Source: Candidatus Mediterraneibacter guildfordensis (lineage in GTDB: Bacteria > Bacillota > Clostridia > Lachnospirales > Lachnospiraceae). From it: DNA of 64,000 bases. The position numbers and the translations under genes are program-made. The notes beneath the pieces were generated by a model. That model searched no databases. It had not been told where the DNA came from and was given only the letters and a program-made list of their open reading frames with translations. How positions within the stretch are numbered: position 1 is the first letter of the stretch; each line of letters starts with the position of its first letter. Location: NCBI GenBank assembly GCA_019112735.1, contig DXIS01000039.1, forward strand, positions 1 to 64,000, read 5' to 3'. This document shows positions 1 to 64,000 of the stretch, in pieces.

Positions 1-792
1 TGTTCAGATTATGATGCTTATAATGGAAAAAGCGTTTATGAAAATCCATATGCCCTGCCGCTGGCATTTTGTGCCAGCGATGATATTACAGATGTGTTCT
101 CCTCCGGAAATCCTTTTGAATATATGAATGATATATATTCTGGTATCCTTGGAGAATCCTGCATGATCTATGAGCCGTTTAATAATTACAGAAGCCGGGA
201 AACAGATAATGGGTTGCGTTATGAGATTGAAGGATTGATGGAGAACCAGATATTATATGTACGTATCCCCGGCGATTCTTTAAATCTGGAAATAAGCAGA
301 AATGGAGAAGAATGGCAGCCTTATCAGACTGGCTGGTTGAATCACAATGTTTTTCCGGTTGAAAAAGAGCATGGGAACGCGTCGGTTGAGATAAAATCCG
401 AAACCATGGAGGACATAAATGATATTAAAATTCAGTTTTATGTCCTGGATTATAATAAATTAGTTGCAGCATTGGAGAAGATAGAAAACGGTTCATCTGA
501 AAATCTGAAAATAGGACAAGCGGAAATCAGCTTTACTGCGTCAGGGGATAATGTTCTGCTGACGATTCCGTATGATCCATCCTGGAAAGTAAATGTGAAT
601 GGAGAACGCATAGAGGCTGTAAAAGGGGCTGATGCATTTATGCTCATACCTCTTAATGGAGCGGATAATGCTAAGGTGACAATGGAGTATCATGTTAAAG
701 GTCAGACCGCAGGTATGTTTTTATCTGTATTATCATTTGTAGTTATAATCGGATGGATAATAATTGGAATAAAGGGACGAGAGAAAATGTAA
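1..792 (+). CDS. YfhO-family membrane protein, C-terminal part (cut by window start)
   Basis: The frame is open from base 1, so this is the last 263 residues of a longer gene; a GTG at 94 is internal. The visible part is mostly an extracytoplasmic beta-rich domain (with a YDPSWKVNVNG stretch near residue 190) followed by one hydrophobic helix and a short basic end. This is how YfhO-type multi-membrane proteins end; the family is linked to glycosylation of lipoteichoic acid or other surface polymers in Firmicutes. The next gene is a GtrA-like protein, which fits a lipid-linked sugar modification locus. Base composition is clearly more AT-rich than the genes after 1.97 kb. The family call is from memory of the C-terminal domain; function is inferred. 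Confidence 0.7.
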   Translation, partial: CSDYDAYNGKSVYENPYALPLAFCASDDITDVFSSGNPFEYMNDIYSGILGESCMIYEPFNNYRSRETDNGLRYEIEGLMENQILYVRIPGDSLNLEISRNGEEWQPYQTGWLNHNVFPVEKEHGNASVEIKSETMEDINDIKIQFYVLDYNKLVAALEKIENGSSENLKIGQAEISFTASGDNVLLTIPYDPSWKVNVNGERIEAVKGADAFMLIPLNGADNAKVTMEYHVKGQTAGMFLSVLSFVVIIGWIIIGIKGREKM

Positions 793-836
793 TTTAAGAT
801 ATGAGGAATACCTGTTTTGCGACGAAGGGAGTAGCA

Positions 837-1253
837 ATGTTAATACGGTTAAAGCAATTATTTATTAGATACAAAGAAATGATCCTTTATCTTTTTTTTG
901 GCGGTTGTACCACTCTCGTTAATATTATTGTATATTACATATGTGCGCATCTTTTATCGTTGGCGACTGTTCCGGCAACGGTAATTGCCTGGATTTTGTC
1001 TGTGGCCTTTGCCTATGTTACTAACAGGATTTATGTGTTTGAAAGCCGTTCCAGAGGACTTGCGGCAATACTCAGGGAGATCGGTGCGTTTGTAAGCTGT
1101 CGCTTGCTTACTGGGGTTATGGATCTGGCGATTATGTATATATGCGTTGATCTTCTTCATTTTAATGATCTGATTATAAAGATCATATCCAATATTTTAG
1201 TAATTGTTTTAAATTATATTGCCAGTAAATTATTAATTTTTAGAAAGAAATGA
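837..1253 (+). CDS. GtrA-like small membrane protein
   Basis: 138-residue protein with four predicted membrane helices, a conserved VTNRIYVFES segment between helices 2 and 3, and a basic LLIFRKK end, which together are typical of the GtrA family. GtrA-like proteins are thought to help move undecaprenyl-linked sugars across the membrane for surface polysaccharide or teichoic acid glycosylation. I chose the ATG at 837 because GGGAG lies 6 bases upstream; an in-frame ATG at 801 has no good ribosome-binding site. It follows the YfhO-like gene by 44 bases and probably shares its transcript. AT-rich like its neighbour. Confidence 0.85.
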   Translation: MLIRLKQLFIRYKEMILYLFFGGCTTLVNIIVYYICAHLLSLATVPATVIAWILSVAFAYVTNRIYVFESRSRGLAAILREIGAFVSCRLLTGVMDLAIMYICVDLLHFNDLIIKIISNILVIVLNYIASKLLIFRKK

Positions 1254-1692
1254 TTTTTAATGGCTTATCAAAGACTTTAGTAGCAACTGGGAAGAGAAGT
1301 TATTAAATGCTTGAATATTCAAATTCCCTGAAGAACACGGTTGATTTCAGATCCATGCGGGACTATATATGGATTAGCCTCAGTCTTAAGCAAATAAACT
1401 CGCAGGTAACAATCATTTAAGCGGAGTATCTATATTTCGGAACAGCGGTTTCCTGCCGCCGGATTGGCGGTATCCATTCCTCCGGAACAGCGGTACTCCC
1501 GCACAAAAACATTCGAGGGAGGAAGACAAATGATATCATTGGATCAACACGATTCGCTTTGCGAGAAAAATCAGATGAAATCCGGAGAAGGAATTGAATC
1601 TCTTTTTCCTGATTTTCCTATTTTTTGTTCTGAAGCGGATTTTCAGTTTTCGTTAGCCTGGAGGATAAAAGAACTTTAGTGGTAGGAGACTG

Positions 1693-1706
1693 CTGTTCCG
1701 GAACAG
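1693..1706. repeat. Perfect 14-bp palindrome CTGTTCCGGAACAG
   Basis: CTGTTCCGGAACAG is a perfect palindrome. Half of it (CGGAACAG) recurs in the same strand at 1438-1445 and 1483-1490, each followed by CGGT. It could be an operator half-site family or a repeat remnant; no adjacent gene tells which. Confidence 0.45.
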
Positions 1707-1922
1707 GGATACAGCACTTAATTGACTATTTGTGCCAGGTAAGGTGATTTTGCAGCCACGGAGGAATTTTAGCCTGACGCTATTCCAGCCTTAAAGAGTA
1801 TTGATATTTTAAAGGAGAACTGAGAATGGCCAAAAAGGATCGCTCGGGAAATTAGGAAAAGCAGAGAAAAATTAAGACGACATAAAACAAGATAATATGA
1901 AAATCCTTGAATCCTGTCACAC

Positions 1923-1950
1923 TTTGTTGTACTATAAAAAAGTGTATAAA
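1923..1950 (+). promoter_or_regulatory. Candidate sigma-A promoter for the LCP gene
   Basis: TTTGTT (1923-1928), a 16-base spacer, then TATAAA (1945-1950), 22 bases before the start codon. The -35 element is weak. Confidence 0.4.
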
Positions 1951-1971
1951 ATTCTTGTTTAGGTGATTAAA

Positions 1972-3402
1972 ATGTCGAAAAACTTAAGACGACGGGGGCG
2001 CAGGCGCGCACGTACGAAAAATGGGAACTGGTTCACCAGATTGAAGGTATGGCAGAAAGTACTGTTTTGTTCAGCCTGCGTGCTGCTTTGTCTGTTTTGT
2101 TCAGCCAGCATTTACGTGTTGGCAAAATGGAGCAAGATTGACAGGCAGGAGATCAAAGCGGATGATCTTATCATAAATCAGGAAGTCATGGTTGAGAAGA
2201 GGGCGGATATAGATCTCGGCGACGGGTACACCAATGTCGCCCTGTTCGGTGTTGACTCAAGGGACGGAAGCCTGGGTGAAGGCAACCGGACGGATTGCAT
2301 CATTGTTGCCAGTCTGAATAATGAGACAAAAGAGATCAAGATGGTTTCTGTATACAGAGACACCCTGCTGGATCTCTCGGAAGGTACATATCAGAAGTGC
2401 AATGCGGCATACAGCTATGGCGGACCGGTCATGGCGATCAATATGCTGAATATGAATCTGGATCTTGATATTGAAGATTATGTGACGGTTGATTTCGGGG
2501 CGATCGCCGATGCAATTGATCTGTTGGGCGGGGTTGAACTGGATCTCACAGATGAAGAGGCGCAGTATCTGAATAAGTTTCTGCAGGAGACAGCCAATTC
2601 AGCGGGTAAAGAAGCGCACTTTATAGATGGCGGCGGCCATTATCTGTTGGATGGCGTACAGGCAACGACATTTGCCCGCATCCGTTCGACTGCCGGCGGC
2701 GACTTCACCCGTACGGAGCGTCAGCGCCTGGTGATCGAGAAGATGTTTGAAAAGGCGCGTACGGCTGATCTTGCAACGATCAATTCGATTGTTGATAAAG
2801 TATTCCCGCAGGTTTCAACCAGCTTCACCCTGCAGGAGATCCTGATGTATGCTTCGGCTTACAGTGATTATACGCTGGGCGAGAATATGGGATTCCCGAT
2901 CGATAAGACAACGGATACGCTGTCAGGGCTCGGCAGCATCGTCATCCCGCAGGATCTTACTTCCAATGTGACGAAGCTTCATGAGTTCCTGTTCGGCACG
3001 GCAGGCTACACACCGTCTTCTACGGTACAGACAGTTAATGGGAATATCATCAGTACGGTCAACTCTGCACAGTCTTCATATGAAGAAGAGTATTATGAAG
3101 ACGATACAGATTATTATGACGAAGCAGATTATTACGATGATACGGACTATTCAGAAGACCAGTACTATGAAGATGAGTACTACGAAGATGATTACTATGA
3201 GGAAGATTACGGAGATTCTGATTCGGGAGATTCCGGTTCCGGAGATTATGATACCGGCTGGGATGACGGCTCCGGTTCTGAAGACTGGGACAGCGGAGAC
3301 GATACGTGGTCGGATTCCGGTGACGGCTCGGGAACGGATGCAGGCGAAGATTCATCCGGAGAAATGGATGACAGCTCATATTACGGGGAAACAACAGAAT
3401 AA
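1972..3402 (+). CDS. LytR-CpsA-Psr (LCP) family cell-wall polymer ligase with acidic tail
   Basis: 476 residues. LCP enzymes transfer undecaprenyl-linked anionic polymers (teichoic acids, capsule) to peptidoglycan outside the membrane. Visible: very basic cytoplasmic start (RRRGRRRAR), one membrane helix at about 29-52, then the LCP domain at about 83-250 with the expected Arg/Asp positions (VALFGVDSRDG, RTDCIIVASL, VSVYRDT, FARIRSTAGGDFTRTERQR). From residue ~369 the protein is low complexity: first Glu/Asp/Tyr-rich, then Ser/Gly/Asp-rich. The tail lies outside the cell. The ATG at 1972 is chosen for AGGTGA 5 bases upstream over an in-frame GTG at 1963. A terminator follows, so it is probably transcribed alone. 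The domain call is firm; the acceptor polymer is unknown. Confidence 0.9.
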   Translation: MSKNLRRRGRRRARTKNGNWFTRLKVWQKVLFCSACVLLCLFCSASIYVLAKWSKIDRQEIKADDLIINQEVMVEKRADIDLGDGYTNVALFGVDSRDGSLGEGNRTDCIIVASLNNETKEIKMVSVYRDTLLDLSEGTYQKCNAAYSYGGPVMAINMLNMNLDLDIEDYVTVDFGAIADAIDLLGGVELDLTDEEAQYLNKFLQETANSAGKEAHFIDGGGHYLLDGVQATTFARIRSTAGGDFTRTERQRLVIEKMFEKARTADLATINSIVDKVFPQVSTSFTLQEILMYASAYSDYTLGENMGFPIDKTTDTLSGLGSIVIPQDLTSNVTKLHEFLFGTAGYTPSSTVQTVNGNIISTVNSAQSSYEEEYYEDDTDYYDEADYYDDTDYSEDQYYEDEYYEDDYYEEDYGDSDSGDSGSGDYDTGWDDGSGSEDWDSGDDTWSDSGDGSGTDAGEDSSGEMDDSSYYGETTE

Positions 3403-3416
3403 TAGAAGACTTATGC

Positions 3417-3446
3417 GGCGGACTTTTTTAGTCTGCCGTTTTTTTT
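3417..3446 (+). terminator. Intrinsic terminator after the LCP gene
   Basis: GGCGGACT pairs with AGTCTGCC (one G-U pair) and is followed by eight T. Confidence 0.85.
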
Positions 3447-3447
3447 C

Positions 3448-3476
3448 TGGACTTTTCGACATAAACCGTGTATGAT
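3448..3476 (+). promoter_or_regulatory. Candidate promoter of the cohesin-domain gene
   Basis: TGGACT, 17-base spacer, TATGAT, starting right at the end of the preceding terminator T-run. The spacer contains TTCGACA, the reverse complement of the Spo0A core TGTCGAA, which may be chance. Confidence 0.45.
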
Positions 3477-3544
3477 AGTAAACGTATAAATGACATTTTT
3501 TTTATTTGTCATAATATGAATACTATTACAGAAGGGGTAATCTT

Positions 3545-5008
3545 ATGAAGGTATTTAAGAAATTAGCCGGAGCGGCGCTTGCTGTATGTCTGGCGGTTCC
3601 GGTATTCGGAACGGTTGCGTTTGCGGCCGACGGTGTACTGATGTATTCGGATCCGAGCACGAAAGTCGGCGAGAATGTCAGTATTGATCTTGTGGTACAG
3701 AGCGACAGTGGGGAGACAGTCGGCGATGTAGAAGTTACAATGAGTTATGATCCGGAAGCGCTGGAGTTTGTGAGCGGCGAAGGATTTACGGCTGACGGTT
3801 CCGGAAGCCTTACTTATTCCGGTACGGGAGACGGAGCGGAGCTGCGTGCGCCTGTGACTTTCCGGGCGCTGAAGAGCGGCGAGGCTACGCTGGATGTTGA
3901 GAGTTCATCTGCAACGCTGGCGGACGGTGAGACGCTTGAGCTGACAGAAGGCTCATCTACAGTGACGATCGACGCCGCAGACGACGGCACGACAGAGGTT
4001 GAGCCGAGTGGAGCGACGGCAGGAGCGGCTGCGGGAGCGACAACAGATATTGTTGTAAGTGTGAATGGTACGGACTACAATTTCTCTGAGGCGTTTACAG
4101 GCACGGATATCCCGGACGGTTTTTCAGAGACAACGCTTACATTTAACGGCGGAGAGAGAAAGTTTGTCTCAAATGAGGCGGGCGTTGTACTTGGATATCT
4201 TGTGGATGCATCCGGTGCGGGAAGCTTCTTCCTCTTTAATGAAGAGGACGCTACATTTGCACCTTATATTCAGCTGGTCATTTCTGATACGACAAGCATC
4301 GTGCCGCTGAGCCAGGCGGAGGGCATAAGCCTTCCGGAGACTTATCAGCAGGTAGAGCTTACGGTTCAGGATCAGCAGTATCCGGCATGGTCGGATCCGA
4401 TGGCTCCGAGATATTATGTGCTTAATGCGCTGAATACAAGGACCGGCGAGACGCATCTCTATCAGTATGATACAGATGACGGTACTTATCAGTACTTCAT
4501 CACTTCAGAGCAGGGCGAAGAGACGACGGCCGGATTTCCGATCCCGGGGAAGGTCGGGGAGGTCATCAATGAGCATCTTGTACTTTTCTTTGCCGCAGGA
4601 GTGGCGCTTGCACTGATCCTGTTCATCCTGATGATCGTATTTGCGGTTAAGCTGATACACCGCAATCAGGAACTGGACGACCTGTATGATGAGTACGATA
4701 TTCCTTTTGACGATGAGGATGAGGCTCCGGAGCAGGAGAAAAAGTCATCAGAAGAATCAGAAGATGACGATGAGTACGACGATGACGAGTACGACGACGA
4801 GTACGATGATGACGAGTACGACGGCGATGAGTACGAAGACGACGATGAGTACGACGATGACGAGTACGATGATGATGACTATGACGATGATGAGTATGAT
4901 GATGACTACGATGAGGAAGCAGTTTCTACAACGAAGATCAGCAGCAGAAAAGATCGTAAGAGTGACAAGGCGGATGATGACTACAATATCGATTTTGTAG
5001 ATATCTGA
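3545..5008 (+). CDS. Secreted/membrane-anchored cohesin-domain protein with acidic cytoplasmic tail
   Basis: 487 residues. Signal peptide at 1-27 ending AFA. Residues ~31-145 read as a cohesin-type beta-sandwich (VGENVSIDLVVQSDSGE, VEVTMSYDPEALEFVSGEGF). A Gly/Ala/Thr linker and a second extracytoplasmic domain of unknown type (about 165-330) follow. One strong membrane helix lies at about 343-370, then a cytoplasmic tail of DDEYDD-type repeats (~400-460) and a basic/Ser stretch. Cohesin modules bind dockerins in cellulosomes, but there is no dockerin or glycosidase here, so a cellulosome role is not supported; non-cellulosomal cohesin-like folds are common on Firmicute surfaces. RBS AGAAGGGG is 7 bases before the ATG. 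A terminator follows directly. Confidence 0.75.
   Translation: MKVFKKLAGAALAVCLAVPVFGTVAFAADGVLMYSDPSTKVGENVSIDLVVQSDSGETVGDVEVTMSYDPEALEFVSGEGFTADGSGSLTYSGTGDGAELRAPVTFRALKSGEATLDVESSSATLADGETLELTEGSSTVTIDAADDGTTEVEPSGATAGAAAGATTDIVVSVNGTDYNFSEAFTGTDIPDGFSETTLTFNGGERKFVSNEAGVVLGYLVDASGAGSFFLFNEEDATFAPYIQLVISDTTSIVPLSQAEGISLPETYQQVELTVQDQQYPAWSDPMAPRYYVLNALNTRTGETHLYQYDTDDGTYQYFITSEQGEETTAGFPIPGKVGEVINEHLVLFFAAGVALALILFILMIVFAVKLIHRNQELDDLYDEYDIPFDDEDEAPEQEKKSSEESEDDDEYDDDEYDDEYDDDEYDGDEYEDDDEYDDDEYDDDDYDDDEYDDDYDEEAVSTTKISSRKDRKSDKADDDYNIDFVDI
4756..4914 (+). repeat. Coding repeat of GAY/TAC-rich units (Asp-Asp-Glu-Tyr tail)
   Basis: About 160 bases built almost only of GAC/GAT, GAG and TAC/TAT codons, giving DDEYDDDEYDD-type repeats in the cytoplasmic tail of the cohesin-domain protein. 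Prone to slippage, so length may vary between strains. Confidence 0.8.
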
Positions 5009-5013
5009 TGATG

Positions 5014-5040
5014 AAAGAGGAGACGGCGTCTCCTCTTTTT
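5014..5040 (+). terminator. Intrinsic terminator between converging genes
   Basis: AAAGAGGAGACG pairs perfectly with CGTCTCCTCTTT and is followed by more T; A residues on the left side let it also act on the minus strand for cotJC. Confidence 0.85.
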
Positions 5041-5043
5041 ACG

Positions 5044-5640
5044 TTACTTGTCAAATTCGGGGTTGAAGGCGTAGAAGTTCCGGCTGTCCAGTTTCTCCTG
5101 GACGATCCGCAGGCTTTCGCCGAACCGCTGGTAGTGTACGATCTCCCGTTCTCTGAGGAAGCGGATGGGATCGCAGACTTCCGGGTCTTTGACGAGGCGC
5201 AGGATATTGTCGTAAGTGGTCCTGGCTTTCTGCTCGGCGGCCAGATCTTCATTGAGATCGGTGATGGGATCGCCTTTGGACTGGAAGACGGTGGCGGTCC
5301 AGGGCATGCCGCTGGCTGCCTGGGGCCAGAGCGCCAGGGTGTGGTCCACGTAGTAGGGGGCGAAGCCGGAACGTTCGATCTCTTCCGGCGACAGGTCCTT
5401 CGTGAGCTGGTAGACGATGGCGCAGATCATCTCCATGTGGGCCAGTTCTTCCGTGCCGACATCGGTCAGTGTGCCGGTGACTTCTTTGTACGGCATGGTG
5501 TAGCGCTGGGACAGATAACGCATGGATGCCGCCAGTTCGCCGTCCGGTCCGCCGAACTGGCTGATAATGATCTGGGCGATCTTCGGGTTTGTCTGGGTGA
5601 TCTTCACCGGATACTGCAGTCTTTTTTCATAATTCCACAT
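5044..5640 (-). CDS. cotJC: Spore coat protein CotJC (manganese catalase family)
   Basis: 198 residues with a ferritin-like four-helix bundle of the manganese catalase type. Putative di-metal ligands are visible: Glu in GELAASMRY, Glu and His in TEELAHMEM, Glu in DLAAEQKAR, and His in REIVHYQRF. In Bacillus, CotJC is a coat component made under sigma-E control; the family is widespread in spore-forming clostridia and may detoxify peroxide. It is the last gene of cotJA-cotJB-cotJC, starting 3 bases after cotJB stops. The length matches the family. Confidence 0.93.
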   Translation of the reverse strand: MWNYEKRLQYPVKITQTNPKIAQIIISQFGGPDGELAASMRYLSQRYTMPYKEVTGTLTDVGTEELAHMEMICAIVYQLTKDLSPEEIERSGFAPYYVDHTLALWPQAASGMPWTATVFQSKGDPITDLNEDLAAEQKARTTYDNILRLVKDPEVCDPIRFLREREIVHYQRFGESLRIVQEKLDSRNFYAFNPEFDK

Positions 5641-5643
5641 AGG

Positions 5644-5940
5644 TCAGCATCCTCCTTCCTGCCATGGCCATGGCTCGTTGACCCAGTTCCAGCGGTCTGT
5701 GCATGAAGCGTCCGCGGTATCGACGGTCAGGGGACCGTATGCGGCGGCGTATTCTTTCAGAGCCTGGTTGCGTTTCCGGCTCATTTCGTGGAAATAAGCA
5801 AGCGCCTCTGTATCACAGGGATGGGTATCCAGATAGAGTTTTACCTCATCGACGGCGAAGCTTGCCTGATTGATCCGGTTCATGAGCTGGCGCCGGTTTA
5901 TCCGGACGTCATTTTGCATGGGGCTGTTCTGCATGTTCAT
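5644..5940 (-). CDS. cotJB: Spore coat protein CotJB
   Basis: 98 residues, small and cytoplasmic, with the CotJB-type core (LYLDTHPCDTEALAYFHE) and a Trp-rich end (WNWVNEPWPW). It works with CotJA and CotJC in the spore coat; the biochemical role is not known. The ATG at 5940 is preferred because AAAGGAGG lies 8 bases upstream; the frame is open further upstream but that part is antisense-like and overlaps cotJA. The start overlaps the cotJA stop by four bases (ATGA), so translation is probably coupled. Confidence 0.92.
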   Translation of the reverse strand: MNMQNSPMQNDVRINRRQLMNRINQASFAVDEVKLYLDTHPCDTEALAYFHEMSRKRNQALKEYAAAYGPLTVDTADASCTDRWNWVNEPWPWQEGGC

Positions 5941-6197
5941 CGGCGCATGCCTCCTTTCCCGAGAAACGGTTTGTCGAGTTCTGCGAAGATGGTTCCGCTT
6001 TCCAGCGCTTTGCAGGGCTCGTAGATGTCTTTCCATTTCTGCCACGGCACATAGGCCATCGCGACCGGCATATGTGACGGGAAATGATCGTGCGTATCCG
6101 GACATCCGTCCGAAGTGCGGCGGCAGTCGCAGACCGGGGCGGCAGCAGACGGGGCCGGGCGGCGCATGCAGCGCATGTTATTCTGATAATTAGCCAT
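5937..6197 (-). CDS. cotJA: Spore coat associated protein CotJA
   Basis: 86 residues. The second half carries the CotJA signature (MAYVPWQKWKDIYEP, then LDKPFLG); the first half is Cys- and Arg-rich (CMRRP, CDCRR). First gene of the cotJ operon, with AAAGGAG 8 bases before its ATG. In Bacillus the operon is read by sigma-E, whose gene lies in this same window at 23.8 kb. Upstream, a CATACATA (minus strand, 6241-6234) resembles a sigma-E -10 box, but the nearest ATATTT is about five bases too far away for a normal -35. Confidence 0.92.
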   Translation of the reverse strand: MANYQNNMRCMRRPAPSAAAPVCDCRRTSDGCPDTHDHFPSHMPVAMAYVPWQKWKDIYEPCKALESGTIFAELDKPFLGKGGMRR

Positions 6198-6270
6198 AGG
6201 GCTTCTCCTTTCAAGATTCGCTTTGTATTATATTATGTATGGGAAGAAGAGAGGTTCCGCAAAATATTTC

Positions 6271-6299
6271 TTTACATTTGAAAAGATATTATATATAAT
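6271..6299 (+). promoter_or_regulatory. Promoter of tRNA-Pro
   Basis: TTTACA (6271-6276), exactly 17 bases, TATAAT (6294-6299), ending 11 bases before the tRNA. Near-consensus sigma-A promoter. Confidence 0.8.
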
Positions 6300-6310
6300 A
6301 GGTAAGTCAG

Positions 6311-6385
6311 CGGGGTGTGGCTCAGTTTGGTTAGAGCGCACGGCTGGGGGCCGTGAGGTCGCAGGTTCGAATCCTGTCACCCCGA
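6311..6385 (+). tRNA. tRNA-Pro (anticodon GGG)
   Basis: A full cloverleaf is visible: acceptor CGGGGTG with CACCCCG, D-arm GGCTCAG..GAGC, anticodon stem CACGG/CCGTG with loop CTGGGGG (anticodon GGG, reads CCC/CCU proline codons), and T-arm with GGTTCGAATCC. The 3' CCA is not encoded; the sequence after the discriminator A is TTG. It has its own promoter and terminator. Confidence 0.95.
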
Positions 6386-6417
6386 TTGTCTTTTGGACAA
6401 CATGGAAAACCGAGCAG

Positions 6418-6465
6418 AAGCAATGATATGAATACACGATGATGTGCGTTTGTATCATTGCTTTT
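6418..6465 (+). terminator. Intrinsic terminator after tRNA-Pro
   Basis: AAGCAATGATA pairs with TATCATTGCTT around an inner stem (ACAC/GTGC), followed by TTTT. Confidence 0.75.
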
Positions 6466-6544
6466 CCTGTAAATGAGAGATGGTTTTCCGGAAATGGGAT
6501 ATAATATAGCTGTGATGGCGCAGGATTAAAGGAGATGTGGCGAT

Positions 6545-8425
6545 ATGTGCGGATTTGCAGGATTTGTCGGAAGTGTAGAGAACAGAGAAGCGGTTCTTGA
6601 ACATATGATGGATACGATCATCCACAGGGGCCCGGACAGTTCAGGGAAATTTGTGGATGAAGATGCGGCGCTGGGATTCCGGCGGCTGAGCATTATCGAT
6701 CTTTCGGCTGTGGGAGATCAGCCGCTGTATAATGAAGACCGGAGCAAGGTCCTGGTATTTAACGGAGAGATCTACAATTATCAGGAACTGAGACAGGAAC
6801 TTGTGGCAGCGGGGCATGTGTTTGTGTCCAACACGGATTCGGAGACGCTGCTCCACGGGTATGAGGAGTGGGGCGCGTCCATGCTGGACCGCCTGCGCGG
6901 GATGTATGCTTTTGTGATCTGGGACAGGAATGAGAAGAAGCTCTTCGGCGCCAGGGATATATTCGGGATCAAGCCGATGTATTATGCGCAGATGAACGAT
7001 ACATTGCTCTTTGCCTCTGAGATCAAGGCGTTCCTGGAACATCCGAAGTTTGACAAGGTGTTTAATGAGGCGGCGCTGGGGAATTATCTTTCATTCCAGT
7101 TTGTGCCGACGAATGAGACATTTTTCAAGGGCGTATTCTGCCTCCAGCCGGGGCATTATTTTACATATGAGGACGGCAGGCTTGAGATAACCAGATATTT
7201 CGAGCCGAATTTCACCGGAGACTGCCGGAAGCCTTTTGAAGAGGTGGTTGACGACGTTGAGGCGGTGATGAAGGAATCTGTCAGGATGCACAAGATCAGC
7301 GACGTGGAAGTGGCGTCCTATCTTTCCAGCGGTGTGGATTCCAGCTACCTGACCTGGCTGGGGCAGGTGGACCGGACATTCACCGTTGGATTCGATGAAG
7401 GGAAATACAGTGAGATCCAGGATGCGAAGGAATTCGCTGCAAGCATTAATATGAAGAATGACGCGAAGGTCATCTCGCCGGATGAATACTGGGACCGCCT
7501 TTCTGATATCCAGTATTATATGGATGAACCGGTGGCGGATCCGGCGGCGATCGCCCTGTTCTTCCTGAGCAAAGAGGCGTCGAAGAAGGTGAAGGTCGTG
7601 CTCTCGGGCGAGGGATCGGACGAGCTGTTCGGCGGATATAATATTTACTGTGAACCGCTGGAGCATACTTCGTTTGATAAGATCCCGATGGGGATCCGGC
7701 GGCTGCTGGGCAGATTCGCGGAGTGCTGCCTGCCCCGGGGGATGAAAGGCCGCGGCTTCCTGATGCGCCACGGGAAGACGCTGGAGGAGCGGTATTTTGC
7801 CAACGCGACGAATATTTTTACAGAGCGGGAGGCGGATAAGATCCTGAAGAAGGGCTGCGAGCCGGGCATACAGAAAGTGACCCGTCCGCTCTATGACCGG
7901 GTGAAAGGAAAAGACCCGGTCACGAAGATGCAGTATGTGGATTTGCATCTGTGGCTCGTTCATGATATCCTTATGAAAGGAGACAAGATGGGAATGGCGA
8001 ACTCCATCGAGGTGAGGGTGCCGTTCCTTGACCGGAAAGTACTGGAGCTTGCGGAGACGCTTCCGTTGAAGTATAAGGTGCGGGCTCCGCGGACCAAAGT
8101 CGCGCTGCGTGCGGCTGCGGACAGGAGCATTAGGAGCAAGACGGCGGAGAAGAAGAAGCTGGGATTCCCGATCCCGATCCGCGTCTGGCTGAAAGAGGAC
8201 AAATATTACAGACGGGTGCGGGAGATGTTCGTGTCAGAAGCGGCGGAGAAGTTCTTCCGGACGGACCGGCTGCTGAAGATGCTGGATGACCACAAAAACG
8301 GAAAGAACCACAATGAGAAGACGGACAATAGCCGTAAGATCTGGACGGTATATATTTTCCTTGTGTGGTATGACAGATTTTTCGGGAATGGCAGACAGGC
8401 GGCAGGTAAAGCGGAGATGATGTAG
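6545..8425 (+). CDS. asnB: Asparagine synthase (glutamine-hydrolysing)
   Basis: 626 residues. Makes asparagine from aspartate, ATP and glutamine in the cytoplasm. The N-terminal class II glutaminase domain begins MCGFAGFVG, so Cys2 is the nucleophile after Met removal; HRGPDSSG and FNGEIYNYQELR are further active-site segments. The synthetase domain (from ~230) has the PP-loop as SSGVDSSY, a small change from the usual SGG, and a second ATP-site motif (VVLSGEGSDELFGGY). RBS AAAGGAGATG lies upstream. Followed after only 2 bases by an FtsW-family gene, so the two are co-transcribed. Relatives that amidate cell-wall precursors exist; the gene context makes that possible, but the sequence reads as ordinary AsnB. 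Confidence 0.93.
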   Translation: MCGFAGFVGSVENREAVLEHMMDTIIHRGPDSSGKFVDEDAALGFRRLSIIDLSAVGDQPLYNEDRSKVLVFNGEIYNYQELRQELVAAGHVFVSNTDSETLLHGYEEWGASMLDRLRGMYAFVIWDRNEKKLFGARDIFGIKPMYYAQMNDTLLFASEIKAFLEHPKFDKVFNEAALGNYLSFQFVPTNETFFKGVFCLQPGHYFTYEDGRLEITRYFEPNFTGDCRKPFEEVVDDVEAVMKESVRMHKISDVEVASYLSSGVDSSYLTWLGQVDRTFTVGFDEGKYSEIQDAKEFAASINMKNDAKVISPDEYWDRLSDIQYYMDEPVADPAAIALFFLSKEASKKVKVVLSGEGSDELFGGYNIYCEPLEHTSFDKIPMGIRRLLGRFAECCLPRGMKGRGFLMRHGKTLEERYFANATNIFTEREADKILKKGCEPGIQKVTRPLYDRVKGKDPVTKMQYVDLHLWLVHDILMKGDKMGMANSIEVRVPFLDRKVLELAETLPLKYKVRAPRTKVALRAAADRSIRSKTAEKKKLGFPIPIRVWLKEDKYYRRVREMFVSEAAEKFFRTDRLLKMLDDHKNGKNHNEKTDNSRKIWTVYIFLVWYDRFFGNGRQAAGKAEMM

Positions 8426-8427
8426 AG

Positions 8428-9810
8428 ATGAAGAGCAGGATCGTGCGGCCGGTCAGGCAGCATGGACAGAGCGGAAAGAAGAACAGGAACTCACGGGCGC
8501 GGCTCGGAGAGACACAGCCCATGCGGACGGCGGAAGTGCGCGCGGGCTATGCGGGATACCAGAAGAGCCTTGACCGCAGACGGGAGATCGTGAATACGCC
8601 GCGCACCCGTGCGAAGAGCAGGACGGCGAAGCCGGTGCGGGCGAAGAGAAGCTGGCTGGGCAGTATTATTTCCACGAAGAGTATGGGGGCGGAGCAGTAT
8701 TTTGATTTTGACCTGCTCCTGGTGGTTATCTTCCTGCTTGGCTTCGGTCTGGTCATGCTTTACAGTACAAGTGCATATGAGGCCGAAGTGGAGCTTGGCA
8801 ATGATCTGTATTACTTTTCCCGTCAGGCGCTGATCGGGGTGGCCGGTTTTATTATTATGATCTTCATATCGCGGATCGATTATCATGTGTACGGCGCCTT
8901 TGCGATGGAGATCTATGTGTTTGCCATGTTCATGATGGTTCTTGTAAAGACGCCTCTGGGCATGACGCTGAACGGGGCGAGGCGGTGGATCCGCCTGCCG
9001 GGCAACCTGACGCTTCAGCCGGCGGAGATCACGAAGATCGCTGTGGTCCTGTTCATTGCTTATGAATTGTGCAGGCTGGGCCGGAAGGCTTATACGATGG
9101 AAGGGATCATCAGGGTGTTCGTGTTCGGTGCGATCGCATCCGGCGGAGTTCTTTTCCTGACGGATAACCTGAGTACGGCGATCATTGTTATGGGAATCAC
9201 CTGTATCCTGATCTTTGTGAGCCATCCGAAACTGAAGCCGTTCCTCTTCATCATTGTGGCCGGGATCCTGGTTGCGGTCGTGGGGATCGCCATTTTGTCC
9301 GTTACAGCGGCCAACAGCGATAACTTCAGGCTCCAGAGGATCATTTCCTGGCTGAATCCGGAGGCGACGGCTGATTCCGGAAGCTACCAGGTTATGCAGG
9401 GCCTGTATGCCATCGGCAGCGGCGGGCTCTTCGGGAAAGGGCTTGGCAACAGCACCCAGAAGCTGGGGGTGATCCCGGAGGCCCAGAATGATATGATCCT
9501 GGTAGTGATCTGTGAGGAGCTGGGGATATTCGGGGCGTTTATCATCCTTCTCCTGTTCGGGCTCCTGCTGTACCGGCTGATGTTTATCGCCCAGAATGCA
9601 CCGGACCTGTATGGATCGCTGATCGCGACGGGCATATTTGCACATATTGCTCTGCAGGTCATCCTGAATATCGCCGTTGTCACGGGCATGCTGCCTACCA
9701 CGGGTATCACCCTTCCGTTCATCAGCTATGGGGGCACCGCGATCGTGTTCCTGCTGGCGGAGATGGGGATCGCGCTCGGGATATCGCGGCGGATCCGGCT
9801 GGAAGGCTAG
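8428..9810 (+). CDS. FtsW/RodA/SpoVE (SEDS) family glycan polymerase with basic N-terminal extension
   Basis: 460 residues. SEDS proteins polymerise lipid II into glycan strands together with a class B PBP. Ten predicted membrane helices start near residue 90. Family motifs are present: LYSTSAYEAE, ARRWIRLPG..LQPAEITKIA, NLSTAIIV, GLYAIGSGGLFGKGLGNSTQKLG, PEAQNDMI and the closing TGITLPFISYGGTA. About 90 residues of Arg/Lys-rich cytoplasmic sequence precede the first helix, which family members normally lack. It overlaps no dcw gene but sits 2 bases after asnB. A second, shorter paralogue is at 19643. Which one serves septation, elongation or spore cortex cannot be settled from sequence alone. 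Confidence 0.92.
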   Translation: MKSRIVRPVRQHGQSGKKNRNSRARLGETQPMRTAEVRAGYAGYQKSLDRRREIVNTPRTRAKSRTAKPVRAKRSWLGSIISTKSMGAEQYFDFDLLLVVIFLLGFGLVMLYSTSAYEAEVELGNDLYYFSRQALIGVAGFIIMIFISRIDYHVYGAFAMEIYVFAMFMMVLVKTPLGMTLNGARRWIRLPGNLTLQPAEITKIAVVLFIAYELCRLGRKAYTMEGIIRVFVFGAIASGGVLFLTDNLSTAIIVMGITCILIFVSHPKLKPFLFIIVAGILVAVVGIAILSVTAANSDNFRLQRIISWLNPEATADSGSYQVMQGLYAIGSGGLFGKGLGNSTQKLGVIPEAQNDMILVVICEELGIFGAFIILLLFGLLLYRLMFIAQNAPDLYGSLIATGIFAHIALQVILNIAVVTGMLPTTGITLPFISYGGTAIVFLLAEMGIALGISRRIRLEG

Positions 9811-9837
9811 CGGGGCGGAAGGATCTGGAAAGAATAA

Positions 9838-9877
9838 AGGGAGTTCATGAAATTTTCATCATGAACCCCTTTTTTTA
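9838..9877 (+). terminator. Intrinsic terminator after the asnB operon
   Basis: AGGGaGTTCATGA pairs with TCATGAACCCCT, followed by seven T. Confidence 0.88.
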
Positions 9878-9967
9878 TTCCCGGATCTGTGGTATATTCA
9901 AATATGGTATTAAAAACTACGTGTGATAGAAATATAAAATACACATCGCGGTTCGGGAGGAAGAAAA

Positions 9968-10813
9968 GTGGATTATAAAGTAATTGTGGACAGCTGCGGA
10001 GAGCTGACGGGAAAGATGAAAAAAAGCGGTCTCTATACAACGGCTTCGCTGAGTATGCAGGTGGACGGGGATCTGATCGTGGATGACGCTTCGTTCGACC
10101 AGAAGGATTTCCTCAGGCGCGTCGCTGCCAGTCCGGAATGCCCGAAGTCTTCCTGCCCTTCGCCGGAAGAATATATGAAGCTTTACGAAGGAGAGGAGAA
10201 ACGGGTCTACGCGGTGACGCTTTCCTCCGAACTGAGCGGTTCATACAACAGTGCGGAACTGGGCAGAAAACTGTTTATCGAGGAACATGGTGAATCGGAT
10301 AAACAGATCTATGTGTTTAATTCCCGCTCGGCATCCGTGGGCGAGACGCTGATCGGCATGAAGATCCGGGAATGCGAAGAGCGGGGGCTTGGATTTGACG
10401 GTACGGTAGAGGCTGTGGAAGCTTATATCCAGGAGCAGCATACGTATTTTGTCCTGGAGAATCTGGATACGCTCCGCAAGAACGGCCGGCTTACAGGCAT
10501 CAAGTCTCTCGTGGCCAGCGCGCTGAACATCAAACCGGTCATGGGATCCACACCCCAGGGGACGATCTGCCAGCTCGGGCAGGCCCGGGGAATCAAAAGG
10601 GCGCTTGTGAAGATGGCGGACCAGATCGCGCGGGATGCATGCGATACAGCGGAGAAGGTGCTGGCGATCGCGCACTGCAACTGTCCGGAACGGGCCAGGG
10701 AAGTGGAGCGGATGCTCCTGGAGCGGATGAAGGTGAGAGAGAGCTTCATCGTTGATACAGCCGGCATCAGTACGATGTATGCCAATGACGGCGGAATAAT
10801 TGTTGTGATCTGA
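9968..10813 (+). CDS. DegV family fatty-acid-binding protein
   Basis: 281 residues, length as usual for DegV/FakB. These cytoplasmic proteins bind fatty acids; FakB partners deliver them to the FakA kinase. Visible: N-terminal IVDSCGELTG, the segment SSCPSPEEYM where the family has a TSQPS-like motif, TLSSELSGSYNSA, an NSRSASVGETL helix start, and FVLENLDTLRKNGRLTG. Starts with GTG; GGGAGG is 7-8 bases upstream. No fakA gene is in the window, so the partner and ligand are unknown. Probably co-transcribed with the small membrane protein that follows. Confidence 0.9.
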   Translation: MDYKVIVDSCGELTGKMKKSGLYTTASLSMQVDGDLIVDDASFDQKDFLRRVAASPECPKSSCPSPEEYMKLYEGEEKRVYAVTLSSELSGSYNSAELGRKLFIEEHGESDKQIYVFNSRSASVGETLIGMKIRECEERGLGFDGTVEAVEAYIQEQHTYFVLENLDTLRKNGRLTGIKSLVASALNIKPVMGSTPQGTICQLGQARGIKRALVKMADQIARDACDTAEKVLAIAHCNCPERAREVERMLLERMKVRESFIVDTAGISTMYANDGGIIVVI

Positions 10814-10863
10814 GCCGGAATGTGTTAAACTGTCACTATCGGATTGAAAGGAGCATTGGTAGG

Positions 10864-11112
10864 ATGAGCCAGGAAAAGGTAGACAGATATAAACAGGAGA
10901 AGGCGAACCGGAAGAAGATCATGCATAAGCAGCGCATGATGGGGATCCTTCGCAAATGTGTCCTCAGCCTTGCAGGCCTTGCCCTGATCGCGTGGCTTGG
11001 ATTCTCGGCATATGATATGTACGAGTCGGGTAAGGAGCGCGTTGTGGCGGAGGCGGATTACACTTCTGTTACAGATTATATGAACAGCCTTGCGGCGGAT
11101 ACAGCGGAATAA
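10864..11112 (+). CDS. Small single-pass membrane protein of unknown function
   Basis: 82 residues: a very basic cytoplasmic segment (KQEKANRKKIMHKQRMM), one membrane helix at about 33-52, and a short acidic outside part. The ATG at 10864 follows AAAGGAG at 10 bases. I do not recognise a family. It sits 50 bases after degV and just before the dcw cluster, from which it is separated by two terminators. The topology recalls small divisome or secretion accessory proteins but there is no motif to support that. Confidence 0.65.
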   Translation: MSQEKVDRYKQEKANRKKIMHKQRMMGILRKCVLSLAGLALIAWLGFSAYDMYESGKERVVAEADYTSVTDYMNSLAADTAE

Positions 11113-11194
11113 TCCGCGGATGCCGGTAAGGAAGGGGAGGTAAGTGGTAATTTTTATCTCCCGGCATACAGGTGGTATATACAGTGGATGCACA

Positions 11195-11239
11195 ACATGT
11201 GGTGGTGGGTGTTTATGCCCACACTACATGTTCTTTTTT
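11195..11239 (+). terminator. First of two tandem terminators before mraZ
   Basis: ACATGTGGTG-GTGGG pairs with CCCACACTACATGT (one bulge, one G-U), followed by TTCTTTTTT. Confidence 0.8.
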
Positions 11240-11272
11240 GCCCTGAAACAGTACTGTTTCGGGGCTTTTTTT
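11240..11272 (+). terminator. Second tandem terminator before mraZ
   Basis: GCCCTGAAACA, loop GTAC, TGTTTCGGGGC, then seven T. Starts on the base after the first terminator, giving strong insulation of the dcw cluster. Confidence 0.88.
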
Positions 11273-11307
11273 ACGTCTTCGGAACACAGAAAAATCAAAA
11301 AAAGGGC

Positions 11308-11336
11308 TTGAAAAAGGGGGTGCAGTGGTTTAGAAT
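11308..11336 (+). promoter_or_regulatory. mraZ (dcw cluster) promoter
   Basis: TTGAAA (11308-11313), exactly 17 bases, TAGAAT (11331-11336). The -10 box lies inside the second MraZ-type repeat, so repressor binding would block RNA polymerase. Confidence 0.8.
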
Positions 11337-11379
11337 GGTGTCAAGTGGTAAAGAGTGGTGGCTAGTGGAATAAAGTGGG
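11324..11379 (+). promoter_or_regulatory. MraZ operator: six RTGG repeats with exact 10-bp period
   Basis: ATGG/GTGG-centred units start at 11324, 11334, 11344, 11354, 11364 and 11374 (AGTGGT, AATGGT, AGTGGT, AGTGGT, AGTGGA, AGTGGG). MraZ is known to bind direct TGG-type repeats spaced by one helical turn ahead of its own gene and repress it. Here six in-phase copies cover the -10 box and leader, more than the three or so described for Escherichia coli. Confidence 0.85.
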
Positions 11380-11418
11380 GAGCGATGTGGAGAGTAACCC
11401 GAAGAGAAAGGATTCCGG

Positions 11419-11856
11419 ATGTTATTAGGAGAGTTTAACCATAGCATTGATGAAAAGGGAAGACTTATCATCCCGGCAAAGCTTCGCGACGATCTCGGAG
11501 ACAGCTTCGTGATCTGTAACGGGCTTGAGGGGTGTCTCTTTGTTTATTCCAAAGACGAATGGGAGAAATTCGTTGCCGAACTCGAAACTTTACCACGCAT
11601 GAACAAAGATGCCAGAATTTTCAAGCGTTATTTCTTCGGAAGCGCCTCGGAAGGCAGTTTTGACAAGCAGGGGAGAGTACTTGTCCCGCCTTCACTGAGA
11701 AAAGCGGCGAATCTGGAGAAGGACGTAGTCCTGGTGGGAGTCCAGGACCGGGTCGAGATCTGGGACAAGGCCCTCTGGGAGGAGCGCAGCCAGGTGAGCG
11801 AAGAAGATCTGGATGCGATCGCAGAGCGCATGGAGTCCATCGGTATCAGGATCTGA
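11419..11856 (+). CDS. mraZ: Transcriptional regulator MraZ
   Basis: 145 residues with two AbrB/SpoVT-like halves, each carrying the MraZ motif: [16 protein letters not shown] near residue 11 and [16 protein letters not shown] near 82. MraZ forms a ring that binds direct repeats ahead of the dcw cluster and represses it; those repeats are present 40-95 bases upstream. RBS AAAGGA is at 8 bases. First gene of the cluster; rsmH starts 13 bases after the stop. Confidence 0.95.
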
Positions 11857-11869
11857 TATGGAGGAGATT

Positions 11870-12805
11870 ATGGCATTTGATCATGTATCCGTACTGCTGC
11901 ATGAGACAGTGGACGGGCTTAATGTCAGACCGGACGGCACATATGTGGACGCGACGCTGGGGGGCGGCGGACATGCTTATGAGGTGTGCAGCCGGTTGAG
12001 TGACAAGGGGAGATTTATAGGAATAGACCAGGACGCCGACGCCATCGAGGCGGCGGGGAAACGCCTGGAAGGCTTCGGGGAGAAGGTCACGATAATACGG
12101 AGCAATTACCGTGATATGAAGCCAGAGCTCCAGAAGAGAGGCATTGACAGTGTGGACGGGATCGTCCTGGATCTGGGGGTGTCGTCCTACCAGCTGGATA
12201 CCGCAGAACGCGGGTTTTCCTACCGGGCGGATGCACCGCTTGACATGAGGATGGACCAGCGCCAGAAGATGACGGCGAGAGATATTGTCAATGACTACAG
12301 TGAGATGGAGCTGTACCGCGTGATCCGTGACTACGGGGAAGACCGGTTCGCAAAAAATATTGCGAAGCACATTGTCGCAGAGCGCGGGAAGCATCCGATC
12401 GAAACAACAGGGCAGCTGAATGAGATCATCAGCCATGCGATACCGATGAAGATCCGGAAGACATCGGGACATCCGTCAAAACGGACGTTCCAGGCGATAC
12501 GGATCGAACTGAACCATGAGCTGGATGTGCTGAAGAATTCTCTGGACGACATGATCGACATGCTCCGTCCGGGAGGAAGGATCTGCATCATCACATTTCA
12601 TTCGCTGGAGGACAGGATCGTAAAGAGTGCATTTCGAAGAAATGAGAACCCGTGCATCTGTCCGGATAATTTCCCGGTCTGCGTCTGTGGGAGGACGCCG
12701 AAGGGGAAAGTTATCACAAGGAAGCCGATCCTTCCGTCGGAGGAAGAGATGGCAACGAACAGCCGCTCAAAGAGCGCAAAGCTGAGGATATTTGAGCGTA
12801 CATAA
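11870..12805 (+). CDS. rsmH: 16S rRNA (cytosine1402-N4)-methyltransferase RsmH
   Basis: 311 residues. Adds the N4 methyl group to C1402 of 16S rRNA using S-adenosylmethionine. Motifs: [13 protein letters not shown] at the start, SAM site [46 protein letters not shown], and [14 protein letters not shown] near the end. The ATG at 11870 has GGAGG 5 bases upstream; the frame is open further back into mraZ but without an RBS. A GC-rich stem-loop lies between its stop and ftsL. Confidence 0.95.
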
Positions 12806-12889
12806 GAAATCAGGGAGTAGTGAATATATAGTTCCGCCCGGGAAGGGGAGAGCCCGGCGGGACCGCAGAATGGAAAGGAGCAGTCAACT

Positions 12890-13438
12890 ATGGCAGCAGG
12901 ATACGGCACATATAATTACAGCAGAGCCGCATACAGAAAATATGATCAGAACAGCTATTACGTATACGGTAATGTGGTGCGTCAGGCGCAGGCTGCTCCT
13001 CTTCGCAGACCGCAGGTGCAGGAGCGTCCGGCAAAGCCGAAACGCGCAAGCCGCCAGGTACTGAAGAACAGGAACCGGGCAATGACCATCAGCCCGGCAT
13101 ACGCATTGTTCCTTACCGTTGCGGCGGTCTGTGCAGTGCTTGTCTGCGTATTGTATCTGAATATGCAGGCCGGCGTTGTCAGCCGTTCTGAGAATGTGAC
13201 TGCACTGCAGGAGGAACTGGCGGATCTGACAGAGGCGAATACAACCAGATATAACGCGGCGGCGAATTCCGTTAATATGGAGACAGTCCGCGACCGCGCG
13301 ATGAATGAGATGGGTATGGTATATGCCTCCCAGGGAACGGTGATCGAGTATGACCGTCCGGCAGGCGACTATGTGAAACAGTACAGTGATATTCCTGAGA
13401 GCGGGGTGCTTGCGAAGTCAGGCAGCTTTACAAGATAA
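12890..13438 (+). CDS. ftsL: FtsL-like septum protein
   Basis: 182 residues. Tyr- and Arg-rich cytoplasmic part (1-66), one membrane helix at about 68-90, then a heptad-like coiled coil (VTALQEELADLTEANTTRY) and a short outside end. This layout and the position between rsmH and the class B PBP gene define FtsL, which forms a complex with DivIC/FtsB and DivIB in septation. FtsL proteins are poorly conserved, so the call rests on layout and synteny. RBS AAAGGAG is 9 bases before the ATG. Confidence 0.8.
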   Translation: MAAGYGTYNYSRAAYRKYDQNSYYVYGNVVRQAQAAPLRRPQVQERPAKPKRASRQVLKNRNRAMTISPAYALFLTVAAVCAVLVCVLYLNMQAGVVSRSENVTALQEELADLTEANTTRYNAAANSVNMETVRDRAMNEMGMVYASQGTVIEYDRPAGDYVKQYSDIPESGVLAKSGSFTR

Positions 13439-13450
13439 GGATGAAGCAGT

Positions 13451-15460
13451 ATGGCCGTTAGAAAAAGACGAAGAAAAAACAGATTTAAATTTCTTACAAG
13501 GAAATTTCCTTTAAGGATGCAACGGAAGCTGGTAATGCTATTTATGGCAGTGATACTGGCTTTTGTTGTTCTTATGGGAAGGATCGCGTATATCAATCTG
13601 AGCCGGGGCAGCAGCTATACGAGGGTTGTGCTCGACCAGCAGAATTACGACAGCCGCGTGATCGCATTTAAGCGCGGGGACATCGTGGACCGGAACGGGA
13701 CGAAGATCGCGACAAGCGAGCGTGTGTACAATGTGATCCTTGACGTGCATGTGATGACGGACAAGGAAGAGTACATCGAGCCGACCAAAGCCGTTCTGGA
13801 GGAATGCTTCGGCATAGACGGCGCCACCATTGACGCGCTGATCGCAGAGAACCCGGACAGCCGGTATGAGATCCTGAAAAAGGGCATTGATTATAATACC
13901 GCGCAGCAGTTTGAGGCGATCGACGAGGATGATGAGAAGTATCCGAATGTAAAAGGGATCTGGCTGGAGGATGATTATACAAGGACTTATCCGTACGGCA
14001 GCCTTGCAAGTGATGTGATCGGCTTCACTTATTCGGGCAATCAGGGAGCCAATGGCATCGAGAGCGCCTATAACAGTATATTAGACGGTACGGACGGGCG
14101 CGAATACGGATACTTTGACTCGGAATCCGCGCTGGAGCGTACCGTGAAGCCGGCGAAGAACGGGAATACAGTGGTGACGACGATTGACGTCACACTTCAG
14201 AGCATTGTGGAAAAATGCATCATTGAATATAATCAGGGGCTCGCATCCGACGGCAATCCGGGAAGCAAGAATACGGCGGTTATGATCATGAACCCGAATA
14301 CGGGGGAGATCCTTGCGGAAGCGTCTTATCCGAATTATGATCTGAATGATCCCCGTGACCTGTCGCGCCTTTATACGGATGAGCAGTGGGACAAGATGTC
14401 GGAAGAGGAGCAGCTTGATGCCATGAACAGTCTGTGGCGGAATTTCTGCGTGAGTGATGCCTTTGAGCCGGGGTCGACCATGAAGCCTTTCACGGTCGCT
14501 GCGGGCCTGGAGACGGGCAAGCTTAAAGGGGATGAGACCTATTACTGCGGCGGTTCCAAGAATGTCTCCGGTACGCCGGTCAGCTGTGCGAACAGGGACG
14601 GACACGGGACGGAGACGATGCAGGACGCGATGGCGTATTCCTGCAACGTGGCGCTCATGGATATGGCGCTGGTGATCGGGGCGGAGGATTTCTGCAGATA
14701 TCAGCACATTTTCGGCTTCGGTGAATATACGGGGATCGATCTTCCGGGCGAAGCATCCACGGCAGGACTGCTTTATTCGGCGGAAGATATGATGGACGTG
14801 GACCTTGCGACAAACTCCTTCGGACAGAACTTCAATGTGACGATGACGCAGATGATGTCAGCCTTCTGTTCGCTGATCAACGGCGGATATTACTATGAAC
14901 CGCATGTGGTGAAACAGATCCAGGACGAGAACGGCAACGTGATCGAGACGAAAGATCCGGTGCTTCTGCGCAAGACGGTTTCGGCGGAGACGTCCGACCA
15001 GGTGAAGCAGTATATGAAGGCGGTAGTCGACTACGGTACAGGAGCGAACGTCGAGGTTGAAGGATATGAGATGGGCGCCAAAACCGGTACGGCTGAGAAA
15101 CTTCCGCGTGGAAACGGGAAATACCTCCTTTCCTATATCTGTTTCGCGCCGGTGAAGAATCCGGAAGTGGCGGTTTATGTAGTTGTTGACGAGCCGAATA
15201 CGGACAACCAGAGCAATAGTATTTACGTACAGGAGCTGACCCAGGATATCCTGGAAGAAGTATTCCCGTATCTGGGGATCACGACCATCGCGGAGAGCGA
15301 GGCGTCGGAAAAAACGGAAGGCGAGAGCATTCCTGAGACAGAATACACAGATTATGATGAGAATTATGAAGAGACTTATGACAATCCGGACGGCGCTTAT
15401 ATAGATGAAGATTATGATCCGGATCTGGATGACTGGGCGTCGGGAGATGCACCGGAATAA
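13451..15460 (+). CDS. Class B penicillin-binding protein (FtsI/PbpB-type transpeptidase) with acidic tail
   Basis: 669 residues. Basic start, one membrane helix at ~28-48, a PBP dimerisation domain (RGDIVDRNGTKIATS) and a transpeptidase domain. The catalytic motifs are complete: SxxK as PGSTMK, SxN as YSCN, and KTGTA. The partner of an FtsW-type protein in septal cross-linking. No PASTA domains. After the catalytic domain (~residue 615) comes an extracellular tail rich in Glu/Asp/Tyr (TDYDENYEETYDN), like those of the LCP and cohesin proteins at 2-5 kb. 12 bases after ftsL. By order in the cluster it is the vegetative ftsI equivalent. Confidence 0.92.
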   Translation: MAVRKRRRKNRFKFLTRKFPLRMQRKLVMLFMAVILAFVVLMGRIAYINLSRGSSYTRVVLDQQNYDSRVIAFKRGDIVDRNGTKIATSERVYNVILDVHVMTDKEEYIEPTKAVLEECFGIDGATIDALIAENPDSRYEILKKGIDYNTAQQFEAIDEDDEKYPNVKGIWLEDDYTRTYPYGSLASDVIGFTYSGNQGANGIESAYNSILDGTDGREYGYFDSESALERTVKPAKNGNTVVTTIDVTLQSIVEKCIIEYNQGLASDGNPGSKNTAVMIMNPNTGEILAEASYPNYDLNDPRDLSRLYTDEQWDKMSEEEQLDAMNSLWRNFCVSDAFEPGSTMKPFTVAAGLETGKLKGDETYYCGGSKNVSGTPVSCANRDGHGTETMQDAMAYSCNVALMDMALVIGAEDFCRYQHIFGFGEYTGIDLPGEASTAGLLYSAEDMMDVDLATNSFGQNFNVTMTQMMSAFCSLINGGYYYEPHVVKQIQDENGNVIETKDPVLLRKTVSAETSDQVKQYMKAVVDYGTGANVEVEGYEMGAKTGTAEKLPRGNGKYLLSYICFAPVKNPEVAVYVVVDEPNTDNQSNSIYVQELTQDILEEVFPYLGITTIAESEASEKTEGESIPETEYTDYDENYEETYDNPDGAYIDEDYDPDLDDWASGDAPE

Positions 15461-15471
15461 AAGAGGAATAA

Positions 15472-15522
15472 CCCTGCAGAAGATATAATAAGCTGTAAAA
15501 ATATCTTTTGCAGGGATTTTTT
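15472..15522 (+). promoter_or_regulatory. Terminator-like hairpin that also holds the spoVD ribosome-binding site
   Basis: CCCTGCAGAAGATAT (15472-15486) pairs over 15 bp with ATATCTTTTGCAGGG (15501-15515; one G-U), followed by A and six T, and then at once by the ATG of the next gene. The 3' arm includes GCAGGGA, the only RBS candidate. It can therefore terminate or attenuate read-through and hide the start site when folded. Confidence 0.8.
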
Positions 15523-17268
15523 ATGAGATGCAGGACGTATAACAGGAAAAAGATACTGATCGTATTTCTGTCCGCTGCGGCGGTCATGGCCGCTCTGATC
15601 GGCAGGCTGGCGTATCTGATGCTTTTTGAAGCGGAGTATTACCAGGAACTGGCACAGGATCTCCACGAGCGGGAACGGCCGGTGAAAGCGGCCAGAGGCG
15701 AGATCATAGACCGGAACGGGACGGTCCTTGCGACAAACCGGACGGTATGCACTATTTCGGTGATCCACAGCCAGATCACGGAGCCGGAGCGTGTGGTCGA
15801 TGTGCTGAGCGCAGAACTGGAAATGGATGCGGACGAAGTGCAAAAAAAGGTGGAAAAAGTCTCTTCCATGGAGCGCATCCGGGCGAATGTGGACAAGGAG
15901 ACCGGCGACCGGATCCGGGAATACGGCCTGGACGGGGTGAAGGTGGACGAGGATTATAAACGGTATTATCCGTATGATGAACTGGCTTCCAGGGTGCTTG
16001 GGTTCACCGGGGGAGACAATCAGGGAATCATCGGGCTTGAGGTAAAGTATGAGGATTATCTGAAGGGGCAGGACGGGACCATACTTACAGTGACTGACGC
16101 CCGCGGCGTGGAGCTGGACGGCGTTGCAGAGGACCGGATCGAGCCGGTCCCGGGGCAGACGCTGCAGGTGACGCTGGATTATAATATCCAGTCCTACTGT
16201 CAGCAGGCGGCTGAGAATGTCCTGGAGGAGAAGCAGGCGGAAGGGGTGTCGGTCCTGCTGATGAACCCGCAGAACGGGGAGATATACGCCATGGTCAACG
16301 CGCCGGAGTTTAACCTTAATGAACCATTTGAACTGAATACCGGGGAGGATGCAGAAAATCTGCCGGATGAAGAGCTTCAGGACGCCCTGAACCAGATGTG
16401 GCGGAACCGGTGCATCAATGACACCTATGAGCCGGGCTCTGCGTTTAAGATCATGACGGCGTCCGCCTGTCTGGAGGAAGGGGTTGTGTCCCTGGATGAT
16501 ACATTTGTCTGTCCGGGATACCGGATCGTGGAAGACCGGAAGATCCGGTGCCACAAGACGGGCGGCCACGGCGCCGAGACATTTGCGGACGGGATCCGTA
16601 ATTCGTGCAATCCTGTATTCATGGATATCGGCCTGCGGCTGGGGGCCGACCGGTTCTGCGATTATTTTGAACAGTTCGGGCTCATGGATCTTACCGGGAT
16701 CGACCTGCCGGGGGAAGCGGGGACGATCATGCATGACCGGGATGCGATCGGCCCGGTGGAGCTCGCCACCATGACGTTCGGCCAGTCTTTTCAGGTCACG
16801 CCCGTCCAGATGGCGGTGACGGTCAGCTCGATCATTAACGGCGGAGTGCGGGTGACGCCTCATGTGGCGGCCGGGGTCGTGGATCAGGAAGGGAAAATGG
16901 TGGAAAAGTTTGAATTCCCGGAGAAAAAAGGGATTGTTTCCGCCGAAGTGTCGGAAACGATGCGCGCATTGCTGAAATCTGTCGTGGAAGAAGGGTCGGG
17001 GAGCAATGCTTTTCTGGAAGGGTACTCCATCGGCGGCAAGACGGCCACATCTCAGACACTTCCGAGAAGCGCGAATAAATATATTGCGTCCTTCGTCGGT
17101 TTCGCGCCGACGGAAGATCCGCAGGTGCTCGGGATCGTCATCATCCATGATCCGCAGGGCGTCTATTACGGCGGCACGATCGCGGCGCCGGTGATGCGCG
17201 AGATATTTGACAATGTTCTGCCTTATCTCGGGATTGAAAAAAGTGAGTCCATGGTTTATACTGAATAA
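15523..17268 (+). CDS. spoVD: SpoVD-like class B penicillin-binding protein, KTG motif changed to KTA
   Basis: 581 residues. One membrane helix at ~8-28, dimerisation domain (ARGEIIDRNGTVLATN), transpeptidase domain with SxxK (PGSAFK) and SxN (NSCN). The third motif reads GGKTATSQTL, so the usual Gly of KTG is Ala. No PASTA domain, unlike Bacillus SpoVD. The ATG at 15523 is preferred over an in-frame TTG at 15508 inside the upstream hairpin. Two tandem class B PBPs before mraY is the order seen with ftsI-spoVD in spore formers; the assignment to cortex synthesis is inferred from that order. Confidence 0.85.
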   Translation: MRCRTYNRKKILIVFLSAAAVMAALIGRLAYLMLFEAEYYQELAQDLHERERPVKAARGEIIDRNGTVLATNRTVCTISVIHSQITEPERVVDVLSAELEMDADEVQKKVEKVSSMERIRANVDKETGDRIREYGLDGVKVDEDYKRYYPYDELASRVLGFTGGDNQGIIGLEVKYEDYLKGQDGTILTVTDARGVELDGVAEDRIEPVPGQTLQVTLDYNIQSYCQQAAENVLEEKQAEGVSVLLMNPQNGEIYAMVNAPEFNLNEPFELNTGEDAENLPDEELQDALNQMWRNRCINDTYEPGSAFKIMTASACLEEGVVSLDDTFVCPGYRIVEDRKIRCHKTGGHGAETFADGIRNSCNPVFMDIGLRLGADRFCDYFEQFGLMDLTGIDLPGEAGTIMHDRDAIGPVELATMTFGQSFQVTPVQMAVTVSSIINGGVRVTPHVAAGVVDQEGKMVEKFEFPEKKGIVSAEVSETMRALLKSVVEEGSGSNAFLEGYSIGGKTATSQTLPRSANKYIASFVGFAPTEDPQVLGIVIIHDPQGVYYGGTIAAPVMREIFDNVLPYLGIEKSESMVYTE

Positions 17269-17321
17269 GATGTTCAGGCGGGATTTCCCGCGGAAAACAA
17301 AAGAGATGAAGAGGTGTATTT

Positions 17322-18278
17322 ATGAGCAGTCATGTTGTGATCCCGGTCCTTATATCGTTCGCGGTCAGCCTGATCCTGGGACCGGTTGTTATTCCTTTTT
17401 TGAGAAAACTGAAAATGAAACAGACAGAGCGGGAAGACGGTGTAAAGTCCCATCTGCAGAAGGCGGGAACACCGACCATGGGCGGGATCATTATCCTGAT
17501 CGCCGTGGTCATCACGTCTCTGATCTATGTGAAAGACTATCCGAAGATCATCCCCGTGCTGTTCCTGACCGTGGCTTTCGGCCTGATCGGTTTTCTGGAT
17601 GATTATCTGAAAGTTGTGCTGAAACGTTCGGACGGCCTTCTCCCGATGCAGAAGATGGCGCTTCAGATCGTTGTTACAGCTGTGTTTGCGTTCTATCTGG
17701 TCCGCGTGGCCGATATCCCGCTGACCATGCTGGTGCCGTTCTCCGGCGGATATTACCTGGATCTTGGCTGGCTGGCCGTTCCGGTCCTGTTCTTCGCCGT
17801 GATCGGTACGGTCAACGGAACGAACTTTACGGACGGGCTGGACGGACTTGCATCCAGCGTCACGGTGCTGGTAGCGACATTTTTCACGGTCGTGGCCATC
17901 GGCACGAAGAGCGGCATCGAGCCGGTGACCTGCGCAGTGGCAGGCGCGCTCCTTGGCTTCCTGCTGTTTAATGTATATCCGGCCAGTGTATTTATGGGAG
18001 ATACAGGATCCCTGGCGCTGGGAGGATTCGTGGCCGGAACGGCGTACATGCTGCAGATGCCGCTGTTCATTATTATCGTGGGATTCATTTATCTGGTGGA
18101 AGTGGCGTCTGTGATCATCCAGGTGACATATTTTAAGGTGACGCACGGAAAGCGGATCTTCAAGATGGCGCCGATCCATCATCATTTCGAACTGTGCGGC
18201 TGGTCGGAGACCAGAGTGGTCGCTGTATTTTCGATCATTACGGCGCTTCTGTGCCTGGTCGCATTAATGGGGGTATAG
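17322..18278 (+). CDS. mraY: Phospho-MurNAc-pentapeptide translocase MraY
   Basis: 318 residues, ten membrane helices. Transfers phospho-MurNAc-pentapeptide from UDP to undecaprenyl phosphate, making lipid I. Motifs: KAGTPTMGG, the Asp pair in FLDDYLKV, NGTNFTDGLDGLA, MGDTGSLALGG, and the HHHFE segment near the end (APIHHHFELCGW). RBS GAGGTG is 7 bases upstream. Followed by murD after 4 bases. Confidence 0.97.
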   Translation: MSSHVVIPVLISFAVSLILGPVVIPFLRKLKMKQTEREDGVKSHLQKAGTPTMGGIIILIAVVITSLIYVKDYPKIIPVLFLTVAFGLIGFLDDYLKVVLKRSDGLLPMQKMALQIVVTAVFAFYLVRVADIPLTMLVPFSGGYYLDLGWLAVPVLFFAVIGTVNGTNFTDGLDGLASSVTVLVATFFTVVAIGTKSGIEPVTCAVAGALLGFLLFNVYPASVFMGDTGSLALGGFVAGTAYMLQMPLFIIIVGFIYLVEVASVIIQVTYFKVTHGKRIFKMAPIHHHFELCGWSETRVVAVFSIITALLCLVALMGV

Positions 18279-18282
18279 TACA

Positions 18283-19629
18283 ATGGATATTCAGGGAAAG
18301 AACGTACTTGTATTTGGATCAGGGATCAGCGGAGAGGCGGCTGCCGGCCTGCTTGCGGAGCATGGCGCCCGGGTGATCCTTTATGATGGAAATGAGAAGC
18401 TTAATAAAGACGAGATCAGCAAAAGGGTTCCGGAAGGGACGCAGATCATCCTTGGCGGATTCCCGGAAGACATCCTGGACAGCCTGGCCCTTGTTGTCAT
18501 GAGCCCGGGCGTGCCGACGGACCTTCCGGTGGTAGAGCAGATGAAAGCGAAAGGGATCCCGGTCTGGGGCGAGATCGAGCTGGCCTATACATACGGAAAA
18601 GGCGACGTCCTGGCGATCACCGGGACGAACGGCAAGACGACCACTACGACGCTTCTCGGCGAGATCATGAAAGCGGCGTCAGACAGTGTGTTTGTTGTGG
18701 GAAATATCGGTACGCCGTATACCCGCATTGCTTCTGAGACGAGGGAAGATTCTGTGATCGTGGCGGAGATCAGCAGTTTCCAGCTGGAGACTGTGCACAG
18801 CTTCTGCCCAAAGGTAAGTGCGATCCTCAATATCACACCGGATCATCTGAACCGGCATCACACGATGGAGGCATATATCGAGGCCAAAGAACGGATCACG
18901 GAAAACCAAACCTCAGCAGAGCACTGCGTGCTTAATTATGAAGATGATGTGCTGAGACAGTTCGGAGAAACTGTGAAGGCTCAGGTTCTATATTTCAGCA
19001 GCCGGCGTAAACTTAACAGAGGCGTTTATCTTGACGGCGACCGGATCATCTGTAAGCTGGACGGTGAGGTCGAGATCTGCCGGACCGGAGATCTTCAGAT
19101 CCTGGGAATGCACAATTATGAGAATGTGATGGCAGCCGTTGCCATGGCTTATGTCTATGGCGTACCTGTTGATGTGATCCGCCGTGTGGTCACATCTTTT
19201 AAAGGCGTGGAGCACCGGATCGAGTTCGTGGCGGAGAAGAACGGCGTCGCTTACTATAATGACTCCAAGGGAACGAATCCGGATGCGGCGATCCGCGGGA
19301 TCCGGGCCATGAACCGGCCGACCGTGCTGATCGGCGGCGGATACGATAAGGATTCCTCATATGAGGAATGGATCGAGGCGTTTGACGGAAAGGTGAAAAA
19401 ACTTGTCCTGATCGGCGCCACGCGTGAAAAGATCGCAGAGACGGCCCGGAAGCTGGGCTTCACGGATATCGTGATGGCGGACAGCTTTGAAGAGGCTTTT
19501 GAGAAATGTACGGAATATGCAGAGCCGGGCGATGCCGTGCTTCTTTCGCCGGCATGCGCGAGCTGGGGCATGTTTAAGAATTATGAAGAACGCGGAGATA
19601 AATTCAAAGAGCTTGTAGAACAACTGTAG
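18283..19629 (+). CDS. murD: UDP-N-acetylmuramoyl-L-alanine--D-glutamate ligase MurD
   Basis: 448 residues. ATP-dependent addition of D-Glu to UDP-MurNAc-L-Ala in the cytoplasm. N-terminal Rossmann-like UDP domain (VLVFGSGISGEAAA), central ATP loop GTNGKTTTTTLLGE, ISSFQLE, NITPDHLNRH, and C-terminal YYNDSKGTNPDA and SPACASWGMF. Complete and of normal length. Lies 4 bases after mraY and 13 bases before the FtsW-family gene. Confidence 0.97.
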   Translation: MDIQGKNVLVFGSGISGEAAAGLLAEHGARVILYDGNEKLNKDEISKRVPEGTQIILGGFPEDILDSLALVVMSPGVPTDLPVVEQMKAKGIPVWGEIELAYTYGKGDVLAITGTNGKTTTTTLLGEIMKAASDSVFVVGNIGTPYTRIASETREDSVIVAEISSFQLETVHSFCPKVSAILNITPDHLNRHHTMEAYIEAKERITENQTSAEHCVLNYEDDVLRQFGETVKAQVLYFSSRRKLNRGVYLDGDRIICKLDGEVEICRTGDLQILGMHNYENVMAAVAMAYVYGVPVDVIRRVVTSFKGVEHRIEFVAEKNGVAYYNDSKGTNPDAAIRGIRAMNRPTVLIGGGYDKDSSYEEWIEAFDGKVKKLVLIGATREKIAETARKLGFTDIVMADSFEEAFEKCTEYAEPGDAVLLSPACASWGMFKNYEERGDKFKELVEQL

Positions 19630-19642
19630 GGAGTGGGATTTA

Positions 19643-20728
19643 TTGAAGCGTTCCGGACATCGGAGAAGATGGGATGAGACAATGGCGGCGGTCGTCATTG
19701 TCCTGCTGCTGGCAGGGCTTGTGCTACTGCACAGCACCAGCGCCTATAACGGCAGGGTGAAGTTCCATGATGAATGGTATTACCTGAAGAAACAGGGCTT
19801 CGCCACACTGATCGGTCTTCTGGGTATGGTGTTTGTTGCAAAGATCGACTATCACCGGTGGGCGGTACTGGCAGTGCCGGGGTATCTGGCGGCCGTGGCG
19901 CTTTCGGTGGCGGTCATGCTCTTCGGAGACGAATATAACGGGTCCAAAAGATGGCTGTCTTTGGGCCCGTTTTCATTTCAGCCTTCGGAATTCGCCAAGG
20001 TGGCGGTGATCATATTCCTTGCATGGCTGATCAGCAGGCATGCCGGCCGTCTCGACCGGTTCCGCCGTCTGCTTCTGACGCTTGTCCCGGTCCTTCCCAT
20101 CGCAGGGCTGGTGGGCGCCAGCAATCTGAGCACGGCGATCATCATCCTGGGGATCGCGGTGGTGATGATCTTTGTGTCCAGCCCGAAATATTCGCCTTTT
20201 ATCTGGATGGGCAGCGCGGGGGCTGCTTTTATGGCCGTGTTTCTGGCGATGGAAAGCTACCGTCTGGAACGCCTTGCCGTCTGGCGCGACCCGGAGAAGT
20301 ATGAAAAAGGTTATCAGACGCTCCAGGGGCTGTATGCCATCGGGAGCGGGGGCGTGTTCGGCCGGGGGCTCGGGAACAGCGTACAGAAGCTGGGGTTCCT
20401 GCCGGAAGCCCAGAATGATATGATCTTCTCCATCATCTGTGAGGAGCTGGGGCTTGTGGGAGCCGGGGCGGTCATTCTTCTGTTCCTGCTGCTGATCTGG
20501 CGCTTCTTTATCACGGCCGTCCGCGCGCCGGATCTGTTCGGGGCGCTGATCGCATCGGGGGCCATGGCGCATATAATGATACAGGTGATCCTGAACATCG
20601 CGGTTGTTACCAATTCCATACCGAATACAGGGATCACGCTGCCGTTCATCAGCTACGGGGGTACATCTGTCGTATTTCTTTTACTGGAAATAGGGGTTGT
20701 GCTGAATGTGTCCGGTCTGGTAGAATGA
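19643..20728 (+). CDS. spoVE: SEDS-family glycan polymerase (SpoVE/FtsW)
   Basis: 361 residues, ten membrane helices with almost no N-terminal extension. Motifs: LLHSTSAYN, SKRWLSLGPFSFQPSEFAKVA, NLSTAIII, GLYAIGSGGVFGRGLGNSVQKLG, PEAQNDMI, and NTGITLPFISYGGTSV. Starts with TTG; GGGAG lies just upstream. Position between murD and divIB matches spoVE/ftsW in Firmicutes, where murG normally comes next, but murG is absent here. Works with one of the two class B PBPs of the cluster. Whether it serves division, sporulation or both is open because a paralogue exists at 8428. Confidence 0.9.
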   Translation: MKRSGHRRRWDETMAAVVIVLLLAGLVLLHSTSAYNGRVKFHDEWYYLKKQGFATLIGLLGMVFVAKIDYHRWAVLAVPGYLAAVALSVAVMLFGDEYNGSKRWLSLGPFSFQPSEFAKVAVIIFLAWLISRHAGRLDRFRRLLLTLVPVLPIAGLVGASNLSTAIIILGIAVVMIFVSSPKYSPFIWMGSAGAAFMAVFLAMESYRLERLAVWRDPEKYEKGYQTLQGLYAIGSGGVFGRGLGNSVQKLGFLPEAQNDMIFSIICEELGLVGAGAVILLFLLLIWRFFITAVRAPDLFGALIASGAMAHIMIQVILNIAVVTNSIPNTGITLPFISYGGTSVVFLLLEIGVVLNVSGLVE

Positions 20729-20753
20729 CAGAGAAGGAAATGGAGTGGATCTG

Positions 20754-21497
20754 ATGAAAGTAAAGAGAAACAGAAAGATAAAAATATGGCCGTTCGTACT
20801 GGGCGTCCTCGGCTCGCTGTGTGTAATGGCGGTCGCGGCTTTTGTGCTGTGCCGGACCAGGGCGTATGAGATCGAGGGCAACTCTTATTACAGTGACAAT
20901 ACGATCCGGACATGGATTGAAAATGATGAATTATCATATAATACGCTGGGCATCCTGGTGCGGTATGATCTGATGGACGCCGAGCTGCCTGCCGGCGTGG
21001 AAAAGCTTCACGTATCCCTCAAGAATCCCTGGACCGTGAAAATAAAGGTTGAAGAGAAAGAAATGGCCGGCTACGTGAAGCTGGAAGACGCCTATCTTTA
21101 CTTTGACGGGGAAGGCACGGTGCTCATCCGTTCTAAAAAGCTGATCGAAGGGGTGCCTTACATAGAGGGCCTGGAGTATGACGCGGCGAAAGCTGCGGTG
21201 GGCAGTCCGCTTCCGGTAGAGGATGACGGGATCTTCGGAAGGATCGTGGAGCTGTCGCGGAATCTGAAGAAATATGAACTGACGCCGGACCGGGTTACGT
21301 GCGCGGACGGCGATATGAAGATCTATTTCGGGATCGTGGAGGTCCTTCTGGGGACGGGAGATTATGAAGAGAAACTCCGGCAGGTAGAACCGATCCTGGC
21401 TAAACTGAACGAATTGTACCCCGAAACAGCCGGAACGCTCCATCTGGAGAATTATAAGTCGGATTCGGATTCGATCCGGTTCGTGCCGGCGGAGTAA
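20754..21497 (+). CDS. divIB: Cell division protein FtsQ/DivIB
   Basis: 247 residues: basic cytoplasmic start, one membrane helix at ~11-33, a POTRA domain (ending KLHVSLKNPWTVKIKVEEKEMAGYV in the family's pattern, here residues ~80-105), then the DivIB beta domain. Bridges FtsL/DivIC and the class B PBP at the septum. The ATG at 20754 has GGAG at 8 bases; an in-frame GTG at 20745 is less well placed. Last gene before the separately promoted ftsZ. Confidence 0.88.
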   Translation: MKVKRNRKIKIWPFVLGVLGSLCVMAVAAFVLCRTRAYEIEGNSYYSDNTIRTWIENDELSYNTLGILVRYDLMDAELPAGVEKLHVSLKNPWTVKIKVEEKEMAGYVKLEDAYLYFDGEGTVLIRSKKLIEGVPYIEGLEYDAAKAAVGSPLPVEDDGIFGRIVELSRNLKKYELTPDRVTCADGDMKIYFGIVEVLLGTGDYEEKLRQVEPILAKLNELYPETAGTLHLENYKSDSDSIRFVPAE

Positions 21498-21533
21498 ATC
21501 GTTTAAAAAATCTGAAAAATAGAAAAAAATCTA

Positions 21534-21562
21534 TTGATTATTTGAGTAAAAGACTATATTAT
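21534..21562 (+). promoter_or_regulatory. Candidate ftsZ promoter
   Basis: TTGATT (21534-21539), 17 bases, TATTAT (21557-21562), in the only AT-rich gap of the cluster. A separate ftsZ promoter would let FtsZ levels rise independently of the rest of the cluster. Confidence 0.6.
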
Positions 21563-21566
21563 ATAC

Positions 21567-21590
21567 TTATTGGATTGTACTGTCCAATAA
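21567..21590 (+). promoter_or_regulatory. Perfect inverted repeat in the ftsZ leader
   Basis: TTATTGGA, 8-base spacer, TCCAATAA, starting 5 bases after the -10 box, so it covers the likely transcription start. It could be an operator for a dimeric repressor or a 5' mRNA hairpin; no T-run follows, so it is not a terminator. Confidence 0.65.
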
Positions 21591-21635
21591 AGGGATGTAT
21601 AAGCAATTAATAAGATGACAAAGGAGGAAATACTC

Positions 21636-22808
21636 TTGTTAGAAATCAAAACCAACGAATCGGAAGCGGCCGCAAAAATAATTGTTGTCGGAGTCGGCGG
21701 CGGCGGAAATAACGCTGTGAACCGCATGATCGACGAGCAGATCGCGGGCGTGGAATTTATCGCAGTAAATACAGATAAGCAGGCGCTGCAGCTTTGCAAG
21801 GCGCCGACACTGATGCAGATCGGTGAGAAACTTACAAAGGGCCTTGGCGCGGGAGCACAGCCTGAGGTTGGCGAGAAAGCGGCAGAGGAGAGTTCAGAAG
21901 AGATCTCCGCGGCTCTCAAAGGTGCGGACATGGTATTCGTTACCTGCGGTATGGGCGGCGGTACAGGTACAGGTGCTGCACCGGTTATCGCACGTATTGC
22001 AAAAGAGCAGGGCGCACTGACGGTAGGCGTTGTTACAAAGCCGTTCCGTTTTGAGTCCAAGACGAGAATGCAGAATGCCCTGAACGGTATTGATAAATTA
22101 AAAGAAAACGTAGATACGATCATCGTGATCCCGAACGATAAACTTCTGGAAGTTGTAGACAGACGTACGACAATGCCGGAAGCCCTCAAGAAAGCGGACG
22201 AGGTCCTGCAGCAGGGTATCCAGGGTATCACTGACCTGATCAATGTACCGTCACTGATCAACCTGGATTTCGCAGATATCCAGACTGTAATGAAGGACAA
22301 GGGTATCGCACATATCGGTATCGGTTCCGGACGCGGCGATGACAAGGCTCTTGAGGCTGTTAAAGAGGCTGTTGCGAGCCCGCTGCTTGAGACAACGATC
22401 CAGGGTGCATCCAATGTTATCGTTAATGTATCCGGTGATATCACACTTATGGATGCATCAGATGCAGCAGATTACGTACAGGAGCTGGCAGGAGACAGCG
22501 CAAGCATCATCTTCGGTGCGATGTACGACGATACAAAATCCGATGAATGTACGATCACTGTTATCGCTACAGGCTTACATAATGTAGGCGGAAGCGCTTC
22601 CAAGCTGAAAGCAAGACTTGAGGGACAGCCGAAAGTGGGCTCCATCCTTCCGAACAGCGACGGATTCTCATCCGTAAGAAGCCGTCTCGAGAATGAGAAG
22701 AGCGCTGCGAAGCCGCAGGGAGGCACAATGCCGACGATCCAGCCGAGAACACCTTCCAGCAGCGTGAAAGAGCAGTCTATCAAGATCCCGGATTTCTTCA
22801 AAAGATAA
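21636..22808 (+). CDS. ftsZ: Cell division GTPase FtsZ
   Basis: 390 residues. Tubulin homologue that forms the Z-ring. GTP-binding motifs: [26 protein letters not shown], and [11 protein letters not shown] (T7 catalytic loop region). A variable linker and the conserved C-terminal peptide IKIPDFFKR for FtsA/SepF binding close the protein. I place the start at TTG 21636 because AAAGGAGG lies 8 bases before it; an ATG at 21615 is in frame but precedes that RBS. Own promoter, own terminator. Confidence 0.97.
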
Positions 22809-22823
22809 TATAATGTAAGTTCA

Positions 22824-22858
22824 GGACTGTGCAGTCATAAGCCGCACAGTCCTTTTTT
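22824..22858 (+). terminator. Intrinsic terminator after ftsZ
   Basis: GGACTGTGC pairs with GCACAGTCC, followed by six T. Confidence 0.92.
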
Positions 22859-22859
22859 C

Positions 22860-22924
22860 TGTCGAAAGTTCTTTGTTTCATCTGTCAATATCTGACAAAT
22901 TTCCAACCTCCGCAGAGCTATAAT
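22860..22924 (+). promoter_or_regulatory. Spo0A-type spoIIG promoter with long spacer
   Basis: A perfect TATAAT (22919-22924) has no -35 at 17 bases; instead CTGACA (22892-22897) sits 21 bases upstream. Bacillus spoIIG is known for a 22-base spacer that needs Spo0A. Spo0A-like boxes are present: TGTCGAA at 22860-22866 (in TTCTGTCGAAAG), TGTCAAT at 22883, and TTTGTCAGA on the minus strand at 22899-22891 overlapping the -35. Confidence 0.75.
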
Positions 22925-22958
22925 ATTCCCCGGACCGTCAGGGGAGGGGAGCGGCAGT

Positions 22959-23747
22959 ATGTATTACGAATTGTACATAGATGTGTTCTTTCTGGAAAAT
23001 TTTATGATGGACAGTCTTCTGCTGTATCTCATCAACCGGATCCTGAAATGCGGGCGTTCTGCGGGAAAGATGACTGCGGGTGCAGCGCTCGGCAGCCTGC
23101 TGACCTGCCTCATCCTGATGCTCCCGGTACCCGGGATCTGCCGGTTGATCCTTTTCCATGCGGCGGCCGGTCCGGTGATGCTGGCTGCAGGCCTGGGGAT
23201 CCGATCCGTTCCCCAGTTTGTAAAAGCGTATGCGCTCCTGTATATGTGCGCAGTATTTCTGGGCGGCCTGCTCGGTATGCTGCGGCCCTGTATGCGCGCA
23301 GCCGGGGTATTTTACGGGGCGGCAGTGCTGGCGTATTTTGTTTTTCTGAAATGCTGGAAACTGCTGGCCGGTCTGCATGGAAACGCAGAGAAGATGATCC
23401 GGGTAAGCCTCTATACAGATCAGGGGAGTCTCGATATCCGGGCGCTCCTGGATACGGGAAACATGCTGAGGGACTTTGCAACCGGTGATCCGGTCAGTGT
23501 GATCGGTCCCGAAACCGCACGGAAGATCCCGGGCATGCAGCTGATGCAGGGAAAATCCCGCCTGATCCCTTACCGGTGTGTCGGGGGCGATTCTCTGATG
23601 CGGGTATTCCGGATCAGCCGGATGTGCGTGCATATGGATGAGGACTGCTGGATCGAACATCCGCTGCTTGGGATCGGAGAGACAGATTATTCCGGAACAG
23701 AAGGCGGATACGAAATGATCCTGAACCCCGCGGTCATCATGGAATAA
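22959..23747 (+). CDS. spoIIGA: Sigma-E processing peptidase SpoIIGA
   Basis: 262 residues. N-terminal half has five membrane helices; the C-terminal half is an aspartic protease domain with the catalytic segment ALLDTGNML. SpoIIGA cuts the pro-sequence from sigma-E in the mother cell in response to a forespore signal. Begins MYYELYIDVFFLENFMMD, a typical family start. RBS GGGGAG is 10 bases upstream. sigE follows 35 bases later in the same transcript. Confidence 0.95.
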   Translation: MYYELYIDVFFLENFMMDSLLLYLINRILKCGRSAGKMTAGAALGSLLTCLILMLPVPGICRLILFHAAAGPVMLAAGLGIRSVPQFVKAYALLYMCAVFLGGLLGMLRPCMRAAGVFYGAAVLAYFVFLKCWKLLAGLHGNAEKMIRVSLYTDQGSLDIRALLDTGNMLRDFATGDPVSVIGPETARKIPGMQLMQGKSRLIPYRCVGGDSLMRVFRISRMCVHMDEDCWIEHPLLGIGETDYSGTEGGYEMILNPAVIME

Positions 23748-23782
23748 CATTTACATCATAATATAAGACAGGAGGAAATCAG

Positions 23783-24529
23783 ATGCTGGCTAAAGCGAAA
23801 ACAGTTGCGCCGCAGTCTTTCGGGGTGCGGATCCTGACAGATATCAGAGGGCTGATATTCGGGACAGGAAAGGAAATACATTATATCGGGGGCACAGAGA
23901 TCCTTCCGCCGCCGCTGGAAGAAGATGAAGAACAGAGGCTGATCAGCCGGCTTGTATCGGAAAACGCAGAGAGTGCGAAGAAGACACTGATCGAGCACAA
24001 TCTCCGGTTGGTCGTTTATATCGCAAAGAAGTTCGATAATACAGGAGTGGGCGTGGAAGATCTCATCTCCATCGGGACCATCGGCCTGATCAAGGCGATC
24101 AACACATTTAATCCGGTAAAAAAGATCAAGCTGGCTACATATGCTTCACGCTGTATCGAAAATGAGATCCTTATGTATCTCCGCAGGAACAGCAAGACAA
24201 AACTGGAGGTCTCCATTGATGAACCACTGAACGTAGACTGGGACGGAAACGAACTTCTGCTGTCAGATATACTCGGGACCGAAGAAGATACCATTTACCG
24301 GGATCTGGAAAATGAAGCCGAAAGAAAACTGCTGGTCAGAGCGCTGAACAAACTGACCAGCCGGGAAAAACTCATTGTCCGCATGCGGTTCGGGCTTGAC
24401 AATCCGGAAGGCCGGGAGAAGACGCAGAAAGAAGTGGCGGATATGCTGGGAATATCCCAGTCATATATCTCCCGGCTGGAGAAAAAGATCATGCAGAGGC
24501 TCAAAAAAGAAATGGTGCGGTATGAGTAA
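23783..24529 (+). CDS. sigE: Sporulation sigma factor sigma-E
   Basis: 248 residues. An N-terminal pro-sequence of about 30 residues leads into the [17 protein letters not shown] segment, followed by region 2 ([48 protein letters not shown]) and region 4 ([36 protein letters not shown]). Directs early mother-cell genes, probably including the cotJ operon at 5-6.2 kb. RBS AGGAGG is 8 bases before ATG. In Bacillus and many clostridia sigG follows directly; here the next gene is a converging ABC exporter 2 bases away. Confidence 0.96.
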
Positions 24530-24531
24530 GC

Positions 24532-26253
24532 TTACAAGTTGTAGTAGTGGGCATAGATCCCGCCTTTTGCCAGCAGTGATTCGTGCGTTCCCCGTTCTGC
24601 GATGCCGTCCTCTGTGATGACGATGATCTCATCGGCGTTCCGGATGGTGGAGAGCCGGTGGGCGATGGTGATCGTGGTGCGGTCTCTGGAGAGTTCTTCC
24701 AGGCTCTGCTGGATCCAGCGCTCGCTCTCGTTGTCCAGGGCGCTTGTGGCCTCGTCGAGGATGAGGATGGGCGGGTTCTTCAGGAATACGCGGGCGATGG
24801 AGATGCGCTGCTTCTGTCCGCCGGAGAGCCGTGCCCCGCGTTCGCCGACGAAAGTATCATAGCCGTCCGGGAGTTCGCTGATAAAGTCGTGGATATTGGC
24901 GCGCCGGGCGGCTTCAATGATCTCGTCCATGGAGGCACCCGGTCTGCCGTAGGCGATGTTGTCCCGGATGGTGCCGGAGAAGAGATAGACGTCCTGCTGG
25001 ACCATGCCGATCTGGCTTCTCAGGCTCTTAAGGGACAGGGTGCGCACGTCTTTCCCGTCGATGGTGATCCGGCCGCCTGTCACGTCATAGAAGCGGGGCA
25101 GGAGGGAGCAGATGGTTGTCTTGCCGCTGCCGGAAGGACCGACGAGGGCGATGGATCTCCCGGCCGGGATCTCGAAAGATACATGGGAGAGGACGGGCGT
25201 GTCGTCATCGCTGTAGTGGAAGGATACATCCTCGTAGCATACGCGGCCTTTCACATCGGTGAGCTCCCGGGCGTCCGGCGGATCCTTGATCTCCGGTGCT
25301 GTGTCCATTACTTCGAGGAAGCGGCGGAAGCCGGCCAGACCCTTCTGCATCATTTCGATCAGCTCCACGAGGATCTGGATGGGGTTGATGAAGATGCCGA
25401 TGTAAAGGGCGTACATGGCCAGATCGACCGGTTCCATCAGTCCTTTTGCGATGAGCCAGCCGCCGAATACGAGCGTGACCAGATACATCATCCCCTGGAA
25501 GAAGAGGTTCCAGGCCATGAAGTTCCCCATACAGTTGTAGTTATCCTTTTTGGAGCGGAGAAATGCCTGATTGCTCCGGCGGAATTTCTCCCGTTCGATG
25601 TCTTCATTTGCGAAAGACTGGACGACGCGGATGCCGGCCAGGGTGTCCTGGAGGCTGGAGTTTACATCGCCGATTTTGCGCCGGTTTTCCATAAATGTCT
25701 CCTGCATCCGGGTGTTCTGGCGGACTGTGAAGAAGAACATGCACAGGACCAGAACGACCAGCGGCAGGGCGAGACGCCAGTTGATCAGGAAGAGGAACAC
25801 AAAGGAGCCGATGATCTTCACCAGCGAGATGAAGAGATTCTCCGGCCCGTGGTGGGCGAATTCCGCGATGTCGAACAGGTCGGACACGAGCTTGCTCATC
25901 ATCTGCCCGGAGTTGTTCCGGCTGTAATAGGAGAAGGAAAGCTTTTCATAGTGGTCGAAAAGCTGCTGGCGCATGTCCCGCTCCATATTGGCGCCCATCA
26001 TGTGCCCCTGATAGCTGACATAATATTTGCACAGGCTCTGCACGATGTACATGACGAACAGGCCTGCGGCGATGAGCGGCAGGGCGGAGAGGATCGCCTG
26101 ACTGTCCCGGGTGAAGAGGGTGTTGGTCATGGTGCGAAGGATCTGGGGGTAGGCGAGGTCGATGATGCTGATCGCCGCCGCGCAGATCAGGTCAATAAAA
26201 AAGACCGCTTTATACGGTGCATAGTAATCGATAAATCTCTTTATGGTATGCAT
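24532..26253 (-). CDS. ABC exporter, fused permease and ATPase
   Basis: 573 residues. Six membrane helices in the first ~310 residues (type IV exporter fold), then an ATPase with Walker A GPSGSGKTT, signature LSGGQKQR, Walker B ILILDEATSALD and switch His in TIAHRLS. Such half-transporters dimerise to export lipids, drugs or peptides; the substrate is not clear, and no second half-transporter or peptidase domain is nearby. RBS AAGGAG is 8 bases upstream. It converges on sigE with only 2 bases between stop codons and no visible terminator. Confidence 0.9.
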   Translation of the reverse strand: MHTIKRFIDYYAPYKAVFFIDLICAAAISIIDLAYPQILRTMTNTLFTRDSQAILSALPLIAAGLFVMYIVQSLCKYYVSYQGHMMGANMERDMRQQLFDHYEKLSFSYYSRNNSGQMMSKLVSDLFDIAEFAHHGPENLFISLVKIIGSFVFLFLINWRLALPLVVLVLCMFFFTVRQNTRMQETFMENRRKIGDVNSSLQDTLAGIRVVQSFANEDIEREKFRRSNQAFLRSKKDNYNCMGNFMAWNLFFQGMMYLVTLVFGGWLIAKGLMEPVDLAMYALYIGIFINPIQILVELIEMMQKGLAGFRRFLEVMDTAPEIKDPPDARELTDVKGRVCYEDVSFHYSDDDTPVLSHVSFEIPAGRSIALVGPSGSGKTTICSLLPRFYDVTGGRITIDGKDVRTLSLKSLRSQIGMVQQDVYLFSGTIRDNIAYGRPGASMDEIIEAARRANIHDFISELPDGYDTFVGERGARLSGGQKQRISIARVFLKNPPILILDEATSALDNESERWIQQSLEELSRDRTTITIAHRLSTIRNADEIIVITEDGIAERGTHESLLAKGGIYAHYYNL

Positions 26254-26397
26254 GGACTCACTCCTTACATGTTCTTAGAATTGCTGCTTCAAATATCTTA
26301 GCACATCACATTTTTCTTGACAAGACGTTCCCCCGTGTAATAACGTATGGATATGCGGCCGCAGACAGCGGCGATACGAAGGAGATATGGAACCGTC

Positions 26398-27336
26398 ATG
26401 AAGATATATCTGGCCCCGCTGGAGGGCATTACCGGCTGGATCTTCCGAAGCGCCGTTCACGAGTGCTTCGGCGGATTTGACAAGTATTTTGTGCCGTTTA
26501 TTAAACCGAACCAGATGGGGCATTTCAGCGCCCGGGAGAAGAAGGATATCCTGCCGGACCACAACCGGGGGATGTACACGGTGCCGCAGATCCTGACAAA
26601 CCGGGCGGAGGATTTCCTCCGGACAGCGAAGAAGCTTGAGGAATACGGCTACAGCGAGGTGAACCTGAACCTGGGCTGTCCGTCGAAGACCGTGGTGACG
26701 AAAGGGCGGGGCTCCGGGTTCCTGGCTTATCCGGAGCAGCTGGAGCGGTTTCTGGATGAGATCTTTGATAAATGTGAGATCCGCATCTCGGTGAAGACCC
26801 GGCTGGGCATGGATGATCCCCGGGAATTCGAACGTCTCCTGGCGATCTACAACCGGTATCCCATGGAAGAACTGATCATCCATCCGAGGGTGCAGCGGGA
26901 ATTCTATAAAAATACGCCCCATATGGATGCGTTTGACCGGGCCTTTGACAAGAGTGTGAATCCGGTGTGCTACAACGGGGATATCTTTACACCGGAGGAT
27001 TACGGGCGCTTCAGGAAAGATCATCCGCAGGCGGACTGTGTGATGACCGGGCGCGGCGTGCTGGCGGATCCGGCGCTCGGAAGGCGGCTCCGGGGCGGCA
27101 GACCGGCGGACAAAGCGGAGCTCCGGCGGTTCCACGACCTGCTCTACGAGGGATACTGCGCGGAGATGTCCGGCGACCGGACCATCCTTTTTAAGATGAA
27201 AGAACTGTGGACCTACCTGGCGCTTGCGTTCGCAGACAGCCGGAAATGTGTGAAGAAGATTAAAAAGGCAGAGAAATGTGCGGTCTATGAGCAGATCGTA
27301 GAGGAATTGTTTGATACAAAAGAACTTGTACACTGA
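26398..27336 (+). CDS. tRNA-dihydrouridine synthase
   Basis: 312 residues, FMN-dependent TIM barrel. Reduces specific uridines in tRNA D-loops. Visible: APLEGITGWIFR at the start, EVNLNLGCPSKTVVTKGRGSGF with the catalytic Cys, ISVKTRLGMD, LIIHPRVQREFY, and CVMTGRGVLADPAL (FMN phosphate region). Shorter than DusB of Bacillus and closer to the DusA/C-like short forms. ATG 26398 chosen; an earlier in-frame start at 26347 lacks an RBS. Converges on pyrG, with a terminator between. Confidence 0.88.
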   Translation: MKIYLAPLEGITGWIFRSAVHECFGGFDKYFVPFIKPNQMGHFSAREKKDILPDHNRGMYTVPQILTNRAEDFLRTAKKLEEYGYSEVNLNLGCPSKTVVTKGRGSGFLAYPEQLERFLDEIFDKCEIRISVKTRLGMDDPREFERLLAIYNRYPMEELIIHPRVQREFYKNTPHMDAFDRAFDKSVNPVCYNGDIFTPEDYGRFRKDHPQADCVMTGRGVLADPALGRRLRGGRPADKAELRRFHDLLYEGYCAEMSGDRTILFKMKELWTYLALAFADSRKCVKKIKKAEKCAVYEQIVEELFDTKELVH

Positions 27337-27345
27337 CGCAATGGG

Positions 27346-27381
27346 GAACCCGGCGCCTCCGGAAGAGGGCCGGGTTCTTTT
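27346..27381 (+). terminator. Intrinsic terminator after the dihydrouridine synthase gene
   Basis: GAACCCGGC pairs with GCCGGGTTC, followed by TTTT. It also lies just beyond the end of pyrG on the other strand. Confidence 0.82.
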
Positions 27382-27396
27382 GTGTGATGCACACAG

Positions 27397-29016
27397 TTAT
27401 GGGTTCTGATGCCGGTTCCGGGCCTGCAGGGCGGCCTCCACAAATCCCCGGAACAGGGGATGGGGGCGGTTCGGCCGGGACTTCAGTTCGGGATGGGCCT
27501 GGGTGGCGATGAACCAGGGGTGTTCCGGGATCTCCACCATTTCCACGATCCGTCCGTCCGGGGACAGCCCGCAGAGCGACATGCCGCAGGCTTCCAGGTC
27601 TTCCCGGTAATCATTGTTTACTTCATAGCGGTGACGGTGGCGTTCGCTGATCTCTGTGGCGTCGTAGAGTTTTTCGGCCAGCGATCCCTTTTTCAGGACG
27701 CAGGGATATGCGCCCAGCCGGAGGGTCCCGCCGATGTCTTCCACCCCGATCTGGTCTTCCATGATGTGGATGACCGGGTGGGTGGTGTCGTTCCGGAATT
27801 CCATGCTGTGGGCGTCGTGCCAGCCGATCACATCCCGGGCGAATTCCACGATGGACAGCTGCATGCCCAGGCAGATCCCGAGGAACGGGACGCCGCGGGT
27901 GCGGGCGTACCGGATAGCGGTGATCATGCCTTCGATACCGCGGCTTCCGAATCCGCCGGGGACAAGGATGCCGCTGACGTCAGCGAAGAGCCGTTCCGCG
28001 TTCTCTTCGGTTACGGTTTCGGAGTCGATCCATTTGATCCGGACCGTGGTGTGAGAGTAGATGCCGCCGTGCTTCAGCGCTTCAACGACGCTGATATAGG
28101 CGTCGTGGAGCTGGGTGTATTTCCCGACCAGGGCGATCGCTACATCCTGGGTCGGATGCCGCAGGTTGTCCACCATCTCCGTCCAGTCATTAAGGTCCGG
28201 TTCCGGACAGTCCAGATGCAGGCATTCACAGACGACCTGGGCCAGGCGTTCTTTTTCCATTGCCAGGGGCGCTTCATAGAGATATTCCACATCCAGGTTC
28301 TGGAGGACGTGGCCGGCCGGAACGTTGCAGAAGAGGGAGATCTTGTCTTTCATCTCCGGGCTCAGCGGATATTCGGACCGGCAGACGATGATGTCGGGAC
28401 GGATGCCCATGCCCTGGAGTTCTTTTACGCTGGCCTGGGTCGGTTTGGTCTTCATTTCCTGGGACGCTTTCAGGTAGGGGATCAGTGTCACGTGGATGAG
28501 GATCACATTTTCGTCCCCTTTCTCATGGCGGAACTGCCGGATGGACTCCAGGAACGGCTGGCTTTCAATGTCGCCGACGGTGCCGCCCACTTCGATGATG
28601 GCGATCTCGGTATTTTCGGCGGCCGGATTGCGGTAGAAGCGGCTCTTGATCTCGTTTGTGATGTGGGGGATCACCTGGACGGTGCCGCCGCCGAAGTCGC
28701 CGCGCCGTTCTTTCTGGAGGACGGACCAGTAGATCTTTCCTGTGGTAACGTTGGAATTCTTCGTCAGGTTCTCATCAATGAACCGTTCGTAGTGCCCCAG
28801 GTCCAGATCGGTCTCGGCGCCGTCGTCGGTGACAAAGACTTCGCCGTGCTGGACCGGGTTCATGGTGCCCGGGTCGATGTTGATGTAGGGATCGAATTTC
28901 TGCATGGTCACGGTGTATCCTCTGGCCTTCAGCAGGCGGCCGAGGGAAGCTGCCGTGATGCCTTTCCCCAGACCGGATACAACGCCTCCTGTGACGAATA
29001 CATATTTGACTGCCAT
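27397..29016 (-). CDS. pyrG: CTP synthase
   Basis: 539 residues. Converts UTP to CTP with ATP and glutamine. Synthase domain: [58 protein letters not shown]. Class I glutamine amidotransferase domain: VPGGFGSRG, the nucleophile in [10 protein letters not shown], and [11 protein letters not shown]. The ATG at 29016 has AGGAGG 9 bases upstream; the frame stays open above it but without a start signal. A long hairpin with T-run lies between promoter and gene. Confidence 0.97.
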
Positions 29017-29071
29017 AATAAAACCTCCTGTATGCATATGCTGTGTGGTAAATGCTGTTAAAAAGTTCCGT

Positions 29072-29148
29072 AAAAAAGAGTACAGCCTGCCCATGGATCC
29101 GGTGCCGCGCCTTTGCGGCCGTAAGTCCGGATCGTATGAACAGACTGT
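29072..29148 (-). promoter_or_regulatory. Attenuator-like hairpin in the pyrG leader
   Basis: On the minus strand ACAGTCTGTTCAT pairs with ATGGGCAGGCTGT (G-U tolerant), enclosing GATCCGG/CCGGATC and an inner GGCCGC/GCGGC-type stem, followed by ACTCTTTTTT. It lies between the promoter and the start of pyrG, so it would stop transcription in the leader unless relieved. Firmicute pyrG is known to be controlled by CTP-dependent attenuation. Confidence 0.75.
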
Positions 29149-29162
29149 AAAAATATGTTTCA

Positions 29163-29192
29163 AGTATACACCGGCTGTACCGGATAATACAA
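29163..29192 (-). promoter_or_regulatory. Candidate pyrG promoter
   Basis: Minus strand TTGTAT (29192-29187), 18 bases, TATACT (29168-29163). The expected start region (GAAACAT) is not the GGGC run used in the Bacillus pyrG mechanism. Confidence 0.55.
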
Positions 29193-29239
29193 GAAGTTTA
29201 TTCAGTTTTTTTTGATCTGCCTGCGGATCCGGGAAAGGA

Positions 29240-30715
29240 TCAGGAGAGGATCATATGCTCATAAACCGCCTCGCAGGTGAGCTGCACGCCGAGTTTCTTG
29301 AAGATCTTGATGTCCACGTCGGAGAGCATGACCGACGTGTGCGCCTGGCAGCCGGCCAGTTTCGGAAGCTGGGACATAGCCAGTCCTGCCTGCGGGTTGT
29401 CCGCGGCGCTGGCTGAGAGGGCGATCAGGACTTCATCGGTGTGGAGCCGTGGATTTTTGCTCTTCAGGTAGGCCACTTTCAGTTTCTGGATCGGCTCGAT
29501 GGACTGCGGGGAAATGATGTGCAGTTCGTGGTCGATGCCGGCCAGTTCTTTCAGGACGTTCAGCAGGAGAGCGGCGGATGCGCCCAGCAGGTTTGTCGTC
29601 TTGCCGGTGATGATCCGGCCGTCGTCCAGTTCCATGGCTGCCGCCGGGCCGCCGGTCTCTTTTGCCCGTTCAAGTGCCGCGACAGCGACTTTGCGGTCTG
29701 CGACGGTGATCCCGGCCATATTCATGAGAAGCTCGATCTTCTGGGCTTCTTTTCCGGAGCTTTCGCCTTTGACCAGGGAATTGAGGGCCTGGTAATATCT
29801 GCGGATGATCTCCTGTTTGGACGCCTCGCGGCATGCTTCATCATCGCAGATGCAGTTGCCGGCCATGTTGACGCCCATATCCGTGGGCGACTTGTACGGG
29901 CTCTCCCCGTAGATCTTCTCAAAGATGGTGTTGAGCACGGGGAAGATCTCCACATCCCGGTTATAGTTGACGGTGGTTTCACCGTAAGCTTCCAGATGGT
30001 ACGGGTCGATCATGTTCACGTCATTCAGGTCCGCTGTGGCCGCCTCGTATGCCAGATTGACCGGATGCTTGAGGGGCAGGTTCCAGATCGGGAATGTCTC
30101 GAACTTGGCGTATCCTGCGTGGATGCCGCGTTTATGTTCATGGTAGAGCTGGGAGAGGCAGGTGGCCATCTTGCCGCTGCCCGGTCCCGGCGCGGTGATG
30201 ATCACCAGCGGCCGCGTGGTCTTTATATAGTCATTTTTTCCGTAGCCCTCATCGCTGATGATGAGCGGCACATTAGACGGATATCCCGGGATGATGTAGT
30301 GAAGGTAGACCGGGATGTTCAGGTTCTCCAGCCGCTGCTTGAAGAGTACGGCGCTTTCCTGTCCGGAGAACTGGGTGATGGTCACGCTTCCCACGTAGAG
30401 CCCCTGGTCACGGTAGGTCTGGATCAGACGCAGTACATCCGTGTCATAGGTGATCCCCAGGTCGCCGCGGATCTTGTTCTTCTCGATGTCTTTCGCACTG
30501 ATGACAATCACGATCTCCGCCTGGTCGCTGAGCTCTTTAAGAAGACGCAGCTTGCTGTCCGGAGCGAAGCCCGGGAGTACGCGGGATGCGTGAAAGTCGT
30601 CAAAAAGCTTTCCGCCGAATTCCAGATAGAGCTTATTGTCGAATTTTCCGATCCGCTCCCGGATATGTTCGGACTGCATTTTTAAATACTTGTCGTTGTC
30701 AAAACCGATTTTCAT
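29240..30715 (-). CDS. DUF1846 family protein
   Basis: 491 residues, cytoplasmic. Begins [18 protein letters not shown], as DUF1846 proteins do. It contains a nucleotide-binding-like loop ([22 protein letters not shown] at about 200), a Cys cluster (CICDDEAC) and no membrane segment. Structures are known for the family but no agreed function; a link to nucleotide or folate-type chemistry has been suggested by fold only. RBS AGAGGGA is 8 bases upstream of ATG 30715. Divergent from ftsH. Confidence 0.88.
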
Positions 30716-30801
30716 GAATGATTCCCTCTTGCTGTAATTTATTATGATGATCCTGCAGACGATTATACAGGGCGTCTGCTGAAAGGACATATTTCTTTAC
30801 C

Positions 30802-30831
30802 AGTATACTATAAAAACTTGTTGTTTTACAA
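30802..30831 (-). promoter_or_regulatory. Candidate promoter of the DUF1846 gene
   Basis: Minus strand TTGTAA (30831-30826), 18 bases, TATACT (30807-30802). Confidence 0.5.
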
Positions 30832-30850
30832 TATTTTCATAATCTTTTTA

Positions 30851-30879
30851 TTGATTTATGCAAAACCTGTCTTTATAAT
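30851..30879 (+). promoter_or_regulatory. ftsH promoter
   Basis: TTGATT (30851-30856), 17 bases, TATAAT (30874-30879), 29 bases before the start codon. Confidence 0.75.
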
Positions 30880-30907
30880 GAAAATAGCTGTTTTTAGGAG
30901 GAACATA

Positions 30908-32959
30908 ATGGATAATAATAGAAAAAATGACCCGAATCACAACCGGCAGGGCTGGGGGATCATCCTCATCACAACCCTGCTGGTCACTTTTATGGTGATG
31001 GGATTTTATTCGCTGATGCGCGGCTCGGGGCCGGAACAGATCAGCTATGATAGATTTCTTGAGATGGTCGATGCGGGCGAGGTGCAGGAAGTAAGCCTCA
31101 ACAGCGACCGGATCTATATCACGCTCACTGACGAGGCGCGCCGCGAAGAGATGGCGCAGAACGGTCTGATCGGAAGCGCCGGCACCATCCTGGAGCGGCT
31201 CCAGGAACAGATGGAGGCGCAGACGGGCGGCCGGGATACTGCTAATGTAGACCGGACGGAAGAAACGCAGCAGAATGTGGTGGAACATGACCCGGATTAC
31301 TATACCGGTTATGTCAATGACTATAATCTGGTCCAGACGCTGGAAGACGCCGGCGTGAAGTTCGGCAGCCAGCCGGCCGATACCCTTAGCCAGATGCTCC
31401 TGGAACTTTTCCTCACGCTGATCCTGCCCATCGGCCTGATGGCGGCCATGCTTGTCTGGCTGATGCGCCGGATGTCCAAAGGCGGCGGCATGATGGGTAT
31501 CGGCAAGAGCAACGCCAAGATGTATATGGAGAAAGAGACGGGCGTTACATTCCAGGATGTGGCCGGGGAGGACGAGGCGAAAGAATCCCTTCAGGAAGTG
31601 GTGGATTTCCTCCACAATCCGGGCAAATACAGCGGGATCGGCGCAAAGCTCCCGAAAGGCGCGCTCCTGGTGGGACCGCCGGGAACCGGCAAGACCCTTC
31701 TTGCCAAAGCGGTCGCGGGCGAGGCGAAAGTACCGTTCTTCTCCCTGTCCGGTTCGGCTTTTGTGGAAATGTATGTGGGCGTGGGCGCTTCCCGTGTGCG
31801 CGACCTGTTCAAGCAGGCTCAGCAGCAGGCGCCGTGCATCGTATTTATCGATGAGATCGACGCCATCGGAAAGACCCGTGACACGACCCTCGGCGGCAAT
31901 GACGAGCGGGAGCAGACGCTGAACCAGCTCCTGGCGGAGATGGACGGATTTGATACGAATAAAGGTCTTCTGATCCTGGCGGCCACGAACCGGCCGGAGA
32001 TCCTGGATCCGGCGCTTCTGCGGCCAGGCCGTTTTGACCGGCGGATCATCGTGGATAAGCCGGACCTGAGAGGACGTGTGGATATCCTGAAGGTCCATGC
32101 GAAAGATGTGCGCATGGATGAGAGCGTGGATCTGGAGGCGATCGCCCTGGCAACGTCCGGCGCGGTCGGATCGGATCTGGCCAACATGATCAATGAGGCG
32201 GCCATCAATGCGGTAAAACACGGCAGACAGGTGGTCAGCCAGAAGGATCTCTTTGAAGCGGTTGAGGTCGTGCTTGTCGGCAAGGAGAAGAAAGACCGCA
32301 TTATGAGCAAGGAAGAGCGCAGGATCGTTTCCTATCACGAGGTGGGTCACGCCCTTGTCACAGCGCTCCAGAAGAATACAGAGCCGGTGCAGAAGATCAC
32401 CATCGTGCCCAGGACCATGGGCGCCCTCGGGTATGTGATGCAGACGCCGGAGGAAGAGAAGTTCCTGAATACGAAGAAAGAGCTGGAGGCCATGATCGTG
32501 GTGGCGCTCGGCGGACGCGCGGCGGAGGAACTTGTATTTGACACGGTGACCACGGGCGCAGCCAATGACATCGAGCAGGCGACCAAGATCGCCCGGGCCA
32601 TGATCACCCAGTACGGTATGTCTGACCGTTTCGGGCTGATGGGTCTTGAGTCCATCCAGAACCGTTACCTGGACGGACGCGCGGTATTAAACTGCGGCGA
32701 TGCGACAGCCGGTGAGATCGATGAAGAAGTCATGAAGATGCTGAAAGCGGCTTACGCCGAGGCGAAACGGCTGCTGGCCGACAACCGGGAAGCGCTTGAC
32801 AGGATCGCGGACTTCCTGATCGAGAAAGAGACCATTACCGGAAAAGAATTCATGAAGATCTTCCGCGAAGTGAAAGGCCTGCCTGAACCGGAGGAGACCG
32901 ACGGGGAGGGACAGCCGGAGGAGACCGGACGGATCGCCATGAAACCGGTGGAGAATTAG
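30908..32959 (+). CDS. ftsH: ATP-dependent zinc metalloprotease FtsH
   Basis: 683 residues. Membrane-bound AAA+ protease for quality control. Two membrane helices (~17-38 and ~165-187) flank a periplasm-side domain that has an unusually long Gln/Glu-rich insert around 100-130. AAA domain: [52 protein letters not shown]. Zinc protease motif SYHEVGHAL and the third ligand region further on. ATG 30908 has AGGAGG 6 bases upstream; an upstream in-frame TTG/ATG region is part of the promoter. Confidence 0.96.
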
Positions 32960-32961
32960 TC

Positions 32962-34800
32962 ATGTTTGATATTCAGGAAGAACTGAAAAAACTGCCCGCA
33001 AGGCCGGGCGTCTATATCATGCACGATGAGAATGACCACATTATTTATGTGGGCAAGGCCGTCAGCCTGAAGAACCGGGTGCGCCAGTATTTTCAGACCA
33101 GCAGGAACAAGGGCGTCAAGATCGAGCAGATGGTGACGCACATCCGCCGGTTTGAATACATTGTGACGGATTCGGAACTGGAGGCGCTGGTCCTCGAGTG
33201 CAATCTTATAAAAGAACATCATCCGAAGTACAATACGATGCTGATGGATGACAAGACATATCCGTTTATTAAAGTGACGACCGGCGAGGCATTCCCGCGG
33301 GTCGTGCTTTCCAGGAAGATGCAGAAGGATAAGGCCCGGTATTTCGGGCCTTATACCAGTTCTCAGGCCGTTCGCGATACGATCGACCTGATCCATAAGC
33401 TCTATCATTTAAGAAGCTGCAACCGGAGCCTGCCCAGGGACATCGGGAAAGAGCGGCCCTGTCTGAATTATCACATCAAACAGTGCGACGCCCCGTGCCA
33501 GGGATATATTTCACAGGAAGAATACGGGAAATCCGTGAATGAAGTATTGAAGTTCCTGAACGGGAATTATGATGCTGTCCTGAAGGATCTGGAGGAGAAG
33601 ATGAATGCCGCGTCCGAGGCGCTGGAATTTGAGCGGGCGATTGAGTACCGGGAGCTCTTAAGCAGTGTGAAGAAGGTGGCGCAGAAGCAGAAGATCACCG
33701 ACTCCAGCGGGGAGGACCGGGACGTGCTGGCCGTGGCTTCCCATGAGGGGGATGCGGTGGTCCAGGTGTTCTTTATCCGGGGCGGCCGGCTGATCGGGAG
33801 AGATCACTTCTACCTGCGGATCACAGACGGGGAGAGCCCGTCGGAGATCCTGAACAGCTTTATCATGCAGTACTATGCCGGAACCCCGTTTATCCCCGGG
33901 GAGCTGATGCTCCAGGCGGAGGTTGAAGACCGGGAAGTGCTGGAGGAATGGCTGACCTCCAAACGGGGGCAGAAGGTAGCCATCCGGGTGCCGAAAAAAG
34001 GCACAAAAGAGAAGCTGGTGGAACTGGCGCAGGAGAATGCCCGTCTGGTCCTGTTCCGGGACCGGGAGCGGATCAAACGGGAGGAAGGCCGGACCATCGG
34101 AGCAGTGAAAGAGGTGGCCGCGCTTCTGGGCCTTAATGAGATCGTCCGCATGGAAGCTTATGATATTTCCAATACAAACGGATTCGAATCGGTTGGATCC
34201 ATGGTGGTCTATGAACGGGGACGCCCCAAGCGGAATGATTACCGGAAGTTCCGGATCAAAGGGATCCGGGGAGCCGATGATTACGGCAGCATGCGGGAAG
34301 TGCTGACCCGGCGCTTCACCCACGGGCTTAAGGAGCGGGAAGAGAGTGAGGAACTCGGGAAATTCACGGTATTCCCGGACCTGATCATGATGGACGGCGG
34401 AAAAGGCCAGGTCAATGTGGCGCTGGAAGTGCTGGACAGCCTGCATCTGGATATCCCGGTGTGCGGCATGGTGAAGGACGATCATCACCGGACAAGGGGG
34501 CTGTATTATAACAACGTGGAGATCCCCATCGACCGGTCATCGGAAGCCTTCCGCCTGATCACCCGGATCCAGGATGAGGCCCACCGGTTTGCCATCGAAT
34601 ATCACCGGCAGCTCAGGGGAAAAGGGCAGGTGCATTCCATCCTGGATGATATCGAAGGGATCGGGCCTGCGAGACGGAAGGCATTGATGAAGAATTACGC
34701 CGGACTGGACGAGATCCGTGCGGCGTCTGTGGAGGAACTTGCGAAAATCCCGTCAATGAATGAAAAAGCGGCGGAAGCAGTGTACAAGTTCTTTCACTAG
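32962..34800 (+). CDS. uvrC: Excinuclease ABC subunit C
   Basis: 612 residues. Makes both incisions in nucleotide excision repair. GIY-YIG nuclease at the start ([18 protein letters not shown]), UVR motif ([26 protein letters not shown]), RNase H-like domain ([33 protein letters not shown]) and C-terminal helix-hairpin-helix ([19 protein letters not shown]). Two bases after ftsH stop, so the genes are co-transcribed; hprK follows 41 bases later. Confidence 0.97.
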
Positions 34801-34841
34801 TGATATGATTAGGAGAGAATGAGAAAGCGAGGATAATATCT

Positions 34842-35783
34842 ATGGCACAGCAAGGAATAAAGTTGAGCGAACTTGTGGAGAAAATGGATCTTAAGAACCT
34901 GACTCCTGATGTAGATGTGGATCTGGATGAAAGAGAAGTGAATGTTCCTGATGTAAACAGACCGGCGCTGCAGCTTGCGGGATTCTATGACCGGTTTGAC
35001 TCCAACAGAGTGCAGATCATCGGCAACGTGGAAGACCGGTATGTGCACACGCATACGCCGGAGCAGCGGCTGGAAATGTACGACCAGCTCCTTCAGCATC
35101 CGATCCCCTGTATCGTGTTCTGCCGCAGCATCATGCCGGAGGAGCCGTTCCTGAAAATGGCAGTGGAGCGCGGCGTGCCGATCTTCAGCACCGTGAAGCA
35201 CACATCAGAGTTCACGGCGGAGATCATCCGCTGGATGAATGTGCGTCTTGCCCCCTGCATTTCCATCCATGGCGTACTGGTCGACGTGTACGGCGTCGGC
35301 GTCCTGATCATGGGCGAGAGCGGCATCGGTAAGAGTGAGGCCGCACTGGAGCTGATCAAGAGAGGACACCGTCTTGTGACGGATGACGTGGTAGAGATCC
35401 GCAAGGTAAGTGATGAAACGCTGGTCGGAACTGCACCGAATATCACAAAGCACTTCATCGAGCTGCGAGGCATCGGCATCGTGGACGTAAGATCCATGTT
35501 CGGTGTGCAGAGCGTCAGAGAGACCCAGAATATCGATCTGGTCATTACGCTGGAAGACTGGAGCCGGGACAAAGAGTACGACCGTCTGGGGCTGGAGGAG
35601 CAGTATACGGAATTCCTCGGAAACAAGGTCGTATGCTACCGCATCCCGATCCGTCCGGGACGGAATCTGGCGATCATCGTGGAATCTGCGGCGGTAAACC
35701 ACAGACAGAAACAGATGGGATACAATGCGGCTCAGGAACTCTATAAGAGGGTTCAGGAGAATCTGGCAAAGAACAGAAGATAA
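34842..35783 (+). CDS. hprK: HPr kinase/phosphorylase
   Basis: 313 residues. Phosphorylates HPr at Ser46 and removes the phosphate, the sensor step of carbon catabolite repression in Firmicutes. Walker A GESGIGKSEAALELI, the following RGHRLVTDDVVEI, the HprK signature (ELRGIGIVDVRSMFG) and a C-terminal helix ending in basic residues are present. RBS GAGGAT is at about 8 bases. Placed uvrC-hprK-glk; the murB, yvcK and whiA genes that often follow hprK in clostridia are absent. Confidence 0.96.
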   Translation: MAQQGIKLSELVEKMDLKNLTPDVDVDLDEREVNVPDVNRPALQLAGFYDRFDSNRVQIIGNVEDRYVHTHTPEQRLEMYDQLLQHPIPCIVFCRSIMPEEPFLKMAVERGVPIFSTVKHTSEFTAEIIRWMNVRLAPCISIHGVLVDVYGVGVLIMGESGIGKSEAALELIKRGHRLVTDDVVEIRKVSDETLVGTAPNITKHFIELRGIGIVDVRSMFGVQSVRETQNIDLVITLEDWSRDKEYDRLGLEEQYTEFLGNKVVCYRIPIRPGRNLAIIVESAAVNHRQKQMGYNAAQELYKRVQENLAKNRR

Positions 35784-35816
35784 TATAAAGAGCAGTGTGA
35801 AAAGGAGAAAGTGGAT

Positions 35817-36755
35817 ATGAAATATTGTTTTGGTGTGGACATCGGCGGCACAACGGTAAAAATGGGTCTGTTCGAAGAGGACGGAAAGATCCTTGATAAG
35901 TGGGAAATTGTAACTGATACTTCTGAGGAGGGGAAAGCAGTCCTTCCCAATATCGCATCATCGATCGAAGCGAAGATCGAGGAACACAATCTGGACAAGC
36001 GTGACATCCTCGGGATCGGAGCGGGGGTTCCCGCACCGGTCAACTCAGAAGGAATCGTCAACGGAAGCGCAAATCTTGGCTGGAAATACAAGGAAGTAAA
36101 GAAGGAACTCGAAGAACTGACAGGAGTGACCAGTTATATCGGAAATGATGCGAACGTTGCCGCGCTCGGCGAGATGTGGAAAGGCGGCGGCGAAGGCGAG
36201 AAAAACATGATCATGGTCACCCTTGGAACCGGCGTAGGCGGCGGCATCATCATTGACGGGAAGATGCTCGTGGGCGCCAACGGAGCAGGCGGTGAGATCG
36301 GACACATCTGTGTGAACTACAGTGAGAAGGACCAGTGCGGATGCGGAAACCGGGGATGTCTTGAGCAGTATGCATCGGCTACCGGGATCGTCCGTCTGGC
36401 AAAACAGAAACTGGGACAGGAGATGCGTGCGACGGCTCTGAATAAGGAAGATGTGACTGCCAAAGATGTGTTTGACGCTGTAAAAGCAGGAGATGAAGTG
36501 GCACAGGAGATCGCCGTTGAATTCGGCCGGTATCTCGGATACGGACTGGCCAATCTGGCAGCGATTGCCGATCCGGCTGTGTTCGTGATCGGCGGCGGGG
36601 TATCAAAGGCCGGCGAGATTCTCCTCTCTTACATAGAAAAGCCGTTCATGGAGAGAGCGTTCTTCGCAAATAAGAATGTGAGATTCGTTCTGGCCCAGCT
36701 TGGAAATGACGCGGGAATCTGCGGAGCGGCGAAAATGGTGCTGGATGCGGAATAA
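35817..36755 (+). CDS. glk: ROK family glucokinase
   Basis: 312 residues. Phosphorylates glucose with ATP. Motifs: GVDIGGTTVKMGLF (phosphate loop), GAGVPAPVN, NDANVAALGEMW (catalytic Asp), TLGTGVGGGIIIDG, and the ROK zinc motif with CGCGNRGCLEQYAS. ATG 35817 has AAAGGAG 9 bases upstream; a GTG at 35811 is too near. With hprK it forms a sugar-uptake/catabolite-control pair. A terminator follows. Confidence 0.93.
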   Translation: MKYCFGVDIGGTTVKMGLFEEDGKILDKWEIVTDTSEEGKAVLPNIASSIEAKIEEHNLDKRDILGIGAGVPAPVNSEGIVNGSANLGWKYKEVKKELEELTGVTSYIGNDANVAALGEMWKGGGEGEKNMIMVTLGTGVGGGIIIDGKMLVGANGAGGEIGHICVNYSEKDQCGCGNRGCLEQYASATGIVRLAKQKLGQEMRATALNKEDVTAKDVFDAVKAGDEVAQEIAVEFGRYLGYGLANLAAIADPAVFVIGGGVSKAGEILLSYIEKPFMERAFFANKNVRFVLAQLGNDAGICGAAKMVLDAE

Positions 36756-36786
36756 TAGAGAATATTTTTTAATAAAGGGAAATGAG

Positions 36787-36820
36787 AAGAGCAGCGGTTT
36801 AAAATGACCGCTGCTCTTTT
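36787..36820. terminator. Bidirectional terminator between glk and the PBP1A gene
   Basis: AAGAGCAGCGGT pairs perfectly with ACCGCTGCTCTT, with TTTT on the right and A-rich sequence on the left; suits both converging genes. Confidence 0.88.
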
Positions 36821-36845
36821 AAAATGCTTTTAATTGAAACTGCTG

Positions 36846-39515
36846 TTATTCAGTGGTGCCGGTTTCGCCACCGCCGGTCTCGCCACCACCGCCGGTTTCG
36901 CCGCCGCCGGTTTCACCACCGCCGCCGGTCTCGCCACCGCCGCCGGTCTCGCCACCGCCGCCGGTTTCGCCGCCGCCGGTGTTACCACCAGTATTGCCAC
37001 CGGTGCTGCCGCCAGTGTTACCACCGGTATTGCCGCCAGTGTTACCACCGGTATTGCCGCCAGTGTTACCATCGGTGTTGCTGCCGCCGGTGTTACCGCC
37101 GGTATTGCCGCCAGTATTGCCGCCGGTCTCGGAAGTTGACGATCCGGAGCCGGAATCTGATGATCCGCCTTCCGGAGTTTGCGTTACATGTCCCGAACAG
37201 TGTTCTTTCGGAAGTTCATCTGTTGCAAAATACTCTGTAACAGTCGGGCATCCGCTTACAGCAAGGAGTCCGCTCTGGCTGCAGACAGAAGCTTTCTTGA
37301 CGGAGGACGGTACTGTGAAATCTTTTGATTCCAGACCGCTGTGGATCCGTTCCATGATCTCTTTCCAGATCGGTGTATGCCAGTTCGCGCTGCCGTACTG
37401 GGCTTTCGGTTCATCGTATCCGCCCCAGATGCCGGCAGTATAGTAAGGCGTAAATCCGCAGAACCAGATGTCCGCGTAATCATTGGTTGATCCGGTCTTT
37501 CCGGCCGTTGCCATATTGTCAAGTCTGGCAGCTGTTCCGGTACCGCTGTTGACAACGTCTTCCATTGCGCTTGTCAGAAGGTAGGCGGTTGAATCTTTAA
37601 CAGCTTCATGTGTTGCCGGAGAGCTGTTGTCGATCAGCACATTTCCGTCGTGATCAAGAACCTGGGTATACAGGATCGGTTCCGTGTATGTTCCGCCGTT
37701 TGCGATGGAAGCGAAAGCGGCTGTCATCTCGATATTCTTGACACCGTTTGTAATACCGCCGAGAGCAAGCGCCTGGACCATGTCGTCATCGGTCAGGGTC
37801 GTGATGCCGAAATTCTCTTTCAGATATTTATAGCCTTCAGCCGGTCCGACGACTTCAGTGAGTGTCTGTACGGCGCAGGTATTGAGAGAAAGTTTGATGG
37901 CGTTACGCACGGTTGTTGTACCGATATATTTGTTATTCCAGTTGTGAACGACCTGTCCGCTTTCGTATTTGTACGGTTCGTCTTCAACCGGGCTGGCAAG
38001 TGTGATCTTGCCCTGATCGATCCCGGGACCGTAAGTGGACAGGATCTTGAAGCAGGAACCCGGCTGTTTGGTTGAGTCTGTCGCACGGTTCAGGGTCAGG
38101 TTGCCGGTTTTCTCACCGCGGCCGCCGACCAGCGCTTTTACATAGCCGGTCGCCTGGTCCATGACTACGAAAGATACCTGCGGCTGCAGGGTGATCGTAT
38201 AATTCTCATCCACTGTATCGCCGGCTTCGGTGTCGATATTCAGTGTGGATTTGTAGGCCTCGATCGCAGCGACCGCGTCGTCTTTTGAAGAGAAGACGAG
38301 CGGATTGTTGGAATCGATGTTCTCTGAGATATATTTCTTCAGCTGTTCCTTTGAGTAGTTCTCTGAAGTACCGTCGGCCCTGTGGACGGTGAGCGCGAAT
38401 TCAAGCCCGTATTCCGTTCTCGGATAGTAGTCCGGATCGGATGTTACTTCGTCACAGATCTGCTGGATCCTCAGGTCCTGTGTGGAGACAACTGTCAGGC
38501 CGCCGCTGTAGATCAGATTGTAGGCCTGGGTCTCGGAGTATCCTTTCTGTGCTTTCAGATCTTCCACCAGCTGTTCGATCAGGGAATCCGTAAAGTAGGA
38601 GTACGGTGTGTTATCTTCGGTGATCGCCGATGTCTCCAGGATACGGTCGTATACATTGTCCGCGACAGCCTCGTCGTACTGCGCCTGATCGATGTAGCCC
38701 TGTTCAAGCATATTGTTAAGCACGGTTTCGCGCCGCTTTGCATTTTCCTCAGGATTCTTGACCGGGTCATACCGGGTCGGATTCTGAGTGATCGCGGCGA
38801 TGACTGCACACTCGGAAAGGGTCAGATCCGACACATCCTTATTAAAGTAGCGCATGGAAGCTGTCTGCACGCCAAGGCACCCCTGTCCAAGGTTGATCGT
38901 ATTCATATAGGCTTCAAGGATCTGTTCCTTGTTCATTTCTTTTTCAAACTGAAGCGCAAGATACTGCTCCTGCAGTTTACGCTCTACTTTGTCAAAGAAT
39001 GTTTTTTCATTAACGAAATTCGGGTATACGTTATTCTTAATGAGCTGCTGGGTCAGCGTGCTGGCCCCCTCGGAAAAGTTGAATCCATTGGAGATCCCGA
39101 CAAATCCGGCACGGATGATGCCCTGCAGATCGATCCCGTTGTGTTCGTAGAAACGCTCGTCCTCGATCGCTACAAAAGCGTGGGGCATAAATTCATTGTT
39201 CGCGGTGATCTCGTCGTATGTCTTGTACACACGGTTGGAATCCGAGTCCTTGAGCGTTTCAATGACTGTGCCGTTTGCATCTACAATGTTCGTTGTATAT
39301 CCTTTTGGAAGGATATCTTCTGCAGATACAGCGGGCGCATTGTCAATGATCTTCTTGGCGAAGACTCCGGCTCCGACTACGCAGATCACGCCCAGGAGAA
39401 GTATACAGATCACCAGGGCTTTAAAGAAGCGCACGCCAACGCGCTTTTTCTTCATTCTTTTTTTAGAAGAAATATTCTGTTTCCTTTTGGAAAGATTATT
39501 TTTTCCGTAATTCAC
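36846..39515 (-). CDS. Class A penicillin-binding protein (PBP1A type) with long Gly-rich tail
   Basis: 889 residues. Bifunctional peptidoglycan synthase. Basic cytoplasmic start, one membrane helix at about 32-55, glycosyltransferase GT51 domain (FVAIEDERFYEHNGIDLQGI, EGASTLTQQLIKN), then a transpeptidase with SxxK (PGSCFK), SxN (SLNTC) and KTGSTND. A Cys pair (SVCSQSGLLAVSGC) precedes the tail, which is (NTGG)n then (GGGET)n for about 100 residues and probably threads through the wall. I favour GTG 39515 (AAGGAGG 9 bases upstream) over ATG 39524 or 39536, which overlap the RBS. Own promoter with extended -10. Confidence 0.93.
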   Translation of the reverse strand: MNYGKNNLSKRKQNISSKKRMKKKRVGVRFFKALVICILLLGVICVVGAGVFAKKIIDNAPAVSAEDILPKGYTTNIVDANGTVIETLKDSDSNRVYKTYDEITANNEFMPHAFVAIEDERFYEHNGIDLQGIIRAGFVGISNGFNFSEGASTLTQQLIKNNVYPNFVNEKTFFDKVERKLQEQYLALQFEKEMNKEQILEAYMNTINLGQGCLGVQTASMRYFNKDVSDLTLSECAVIAAITQNPTRYDPVKNPEENAKRRETVLNNMLEQGYIDQAQYDEAVADNVYDRILETSAITEDNTPYSYFTDSLIEQLVEDLKAQKGYSETQAYNLIYSGGLTVVSTQDLRIQQICDEVTSDPDYYPRTEYGLEFALTVHRADGTSENYSKEQLKKYISENIDSNNPLVFSSKDDAVAAIEAYKSTLNIDTEAGDTVDENYTITLQPQVSFVVMDQATGYVKALVGGRGEKTGNLTLNRATDSTKQPGSCFKILSTYGPGIDQGKITLASPVEDEPYKYESGQVVHNWNNKYIGTTTVRNAIKLSLNTCAVQTLTEVVGPAEGYKYLKENFGITTLTDDDMVQALALGGITNGVKNIEMTAAFASIANGGTYTEPILYTQVLDHDGNVLIDNSSPATHEAVKDSTAYLLTSAMEDVVNSGTGTAARLDNMATAGKTGSTNDYADIWFCGFTPYYTAGIWGGYDEPKAQYGSANWHTPIWKEIMERIHSGLESKDFTVPSSVKKASVCSQSGLLAVSGCPTVTEYFATDELPKEHCSGHVTQTPEGGSSDSGSGSSTSETGGNTGGNTGGNTGGSNTDGNTGGNTGGNTGGNTGGNTGGSTGGNTGGNTGGGETGGGGETGGGGETGGGGETGGGETGGGGETGGGETGTTE
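36849..37133 (-). repeat. Gly-rich coding repeats in the PBP1A tail
   Basis: About 285 bases of tandem 12-base units (NTGG) followed by 12- and 15-base units (GGGET, GGET) at the end of the PBP1A gene. Nearly perfect repeats, so length polymorphism between strains is likely. Confidence 0.85.
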
Positions 39516-39544
39516 GAATAGCATCCTCCTTTTCAACTCTTATG

Positions 39545-39553
39545 ATTATATCA
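39545..39553 (-). promoter_or_regulatory. Extended -10 promoter of the PBP1A gene
   Basis: Minus strand TGATATAAT (TGn plus TATAAT), 30 bases before the start; the -35 (TTTATT) is poor, as often with extended -10 promoters. Confidence 0.6.
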
Positions 39554-39649
39554 AATATATCCTTCTAAATAAAGGAAAAAATAAAAACTTCATATTTTCA
39601 TAATTATTTTACATTTATCGGCGCTTTCCGGTTTTTCGCGGTGTTCTGG

Positions 39650-39678
39650 TTGTGGTTTTGTGATGACTCTGATATAGT
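39650..39678 (+). promoter_or_regulatory. Candidate promoter of the yigZ-like gene
   Basis: TTGTGG, 17 bases, TATAGT, 21 bases upstream of the start codon. Confidence 0.55.
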
Positions 39679-39699
39679 AAAGTGAACGGAGGAAAGTCT

Positions 39700-40341
39700 A
39701 TGGAAGCTTACACTACAGTCTGCGGGTACGGAACAGGTGAGATCGTGGAGAAGAAGTCGCGGTTTATCGCGGAGGTTTTCCCGGTCGTTTCTGAGGATGA
39801 AATATCCGCGCATATTGAGAAGATAAAAAAGGAGTACTGGGATGCACGGCATCACTGCTGGGCTTATGTGATCGGGCAGAATCCCGGAACAGAGCGGATG
39901 AGCGATGACGGGGAGCCGGCGGGAACGGCGGGAAAGCCGATCCTGGAGGTGATCCGGGGCCGGGGGCTCACCGATGTCCTGGTCGTGGTCACCCGGTATT
40001 TTGGCGGGACGCTCCTCGGGACCGGAGGGCTTGTAAGAGCGTATACCCAGGCGGCCCTGGAAGGGCTGTCCCATGCGGGGATCCTGCGGAAAGTGCCGGG
40101 TGTCCGGCTGAAGATCGGGACGGACTATACCGGACTGGGGAAGATCCAGTACCTGCTGGCACAGCGGGAGATCAGCATACTGGACACGGTCTATACGGAC
40201 CGGGTGGAGATTCTGACAGCGGCTGCCGCCGACATGGCGGAGAGCCTGAAAAAAGAGATCACCGAGGGGACCAGCGGGCAGGCCGTCATAGAAGAGGACG
40301 GGCAGTGCTGGCTGGAGATCACAGAAAAACCGCCTGCATAA
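39700..40341 (+). CDS. YigZ/IMPACT family protein
   Basis: 213 residues, cytoplasmic. The UPF0029 domain holds the family signature: HHCWAYVIG, SDDGEPAGTAGKPILEVI, VVVTRYFGGTLLGTGGLVRAY. The eukaryotic relative IMPACT regulates Gcn2; the bacterial function is unproven, possibly linked to translation or proline peptides. ATG 39700 has CGGAGG 7 bases upstream. Its stop codon lies inside a long hairpin shared with the converging hpf gene. Confidence 0.9.
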   Translation: MEAYTTVCGYGTGEIVEKKSRFIAEVFPVVSEDEISAHIEKIKKEYWDARHHCWAYVIGQNPGTERMSDDGEPAGTAGKPILEVIRGRGLTDVLVVVTRYFGGTLLGTGGLVRAYTQAALEGLSHAGILRKVPGVRLKIGTDYTGLGKIQYLLAQREISILDTVYTDRVEILTAAAADMAESLKKEITEGTSGQAVIEEDGQCWLEITEKPPA

Positions 40342-40381
40342 CCGGGAAAGAGAGATGTATGTTTCCCGTTATGCAGGCGGT
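40330..40381 (-). terminator. Long hairpin, terminator of hpf, overlapping the yigZ stop
   Basis: ACCGCCTGCATAACCGGGAAA pairs with TTTCCCGTTATGCAGGCGGT with one bulge, about 20 bp. On the minus strand it is followed by TTTTT, so it best fits the end of hpf; on the plus strand no T-run follows. The TAA of the yigZ-like gene is in the left arm. Confidence 0.75.
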
Positions 40382-40404
40382 CCTGCTTTATTCAGATATT
40401 CTTT

Positions 40405-40962
40405 TTATGAGAATTCCGGTTCGATCAGTCCGAATGAACCATCCTTTCTCTTGTATACAACGTTGACTTCGTCGGTCTCGGCATTGGAGAATACGAAGAA
40501 ACTGTGTCCCAGAAGCTCCATCTGCAGGCAGGCGTCTTCCGGATACATGGGCTTGATGCCGAACTTCTTTGTGCGCACGATGCGGATCTCGTCATCTTCA
40601 GCCGGTGTGTCATCCGATTCGATGAATTCCCGGCGGATGCTTCCCGTCTCAGCTGCCTGAGTGGGGTGCCCCTGGCTCTTTGCCACCAGTTTGTTCTTGT
40701 ATTTGCGGAGCTGGCGTTCGATGATCTCTTCCACAAGATCAATGGATACGTACATGTCGTTGCTGGTCTGTTCGGAGCGGATGATGGTGCCCTTGACGGG
40801 GATCGTCACCTCGATCTTCTGGCGCTCCTTCTCAACGCTCAAAGTAACAGTGATCTCTGTTTCAGGAGTGAAGTACCGCTCAAGCTTTCCCAGTTTCTGT
40901 TCGATCGTCTCTCTGAGTCCCGCAGTCACTTCAATGTTTTTTCCGCTGATGATAAAATTCAT
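40405..40962 (-). CDS. hpf: Ribosome hibernation promoting factor, long form
   Basis: 185 residues. Binds the 30S decoding region and pairs 70S ribosomes into 100S in stationary phase. N-terminal HPF/YfiA domain (MNFIISGKNIEVTAGLRETIEQKLGKLERYF is its typical start, seen here in the first 31 residues), basic RQLRKYKNKL helix, acidic linker, and C-terminal dimerisation domain (RTKKFGIKPMYPEDACLQM, FVFSNAETDEVNVVYKRKD). ATG 40962 follows AAGGAG at 9 bases. Confidence 0.94.
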   Translation of the reverse strand: MNFIISGKNIEVTAGLRETIEQKLGKLERYFTPETEITVTLSVEKERQKIEVTIPVKGTIIRSEQTSNDMYVSIDLVEEIIERQLRKYKNKLVAKSQGHPTQAAETGSIRREFIESDDTPAEDDEIRIVRTKKFGIKPMYPEDACLQMELLGHSFFVFSNAETDEVNVVYKRKDGSFGLIEPEFS

Positions 40963-41031
40963 ACTGTTCAACTCCTTTTTGTTCAGTTTTGACATAAACA
41001 TATGAAAAATATGTGTATGTATTATGTAAAT

Positions 41032-41060
41032 ATTATAACATGGAAAGGAGTTATTGTATA
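41032..41060 (-). promoter_or_regulatory. hpf promoter
   Basis: Minus strand TATACA (41060-41055), 17 bases, TATAAT (41037-41032) preceded by TG one base before (extended -10). Confidence 0.65.
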
Positions 41061-41079
41061 GAACGAATCACTCGAATTC

Positions 41080-42906
<1,827 letters not shown>

Positions 42907-42924
42907 AAATATTCGCACTCTTTC

Positions 42925-42953
42925 CTTATAATAAGCTGTTTCGTTTACTGCAA
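42925..42953 (-). promoter_or_regulatory. Candidate typA promoter
   Basis: Minus strand TTGCAG (42953-42948), 17 bases, TATAAG (42930-42925). Confidence 0.5.
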
Positions 42954-43112
42954 CTTTTTTATTTTATCACAAAATCTGTAATTTACAACACCGGGAACGG
43001 GAAAAATGATGTCGAACGATTCCCGCGGAATGAAGTTCTAAAGCAGAAGAGCAGTACATACATTTAGTAGTGACTCAAAAATACCGGAAAGAGGAAGGGA
43101 GAACTACAGATT

Positions 43113-43742
43113 ATGTCAGATAAGATCATTGAGAACAATCAGGTAACAGTTATCGGAACCGTGGTGTCGGAATTTACATACAGCCACGAAGTATTCGGCG
43201 AGGGATTTTTTATGATCGACATCCTCGTAAGGAGACTGAGCAGTTCAAATGACACGATCCCGGTGATGGTGTCCGAGCGGCTGATGGATGTGACGCAGAG
43301 CTGCCGGGGGCAGTGCATCAAGGTGACCGGGCAGTTCCGGTCGTACAACCGCCATGAGGAACAGAAGAACCGGCTGATCCTGTCCGTGTTCGCGCGGGAG
43401 ATCGAGTTTGTGGACGAGGAGCCGGACGGGGCGCGTACGAATCATATCATGCTGGAAGGCTATATGTGCAAACGTCCGGTGTACAGGAAGACGCCCCTTG
43501 GCCGGGAGATCGCGGATCTTCTGCTTGCCGTGAACCGGCCGTACGGCAAGTCCGATTACATCCCCTGCATCTGCTGGGGGCGGAATGCCCGGTATGCCTC
43601 CGGGTTCGATGTGGGCGAGCATGTCCGGGTGCTGGGGCGGATCCAGAGCCGGGAGTATGTGAAGAAGCTGTCGGAGACCGAGACGGAGACGCGGACGGCC
43701 TACGAGGTGTCGGTGAGCAAGCTGGAATGCATGGAAGAGTGA
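43113..43742 (+). CDS. Protein with two SSB-like OB folds
   Basis: 209 residues. Residues ~8-100 and ~107-206 each look like a single-stranded-DNA-binding OB fold of the SSB type: NQVTVIGTVVSEFTYS.. and, in the second, ARTNHIMLEGYMCKRPVYRKTPLGREIADLLLAVNR with IPCICWGRNAR. The second copy matches the SSB core better. There is no acidic SSB C-terminal tip (it ends CMEE). Normal SSB has one fold and acts as a tetramer; a two-fold chain might act as a dimer or in another role. Not near rpsF or rpsR, so it is not the housekeeping ssb. RBS GGAAGGGAG lies upstream; terminator follows. Confidence 0.78.
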   Translation: MSDKIIENNQVTVIGTVVSEFTYSHEVFGEGFFMIDILVRRLSSSNDTIPVMVSERLMDVTQSCRGQCIKVTGQFRSYNRHEEQKNRLILSVFAREIEFVDEEPDGARTNHIMLEGYMCKRPVYRKTPLGREIADLLLAVNRPYGKSDYIPCICWGRNARYASGFDVGEHVRVLGRIQSREYVKKLSETETETRTAYEVSVSKLECMEE

Positions 43743-43747
43743 TCGTT

Positions 43748-43796
43748 AAAAGGATATCATATGTTGAGATTCGCTCTCATATATGATATCCTTTTT
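43748..43796 (+). terminator. Intrinsic terminator after the OB-fold gene
   Basis: AAAGGATATCATAT..GAGA pairs with TCTC..ATATGATATCCTTT, about 19 bp, then TTT. Confidence 0.85.
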
Positions 43797-43848
43797 ATAT
43801 TACGAAAACTTATTTATACTTTCATATACAGTCAGGAGGAATAGAATT

Positions 43849-44607
43849 ATGGTAAAATTTCTGATGCACGGATGCAATGGGAAAATGGGCAGGATGATCA
43901 CGGAGATCGTGAAAAATGATGAAAATGCCGTGATCGCGGCCGGCGTGGATGCGTATACCGGCGTCCCGAATGAGTATCCGGTGTTTGAGTCCATTGACAA
44001 ATGCGATGTGGACGTGGATGTGGTCATTGATTTTTCGACGGCGTCGGCGGTTGACGGGCTTCTTGATTACTGCGTACAGAAGAAGCTTCCGGTCGTCCTG
44101 TGCACCACCGGTCTTTCGGAAGACCAGCTGAAAAAAGTGGAAGAGGCCGCGAAGGAGACGGCGGTCCTGAAGTCGGCAAACATGTCTCTTGGCATCAACC
44201 TGCTCCTGAAGCTTCTGAAGGATGCGGCGAAAGTGCTGGCTCCGGCCGGATATGACATGGAGATCGTGGAGAAACACCATAACCAGAAGCTGGACGCGCC
44301 CAGCGGGACGGCCCTCGCCCTGGCGGATTCCATCAATGAGGAAATGAACGGAGAATACGAGTACGTGTATGACCGCAGCCAGGTGCGCAAAAAAAGAGAT
44401 AAAAAAGAGATCGGTATCTCGGCGGTGCGCGGCGGCACGATCGTGGGGATCCATGACGTGATCTTTGCGGGGAGCGATGAGGTGATCGAGTTTACCCATA
44501 CGGCATATTCCAGAAGCGTATTTGCCAAAGGCGCCGTTGAGGCGGGCAAGTTCCTGGCAGGGAAAGCGCCGGGAATGTATGACATGGGGGATGTTGTAGG
44601 CCTTTAG
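43849..44607 (+). CDS. dapB: 4-hydroxy-tetrahydrodipicolinate reductase
   Basis: 252 residues. NAD(P)H-dependent step of lysine and diaminopimelate synthesis; dipicolinate for spores also branches from this pathway. N-terminal dinucleotide fold (HGCNGKMGRMI), DFSTASAVDGLL, CTTGLS, and the catalytic segment MEIVEKHHNQKLDAPSGTAL with the HHxxKxDAPSGT motif. ATG 43849 follows CAGGAGGA; upstream in-frame sequence belongs to the leader. Start of the dapB-fbp-sigma run of genes. dapA is not in the window. Confidence 0.96.
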   Translation: MVKFLMHGCNGKMGRMITEIVKNDENAVIAAGVDAYTGVPNEYPVFESIDKCDVDVDVVIDFSTASAVDGLLDYCVQKKLPVVLCTTGLSEDQLKKVEEAAKETAVLKSANMSLGINLLLKLLKDAAKVLAPAGYDMEIVEKHHNQKLDAPSGTALALADSINEEMNGEYEYVYDRSQVRKKRDKKEIGISAVRGGTIVGIHDVIFAGSDEVIEFTHTAYSRSVFAKGAVEAGKFLAGKAPGMYDMGDVVGL

Positions 44608-44632
44608 AGTGGGGGATCCACGGGAGGATGAG

Positions 44633-46585
44633 ATGAAAGATCTGGAAACAAAATATCTGGAACGTTTGTCTGAACTTTATCCGACCATCGCGGCGGCGTC
44701 TACAGAGATCATTAATCTGCAGGCGATCCTGAATCTTCCGAAAGGGACGGAGCACTTCCTGACGGATGTGCACGGCGAGTATGAGGCGTTTGCCCATGTG
44801 CTCAAGAACGGATCGGGATCCGTGCGGCGGAAGATCGAGGATGTATTCGGCAATACGATGAGTAAGAGAGATAAGAAAGCGCTGGCCACACTGATCTATT
44901 ATCCGAAGCAGAAGATGGATATGATCAAGAAGACGGAGCCGAATATGGAGGACTGGTACCGCGTCCACCTTTACCTGCTGATCGAGGTCAGCAAGCGGGC
45001 GGCCAGCAAGTATACCCGTTCGAAAGTGAGAAAATCGCTGCCGAAAGACTTCGCCTATGTGATCGAGGAACTGATCACGGAGAAGGCGGAGGTTAACGAC
45101 AAAGAGTTATATTACAATGAGATCATCTCCACGATCATCCGGATCGGACGGGCGGAGGAGTTCATTGAGGCTATCTCCGAACTGATCCAGCGGCTGGTCG
45201 TGGACCATATGCATATCGTGGGTGATATCTATGACAGAGGCCCGGGTCCCCATATTATCATGGACAAGCTGATGACCTATCATTCGCTTGATATCCAGTG
45301 GGGCAACCATGATGTCCTCTGGATGGGCGCGGCGGCCGGACAGCGGGGCTGTATCGCCAATGCGATCCGGATCTGCGCCCGGTACGGCAATCTTGATATC
45401 CTGGAGGAGGGATACGGGATCAACCTTCTGCCCCTTGCCACATTTGCCCTGCGCGTGTACGGGGATGATCCGTGCGAGTGCTTCAAGCTGAAAGCCGCAG
45501 GCGGGACAGACAAGGATGAACAGGAGATGAACCTGCGCATCCACAAGGCGATCTCTGTCATCCAGTTTAAAGTCGAGGGCCAGATCATTGCCCGCCAGAA
45601 GTCGTTCCATCTGGAAGACCGGGCGATGCTCCACCGGATCGATTATGAGAAAGGAACGATCCGGCTGAATGGAAAAGAATATAAACTGCTTGACACGCAC
45701 TTCCCGACCATTGATCCGGATGATCCGTACGCGCTGACGGCGGAAGAGGAAGAGATCATGGAGCGGCTGGAAAAGGCGTTTGTAAACTGCGAGAAGCTGC
45801 AGCAGCATATGCGTTTCCTGCTGGCCAAGGGCGGCCTTTATAAAGTGTACAATGACAACCTGCTCTACCACGGATGTGTGCCGCTCAATGAAGACGGCAG
45901 CCTGAAAGAAGTGGAAGTCTTCGGGAAAATGTATAAAGGCAGGGAACTGTACGATACACTGGATTCTTATGTGAGAAAAGGCTTCTTCGCCCTGGATGAA
46001 AAGGATAAAGAAGACGGCCGGGATATTATGTGGTATATCTGGCTCCATTCGGATTCACCGCTGTTCGGCAAGAATAAAATGGCCACGTTTGAGCGGTACT
46101 TCCTGGCGGAGAAGGAGACCCATCTGGAGAAGAAGAATCCGTATTATTCCTATATTGAGAATGAGAAAGTCATTGACAGCATCATGGAAGAGTTCGGGCT
46201 GGATCCCGGGTACGGCCATATTGTAAACGGACATGTCCCGGTAAAGCGCAAGGACGGCGAGAGTCCGGTCAAATGCGGCGGGAAGGTCATGGTGATCGAC
46301 GGCGGGTTCTCAAAGGCATACCAGAAAGAAACCGGGATCGCAGGATACACCCTTGTCTTTAATTCCTACGGCCTGCTCCTTGTGGCGCATGAGCCGTTTG
46401 AATCGACAGAGGCAGCGATTGAAAAGGAAAATGATATCCATTCCGAGATCATGGTGGTGAAGCGGCTGAAAGACCGGCTGGCTGTGGGAGATACGGACAT
46501 TGGGCGTGATCTGAGAGAACAGATCAGCGACCTTGAGCGGCTCCTGGCGGCATATCGAAACGGTGAGATCATTGAGAAACTGTAG
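44633..46585 (+). CDS. fbp: Fructose-1,6-bisphosphatase class III
   Basis: 650 residues. Gluconeogenic hydrolysis of fructose-1,6-bisphosphate in the Firmicute-specific class III (YydE) form, with a calcineurin-type metallophosphatase core: FLTDVHGEYEAF, HIVGDIYDRGPGP, QWGNHDVLWMGAAAG, and later VNGHVPVKRKDGESP and MVIDGGFSKAYQ. Full length for the class. The ATG at 44633 follows GGGAGG by 5 bases. Lies 25 bases after dapB and 12 before the sigma factor gene, so the three are probably one transcript. Confidence 0.96.
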   Translation: MKDLETKYLERLSELYPTIAAASTEIINLQAILNLPKGTEHFLTDVHGEYEAFAHVLKNGSGSVRRKIEDVFGNTMSKRDKKALATLIYYPKQKMDMIKKTEPNMEDWYRVHLYLLIEVSKRAASKYTRSKVRKSLPKDFAYVIEELITEKAEVNDKELYYNEIISTIIRIGRAEEFIEAISELIQRLVVDHMHIVGDIYDRGPGPHIIMDKLMTYHSLDIQWGNHDVLWMGAAAGQRGCIANAIRICARYGNLDILEEGYGINLLPLATFALRVYGDDPCECFKLKAAGGTDKDEQEMNLRIHKAISVIQFKVEGQIIARQKSFHLEDRAMLHRIDYEKGTIRLNGKEYKLLDTHFPTIDPDDPYALTAEEEEIMERLEKAFVNCEKLQQHMRFLLAKGGLYKVYNDNLLYHGCVPLNEDGSLKEVEVFGKMYKGRELYDTLDSYVRKGFFALDEKDKEDGRDIMWYIWLHSDSPLFGKNKMATFERYFLAEKETHLEKKNPYYSYIENEKVIDSIMEEFGLDPGYGHIVNGHVPVKRKDGESPVKCGGKVMVIDGGFSKAYQKETGIAGYTLVFNSYGLLLVAHEPFESTEAAIEKENDIHSEIMVVKRLKDRLAVGDTDIGRDLREQISDLERLLAAYRNGEIIEKL

Positions 46586-46597
46586 AAAGGTAAAGAC

Positions 46598-47431
46598 ATG
46601 AGTAAAGTTGAGCAGCAGATAACAGCGGAGATGACGGGACCGCTTCAGATCTACCTGAATGAGATCGGGCAGATCCCGCTCCTCAGTGAAGCGGAGGAAA
46701 GAGAGCTGGGCGAGAAGAGTGCGGCCGGGGATGCCTCAGCCAGACAGAAGCTGGCGGAGGGGAACCTGAGGCTGGTCGTTTCCCTGGCAAAGCATTATAC
46801 CGGACGCGGCGTGCCGATCATGGATCTGATCCAGGAGGGCAACATGGGCCTGATGCACGCGGCGGAAAAATACGATCATACAAAAGAGAACCGTTTTTCA
46901 ACCTACGCGGCCTGGTGGATCAAGGAAGCCATGCAGCGGGCGATCGACCAGCAGTCCAGAGAGATCCGGGTGCCGGTCCATGTGGCGGAGAATCTGAAGC
47001 GGGTGCAAAAGGCGGCGCGGGAGCTGCAGCAGTCTCTGGGCCGGGATGCGACGCCGGCGGAGATCGCACAGAAACTGGGAGACAAGACCGAAGCGGAAGT
47101 GAAGGACATCATTTCCTACCTGCAGAGCCCGGTTTCCCTTGAGAGCCCGGTGGGGGAAGACGGCGAGGACAGTCTCGGGGACCTTGTGGAGGACCGGACG
47201 GAGACAACGCCGGAGGAGGCGATGAACATACTGGCCCGACAGGAAGAGGTGCAGGAGCTTCTCGGAAGCCTGACGGAACGGGAGCAGCAGGTGATCCGGC
47301 TCCGTTACGGACTGGGAGAAGAAAGACCGCAGACACTGGAAGAGATCGGCAGCATGCTTGGGGTTACCAGAGAGCGCGTCAGGCAGATCGAAGCGCGGGC
47401 CATGGAGAAGCTGCGCAGACAGGCAGAGTAA
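46598..47431 (+). CDS. Sigma-70 family factor, group 2-like (no region 1.1)
   Basis: 277 residues. Region 1.2 ([17 protein letters not shown]), region 2 ([55 protein letters not shown]), region 3 ([28 protein letters not shown]) and region 4 ([40 protein letters not shown]) are all present. It lacks the long acidic region 1.1 and the non-conserved insert of primary RpoD, so it is probably an alternative RpoD-like factor rather than the housekeeping one. Promoter-contact residues look RpoD-like, so it likely reads similar promoters under some condition. RBS AAAGG is upstream. Confidence 0.88.
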
Positions 47432-47526
47432 ATAAAAATCAGAAATTGCAGTTCCGCTGTATAAATTATGAAAAACATGCAGATAGTAACAGCATGACAT
47501 ATTTATATGGAAAGGAAGAGCAGTTT

Positions 47527-47766
47527 ATGAAGAGAATAAAAGCATTGCTTCTGGTCATGACGAGTGTATGCATCCTGGGCACAGCCGCCGGGTGCGCCGA
47601 CCGCACGGATCCGGACAACGGGATCCTCGACGACGCGGTCAATGATGTGACGGAGGGCGTTGACGAGATGACGGACGATGTGACGGAGGGCGTCGACAAA
47701 GCGACGGACGATGTGACGGATGAGATCGACAAAGTGACGGATGAAGCAACAAAGGACCGGGAATAA
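47527..47766 (+). CDS. Small acidic repeat lipoprotein
   Basis: 79 residues. Signal peptide with a lipobox-like GTAAGC (Cys23), then acidic 11-residue repeats: NDVTEGVDEMT, DDVTEGVDKAT, DDVTDEIDKVT, DEATKD. Hendecads of this kind usually form a right-handed coiled coil or an amphipathic helix. I do not recognise a named family. RBS AAAGGAAG is 8-10 bases upstream. Transcribed alone, after the sigma factor and before a strong hairpin. Confidence 0.7.
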   Translation: MKRIKALLLVMTSVCILGTAAGCADRTDPDNGILDDAVNDVTEGVDEMTDDVTEGVDKATDDVTDEIDKVTDEATKDRE

Positions 47767-47792
47767 CAGGTCCAGAATGAAGAAGAGAAAGG

Positions 47793-47838
47793 AAAGCTGC
47801 TGCAGCGGCGGGGATGATACCGCCGCTGCGGCAGCTTT
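47793..47838 (+). terminator. Strong GC-rich hairpin before hisA
   Basis: AAAGCTGCTGCAGCGGCGG pairs with CCGCCGCTGCGGCAGCTTT over about 18 bp with one mismatch. Only TTT follows, so termination may be partial. Confidence 0.55.
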
Positions 47839-47863
47839 ATCCGATGAAAGAAAGGTACATAAA

Positions 47864-48637
47864 ATGAGATTCAGGCCATGCATTGATATCCATAACGGAA
47901 AGGTAAAGCAGATCGTGGGCGGCAGCCTGCGGGACGAGGGGGATTATGCGCAGACGAATTTTGCGTCTGAACTGGACGCCCGGGCCTATGCGGAAATGTA
48001 TAAACAGGACGGGCTTTCCGGGGGGCACATCATCCTGCTCAATCCTGCGGGATCGCCGTACTATGAAGAAACCCGGCGGCAGGCGTTTGCCGCGCTCTGT
48101 GCATATCCGGGCGGCCTGCAGATCGGCGGGGGGATCACTCCGGAAAACGCCGCGGAATATCTGGAGGCCGGCGCAAGCCATGTGATCGTCACATCCTATG
48201 TGTTCGGGGACGGGAGATTTCATCCGGACCGTCTGGAGAAACTGGTGCGCGAGACCGGAAAAGACCATCTTGTCCTGGACCTGAGCTGCCGGAAGAAAGA
48301 CGGGCAGTACCATGTGGTGACAGACCGGTGGCAGAAATTTACGGAGCTTATCCTGACCCCGGAAGTGCTCGACGATCTTTCATCTTTCTGTGATGAATTC
48401 CTGATCCACGGCGTGGATGTGGAAGGAAAACGGTCCGGGATGGAGGAAGGACTGACCGTTATGCTCGGACAGTGGGTGAAGCGTCCGGTTACATATGCCG
48501 GCGGCATCGCATCCATGGAAGACCTGGCGCGGTTTGAAAGGATGACCGGCGGCAGAGTGGATTTCACCATCGGAAGCGCGTTGGACCTGTTCGGAGGGGA
48601 TATCCCTTATGAGAAGGTCCGGGCGTACAAATGTTAA
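47864..48637 (+). CDS. hisA: ProFAR isomerase HisA, eukaryotic-type
   Basis: 257 residues. TIM-barrel enzyme of histidine synthesis that isomerises ProFAR to PRFAR. The start MRFRPCIDIHNGKVKQIVGG, with Asp8 in place, and the later LQIGGGITPENA, LDLSCRKKDGQYHVVT, LIHGVDVEGKRSG and VTYAGGIASMEDL match the HIS6-like form of fungi and plants better than the common bacterial HisA (which begins with a MxIxPAIDL pattern). No other his gene is next to it. ATG 47864 is used; the longer frame upstream runs through the hairpin. Confidence 0.87.
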   Translation: MRFRPCIDIHNGKVKQIVGGSLRDEGDYAQTNFASELDARAYAEMYKQDGLSGGHIILLNPAGSPYYEETRRQAFAALCAYPGGLQIGGGITPENAAEYLEAGASHVIVTSYVFGDGRFHPDRLEKLVRETGKDHLVLDLSCRKKDGQYHVVTDRWQKFTELILTPEVLDDLSSFCDEFLIHGVDVEGKRSGMEEGLTVMLGQWVKRPVTYAGGIASMEDLARFERMTGGRVDFTIGSALDLFGGDIPYEKVRAYKC

Positions 48638-48652
48638 CAACTTATGAATTTG

Positions 48653-48681
48653 TTGAATTCGCACATGGTTAGTGTTAAAAT
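48653..48681 (+). promoter_or_regulatory. secA promoter
   Basis: TTGAAT (48653-48658), 17 bases, TAAAAT (48676-48681), with TG one base before the -10 (extended). Confidence 0.7.
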
Positions 48682-48723
48682 GAGAATCGTGAGTGAATCT
48701 TTAAAAAGGAGTTTTTAAGTAGT

Positions 48724-51303
48724 ATGGGTATTATAGAAAAGATTTTCGGCACCCACAGCGAGAACGAACTGAAGCGGATCTATCCGATCGTTGACCGGAT
48801 CGAAGCGCTGGAGCCGGAGATGCAGGCGCTTTCCGATGAGGAGCTTAAAGGAAAGACGCGGGAATTCAAGGACAGGCTGGCTGAGGGAGAGACGCTGGAC
48901 GACATCCTTCCGGAGGCATATGCCGCTGTCCGGGAAGCCGCATACCGCGCCATCGGCATGAAGCATTACCGGGTGCAGATCATCGGCGGCATCATCCTTC
49001 ATCAGGGACGAATTGCCGAGATGAAGACCGGTGAAGGTAAGACCCTTGTATCTACGCTGCCGGCGTACCTGAACGCGCTGGAGGGCAAAGGCGTCAATAT
49101 CGTAACCGTCAATGACTACCTGGCAAAGCGTGATGCCGAATGGATGGGAAAAGTCCATGAATTCATGGGCCTGACCGTTGGCGTTGTCCTTAACAGCATG
49201 GACAATGCAGAACGCCGGGCGGCTTATAACTGTGACATTACCTATGTGACGAACAACGAGCTGGGCTTTGATTATCTCCGTGACAATATGGTCATTTACA
49301 AGGAGCAGCTGGTCCAGAGAGGACTGCATTTTGCCATTATCGATGAGGTGGACTCCGTCCTGATCGACGAGGCGAGGACCCCGCTTATCATATCCGGACA
49401 GAGCGGCAAGTCCACGAAGCTCTATGAGGCATGCGATATCCTTGCACGTCAGCTGGAGCGCGGCGAGGCAAGCGGGGAGTTCTCCAAGATGAACGCCATC
49501 ATGGGCGAAGAGATCGAGGAGACCGGTGATTTTATCGTCAATGAAAAGGAAAAGACCGTCAACCTGACAGAGGATGGTGTGAAGAAGGTAGAGAAATTCT
49601 TCCACATCGAGAATCTGGCGGATCCGGAGAATCTGGAGATCCAGCACAATATCATCCTGGCGCTGCGGGCCAACAACCTGATGCACAAAGACCAGGATTA
49701 TGTGGTGACGGCGGAGGGCGAGGTTATGATCGTCGATGAATTTACCGGACGTATCATGCCGGGCCGCCGCTATTCGGACGGACTCCATCAGGCCATCGAG
49801 GCGAAGGAACATGTGAAGGTGCGCCGGGAGAGCAAGACGCTGGCGACGATCACCTTCCAGAACCTGTTCAACAAGTTTGACAAGAAGAGCGGTATGACCG
49901 GTACGGCTCTCACAGAGGAAAAAGAGTTCCGTGACATTTACGGAATGGATGTCATCGAGATCCCGACCAACAAACCGGTCCAGCGAGTGGATCTGGAAGA
50001 TGCGGTATATAAGACAAAGAAAGAGAAATATAAAGCGGTCATCGAAGAGGTGAAGCGGGCGCACGCCAAAGGCCAGCCGGTGCTGGTCGGCACGATCACC
50101 ATCGAGGTGTCCGAACTCTTAAGCGGGATGCTCCGGAAAGAGGGCATCAAACACAACGTGCTGAATGCCAAGTACCATGAGCAGGAGGCGGAGATCGTGG
50201 CGGACGCCGGTGTTCACGGGGCGGTTACCATTGCCACCAACATGGCCGGACGTGGTACGGATATCAAGCTGGATGATGATGCGCGGGCAGCCGGCGGTCT
50301 GAAGATCATCGGTACGGAGCGCCATGAATCCAGACGTATCGACAATCAGCTCCGCGGACGAAGCGGACGTCAGGGCGATCCGGGTGAATCCCGTTTCTAC
50401 ATTTCCCTTGAAGATGATCTTCTCAGACTGTTCGGATCCGACAGGCTGATGGGCGTATTCAATGCCCTTGGCGTGGAGGAAGGCGAGCAGATCGAGCACC
50501 GGATGCTTTCCAATGCGATCGAATCCGCACAGAAGAAGATCGAGATCAATAACTTCGGCATCCGTAAGAACCTGCTGGAGTATGACCAGGTCATGAACGA
50601 GCAGAGAGAGATCATCTACGCCGAGCGCCGCCGCGTACTGGACGGCGAGAGCATGCGGGATACGATCTACAATATGATCACAGAGTATGTGGAGAACATC
50701 ACAGACCGCTTTGCTTCTCCGGAAGCCGATTCCGAAGAATGGGATATCAAGGGACTGGATGTGAACCTTCACAATGTGATCCCGCAGATGGAACTTCCGA
50801 AGAAGGAAGAATGCCAGGATATGAAGCAGAAGGAACTCAAACACCTTCTGAAAGAACGCGCGGTCAAAGCCTACGAGGTAAAAGAGGCGGAGTTCCCGGA
50901 ATCCGAGCAGCTGCGTGAGATCGAGCGCGTGGTGCTCCTGAAGGTCATCGACGCGAGATGGATGGACCATATCGACGATATGGACCAGCTCCGTCAGGGG
51001 ATCGGGCTTCAGGCGTACGGACAGAGAGATCCGCTCGTGGAATATAAGATGACAGGCTACAACATGTTCGGAGAGATGACGAACATGATCGCCGAGACGA
51101 CGCTTCGCATGCTGTTCAACATCCGTGTGGAGCAGAAGGTTGAGCGTGAGGAAGTGGCCAAAGTAACGGGAACAAACAAGGATGATTCTGCGGTGCGCGC
51201 CCCGAAGAAGCGCGAGCAGAAGAAGATCTACCCGAACGACCCCTGCCCCTGCGGAAGCGGCAAGAAATACAAACAGTGCTGCGGCCGGAAGCAGGTCGGA
51301 TAA
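48724..51303 (+). CDS. secA: Preprotein translocase ATPase SecA
   Basis: 859 residues. Drives secretory proteins through SecYEG. NBD1 with [20 protein letters not shown] (Walker A) and [21 protein letters not shown]; cross-linking domain; NBD2 with [32 protein letters not shown] and [18 protein letters not shown]; helical scaffold ([15 protein letters not shown]); C-terminal zinc/SecB-like motif [23 protein letters not shown] is upstream. prfB follows 46 bases later, the usual secA-prfB order. Confidence 0.97.
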
Positions 51304-51349
51304 GAGTAATAGAAAATATAAAATATAAAATATGAAAGAGGTGAATAAG

Positions 51350-52469
51350 GTGGTTTTATTAGATGAATTAAAGTCAAGACTGACAGCCTATGAAGAACCG
51401 CTGAAAGATTTGAGGGATTCACTTTGACACGGCTTCAAAGAAGCTGAGGATCGAAGAACTGCAGAAGAGACTGGAGGAGCCTGGATTCTGGGATGATCCG
51501 GAGACTTCCCAGCAGGTGATGAAAGAACTGAAAGGACTGGAAGACTCGGTCAAAGAGATCGAACAGCTTTTTACGGATTATGATGATATGAAGCTGCTGA
51601 TCGAGATGAGCGAGGAGGAACCGGATGAGGAGACTACCGGGGAGATCCGGGAGGAACTGGAAGCCTTTGAAGAGAAGTTCGAAGAACTCCGCATCAGCAC
51701 GCTGCTGACCGGTCCTTATGACCGGGACAATGCCATCGTGACGCTCCACGCGGGAGCCGGCGGAACGGAATCCTGCGACTGGGCGGGCATGCTCTACCGC
51801 ATGTATACGAGATGGGCCGAGAAAAAAGGCTATGACGTGGAAGAACTGGATTATCTGGAAGGCGATGTGGCCGGGATCAAGGGTGTGACCTTTGAGGTAA
51901 AAGGTGAGAATGCATACGGATACCTCCGCTCCGAGAAAGGCGTCCACAGACTGGTGCGCATTTCCCCGTTCAATGCGGCGGGCAAACGGCAGACGTCATT
52001 TGCATCCTGTGATGTGATCCCGGATATCGAGGAAGATATCGATATTGAGATCAATGACGACGATCTGAAGATCGACACGTACCGCTCCAGCGGCGCCGGC
52101 GGCCAGCATATCAACAAGACGTCGTCCGCGGTCCGGATCACCCATCTGCCGACAGGGATCGTGGTCCAGTGCCAGAATGAACGTTCCCAGCACATGAACA
52201 AGGATAAGGCCATGCAGATGCTCAAGTCCAAGCTGTATCTGATGAAACAGCAGGAGCAGGCGGAGAAGATGTCGGACATCCGCGGCGAAGTCCGGGACAT
52301 TAATTTCGGCAACCAGATCCGATCCTATGTCATGCAGCCTTATACGATGGTCAAGGATCACCGGACGAATGCAGAAGTAAGCAATGTAAACGCCGTTATG
52401 GACGGCAATATCGATCCGTTTATCAATGCCTATTTAAGTGCGGACGGGAAAACGGATGAAGCAGAATAA
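51350..52469 (+). CDS. prfB: Peptide chain release factor 2 (programmed +1 frameshift)
   Basis: 372 residues when read as 51350-51424 joined to 51426-52469. The first 25 codons start at GTG 51350 (GAGGTG 8 bases upstream) and end at an in-frame TGA; skipping one T there continues in the long frame. Domains: N-terminal helical domain, codon-recognition motif SPF (VRISPFNAAGKRQTSF), and the catalytic GGQ (SGAGGQHINKT). Recognises UGA and UAA stop codons. Without the frameshift no in-frame start with an RBS exists near 51426, so the joined reading is firm. Confidence 0.95.
51413..51428 (+). promoter_or_regulatory. RF2 autoregulatory frameshift site
   Basis: Shine-Dalgarno-like AGGGA, a short spacer, then CTT TGA C, the standard RF2 slippery site where low RF2 favours a +1 shift at the UGA. 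Confidence 0.93.
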
Positions 52470-52493
52470 CAGAGTACAGAGAAGGAGAAGACA

Positions 52494-53711
52494 ATGGTAA
52501 ATATAGCAGTAATGGGATATGGAACCGTAGGCTCGGGCGTGGTGGAAGTCATCAATACCAACGGCGATGTGATCAACCAGCGTGCAGGGAACGAGATCAA
52601 CATTAAATATGTGCTCGATCTTAGGGATTTCCCGGGAGACCCGATCCAGGAAAAGATCGTCCATGACGTGGATGTGATCATCAATGATCCGGAGATCCGC
52701 ATCGTCGTGGAAGTGATGGGCGGCATCGAGCCGGCATATACATTTGTAAAACGCTGTCTGGAAGCGGGCAAGAGCGTTGTCACATCCAACAAAGCGCTGG
52801 TGGCGAAGCACGGGGCTGAGCTGCTCTCCATCGCCCGCGACCGGGAACTGAATTTTCTTTTCGAGGCGAGCGTCGGCGGCGGCATCCCGATCATCCGCGC
52901 GCTGAATTCTTCTCTGACTGCGGACCGGATCGAGGAGATCACCGGCATCCTGAACGGTACGACCAACTATATGCTGACCAAAATGTTCTACGAAGGCGCG
53001 GATTACGATGAGATCTTAAGAGAAGCGCAGGACAACGGATACGCGGAGCGCAATCCGGAAGCGGATGTGGAAGGATATGACGCGTGCCGCAAGATCGCGA
53101 TCCTGTCATCCCTGATCTCCGGCCGTCAGGTAGATTATGAGGATATTTATACGGAAGGCATCACAAGGATCACGAAGAAAGATATGCTGTATGCGAAAAA
53201 GCTGGGCATGACGATCAAGCTGATCGCTTCCAGCAAGCGGCACGGCGGCCATGTTCATGCGATCGTTGCGCCCATGCTTCTGAATAAAGATCACCCGCTT
53301 TACAGCGTGGATGATGTGTTCAATGCAGTGTTCGTACACGGAAATATGCTTGGCGACGCCATGTTCTACGGCAGCGGCGCGGGCAAACTCCCGACGGCCA
53401 GCGCGGTCGTGGCTGATGTGGTGGATGAGGCGAAACACCTTCAGCGCAACATCATGACCATGTGGAAAAACGAAAAGCTTGAGCTTATGCCGAGCGAGGA
53501 TATCGAGCGGCGGTTCTTTGTCCGCATTTCAGGCGCAAAAGAGGAGCGTTACAGTGAGGTTGCGTCTGTGTTCGGACCGGTGGAGCCGGTGACGCTGGAA
53601 GGGCTTGACGGCGAGTTCGGTTTTGTGACGGATGTGATGACAGAGCGTGAATATAAGGAGAAAGCGGCAAAGCTTGACGGGATCGTGCATATGATCCGTA
53701 TAGAAGATTAA
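52494..53711 (+). CDS. hom: Homoserine dehydrogenase
   Basis: 405 residues. NAD(P)H-dependent reduction of aspartate semialdehyde to homoserine for threonine and methionine. Dinucleotide fold VAVMGYGTVGSGVVEVI, VTSNKALVAKHG, the family signature region (GGIPIIRALNSSL, ITGILNGTTNYMLT), and the catalytic Lys region (ADVEGYDACRKIAILSSL). A C-terminal ACT-like domain (FFVRISGAKEERYSEVASVF) suggests feedback control by threonine. Next gene is the ApgM-like putative homoserine kinase. Confidence 0.96.
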   Translation: MVNIAVMGYGTVGSGVVEVINTNGDVINQRAGNEINIKYVLDLRDFPGDPIQEKIVHDVDVIINDPEIRIVVEVMGGIEPAYTFVKRCLEAGKSVVTSNKALVAKHGAELLSIARDRELNFLFEASVGGGIPIIRALNSSLTADRIEEITGILNGTTNYMLTKMFYEGADYDEILREAQDNGYAERNPEADVEGYDACRKIAILSSLISGRQVDYEDIYTEGITRITKKDMLYAKKLGMTIKLIASSKRHGGHVHAIVAPMLLNKDHPLYSVDDVFNAVFVHGNMLGDAMFYGSGAGKLPTASAVVADVVDEAKHLQRNIMTMWKNEKLELMPSEDIERRFFVRISGAKEERYSEVASVFGPVEPVTLEGLDGEFGFVTDVMTEREYKEKAAKLDGIVHMIRIED

Positions 53712-53756
53712 GGGCGGATCACTGTCAGGTTACGGAAAAGAGAGCAGGAGTAGAGC

Positions 53757-54989
53757 ATGAAATATATTGTGATCTTATGTGACGGGATGGCAGACGATCT
53801 GCTGGAAGAACTGGACGGGCGCAGCCCGCTTGAAGCCGCGCATACGCCGAACATGGACCGGCTGGCGAAAACCGCTGAGATCGGTATGGCCCGCACGGTC
53901 CCGGAAGGCATGGCGCCGGGCAGCGACACCGCCAATCTTTCAGTGATCGGCTATGATCCGAGAAAATATTATTCCGGCAGGTCCCCGCTGGAGGCGCTCA
54001 GCATCGGGGCGGAAATGGGAGCGGACGACGTCTCCTTCCGCTGCAATCTGGTGACGCTGTCTGAAGAGGAAGACTGTTATGAAGACCGGATCATCCTGGA
54101 CCACAGTTCAGGGGAGATCAGCACGGAGGATGCGGCGGTCCTTCTGGATGCCCTGAAGGAAGAATTTGGAAACGGGCAGGAGGCGGAACGTCCCTGCTAC
54201 AGAAAAGGATATGATTTTTACGCAGGAACAAGCTACCGGCATCTGCTGATCTGGCACCACGGCCGGGTGATGGAGCTGACGGCGCCCCACGATATCCTGA
54301 CCAGAAGGATCGGGGAATATTTGCCGTCCGATCCGGTGCTCCGGGATATGATGGTCAGAAGTTATGATATCCTGAAGGACCATCCGGTCAATGTGAAGCG
54401 GCGCGCGGAAGGAAAGAATCCGGCAAATTCCGCCTGGTTCTGGGGCGCGGGTACAAGACCGGCGCTTACATCCTTTGAAGAGAAGAACGGCGTCAGAGGC
54501 GCCATGATCTCCGCAGTGGATCTCCTGAAAGGGATCGCGGTGGGGGCCGGTATGCACAATATTACAGTTGAAGGAGCCAACGGCGGCCTGAATACGAATT
54601 ACCGGGGAAAAGGCGAAGCGGCGGTAAAAGCGCTGACAGATGACGGATATGATTTCGTCTATGTACACATTGAAGCGCCGGATGAGATGGGGCATCAGGG
54701 AAGCATTGCCGATAAGATCGCCTCGATCGAGTATATTGATGAGCAGGTGATCGGCCCGGTGGCGGATGCGCTGGAAAAAGCCGGAGTGGATTTCCGTATG
54801 CTTGTCATGCCGGATCATCCGACACCGGTGCATGTGCGTACGCATACATCCGATCCGGTGCCGTATATGCTCTATGACAGCACAGCTCCGGTACAGGGAA
54901 TGGAAAGCTATAACGAGAAGACCGGGAAAGAGACCGGGATATTTGTGGAAGAGGGGTACCGGCTTATCGACCGGCTGCTTCAAAAATAA
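53757..54989 (+). CDS. ApgM-like phosphoglycerate mutase family protein, putative homoserine kinase
   Basis: 410 residues, alkaline-phosphatase-fold metalloenzyme of the archaeal-type cofactor-independent PGM (ApgM) group: VILCDGMADD (metal-binding), PEGMAPGSDTANLSVIGYDP (nucleophile Ser region), TVEGANGGLNTNYRGKGEAA, VYVHIEAPDEMGHQG, and LVMPDHPTPVHVRTHTSDPVP. In several bacteria an ApgM-like gene beside hom and without thrB is annotated as an alternative homoserine kinase; the position right after hom fits that. Biochemical role is inferred. Its end touches a long inverted repeat. Confidence 0.82.
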   Translation: MKYIVILCDGMADDLLEELDGRSPLEAAHTPNMDRLAKTAEIGMARTVPEGMAPGSDTANLSVIGYDPRKYYSGRSPLEALSIGAEMGADDVSFRCNLVTLSEEEDCYEDRIILDHSSGEISTEDAAVLLDALKEEFGNGQEAERPCYRKGYDFYAGTSYRHLLIWHHGRVMELTAPHDILTRRIGEYLPSDPVLRDMMVRSYDILKDHPVNVKRRAEGKNPANSAWFWGAGTRPALTSFEEKNGVRGAMISAVDLLKGIAVGAGMHNITVEGANGGLNTNYRGKGEAAVKALTDDGYDFVYVHIEAPDEMGHQGSIADKIASIEYIDEQVIGPVADALEKAGVDFRMLVMPDHPTPVHVRTHTSDPVPYMLYDSTAPVQGMESYNEKTGKETGIFVEEGYRLIDRLLQK

Positions 54990-54990
54990 A

Positions 54991-55210
54991 AAGGATTCTG
55001 GCGAAGTGAAAGATGCGTTCAGTTTCAGTTCGAGAATTGAAAAAAGCTAAGGGCGCGGACATTCAGTTAAAGTCAAAAAGAGAAATCGATGAACTCGTCT
55101 TCGACTCAGACAGCATCGATTTCTCTTTTAACACTGGATGTCCGCGCCCTAACCTTATTTATTAATTCTCTCAGATTCACTTAAACGCATCTTCACTTCG
55201 CCAGAATCTT
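54991..55210. repeat. ~220-bp imperfect inverted-repeat element
   Basis: The left arm AAGGATTCTGGCGAAGTGAA and the right arm (reverse complement AAGATTCTGGCGAAGTGAA) pair, as do AAGATGCGTT near both ends, GGGCGCGGACAT near the middle of each arm, and AGAGAAATCGATG next to the loop. Total span ~220 bases with unmatched stretches inside. No gene. It may be a MITE-like or REP-like element or a structured RNA; the last few bases of the preceding gene are just outside it. Confidence 0.8.
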
Positions 55211-55294
55211 CTTTCCGTCACGTTATCGAATGACAGATGTTTTGTGAGAACAAAGCTTCCCTGCGGTTATGTAAAACCGGGTCGAAACGGAGGT

Positions 55295-55323
55295 TTGTAG
55301 AAAGTGTATGCTACGGGTAAAAT
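55295..55323 (+). promoter_or_regulatory. Candidate promoter of the acetyltransferase gene
   Basis: TTGTAG, 17 bases, TAAAAT, 37 bases before the start. Confidence 0.5.
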
Positions 55324-55360
55324 AAAGGAATGACAACACATTAGAGAAGGAGAACAGATC

Positions 55361-55804
55361 ATGATCAGAGATTTTACGTTTGAGGACAGGAAACTTTATG
55401 TGGAGATGGCTTCGGAGTTTTATCACTCACCGGTGGTCCTTCATCCGGTACCGGATGCTTTTTTTGAGAGGACGGCGGATGAGGCGCTCGGCTCTGATGC
55501 CTATGCGCAGATCTATATGCTTGAATGCGACGGGGAGCCGGCGGGATACGGCCTGACGGCAAAGACTTTTTCCCAGGAAGCAGGCGGATATGTGATCTGG
55601 CTTGAGGAGCTCTATATCAGGGAGCAGTTCCGTTCCAGAGGGCTTGGAAGCGAATTTTTTGCATATGTGGAAAAGAAGTATGCGGGGCAGGTGGCACGCT
55701 TCAGACTGGAAGTAGAAGAAGATAATGTGCGTGCGATATCTCTGTATAAGCGTCTGGGATACGAAGTCCTGGATTATACGCAGATGATAAAAGAGATCCG
55801 ATAG
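55361..55804 (+). CDS. GNAT family N-acetyltransferase
   Basis: 147 residues with the GNAT fold; acetyl-CoA loop region IREQFRSRGLGSEFFAYVE (R/QxxGxG/A pattern), and the following strand RLEVEEDNVRAISLYKRLGYE typical of the family. Acceptor unknown. RBS AAGGAGA is 8-9 bases upstream. Own promoter; not clearly linked to the next operon, which has its own promoter at 55851. Confidence 0.88.
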   Translation: MIRDFTFEDRKLYVEMASEFYHSPVVLHPVPDAFFERTADEALGSDAYAQIYMLECDGEPAGYGLTAKTFSQEAGGYVIWLEELYIREQFRSRGLGSEFFAYVEKKYAGQVARFRLEVEEDNVRAISLYKRLGYEVLDYTQMIKEIR

Positions 55805-55850
55805 AAGGTATACGTGTATACAATGCAGCTGAAATAATTTGAATCAGGCA

Positions 55851-55879
55851 TTGCATGTTATTGTGCAACAATGTATAAT
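55851..55879 (+). promoter_or_regulatory. Promoter of the DUF5717-DUF5716-TPR operon
   Basis: TTGCAT, 17 bases, TATAAT: close to consensus. The spacer contains GTGCAA, so TTGCAT..GTGCAA forms a near-palindrome that could be an operator. Confidence 0.75.
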
Positions 55880-55951
55880 TTACAGTAGTGAAATTCTGCC
55901 CTTATATAAATATGTTTCGGGCGGAAGAAGAAATTTGAGTAGGTGACTGAT

Positions 55952-58900
55952 TTGAAGAATAAGATCAAGCGTTTTGCCAAAGGTGATTTTCATATTCCCC
56001 AGCCGGAGATTATTTTTCCGCAGACTCGTATTATCATGCGGGTGGGAGAAGGAGAAAAGTACAGAGGGAGTTTTTCGCTCCAGAACCAGGGGGAAGGGAC
56101 GATCCGGGGAATTGTATATCCCTCTTCATACCGTGTACAGTGTGATGAGCAGGGGTTTGATGCGAATCCGGTCAATATTTATTATACATATGACGGAAGC
56201 GGGCTTGTGCCGGGGCATGTGGAGCACGGGAAGTTTACGATCGTATGCAATGGCGGCGAGTTCGACATTGCTTTTACGGCGATCATAGAGAAGCCCTATG
56301 TCATGACAAGCTACGGTAAAGTGCAGAGCCTGGATGATTTTAAAAAGCTTTCTTTCCGGGATTCGGCCGAGGCTGTGCGGCTGTTCCGGTCACGTGAATT
56401 CTATGAGATCCTGAAATATGAGGACAAGCGGATACAGGCCCTTTATGACAATATGCGCCGCTGGGAGCTGGATCAGCAGGCTCTGGAGGAATTCCTCGTC
56501 GGCTGCAAGCAGAAAGAGAAGATATTCCTGACGCTGGAGGAAGAGAGCAGGGCTTTCATGTCCCTGACAGAACCGCGGAAGGAAACTTTTGCGATCAAAA
56601 AGAACACCTGGGGATACCAGGAGATCGACGTGCGCACAGAGGGGGATTTCCTCTATGTTGAGCATACGCGGATCACGACGGAGGAGTTTATCGGCAATTC
56701 ATACCGTCTTGAATATTTCCTTGACACAGAAAAGCTTCACAGGGGCAGCAATTTCGGACGGGTGATCCTGGAGTCCCCGTATGAGACGCTGACCTATGAG
56801 GTAGTTGTCGAGAAGGATATCGTGCGCGATGAGGACCGGCGGGCGAATGACCGGGAATTCGCGGGTATTGTCAGAAATTATCTGAAATACGAGGGCGGAA
56901 AACTTACGCTTGAAGAGTGGACGGACGAAGCGGTGCGCCGGATCATGCATCTGCGGGACATGGACGGAAGCAATGAGTTCTACCTTCTTGCCCATGCGCA
57001 TATCTGTCTGATCGGCGGACGTACGGACGAGGCGAAAATGCTTCTTGAATCATACAATTACAACCGGTTCGCGATCGGAAAGGATGTGGAGCTCAGCTCC
57101 TATTATCTGTATCTGACGACATTCCTCTCCAGTGATTCAATCGGCCAGCGGAAGGTTGCCGAGGAGCTGTCAAAAACATTTATCAAGAATCCGGACAGCT
57201 GGAAGATCCTCTGCATGCTCGTGGATGTGGATTCGGAGTACAAGATCTACAGTGAGCGGCTCCATGCTCTGGAAAAACAGTTTTATGAAGAGAAATCCCA
57301 CAGCATCTGGTTCTATTTTCAGGCGTTCCGGTGCTACAGGGATAAGAGCTCTTCTCTGAAGAAGCTCGGTGAATTTGAGATCCGCGTTCTTCTTTTTGCG
57401 GTCAGACATAAGCTGATGACCCGGGAACTGGCGCTTTATACGGCCAACCTTGCCAGCCAGATGAAGTCATTTGATAAACATCTGTACAATGTGCTTGTAC
57501 AGTCGTACAACATGTATAATGAATCCATGATCCTGACGTCGATCTGTACGCTCCTTATAAAAGGGAACTGTATGGACAGCCGTTATTTTAAATGGTTCGA
57601 GAAAGCGGTCGAGGAAGAACTTAAGATCGCCCAGCTTTATGAGTATTATATGGGAACCGTGACGCCGTCCGCGTTCCAGAAACCGCTGCCGAGATCTGTA
57701 TACCTGTATTTTATGCACGGCAACAATCTGGATTATCATAAATGTGCGTTTTTATATTCCAATCTGATCACGTACGAGGATGAAGCGAGCGAGATCTATG
57801 CGCATTACAGAGATGAGATGGAAGCATTCGCATGGAACCAGCTGGACCGCCGGAATGTGGATGCGCAGCTTAGGATCATCTATAAGAGGTTTGTGGTAGA
57901 GTCTGCGATGAATCCGGAACGGATTAAAGCGCTTTATGATGTATGCCATGCATACTGGATCACGACCAAGGTGCCGGATATGAAGTTTATCCATGTGATC
58001 GCGGAAGATGGAACGATCACTCAGAAGGCGCCTTATACGGACAACGGGGCAAGAGTGTTCCTTTATGCCAAGACGGACCGTCTCGTATGGGAGGGTAAAG
58101 ACGGCAGACACTACACAGACTCGATCCCGTACGAGAGCAAGCGTCTCTTCTATGAGCTCCGTTACATGGATATGTGCAGGAAATATATCAACGGTCTCAG
58201 AAGGACACGGGAAGAGGAACAGACGCAGGAACTTACGCTTGAGACGGTTCATGAGAAAGGCGTGGAGAACTACGGCGAAGATGAGCTCCTGGGGCTGTGC
58301 AGCCGGACGATCCGTGAAAATAATTATGAGAATGACGATTTCCTTACCTATGTCTGCTTTAAGCTTTTTAAAGACGGACAGTATGATAAGGTGATCCTTA
58401 CATATCTGGCGAATTTCTACTGCGGGGCTACATCAGATATGAAGCTTCTGTGGAGAGAGGCCCGGGATTATGAGGTGCATACGCACAAGCTGGCGGAACG
58501 GATCCTGACCCAGATGCTTTTCTCGGAGGAGATTTTCCAGGAGGCGCAGATTTTTGAGCAGTATTATGCCGAAGGAGCGTATTTCCGCCTGCAGCAGGCG
58601 TATCTGACCTATGTCTCCCGGGAATATGTGGTAGAAGACCGGAAGATCGGGCGCAGCGTCATTGATATTATATGTAAAGAGTATGAAAAGGGCGAGGAGA
58701 CCGGCGATATCTGCAAGATCGCCGTGCTGAAATACTATGCGGACAGAGAGTATGGCGCCCAGACAAGGAAAACACTGAAGAAATTTCTCCAGGAGCTGTG
58801 CGGCAGACAGATTTATTTCCCGTTCTTCCTTTCTTATGAAAAAGAATGGCTGATCGAGCTGCAGCTGTGGGATAAGACGCTGATCGAATACAAAGGTCAG

Positions 58901-59245
58901 AAAGGCAGCAGGGTTATGCTGTATTACCAGCTCCAGAAAGGCGGAGACGAGGGAACGGATTACTCAACGGAGATCCTGACCCCGATGTATGAGAATCTTT
59001 ACGTGAAGAAGTTTGTCCTTTTTGCAAACGAAAGACTCAGATACTATTTTAAAGAAACAATAGACGGCAATTCATATCGCAGCGAGAAGGAAACCTGTGT
59101 GCGGGAAACAGAACATGGCGAACAGGGAAGATATGGACGTCTGAATGATATCCTGACAGAGAGTGACAAGATCGAGCGCCGGAAGAAGATGCAGGCGTAT
59201 GCGCTTGAAGATGCGGTGGCGGCTCATATGTTCGCACAGGAGTAA
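55952..59245 (+). CDS. Large cytoplasmic scaffold protein, DUF5717-type
   Basis: 1097 residues, no signal peptide or membrane helix. I place it in DUF5717 from memory; the function is not known. Reading the sequence: residues ~20-115 look like an Ig-type beta-sandwich (GSFSLQNQGEGTIRGIVY, FDIAFTAIIEKPYV), ~205-290 a second one (YEVVVEKD end), then mostly alpha-helical sequence to ~990 with the alternating pattern of a solenoid repeat, interrupted by a beta insert at ~680-730 (VIAEDGTITQKAPYTDNGA), and a beta-rich C-terminal part. TTG 55952 follows AGGTGA at 5 bases; GTG 55943 is the alternative. First gene of a three-gene operon; next starts 15 bases later. Confidence 0.72.
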   Translation: MKNKIKRFAKGDFHIPQPEIIFPQTRIIMRVGEGEKYRGSFSLQNQGEGTIRGIVYPSSYRVQCDEQGFDANPVNIYYTYDGSGLVPGHVEHGKFTIVCNGGEFDIAFTAIIEKPYVMTSYGKVQSLDDFKKLSFRDSAEAVRLFRSREFYEILKYEDKRIQALYDNMRRWELDQQALEEFLVGCKQKEKIFLTLEEESRAFMSLTEPRKETFAIKKNTWGYQEIDVRTEGDFLYVEHTRITTEEFIGNSYRLEYFLDTEKLHRGSNFGRVILESPYETLTYEVVVEKDIVRDEDRRANDREFAGIVRNYLKYEGGKLTLEEWTDEAVRRIMHLRDMDGSNEFYLLAHAHICLIGGRTDEAKMLLESYNYNRFAIGKDVELSSYYLYLTTFLSSDSIGQRKVAEELSKTFIKNPDSWKILCMLVDVDSEYKIYSERLHALEKQFYEEKSHSIWFYFQAFRCYRDKSSSLKKLGEFEIRVLLFAVRHKLMTRELALYTANLASQMKSFDKHLYNVLVQSYNMYNESMILTSICTLLIKGNCMDSRYFKWFEKAVEEELKIAQLYEYYMGTVTPSAFQKPLPRSVYLYFMHGNNLDYHKCAFLYSNLITYEDEASEIYAHYRDEMEAFAWNQLDRRNVDAQLRIIYKRFVVESAMNPERIKALYDVCHAYWITTKVPDMKFIHVIAEDGTITQKAPYTDNGARVFLYAKTDRLVWEGKDGRHYTDSIPYESKRLFYELRYMDMCRKYINGLRRTREEEQTQELTLETVHEKGVENYGEDELLGLCSRTIRENNYENDDFLTYVCFKLFKDGQYDKVILTYLANFYCGATSDMKLLWREARDYEVHTHKLAERILTQMLFSEEIFQEAQIFEQYYAEGAYFRLQQAYLTYVSREYVVEDRKIGRSVIDIICKEYEKGEETGDICKIAVLKYYADREYGAQTRKTLKKFLQELCGRQIYFPFFLSYEKEWLIELQLWDKTLIEYKGQKGSRVMLYYQLQKGGDEGTDYSTEILTPMYENLYVKKFVLFANERLRYYFKETIDGNSYRSEKETCVRETEHGEQGRYGRLNDILTESDKIERRKKMQAYALEDAVAAHMFAQE

Positions 59246-59260
59246 GGAGGTTGTTTTTTC

Positions 59261-60544
59261 ATGGGACAGGGCAGTATTATAGGCTATGAAATAAATGAAA
59301 AGACATGTCAGATCAGTTTTTATAATGAACAGCAGATGGAGCCGGATACACTGGAGGTGGATGCGGATAACTTCCAGATCCCGCTTATCATCGGGAAACT
59401 GCGCGATACATGGGCGTACGGAAAAGAGGCGAAGCGTCTTGGCTCGATAAAAGAGGGATTTACCGTGACGCGTCTGCTGAGCAAAAGCCTGGCGGGCGAG
59501 CGCATTGAATTCGGGGAGGAGACATATGACGCGGAGTGGCTTCTGTCACAGTTTATCAGGATGTCCCTTCAGTCCTTTCAGGAAATCGACGGCATCGTCT
59601 TTACCGTACCGGTTTTATCAGAGAAACTGGCACAGATGCTCCGCGGGATCGCGGTAGGGATGAATATTGATAAGAGACATATTTTCATCCAGGATTATAA
59701 AGAGAGCTTTTGTAATTACCTGTTTTACCAGCCCAAAGAACTCTGGCAGTATGACGCGGCGCTGTTCTGCTGCGACCGCAATGAGATCAGAGCGTACATG
59801 CTGCGCAGGCTGAAGCCGGGGCTGGGCGGCGGAAAGACGACTTTTGTGACGGTGGATGAAGTGGCGAGCGCGCATATGAAAGAGCTTGCAATGGTCTATC
59901 CGGTCCTCAATGAGGACAAGGCAAAAGAAGCGGATGCCATGTTCAGCAGGTTTATCGAAAGCGTATTTGACAAGAGGATCGTATCTGCGGTATTTCTCAC
60001 CGGTGAAGGATTTGAAAACAACTGGTATCCTAGGTCGCTCCGCGTACTCTGCAACGGCCGGAGGGCCTTTATCGGGAACAATCTGTACAGCAAGGGCGCA
60101 TGCTACACAGCCTACAGAAAGCTGTACATGCATATTGAAAATCCGGTCTATCTTTCCGAGGGCAAGCTGACCGATCAGATCACGGTCAATATGCGGGTGG
60201 ACGGACAGGAGATGTGGTATCCGATCGTGTCGTGGGGGGCGCACTGGTATGAGTCAAACAATCAGTGGGAAGTGCTCTGCGAGGATACGAAAGATATTGA
60301 ACTGCATATCGAATCTCTGATCCAGGGAAATGTCAGGACGGAGAAGATTTCTCTTGCGAATTTCCCAAGACGGTCCGAGTATTCAATGAGACTGCAGCTG
60401 GAGACCCAGTTCCTTGATGAAAAAACATGCAGGATCACGGTCCGCGACGCCGGGTTCGGAGATTTCTTCCCGTCAACAGATTCGCAGGCGGAGAAGACGA
60501 TACATTTAGGAGGAAATGATGGGAAATTTAGTTCTTTGTCATGA
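59261..60544 (+). CDS. Hsp70/actin-fold-like protein lacking phosphate loops, DUF5716-type
   Basis: 427 residues, cytoplasmic. Segments follow an Hsp70 nucleotide-binding domain in order: IGYEINEKT (7-15, phosphate 1 position, but no DxGTT), a PLIIGKLRDTWAYGKEAKR stretch (like the Hsp70 PS.VAF..VG.AK region), IVFTVPVLSEKLAQML (~111, like VTVPAYF), HIFIQDYKESFCNYLF (~148, like the NEPTAAALAY segment), YDAALFCCDRNEI (~163, phosphate 2 position without DLGGGT), VFLTGEGF (~245, like LVGGxxR) and IGNNLYSKGA (~270). A separate C-terminal domain follows to 427. DUF5716 is from memory. So probably an Hsp70 relative that binds nucleotide weakly or not at all. RBS AGGAGG at 10 bases. Confidence 0.7.
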   Translation: MGQGSIIGYEINEKTCQISFYNEQQMEPDTLEVDADNFQIPLIIGKLRDTWAYGKEAKRLGSIKEGFTVTRLLSKSLAGERIEFGEETYDAEWLLSQFIRMSLQSFQEIDGIVFTVPVLSEKLAQMLRGIAVGMNIDKRHIFIQDYKESFCNYLFYQPKELWQYDAALFCCDRNEIRAYMLRRLKPGLGGGKTTFVTVDEVASAHMKELAMVYPVLNEDKAKEADAMFSRFIESVFDKRIVSAVFLTGEGFENNWYPRSLRVLCNGRRAFIGNNLYSKGACYTAYRKLYMHIENPVYLSEGKLTDQITVNMRVDGQEMWYPIVSWGAHWYESNNQWEVLCEDTKDIELHIESLIQGNVRTEKISLANFPRRSEYSMRLQLETQFLDEKTCRITVRDAGFGDFFPSTDSQAEKTIHLGGNDGKFSSLS

Positions 60545-61286
60545 CAGACGCGCAGTACATCCTTTTGAGATCACAAGAATACACTGCCGGATCTATACAA
60601 TTGAAGAATTGTGTTATTACCTCTGCAATAATCTGTACCTGATCGATTATACGATCATGAATGAACAGTTGTGCGGCTGGCTGGAAGAGGAACTGGGGAT
60701 GGACCGCCTTGCTTCAGAACTCCGGGATCTGCTCCGTCTCAGAGGATCGGTGGAGAAATTCGTCATTACGATACTGAAGGCGTCCAGGATCTATAAAGAG
60801 CAGGAAATGATCCGCATCCAGAATGTACTGGAACATCTCAAAAACCAGAAAGATATCGAGCGTCAGAAATATAAAGGCGACAATCTTCTGGAAAGCGGTG
60901 AGGTGGAAGAGGCGATCCTGGTGTATCAGGCCATCCTCAACCAGGAAAAGGATGAATCCGTCGATAATAAATTCTACGGCGGCGTATATGCAGGACTTGG
61001 CGCCGGATACGGCAGGCTGTTCCTCTATCAGGAGGCGGCCCGTATGTATGACCGGGCTTATCAGCTCACCGGCGATAAATCGCTTATAAAACCGTATCTG
61101 TACGCGTCCTATAAATATATGTCCCTTGAGGAATACCATATCCTGATCACCAAGCAGGACGAATATATGGAGATCAATGCCCAGATGCGGCGGGAGATCG
61201 ATGAGATCAAAAAGGAGCTTCCGGATGAGACAGGACCGGAATATCTGGAGAAATGGAAACGCCAGCACCGGAGGAACCACTCCTGA
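60519..61286 (+). CDS. TPR-containing protein, third gene of the operon
   Basis: 255 residues, cytoplasmic. N-terminal ~100 residues unclassified (starts MGNLVLCHDRRAVHPFEITR); residues ~105-190 read as two TPR units (GDNLLESGEVEEAILVYQAIL and YGRLFLYQEAARMYDRAYQL), then a basic helix. TPR domains commonly bind Hsp70 tails or scaffold complexes. ATG 60519 has AGGAGG at 5 bases; its start lies 26 bases inside the preceding gene, so translation is coupled to the DUF5716 protein. No known family recalled for the full protein. Confidence 0.75.
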   Translation: MGNLVLCHDRRAVHPFEITRIHCRIYTIEELCYYLCNNLYLIDYTIMNEQLCGWLEEELGMDRLASELRDLLRLRGSVEKFVITILKASRIYKEQEMIRIQNVLEHLKNQKDIERQKYKGDNLLESGEVEEAILVYQAILNQEKDESVDNKFYGGVYAGLGAGYGRLFLYQEAARMYDRAYQLTGDKSLIKPYLYASYKYMSLEEYHILITKQDEYMEINAQMRREIDEIKKELPDETGPEYLEKWKRQHRRNHS

Positions 61287-61328
61287 TCCCCGTGTAAAGT
61301 CAGAGCGGAAGGAAAATGCAAAGAAACG

Positions 61329-61378
61329 CCCTCTGTCAGGACCTACGTTGTAAAACTAAGGTTTGACAGGGGGATTTT
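61329..61378 (+). terminator. Terminator of the DUF operon, overlapping the next promoter
   Basis: CCCTCTGTCA pairs with TGACAGGGGG (one G-U), with ACCT/AGGT below the loop, followed by ATTTT. The 3' arm includes the TTGACA of the following promoter. Confidence 0.6.
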
Positions 61379-61391
61379 CATGTGATAGAAT
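61363..61391 (+). promoter_or_regulatory. Promoter of the amino-acid ABC importer
   Basis: TTGACA (61363-61368), exactly 17 bases, TAGAAT (61386-61391); strong sigma-A consensus. Confidence 0.85.
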
Positions 61392-61472
61392 ACAACAGTA
61401 ACTTTACTGTGGTACAGTGACTCATTGGTAAAGAAAAAAAGCGGGCCGGTCAGTCCGGTGATGGAGGTTATT

Positions 61473-62273
61473 ATGAAGAAGAGAGTATTAAGTGTGCTGC
61501 TCTGCACAGCAATGGCAGTTTCTATGCTTGCGGGATGCGGCGGTTCAGACAATGGCGGTGAGAGTGAGAGCGACAAGGCATACGTAGAGGACAAAGGGAC
61601 ACTTGTCGTGGGCATCACGAATTTTGAACCGATGGATTATAAAGATGAGAGCGGCGAGTGGGTCGGCTTTGATGCGGACCTGGCAAAAGCATTTGCGGAA
61701 AGCCTTGGCGTCGAGGCGGAATTCGTTGAGATCGACTGGGACAACAAGATCATGGAACTGGATGGCAAGACCATTGACTGTGTATGGAACGGTATGACGC
61801 TGACAGAAGAAGTGACAAGTTCCATGGACTGTACGGATGCATATCTGACGAATGCACAGGTCGTGGTCGTTCCTTCAGATGTGGCGGACCAGTATCAGGA
61901 TGAAGAGAGCCTTGCGGATCTGAATTTTGCGGCTGAGGCGGGAAGCGCCGGAGAGGCTGAGCTGGAGGCGAGAGAACTGAATGTGACGCCGGTAACGGCT
62001 CAGGCGGACGCCCTGATGGAAGTGGCGGCAGGTACATCTGACGCGGCGGTGATCGACCTTCTGATGGCGGCAGCCATGATCGGTGAGGGGACAAGCTACG
62101 CGGATCTTACATATACGGTACACCTGAACAACGAGGAGTACGGTGTGGGCTTCAGACAGGGTTCGGACCTGACGGCAGCGCTCAATGATTTCTTTGCGGC
62201 ATGCTACGAGGACGGCACCATGCAGGAGATCGCCGAGACCTACGGCGTGCAGGCTGCGCTGATCGCAGAATAG
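61473..62273 (+). CDS. Amino-acid ABC transporter substrate-binding lipoprotein
   Basis: 266 residues. Lipoprotein signal with LAGC lipobox (Cys22), then a type II periplasmic-binding fold: LVVGITNFEPMDYKDESGEWVGFDADLAKAF is its typical opening (seen at ~40-70), IDCVWNGMTLTEE, and a C-terminal lobe ending GTMQEIAETYGV. Cluster 3-type polar amino acid binders have this pattern; the exact amino acid is not clear. ATG 61473 follows ATGGAGG. First of three importer genes. Confidence 0.9.
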   Translation: MKKRVLSVLLCTAMAVSMLAGCGGSDNGGESESDKAYVEDKGTLVVGITNFEPMDYKDESGEWVGFDADLAKAFAESLGVEAEFVEIDWDNKIMELDGKTIDCVWNGMTLTEEVTSSMDCTDAYLTNAQVVVVPSDVADQYQDEESLADLNFAAEAGSAGEAELEARELNVTPVTAQADALMEVAAGTSDAAVIDLLMAAAMIGEGTSYADLTYTVHLNNEEYGVGFRQGSDLTAALNDFFAACYEDGTMQEIAETYGVQAALIAE

Positions 62274-62306
62274 AAAAGACCATAATAAGACGGACGGAGA
62301 TAAGTC

Positions 62307-62987
62307 ATGACATTTTCAGAACAGTTCCCCATTGTTGTGGGGGCGCTGAACACCGGTTTTTTACAGACCTTAAAATTGTTTTTTGTTACGCTTCTGGGGG
62401 CGATCCCGCTGGGCCTGATCATTTCTTTCGGATCCATGTCCCGGTTCAGACCCCTCAGCTATTTTACAAAGATCATCGTGTGGATCATCAGAGGTACGCC
62501 CCTGATGATCCAGCTTTTGATCATTTATTTTATGCCGGGCCTTATGGGACGGAATATCTGGGGCGGCGGCGAGAGCGGAAGATTTCTTGCGGCGGCGGTC
62601 GCATTTATCTTTAACTACTCCTGCTATTTTTCCGAGATCTACAGAGGCGGCATCCAGGGCGTGCCGAAAGGACAGGAAGAGGCGGGCCTGGTGCTGGGTA
62701 TGACGAAGAGCCAGATCTTCTTCAAGATCAAACTGCTCCAGATGATCAAGCGGATTGTTCCGCCCATGTCAAACGAGATCATCACGCTGGTAAAGGATAC
62801 CTCCCTTTCCCGCATCATCGCGCTCCAGGAGATCATCTGGGCGGGCCAGTCTTTCATGAAAGGCAACATGGGGATCGCAGGCGTGATCTGGCCGCTGTTC
62901 TTTACGGCGGTATACTATCTGATCTTTAACGGCATCCTGACCGTCCTTCTGGGGCGTCTGGAGAGAAAACTGGAGTATTTCAGATAG
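62307..62987 (+). CDS. Amino-acid ABC transporter permease
   Basis: 226 residues, five predicted membrane helices, HisM/GlnP-type. The EAA loop is visible as GVPKGQEEAGLVLGMTKSQIF. Also RGTPLMIQLLIIYF, a family hallmark (usually RGTPLLVQ). Forms a homodimer with the ATPase encoded next. RBS ACGGAG is upstream; 33 bases after the binding-protein gene. Confidence 0.93.
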   Translation: MTFSEQFPIVVGALNTGFLQTLKLFFVTLLGAIPLGLIISFGSMSRFRPLSYFTKIIVWIIRGTPLMIQLLIIYFMPGLMGRNIWGGGESGRFLAAAVAFIFNYSCYFSEIYRGGIQGVPKGQEEAGLVLGMTKSQIFFKIKLLQMIKRIVPPMSNEIITLVKDTSLSRIIALQEIIWAGQSFMKGNMGIAGVIWPLFFTAVYYLIFNGILTVLLGRLERKLEYFR

Positions 62988-62999
62988 GAGGACGGCATA

Positions 63000-63785
63000 A
63001 TGGCAATACTGGAAGTACAGCATGTAAGCAAAAGTTTTGGAAATACAGAGGTGCTGAAGGATATCAGCTTCTCACTGGAGAAGGGGAAAGTCCTTTCTCT
63101 GATTGGTTCATCGGGAAGCGGCAAGACTACGCTGCTGCGGTGCCTGAATTTTCTGGAGCAGCCCGACGGCGGTGTGATCCGTGTAAACGGGGAGACGCTT
63201 TTTGATGCGGATGATCCGGGGACGAAGCAGGAGGGCGAGATCCGGAAGAAAAGGCTGCATTTCGGCCTTGTATTTCAGTCATTCAACCTGTTCCCGCAGT
63301 ATACGGCGCTGCAGAATGTAATGCTGGCAAAGGAACTGCTGGAAAAGGAAAAACCGGATTATAAGTCCAGAAAAAAAGAGATCCATGACCAGATCGAACA
63401 GGAGGCGAAACGTCTGCTGGATCAGATGGGGCTTTCAGACCGGATCAATAATTATCCTCATCAGCTCTCGGGCGGGCAGTGTCAGCGTGTGGCCATCGCA
63501 CGGGCGCTGGCGCTGAGTCCGGACATTCTCTGCTTTGATGAGCCTACATCGGCGCTGGACCCGGAACTGACGGGCGAGGTGCTCCGGGTGATCAAGGAAC
63601 TGGCGGATGAGGAGACAACAATGGTGATCGTCACCCATGAGATGGCGTTCGCCCGGGATGTTTCCAGCCAGGTCATCTTCATGGACGACGGACGGATCCT
63701 GGAGAGCGGCACGCCGGAGGATGTGTTCGGGCATCCGAAGGAGGAGCGTACCAGACAGTTTCTGTCCCGGTATACAAACGGATAG
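63000..63785 (+). CDS. Amino-acid ABC transporter ATP-binding protein
   Basis: 261 residues. Walker [22 protein letters not shown]-loop [10 protein letters not shown], signature [17 protein letters not shown], Walker [15 protein letters not shown] and the switch His region [12 protein letters not shown] match the HisP/GlnQ family. A short insert ([21 protein letters not shown]) precedes the signature. ATG 63000 follows AGGAGG at 8 bases. Completes the importer operon. Confidence 0.94.
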
Positions 63786-63801
63786 GATCACGGATGAGAA
63801 G

Positions 63802-63835
63802 AGGCAGACGGAAGATGTTGATTTTCCGTCTGCCT
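63802..63835 (+). terminator. Hairpin after the importer operon
   Basis: AGGCAGACGGAA pairs perfectly with TTCCGTCTGCCT; only TTA follows, so it is a weak intrinsic terminator, and it overlaps the next promoter. Confidence 0.6.
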
Positions 63836-63846
63836 TATATTATAAT
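63818..63846 (+). promoter_or_regulatory. purB promoter
   Basis: TTGATT (63818-63823), 17 bases, TATAAT (63841-63846). The -35 sits in the loop of the preceding hairpin. Confidence 0.7.
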
Positions 63847-63924
63847 CGAATTTGCACAATGAGAAGAGCAAGGATGCCGGACGGGATGCCGATCCGGAGA
63901 ATTCAGAAAAGGAGATAAAGGATT

Positions 63925-64000
63925 ATGTCAAATGACCGCTATGTAAGCCCGCTCTCAGAGCGCTATGCGAGCAAAGAGATGCAGTACATTTTTTCACCGG
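63925..64000 (+). CDS. purB: Adenylosuccinate lyase, N-terminal fragment (cut by window end)
   Basis: 25 residues visible, starting MSNDRYVSPLSERYASKEMQ, which matches the start of clostridial PurB. The enzyme splits adenylosuccinate and SAICAR in purine synthesis. RBS AGGAGATAAAGG is upstream of ATG 63925. Call rests on the short N-terminus only. Confidence 0.8.
   Translation, partial: MSNDRYVSPLSERYASKEMQYIFSP

Follow-up and report, generated by a model that had tools for sequence, protein, structure and literature searches.

The locus at positions 55952 to 61286 raises the question of what is achieved by an operon whose two main genes belong to protein families without an assigned function. 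It lies in a stretch of 64,000 nucleotides from Candidatus Mediterraneibacter guildfordensis (contig DXIS01000039.1), the whole of which is referred to as the window. This organism is a member of the Lachnospiraceae, a family that ranks among the most abundant bacteria of the human gut. The initial annotation had named the families DUF5717 and DUF5716, and both were confirmed by Pfam matches above the gathering cut-offs (gene 1: DUF5717, PF18984 with 705 bits and PF18983 with 345 bits; gene 2: DUF5716_C, PF18980 with 342 bits). Both families are merely catalogued in Pfam. In agreement with the earlier statement that they have no assigned function, the literature searched contained no functional paper on DUF5716 or DUF5717, the single text match being unrelated. 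Searches for Lachnospiraceae essential genes or signature proteins gave nothing relevant among the papers listed, those for degenerate bacterial Hsp70s found no paper, and no bacterial description of an Hsp70-in-scaffold complex of this kind was found.

Layout and conservation of the operon

The genes for DUF5717, DUF5716 and a tetratricopeptide repeat (TPR) protein form a real three-gene operon in the window and represent one conserved unit. Their tight packing was confirmed, with a 15-base gap between genes 1 and 2 and an overlap of genes 2 and 3 of 26 bases, or 29 bases including the gene 2 stop codon. The following features were distinguished:

55851..55879, + strand: promoter TTGCAT-17-TATAAT, read by eye; perfect -10, weak -35 (3/6)
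55952..59245, + strand: gene 1, DUF5717 scaffold-like protein, TTG start, 1097 aa (Pfam PF18984 and PF18983)
56027..56323, + strand: gene 1 beta-sandwich 1, residues 26-124 (AlphaFold2 model, Foldseek)
56528..56815, + strand: gene 1 beta-sandwich 2, residues 193-288 (AlphaFold2 model)
56828..57946, + strand: gene 1 alpha-solenoid 1, residues 293-665 (model; solenoid-type Foldseek matches with low TM-scores)
57950..58144, + strand: gene 1 beta domain 3, residues 667-731 (AlphaFold2 model)
58157..58858, + strand: gene 1 alpha-solenoid 2, residues 736-969 (AlphaFold2 model)
58874..59101, + strand: gene 1 beta domain 4, residues 975-1050 (AlphaFold2 model)
59261..60544, + strand: gene 2, DUF5716 pseudo-Hsp70, 427 aa (Pfam, profile, fold, motif survey)
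59270..60130, + strand: gene 2 degenerate Hsp70-like nucleotide-binding domain with shortened lobe II (motif survey, model)
60173..60505, + strand: gene 2 SBD-beta-like beta-sandwich, residues 305-415, no lid (profile, motif survey, model)
60516..61286, + strand: gene 3, TPR protein, 256 aa, overlapping gene 2 (orthologue profile)
61329..61373, + strand: hairpin after gene 3, z -5.6 (folds well); doubtful terminator overlapping the next promoter

The promoter had been described as near-consensus, which holds for its -10 box but not for its -35 box, and the element at 55851-55879 was not listed by a consensus promoter scan. However, it looks genuine, because the window and 22 of 23 compared relatives, namely those of loci L043-L070 carrying the KNKIKRF start motif, have TATAAT 5' of gene 1. 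The terminator proposed after gene 3 fared worse and is doubtful, since two of the five displayed relatives (L044 and L046) have no 5' arm of the hairpin, whose 3' arm contains a conserved -35 box belonging to the promoter of the ABC transporter downstream; furthermore, the terminator scan listed no + strand terminator at 61329-61373.

Adjacency of the three genes across genomes, proposed earlier as a check, was clearly retained. The order gene 1-gene 2-gene 3 was kept in all 16 genomes compared, the window included, as well as in 78 of the 80 named loci; the remaining two are truncated by the locus ends. In 77 of the 78 complete loci, the genes lie on the same strand within 300 bases, while the remaining one, L086, has its gene 1 spread over two reading frames that overlap. 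Where it was measurable, in 78/78 loci, the overlap of genes 2 and 3 amounts to 26 bases, or 29 with the stop codon included. Genes 1 and 2 were adjacent in 93 of 95 genomes, among the matches listed with both positions; adjacency counts given here cover the genomes present in both match listings, and two of the misses, G399 and G427, were opened. In G427, gene 1 resides on another contig, and genes 2 and 3 stay together with a fourth gene described below. Order and adjacency are retained although the proteins across these genera are only 20-33% identical to those of the window. After these genes, the most frequent neighbour cluster is an ABC-transporter ATPase, present in 11 of the 16 loci at varying position. 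Labelled by eye, the neighbouring genes read as housekeeping or transport genes, and no functional hint was obtained from them.

Genes 1 and 2 were each detected in 274 of 280 sampled Lachnospiraceae genera, with both present in 271, one alone in six and neither in three. In two wider samples, covering the class and the phylum, genes 1 and 2 exceeded the cut-off in no other family, gene 2 matches above the Pfam cut-off (16/391 class-wide, 4/299 phylum-wide) being confined to Lachnospiraceae, and neither gene was matched in 14 control genomes. Weak out-of-family matches in G116 and G318 were dismissed, as they lie below the cut-offs and phmmer searches of both loci with the window's proteins 1-3 detected no relative. 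With this distribution, the module, which is mostly single-copy, probably serves a process that matters to nearly all Lachnospiraceae, yet no functional study was found. Between-protein distance correlations were high (Pearson 0.95-0.98), as vertically inherited genes would show anyway.

Domain architecture of the three proteins

The Hsp70-like segment order proposed for gene 2 was borne out by three approaches. As in DnaK, a nucleotide-binding domain is followed collinearly by a substrate-binding beta-sandwich (SBD-beta) in profile, alignment and predicted fold. The gene 2 profile matched part of the nucleotide-binding domain and part of the SBD-beta of DnaK (whole-sequence E 2.6e-4), and hhalign aligned the first lobe with the two Hsp70s of the window's genome (E 2e-5, probability 76%), which are a normal DnaK adjoined by an apparent DnaJ and a second Hsp70. 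The predicted structure, of low confidence in lobe II (about residues 160-270), retrieved DnaK (E 9e-15) and Ssz1 (E 9e-14) in Foldseek, with moderate TM-scores to Hsp70s of at most 0.48 in the best 50 rows.

Gene 2 differs from DnaK and other Hsp70s in its catalytic motifs, its lid, its lobe II and its detectability by Pfam, since HSP70 (PF00012) gave no match at E up to 1, a search in which HMMER filters drop most weak matches. None of five catalytic motifs (phosphate-1 GTT/TT, K70, the NEP glutamate, GGGT and GGD) is kept in any of the 16 members surveyed, the window included. All 16 end 16-27 residues past the SBD-beta motif, compared to 162 and 115 residues in the genome's two ordinary Hsp70s, and are thus lidless. 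Between the phosphate-2 and adenosine motifs, the 16 members have 59-77 residues versus 142 in both ordinary Hsp70s, the missing part presumably being subdomain IIB. Since ATPase motifs and lid are lost, gene 2 would not be expected to run the Hsp70 cycle; nevertheless, nucleotide binding is conceivable outside the window's clade, because D8 is retained in 15/16 members and the phosphate-2 Asp in 12/16.

Gene 1 was previously considered cytoplasmic, and hydropathy analysis supported this by detecting no membrane segment in the window protein, so that a secreted or membrane protein was rejected. One marginal hydrophobic stretch each was seen in 2 of 15 aligned gene 1 proteins, as well as in 1/16 gene 2 and 1/16 gene 3 proteins. 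In the AlphaFold2 model (mean pLDDT 82, pTM 0.43, the latter being low and leaving the domain arrangement uncertain), beta-sandwich domains alternate with alpha-solenoids. Accordingly, four beta domains replace the two beta-sandwiches predicted earlier, and the long helical repeat is retained as helical solenoids, but divided into two that alternate with the beta domains. Compared to 13 other full-length homologues aligned, alpha-solenoid 2 of the window lacks about 100 aa close to its beginning, and PF18984 positions 772-875 are unmatched in the window's gene 1. The first two beta-sandwiches appear dispensable in G279, because its gene 1 is without the first ~295 residues.

No sequence relative of known structure was found for gene 1 at E below 0.68. 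The top 13 Foldseek matches were chains of ciliary central-apparatus entries, with E about 1e-5 and TM-scores of 0.07-0.10 on the query, the aligned ranges not being reported; in the best 50 rows, TM-scores reached at most 0.16 on the query and 0.35 on the target. Beta-sandwich 1 is perhaps an ASH/Ig-like domain, judging from its modelled fold. Like eukaryotic ASH/MSP and TPR-solenoid proteins of the ciliary central apparatus and of TRAPPII, gene 1 in its model joins seemingly Ig-like sandwiches to an alpha-solenoid, a TPR-ASH arrangement being described in PMC4094338. However, the domain order is different and the TM-scores are low, and the modelled likeness should be treated as convergent unless shown otherwise.

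Gene 3 is, on its orthologue profile, a TPR protein, as had been proposed: the profile of 16 orthologues matched engineered consensus TPR structures in the PDB with E 6e-14, and TPR matches of the single sequence were all below Pfam cut-offs. At what we take to be the dicarboxylate clamp positions of HOP/CHIP-type TPRs, a clamp-like Asn is present in 15/16 members and replaced by Gly in the window, other clamp-like positions vary, and none of the gene 2 C-terminal tails ends in EEVD.

A frequent fourth gene for a predicted membrane protein

The three-gene composition stood, but a frequent fourth gene, encoding a protein with two predicted membrane segments, had been missed. Gene 4 lies directly 3' of gene 3 in 12/16 genomes and was matched in 126 of 280 Lachnospiraceae genera (~45%), two of these matches (G432 and G640) spanning fewer than 70 model positions, with no match in the other 154. 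Genes 2 and 4 were adjacent in 65/66 genomes, among the matches listed. No gene 4 was detected in the genome of the window, nor any match to it in the 80 named loci, 75 of which extend at least 1,500 bases past gene 3. A simple hydropathy window gave two hydrophobic segments for 10 of 12 gene 4 proteins, and two plus an overlapping call for the other two. The proteins look like two long arms joined by a membrane hairpin, with a coiled-coil appearance by eye, and no Pfam family exceeded the cut-off in the members scanned.

Gene 4 is absent in at least three places on a midpoint-rooted 16-tip tree, which is weakly supported (0.22) at the window/L034 node and alone does not tell loss from gain. 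Apparent gene 4 fusions in G627 and G637 were rejected, the long frames having charged N-terminal extensions, disordered-looking by eye and without a fused partner (Pfam: no match and one sub-threshold match, respectively). A link between the ~100 aa loss in gene 1 and gene 4 absence was also dropped, as L034 and L035 have no gene 4 yet a full-length gene 1.

Candidate roles of the module

It is somewhat probable (roughly 0.55) that the operon is a core Lachnospiraceae module encoding a stable, ATP-independent, non-catalytic scaffold or holding complex, which is attached to the membrane in those genera that have gene 4; of this, complex formation, peptide binding and membrane anchoring are what we infer here. 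Gene 1 would represent the backbone, its beta-sandwich domains and TPR-like solenoids giving long docking surfaces. Gene 2 would most likely be a fixed subunit, whose beta-sandwich may bind a strand or peptide of gene 1 or of a client without ATP, in an Ssz1-like manner. Gene 3 would act as a TPR adaptor produced in step with gene 2, and gene 4 may anchor the complex at the membrane via its hairpin. Since the window's lineage seems to lack gene 4, the cytosolic core can presumably do without it.

The nearest known parallel to gene 2 is Ssz1 of the yeast/fungal ribosome-associated complex (RAC), likewise a lidless protein of Hsp70 fold. According to PMC7083937, Ssz1 does not hydrolyse ATP, has no lid and is stably incorporated into a larger assembly. 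However, Ssz1 is capable of ATP binding and has a J-protein as its partner at the ribosome, whereas gene 2 has additionally lost the phosphate loops and much of lobe II, and the Pfam matches, at E up to 1, of the window's three proteins and three gene 4 proteins included no J-domain family. Tentatively, the module might even be a family-defining organising complex, in which an ATPase-dead Hsp70 sits permanently in a beta-sandwich/TPR scaffold with an optional membrane tether, corresponding in bacteria to RAC- or TRAPP-like assemblies. If confirmed, the complex would be a clear example from bacteria of an Hsp70 repurposed as a non-catalytic subunit of a scaffold, and would offer a candidate Lachnospiraceae-specific marker or target.

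Several other explanations were weighed. Gene 2 could pass low-affinity nascent or membrane-bound chains to ordinary DnaK, with genes 1 and 3 as platform. Such a RAC-like holding chaperone would suit the lidless Hsp70 fold without ATPase motifs, the DnaK with its apparent DnaJ and the second Hsp70 in the genome, and gene 4 could put it at the membrane; it is nonetheless rather unlikely considering the missing J-domain family, the lack of an identified ribosome-binding element (none was specifically sought) and a one-family restriction that is odd for a general folding factor. Equally improbable is a cell-envelope or division scaffold, with gene 4 as membrane anchor of a complex organising wall or division enzymes: the hairpin between two long arms and the core-genome distribution of genes 1 and 2 fit, but gene 4 is unmatched in most genera, is repeatedly absent on the tree, and the neighbours read by eye as housekeeping or transport genes. 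The Hsp70-type system suggested at first, if taken as an active ATP-driven machine, is very improbable, as its Hsp70 fold and TPR partner are outweighed by the loss of catalytic motifs and lid, the shortened lobe II and the missing Pfam HSP70 match.

The genes might instead be co-transcribed but function separately, without forming a complex, which would agree with the parting of gene 1 from genes 2-3-4 in G427. This explanation is quite unlikely in view of the order and adjacency kept despite strong sequence divergence, the ABC-transporter ATPase showing no comparable constancy of position. A defence system or mobile element, finally, was rejected and is hardly credible: genes 1 and 2 are spread over nearly all genera sampled, no plasmid match was found, and PADLOC gave a weak TniQ match for gene 2 (18 bits) and nothing else. 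Four phage-labelled records do match gene 1, but the two that were opened are unannotated 'UNVERIFIED' faecal scaffolds, in which the operon lies beside apparent bacterial housekeeping genes.

Operon layout and flanking signals

As described in the initial annotation, three closely packed genes were found on the plus strand of the window, and the family names given there agreed with the Pfam assignments of genes 1 and 2. The region comprises the following features:

55952-59245, plus strand: gene 1, DUF5717 by Pfam
59261-60544, plus strand: gene 2, DUF5716 by Pfam
60516-61286, plus strand: gene 3, Pfam TPR matches, all sub-threshold
61329-61391: hairpin and -35 box of the downstream promoter (TTGACA-17-TAGAAT)
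61425-63785: downstream cassette, reading as an amino-acid ABC transporter

Upstream of gene 1, a promoter of the form TTGCAT-17-TATAAT is readable. The window was aligned with 23 relatives, i.e., those of loci L043-L070 featuring a recognizable gene 1 start, and TATAAT was present in the window and in 22 of the 23, the aligned -10 box being conserved. A consensus promoter scan of the window did not include TTGCAT-17-TATAAT among its calls. The longest gene 1 frame opens at GTG 55943 (site 55943-55957). TTG 55952 is the likelier start, since it is common to the aligned relatives and a one-base insertion column separates it from GTG 55943. The hairpin after gene 3, previously regarded as a terminator, forms a stable fold (z -5.6); however, this role is doubtful, because, of the five relatives displayed, L044 and L046 are without the 5' arm, and the 3' arm corresponds to the conserved -35 element of the promoter preceding the downstream ABC transporter.

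Linkage and distribution within the Lachnospiraceae

The gene order 1-2-3 was identical in all 16 genomes compared, including that of the window. Among named organisms, 580 stretches encoding gene 2 relatives were detected, and the best 80 were retained as named loci; 78 of these featured the same order, the remaining two being cut at the locus ends. Genes 1 and 2 were neighbors on one strand in 93 out of 95 genomes listed in both match tables. Non-adjacency in genome G399 was due to a contig break. Genome G427, encoding gene 1 alone on one contig (L137) and genes 2-3-4 followed by an apparent valS on another (L138), was the sole separation among the listed pairs lacking a contig-end explanation. 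Beyond these genes, no neighbor was invariant; an ABC-transporter ATPase cluster ranked next in frequency, occurring in 11 of the 16 loci and at variable positions. In [Ruminococcus] faecis JCM 15917, gene 1 is read as overlapping frames of 630 and 475 aa (L086:5708-8985), which may reflect either a frameshift or an assembly error, and a short gene 3 encodes 190 aa.

The nearest named relatives of gene 2 belong to Mediterraneibacter, a member of the Lachnospiraceae. Across 391 genomes sampled from the class, DUF5717 and DUF5716 exceeded the cut-off in the identical 16 genomes, all of this family, and each matched one further genome of another family weakly, below the cut-off. No Lachnospiraceae genome appeared among the non-matching class-wide genomes listed, which run from 'same order' on and leave 354 others outside. 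In the phylum-wide sample, DUF5716 was detected in 4 out of 299 genomes, all of the same family, and 14 named control genomes gave no match in searches for either domain. Within the family, represented by 280 genera with one genome each, DUF5716 and DUF5717 were each found in 274 genera and together in 271; six genomes carried only one, and three neither (G417, G478, and G608). Among the genomes with only one domain, five have a completeness of 67-77%; the remaining one, G485, reaches 99%, yet consists of 170 contigs, and its gene 1 match is split into two pieces. In most of the 280 genomes, gene 2 was matched once, with two matches in five of those listed.

Being almost universal in this family, restricted to it, and mostly present in single copy, the operon is more likely to serve a core process than to act in defence. 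Regarding mobile elements, no plasmid matched, and four phage-labelled records did. Two of these, deposited as 'UNVERIFIED: Bacteriophage sp.', encode all four genes (L145, MT835486.1; gene 4 is described below) or genes 1-3 and part of gene 4 (L146, MT835988.1) beside apparent bacterial genes, and look like mislabelled bacterial chromosome fragments.

Gene 2 as a descendant of Hsp70 and the architecture of genes 1 and 3

The Hsp70-like character noted for gene 2 was recovered by several comparisons. A profile of 16 orthologues matched DnaK in the PDB (E 2.6e-4), with aligned segments within the first lobe and at the end of the substrate-binding beta-sandwich, and profile comparison with the two Hsp70s of the genome itself (an ordinary DnaK beside an apparent DnaJ, and a second Hsp70) aligned the first lobe (E 2e-5, probability 76%). 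The AlphaFold2 model (pLDDT 70.5, pTM 0.69; residues ~160-270 of low confidence) matched DnaK (E 9e-15, query TM-score 0.48) and yeast Ssz1 (E 9e-14, query TM-score 0.42). In the alignment with the genome's Hsp70s, the phosphate-1 TT, K70, the NEP glutamate, GGGT, and GGD were kept by none of the 16 members. The first Asp is conserved in 15 of 16 (Glu in the window) and the phosphate-2 Asp in 12, and the distance from phosphate-2 to the adenosine motif is 59-77 residues compared to 142 in the two Hsp70s of the genome. Furthermore, the helical lid is missing. Given these matches and losses, gene 2 encodes an Hsp70 descendant that should not hydrolyze ATP; it may still bind nucleotide. In G500, the nucleotide-binding domain of gene 2 (L143:895-2454) is interrupted by an Ala/Glu/Gly-rich insertion of ~112 residues, which includes repeated segments.

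For gene 1, the model (pLDDT 82, pTM 0.43) is credible in its domains, but not in their arrangement. The modelled order is sandwich, helices, sandwich, solenoid, beta domain, solenoid, sandwich, and C-terminal helices; the model thus has four beta domains and two solenoids, where the earlier description had two beta-sandwiches and a long helical repeat. No sequence relative of known structure was detected (single match at E 0.68). The top 13 Foldseek hits were chains of ciliary central-apparatus entries, followed by chains of Paf1, Ski, Nat, and other complexes, all with low TM-scores. As the Foldseek output gave hits without aligned ranges or chain names, the N-terminal sandwiches are read only tentatively as ASH/Ig-like and the solenoids as TPR-like. 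TRAPPII subunits are described in PMC4094338 as combining TPR and ASH parts. Gene 1 of G279 (L040:7887-10448), located directly behind an apparent metK gene, lacks the first ~295 residues and hence both N-terminal sandwiches. Gene 3 was supported as a TPR protein by its profile.

A putative complex and a fourth gene

The best reading, by analogy, is that the products of genes 1-3 would form a stable, ATP-independent scaffold or holding complex. According to PMC7083937, Ssz1, a subunit of the ribosome-associated complex, can neither hydrolyze ATP nor possesses a lid, and its partner Zuo1 holds it in place, with a portion of Zuo1 filling the Ssz1 binding groove. The gene 2 product is likewise lidless and expected to lack hydrolysis, and we propose that part of the gene 1 or gene 3 product might take the role of Zuo1 by occupying its groove. 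The parts of the operon are recognizable; the assembly as a whole appears to be undescribed. No functional paper on DUF5717 or DUF5716 was found in the library searched, which covers few subscription-journal papers and no preprints, and the sole text match was an unrelated motif search assigning DUF5716 to part of MAX.

Directly after gene 3, 12 of the 16 genomes encode a further protein of 390-504 aa (gene 4), for example:

L026:6210-7400, minus strand: gene 4, with equivalents in 11 other genomes

No Pfam family scored above the cut-off in the three members first scanned or in two others. A hydropathy window predicted two membrane segments in 10 of the 12 members, flanked by long arms and joined by a loop of 7-13 residues, and added an overlapping third segment in L032 and L038. 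The loops contain 1-2 basic residues and the flanks 2-6; because the N-terminal flank contains more acidic than basic residues in five of the 12, a cytoplasmic location of the arms is only weakly suggested. Where present, the gene 4 protein would anchor the complex to the membrane.

Gene 4 matches were obtained in 126 of the 280 genera (98 of 226 high-quality genomes), adjoining gene 2 in 65 out of the 66 genomes that both tables list, and lying downstream of gene 1 at the expected distance in 86 out of 93 listed. It was not found in the genome of the window (90% complete), nor in any of the 80 loci from the window's clade, of which 75 extend for at least 1,500 bases past gene 3. The order g1-g2-g3-g4-ABC transporter in G113, compared to g1-g2-g3-ABC transporter in the window, suggests loss of gene 4 in the lineage of the latter. 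On the 16-tip tree, genomes without gene 4 are found in at least three separate parts. In some gene 4 proteins, the N-terminus is extended by a long charged stretch (L135 and L136).
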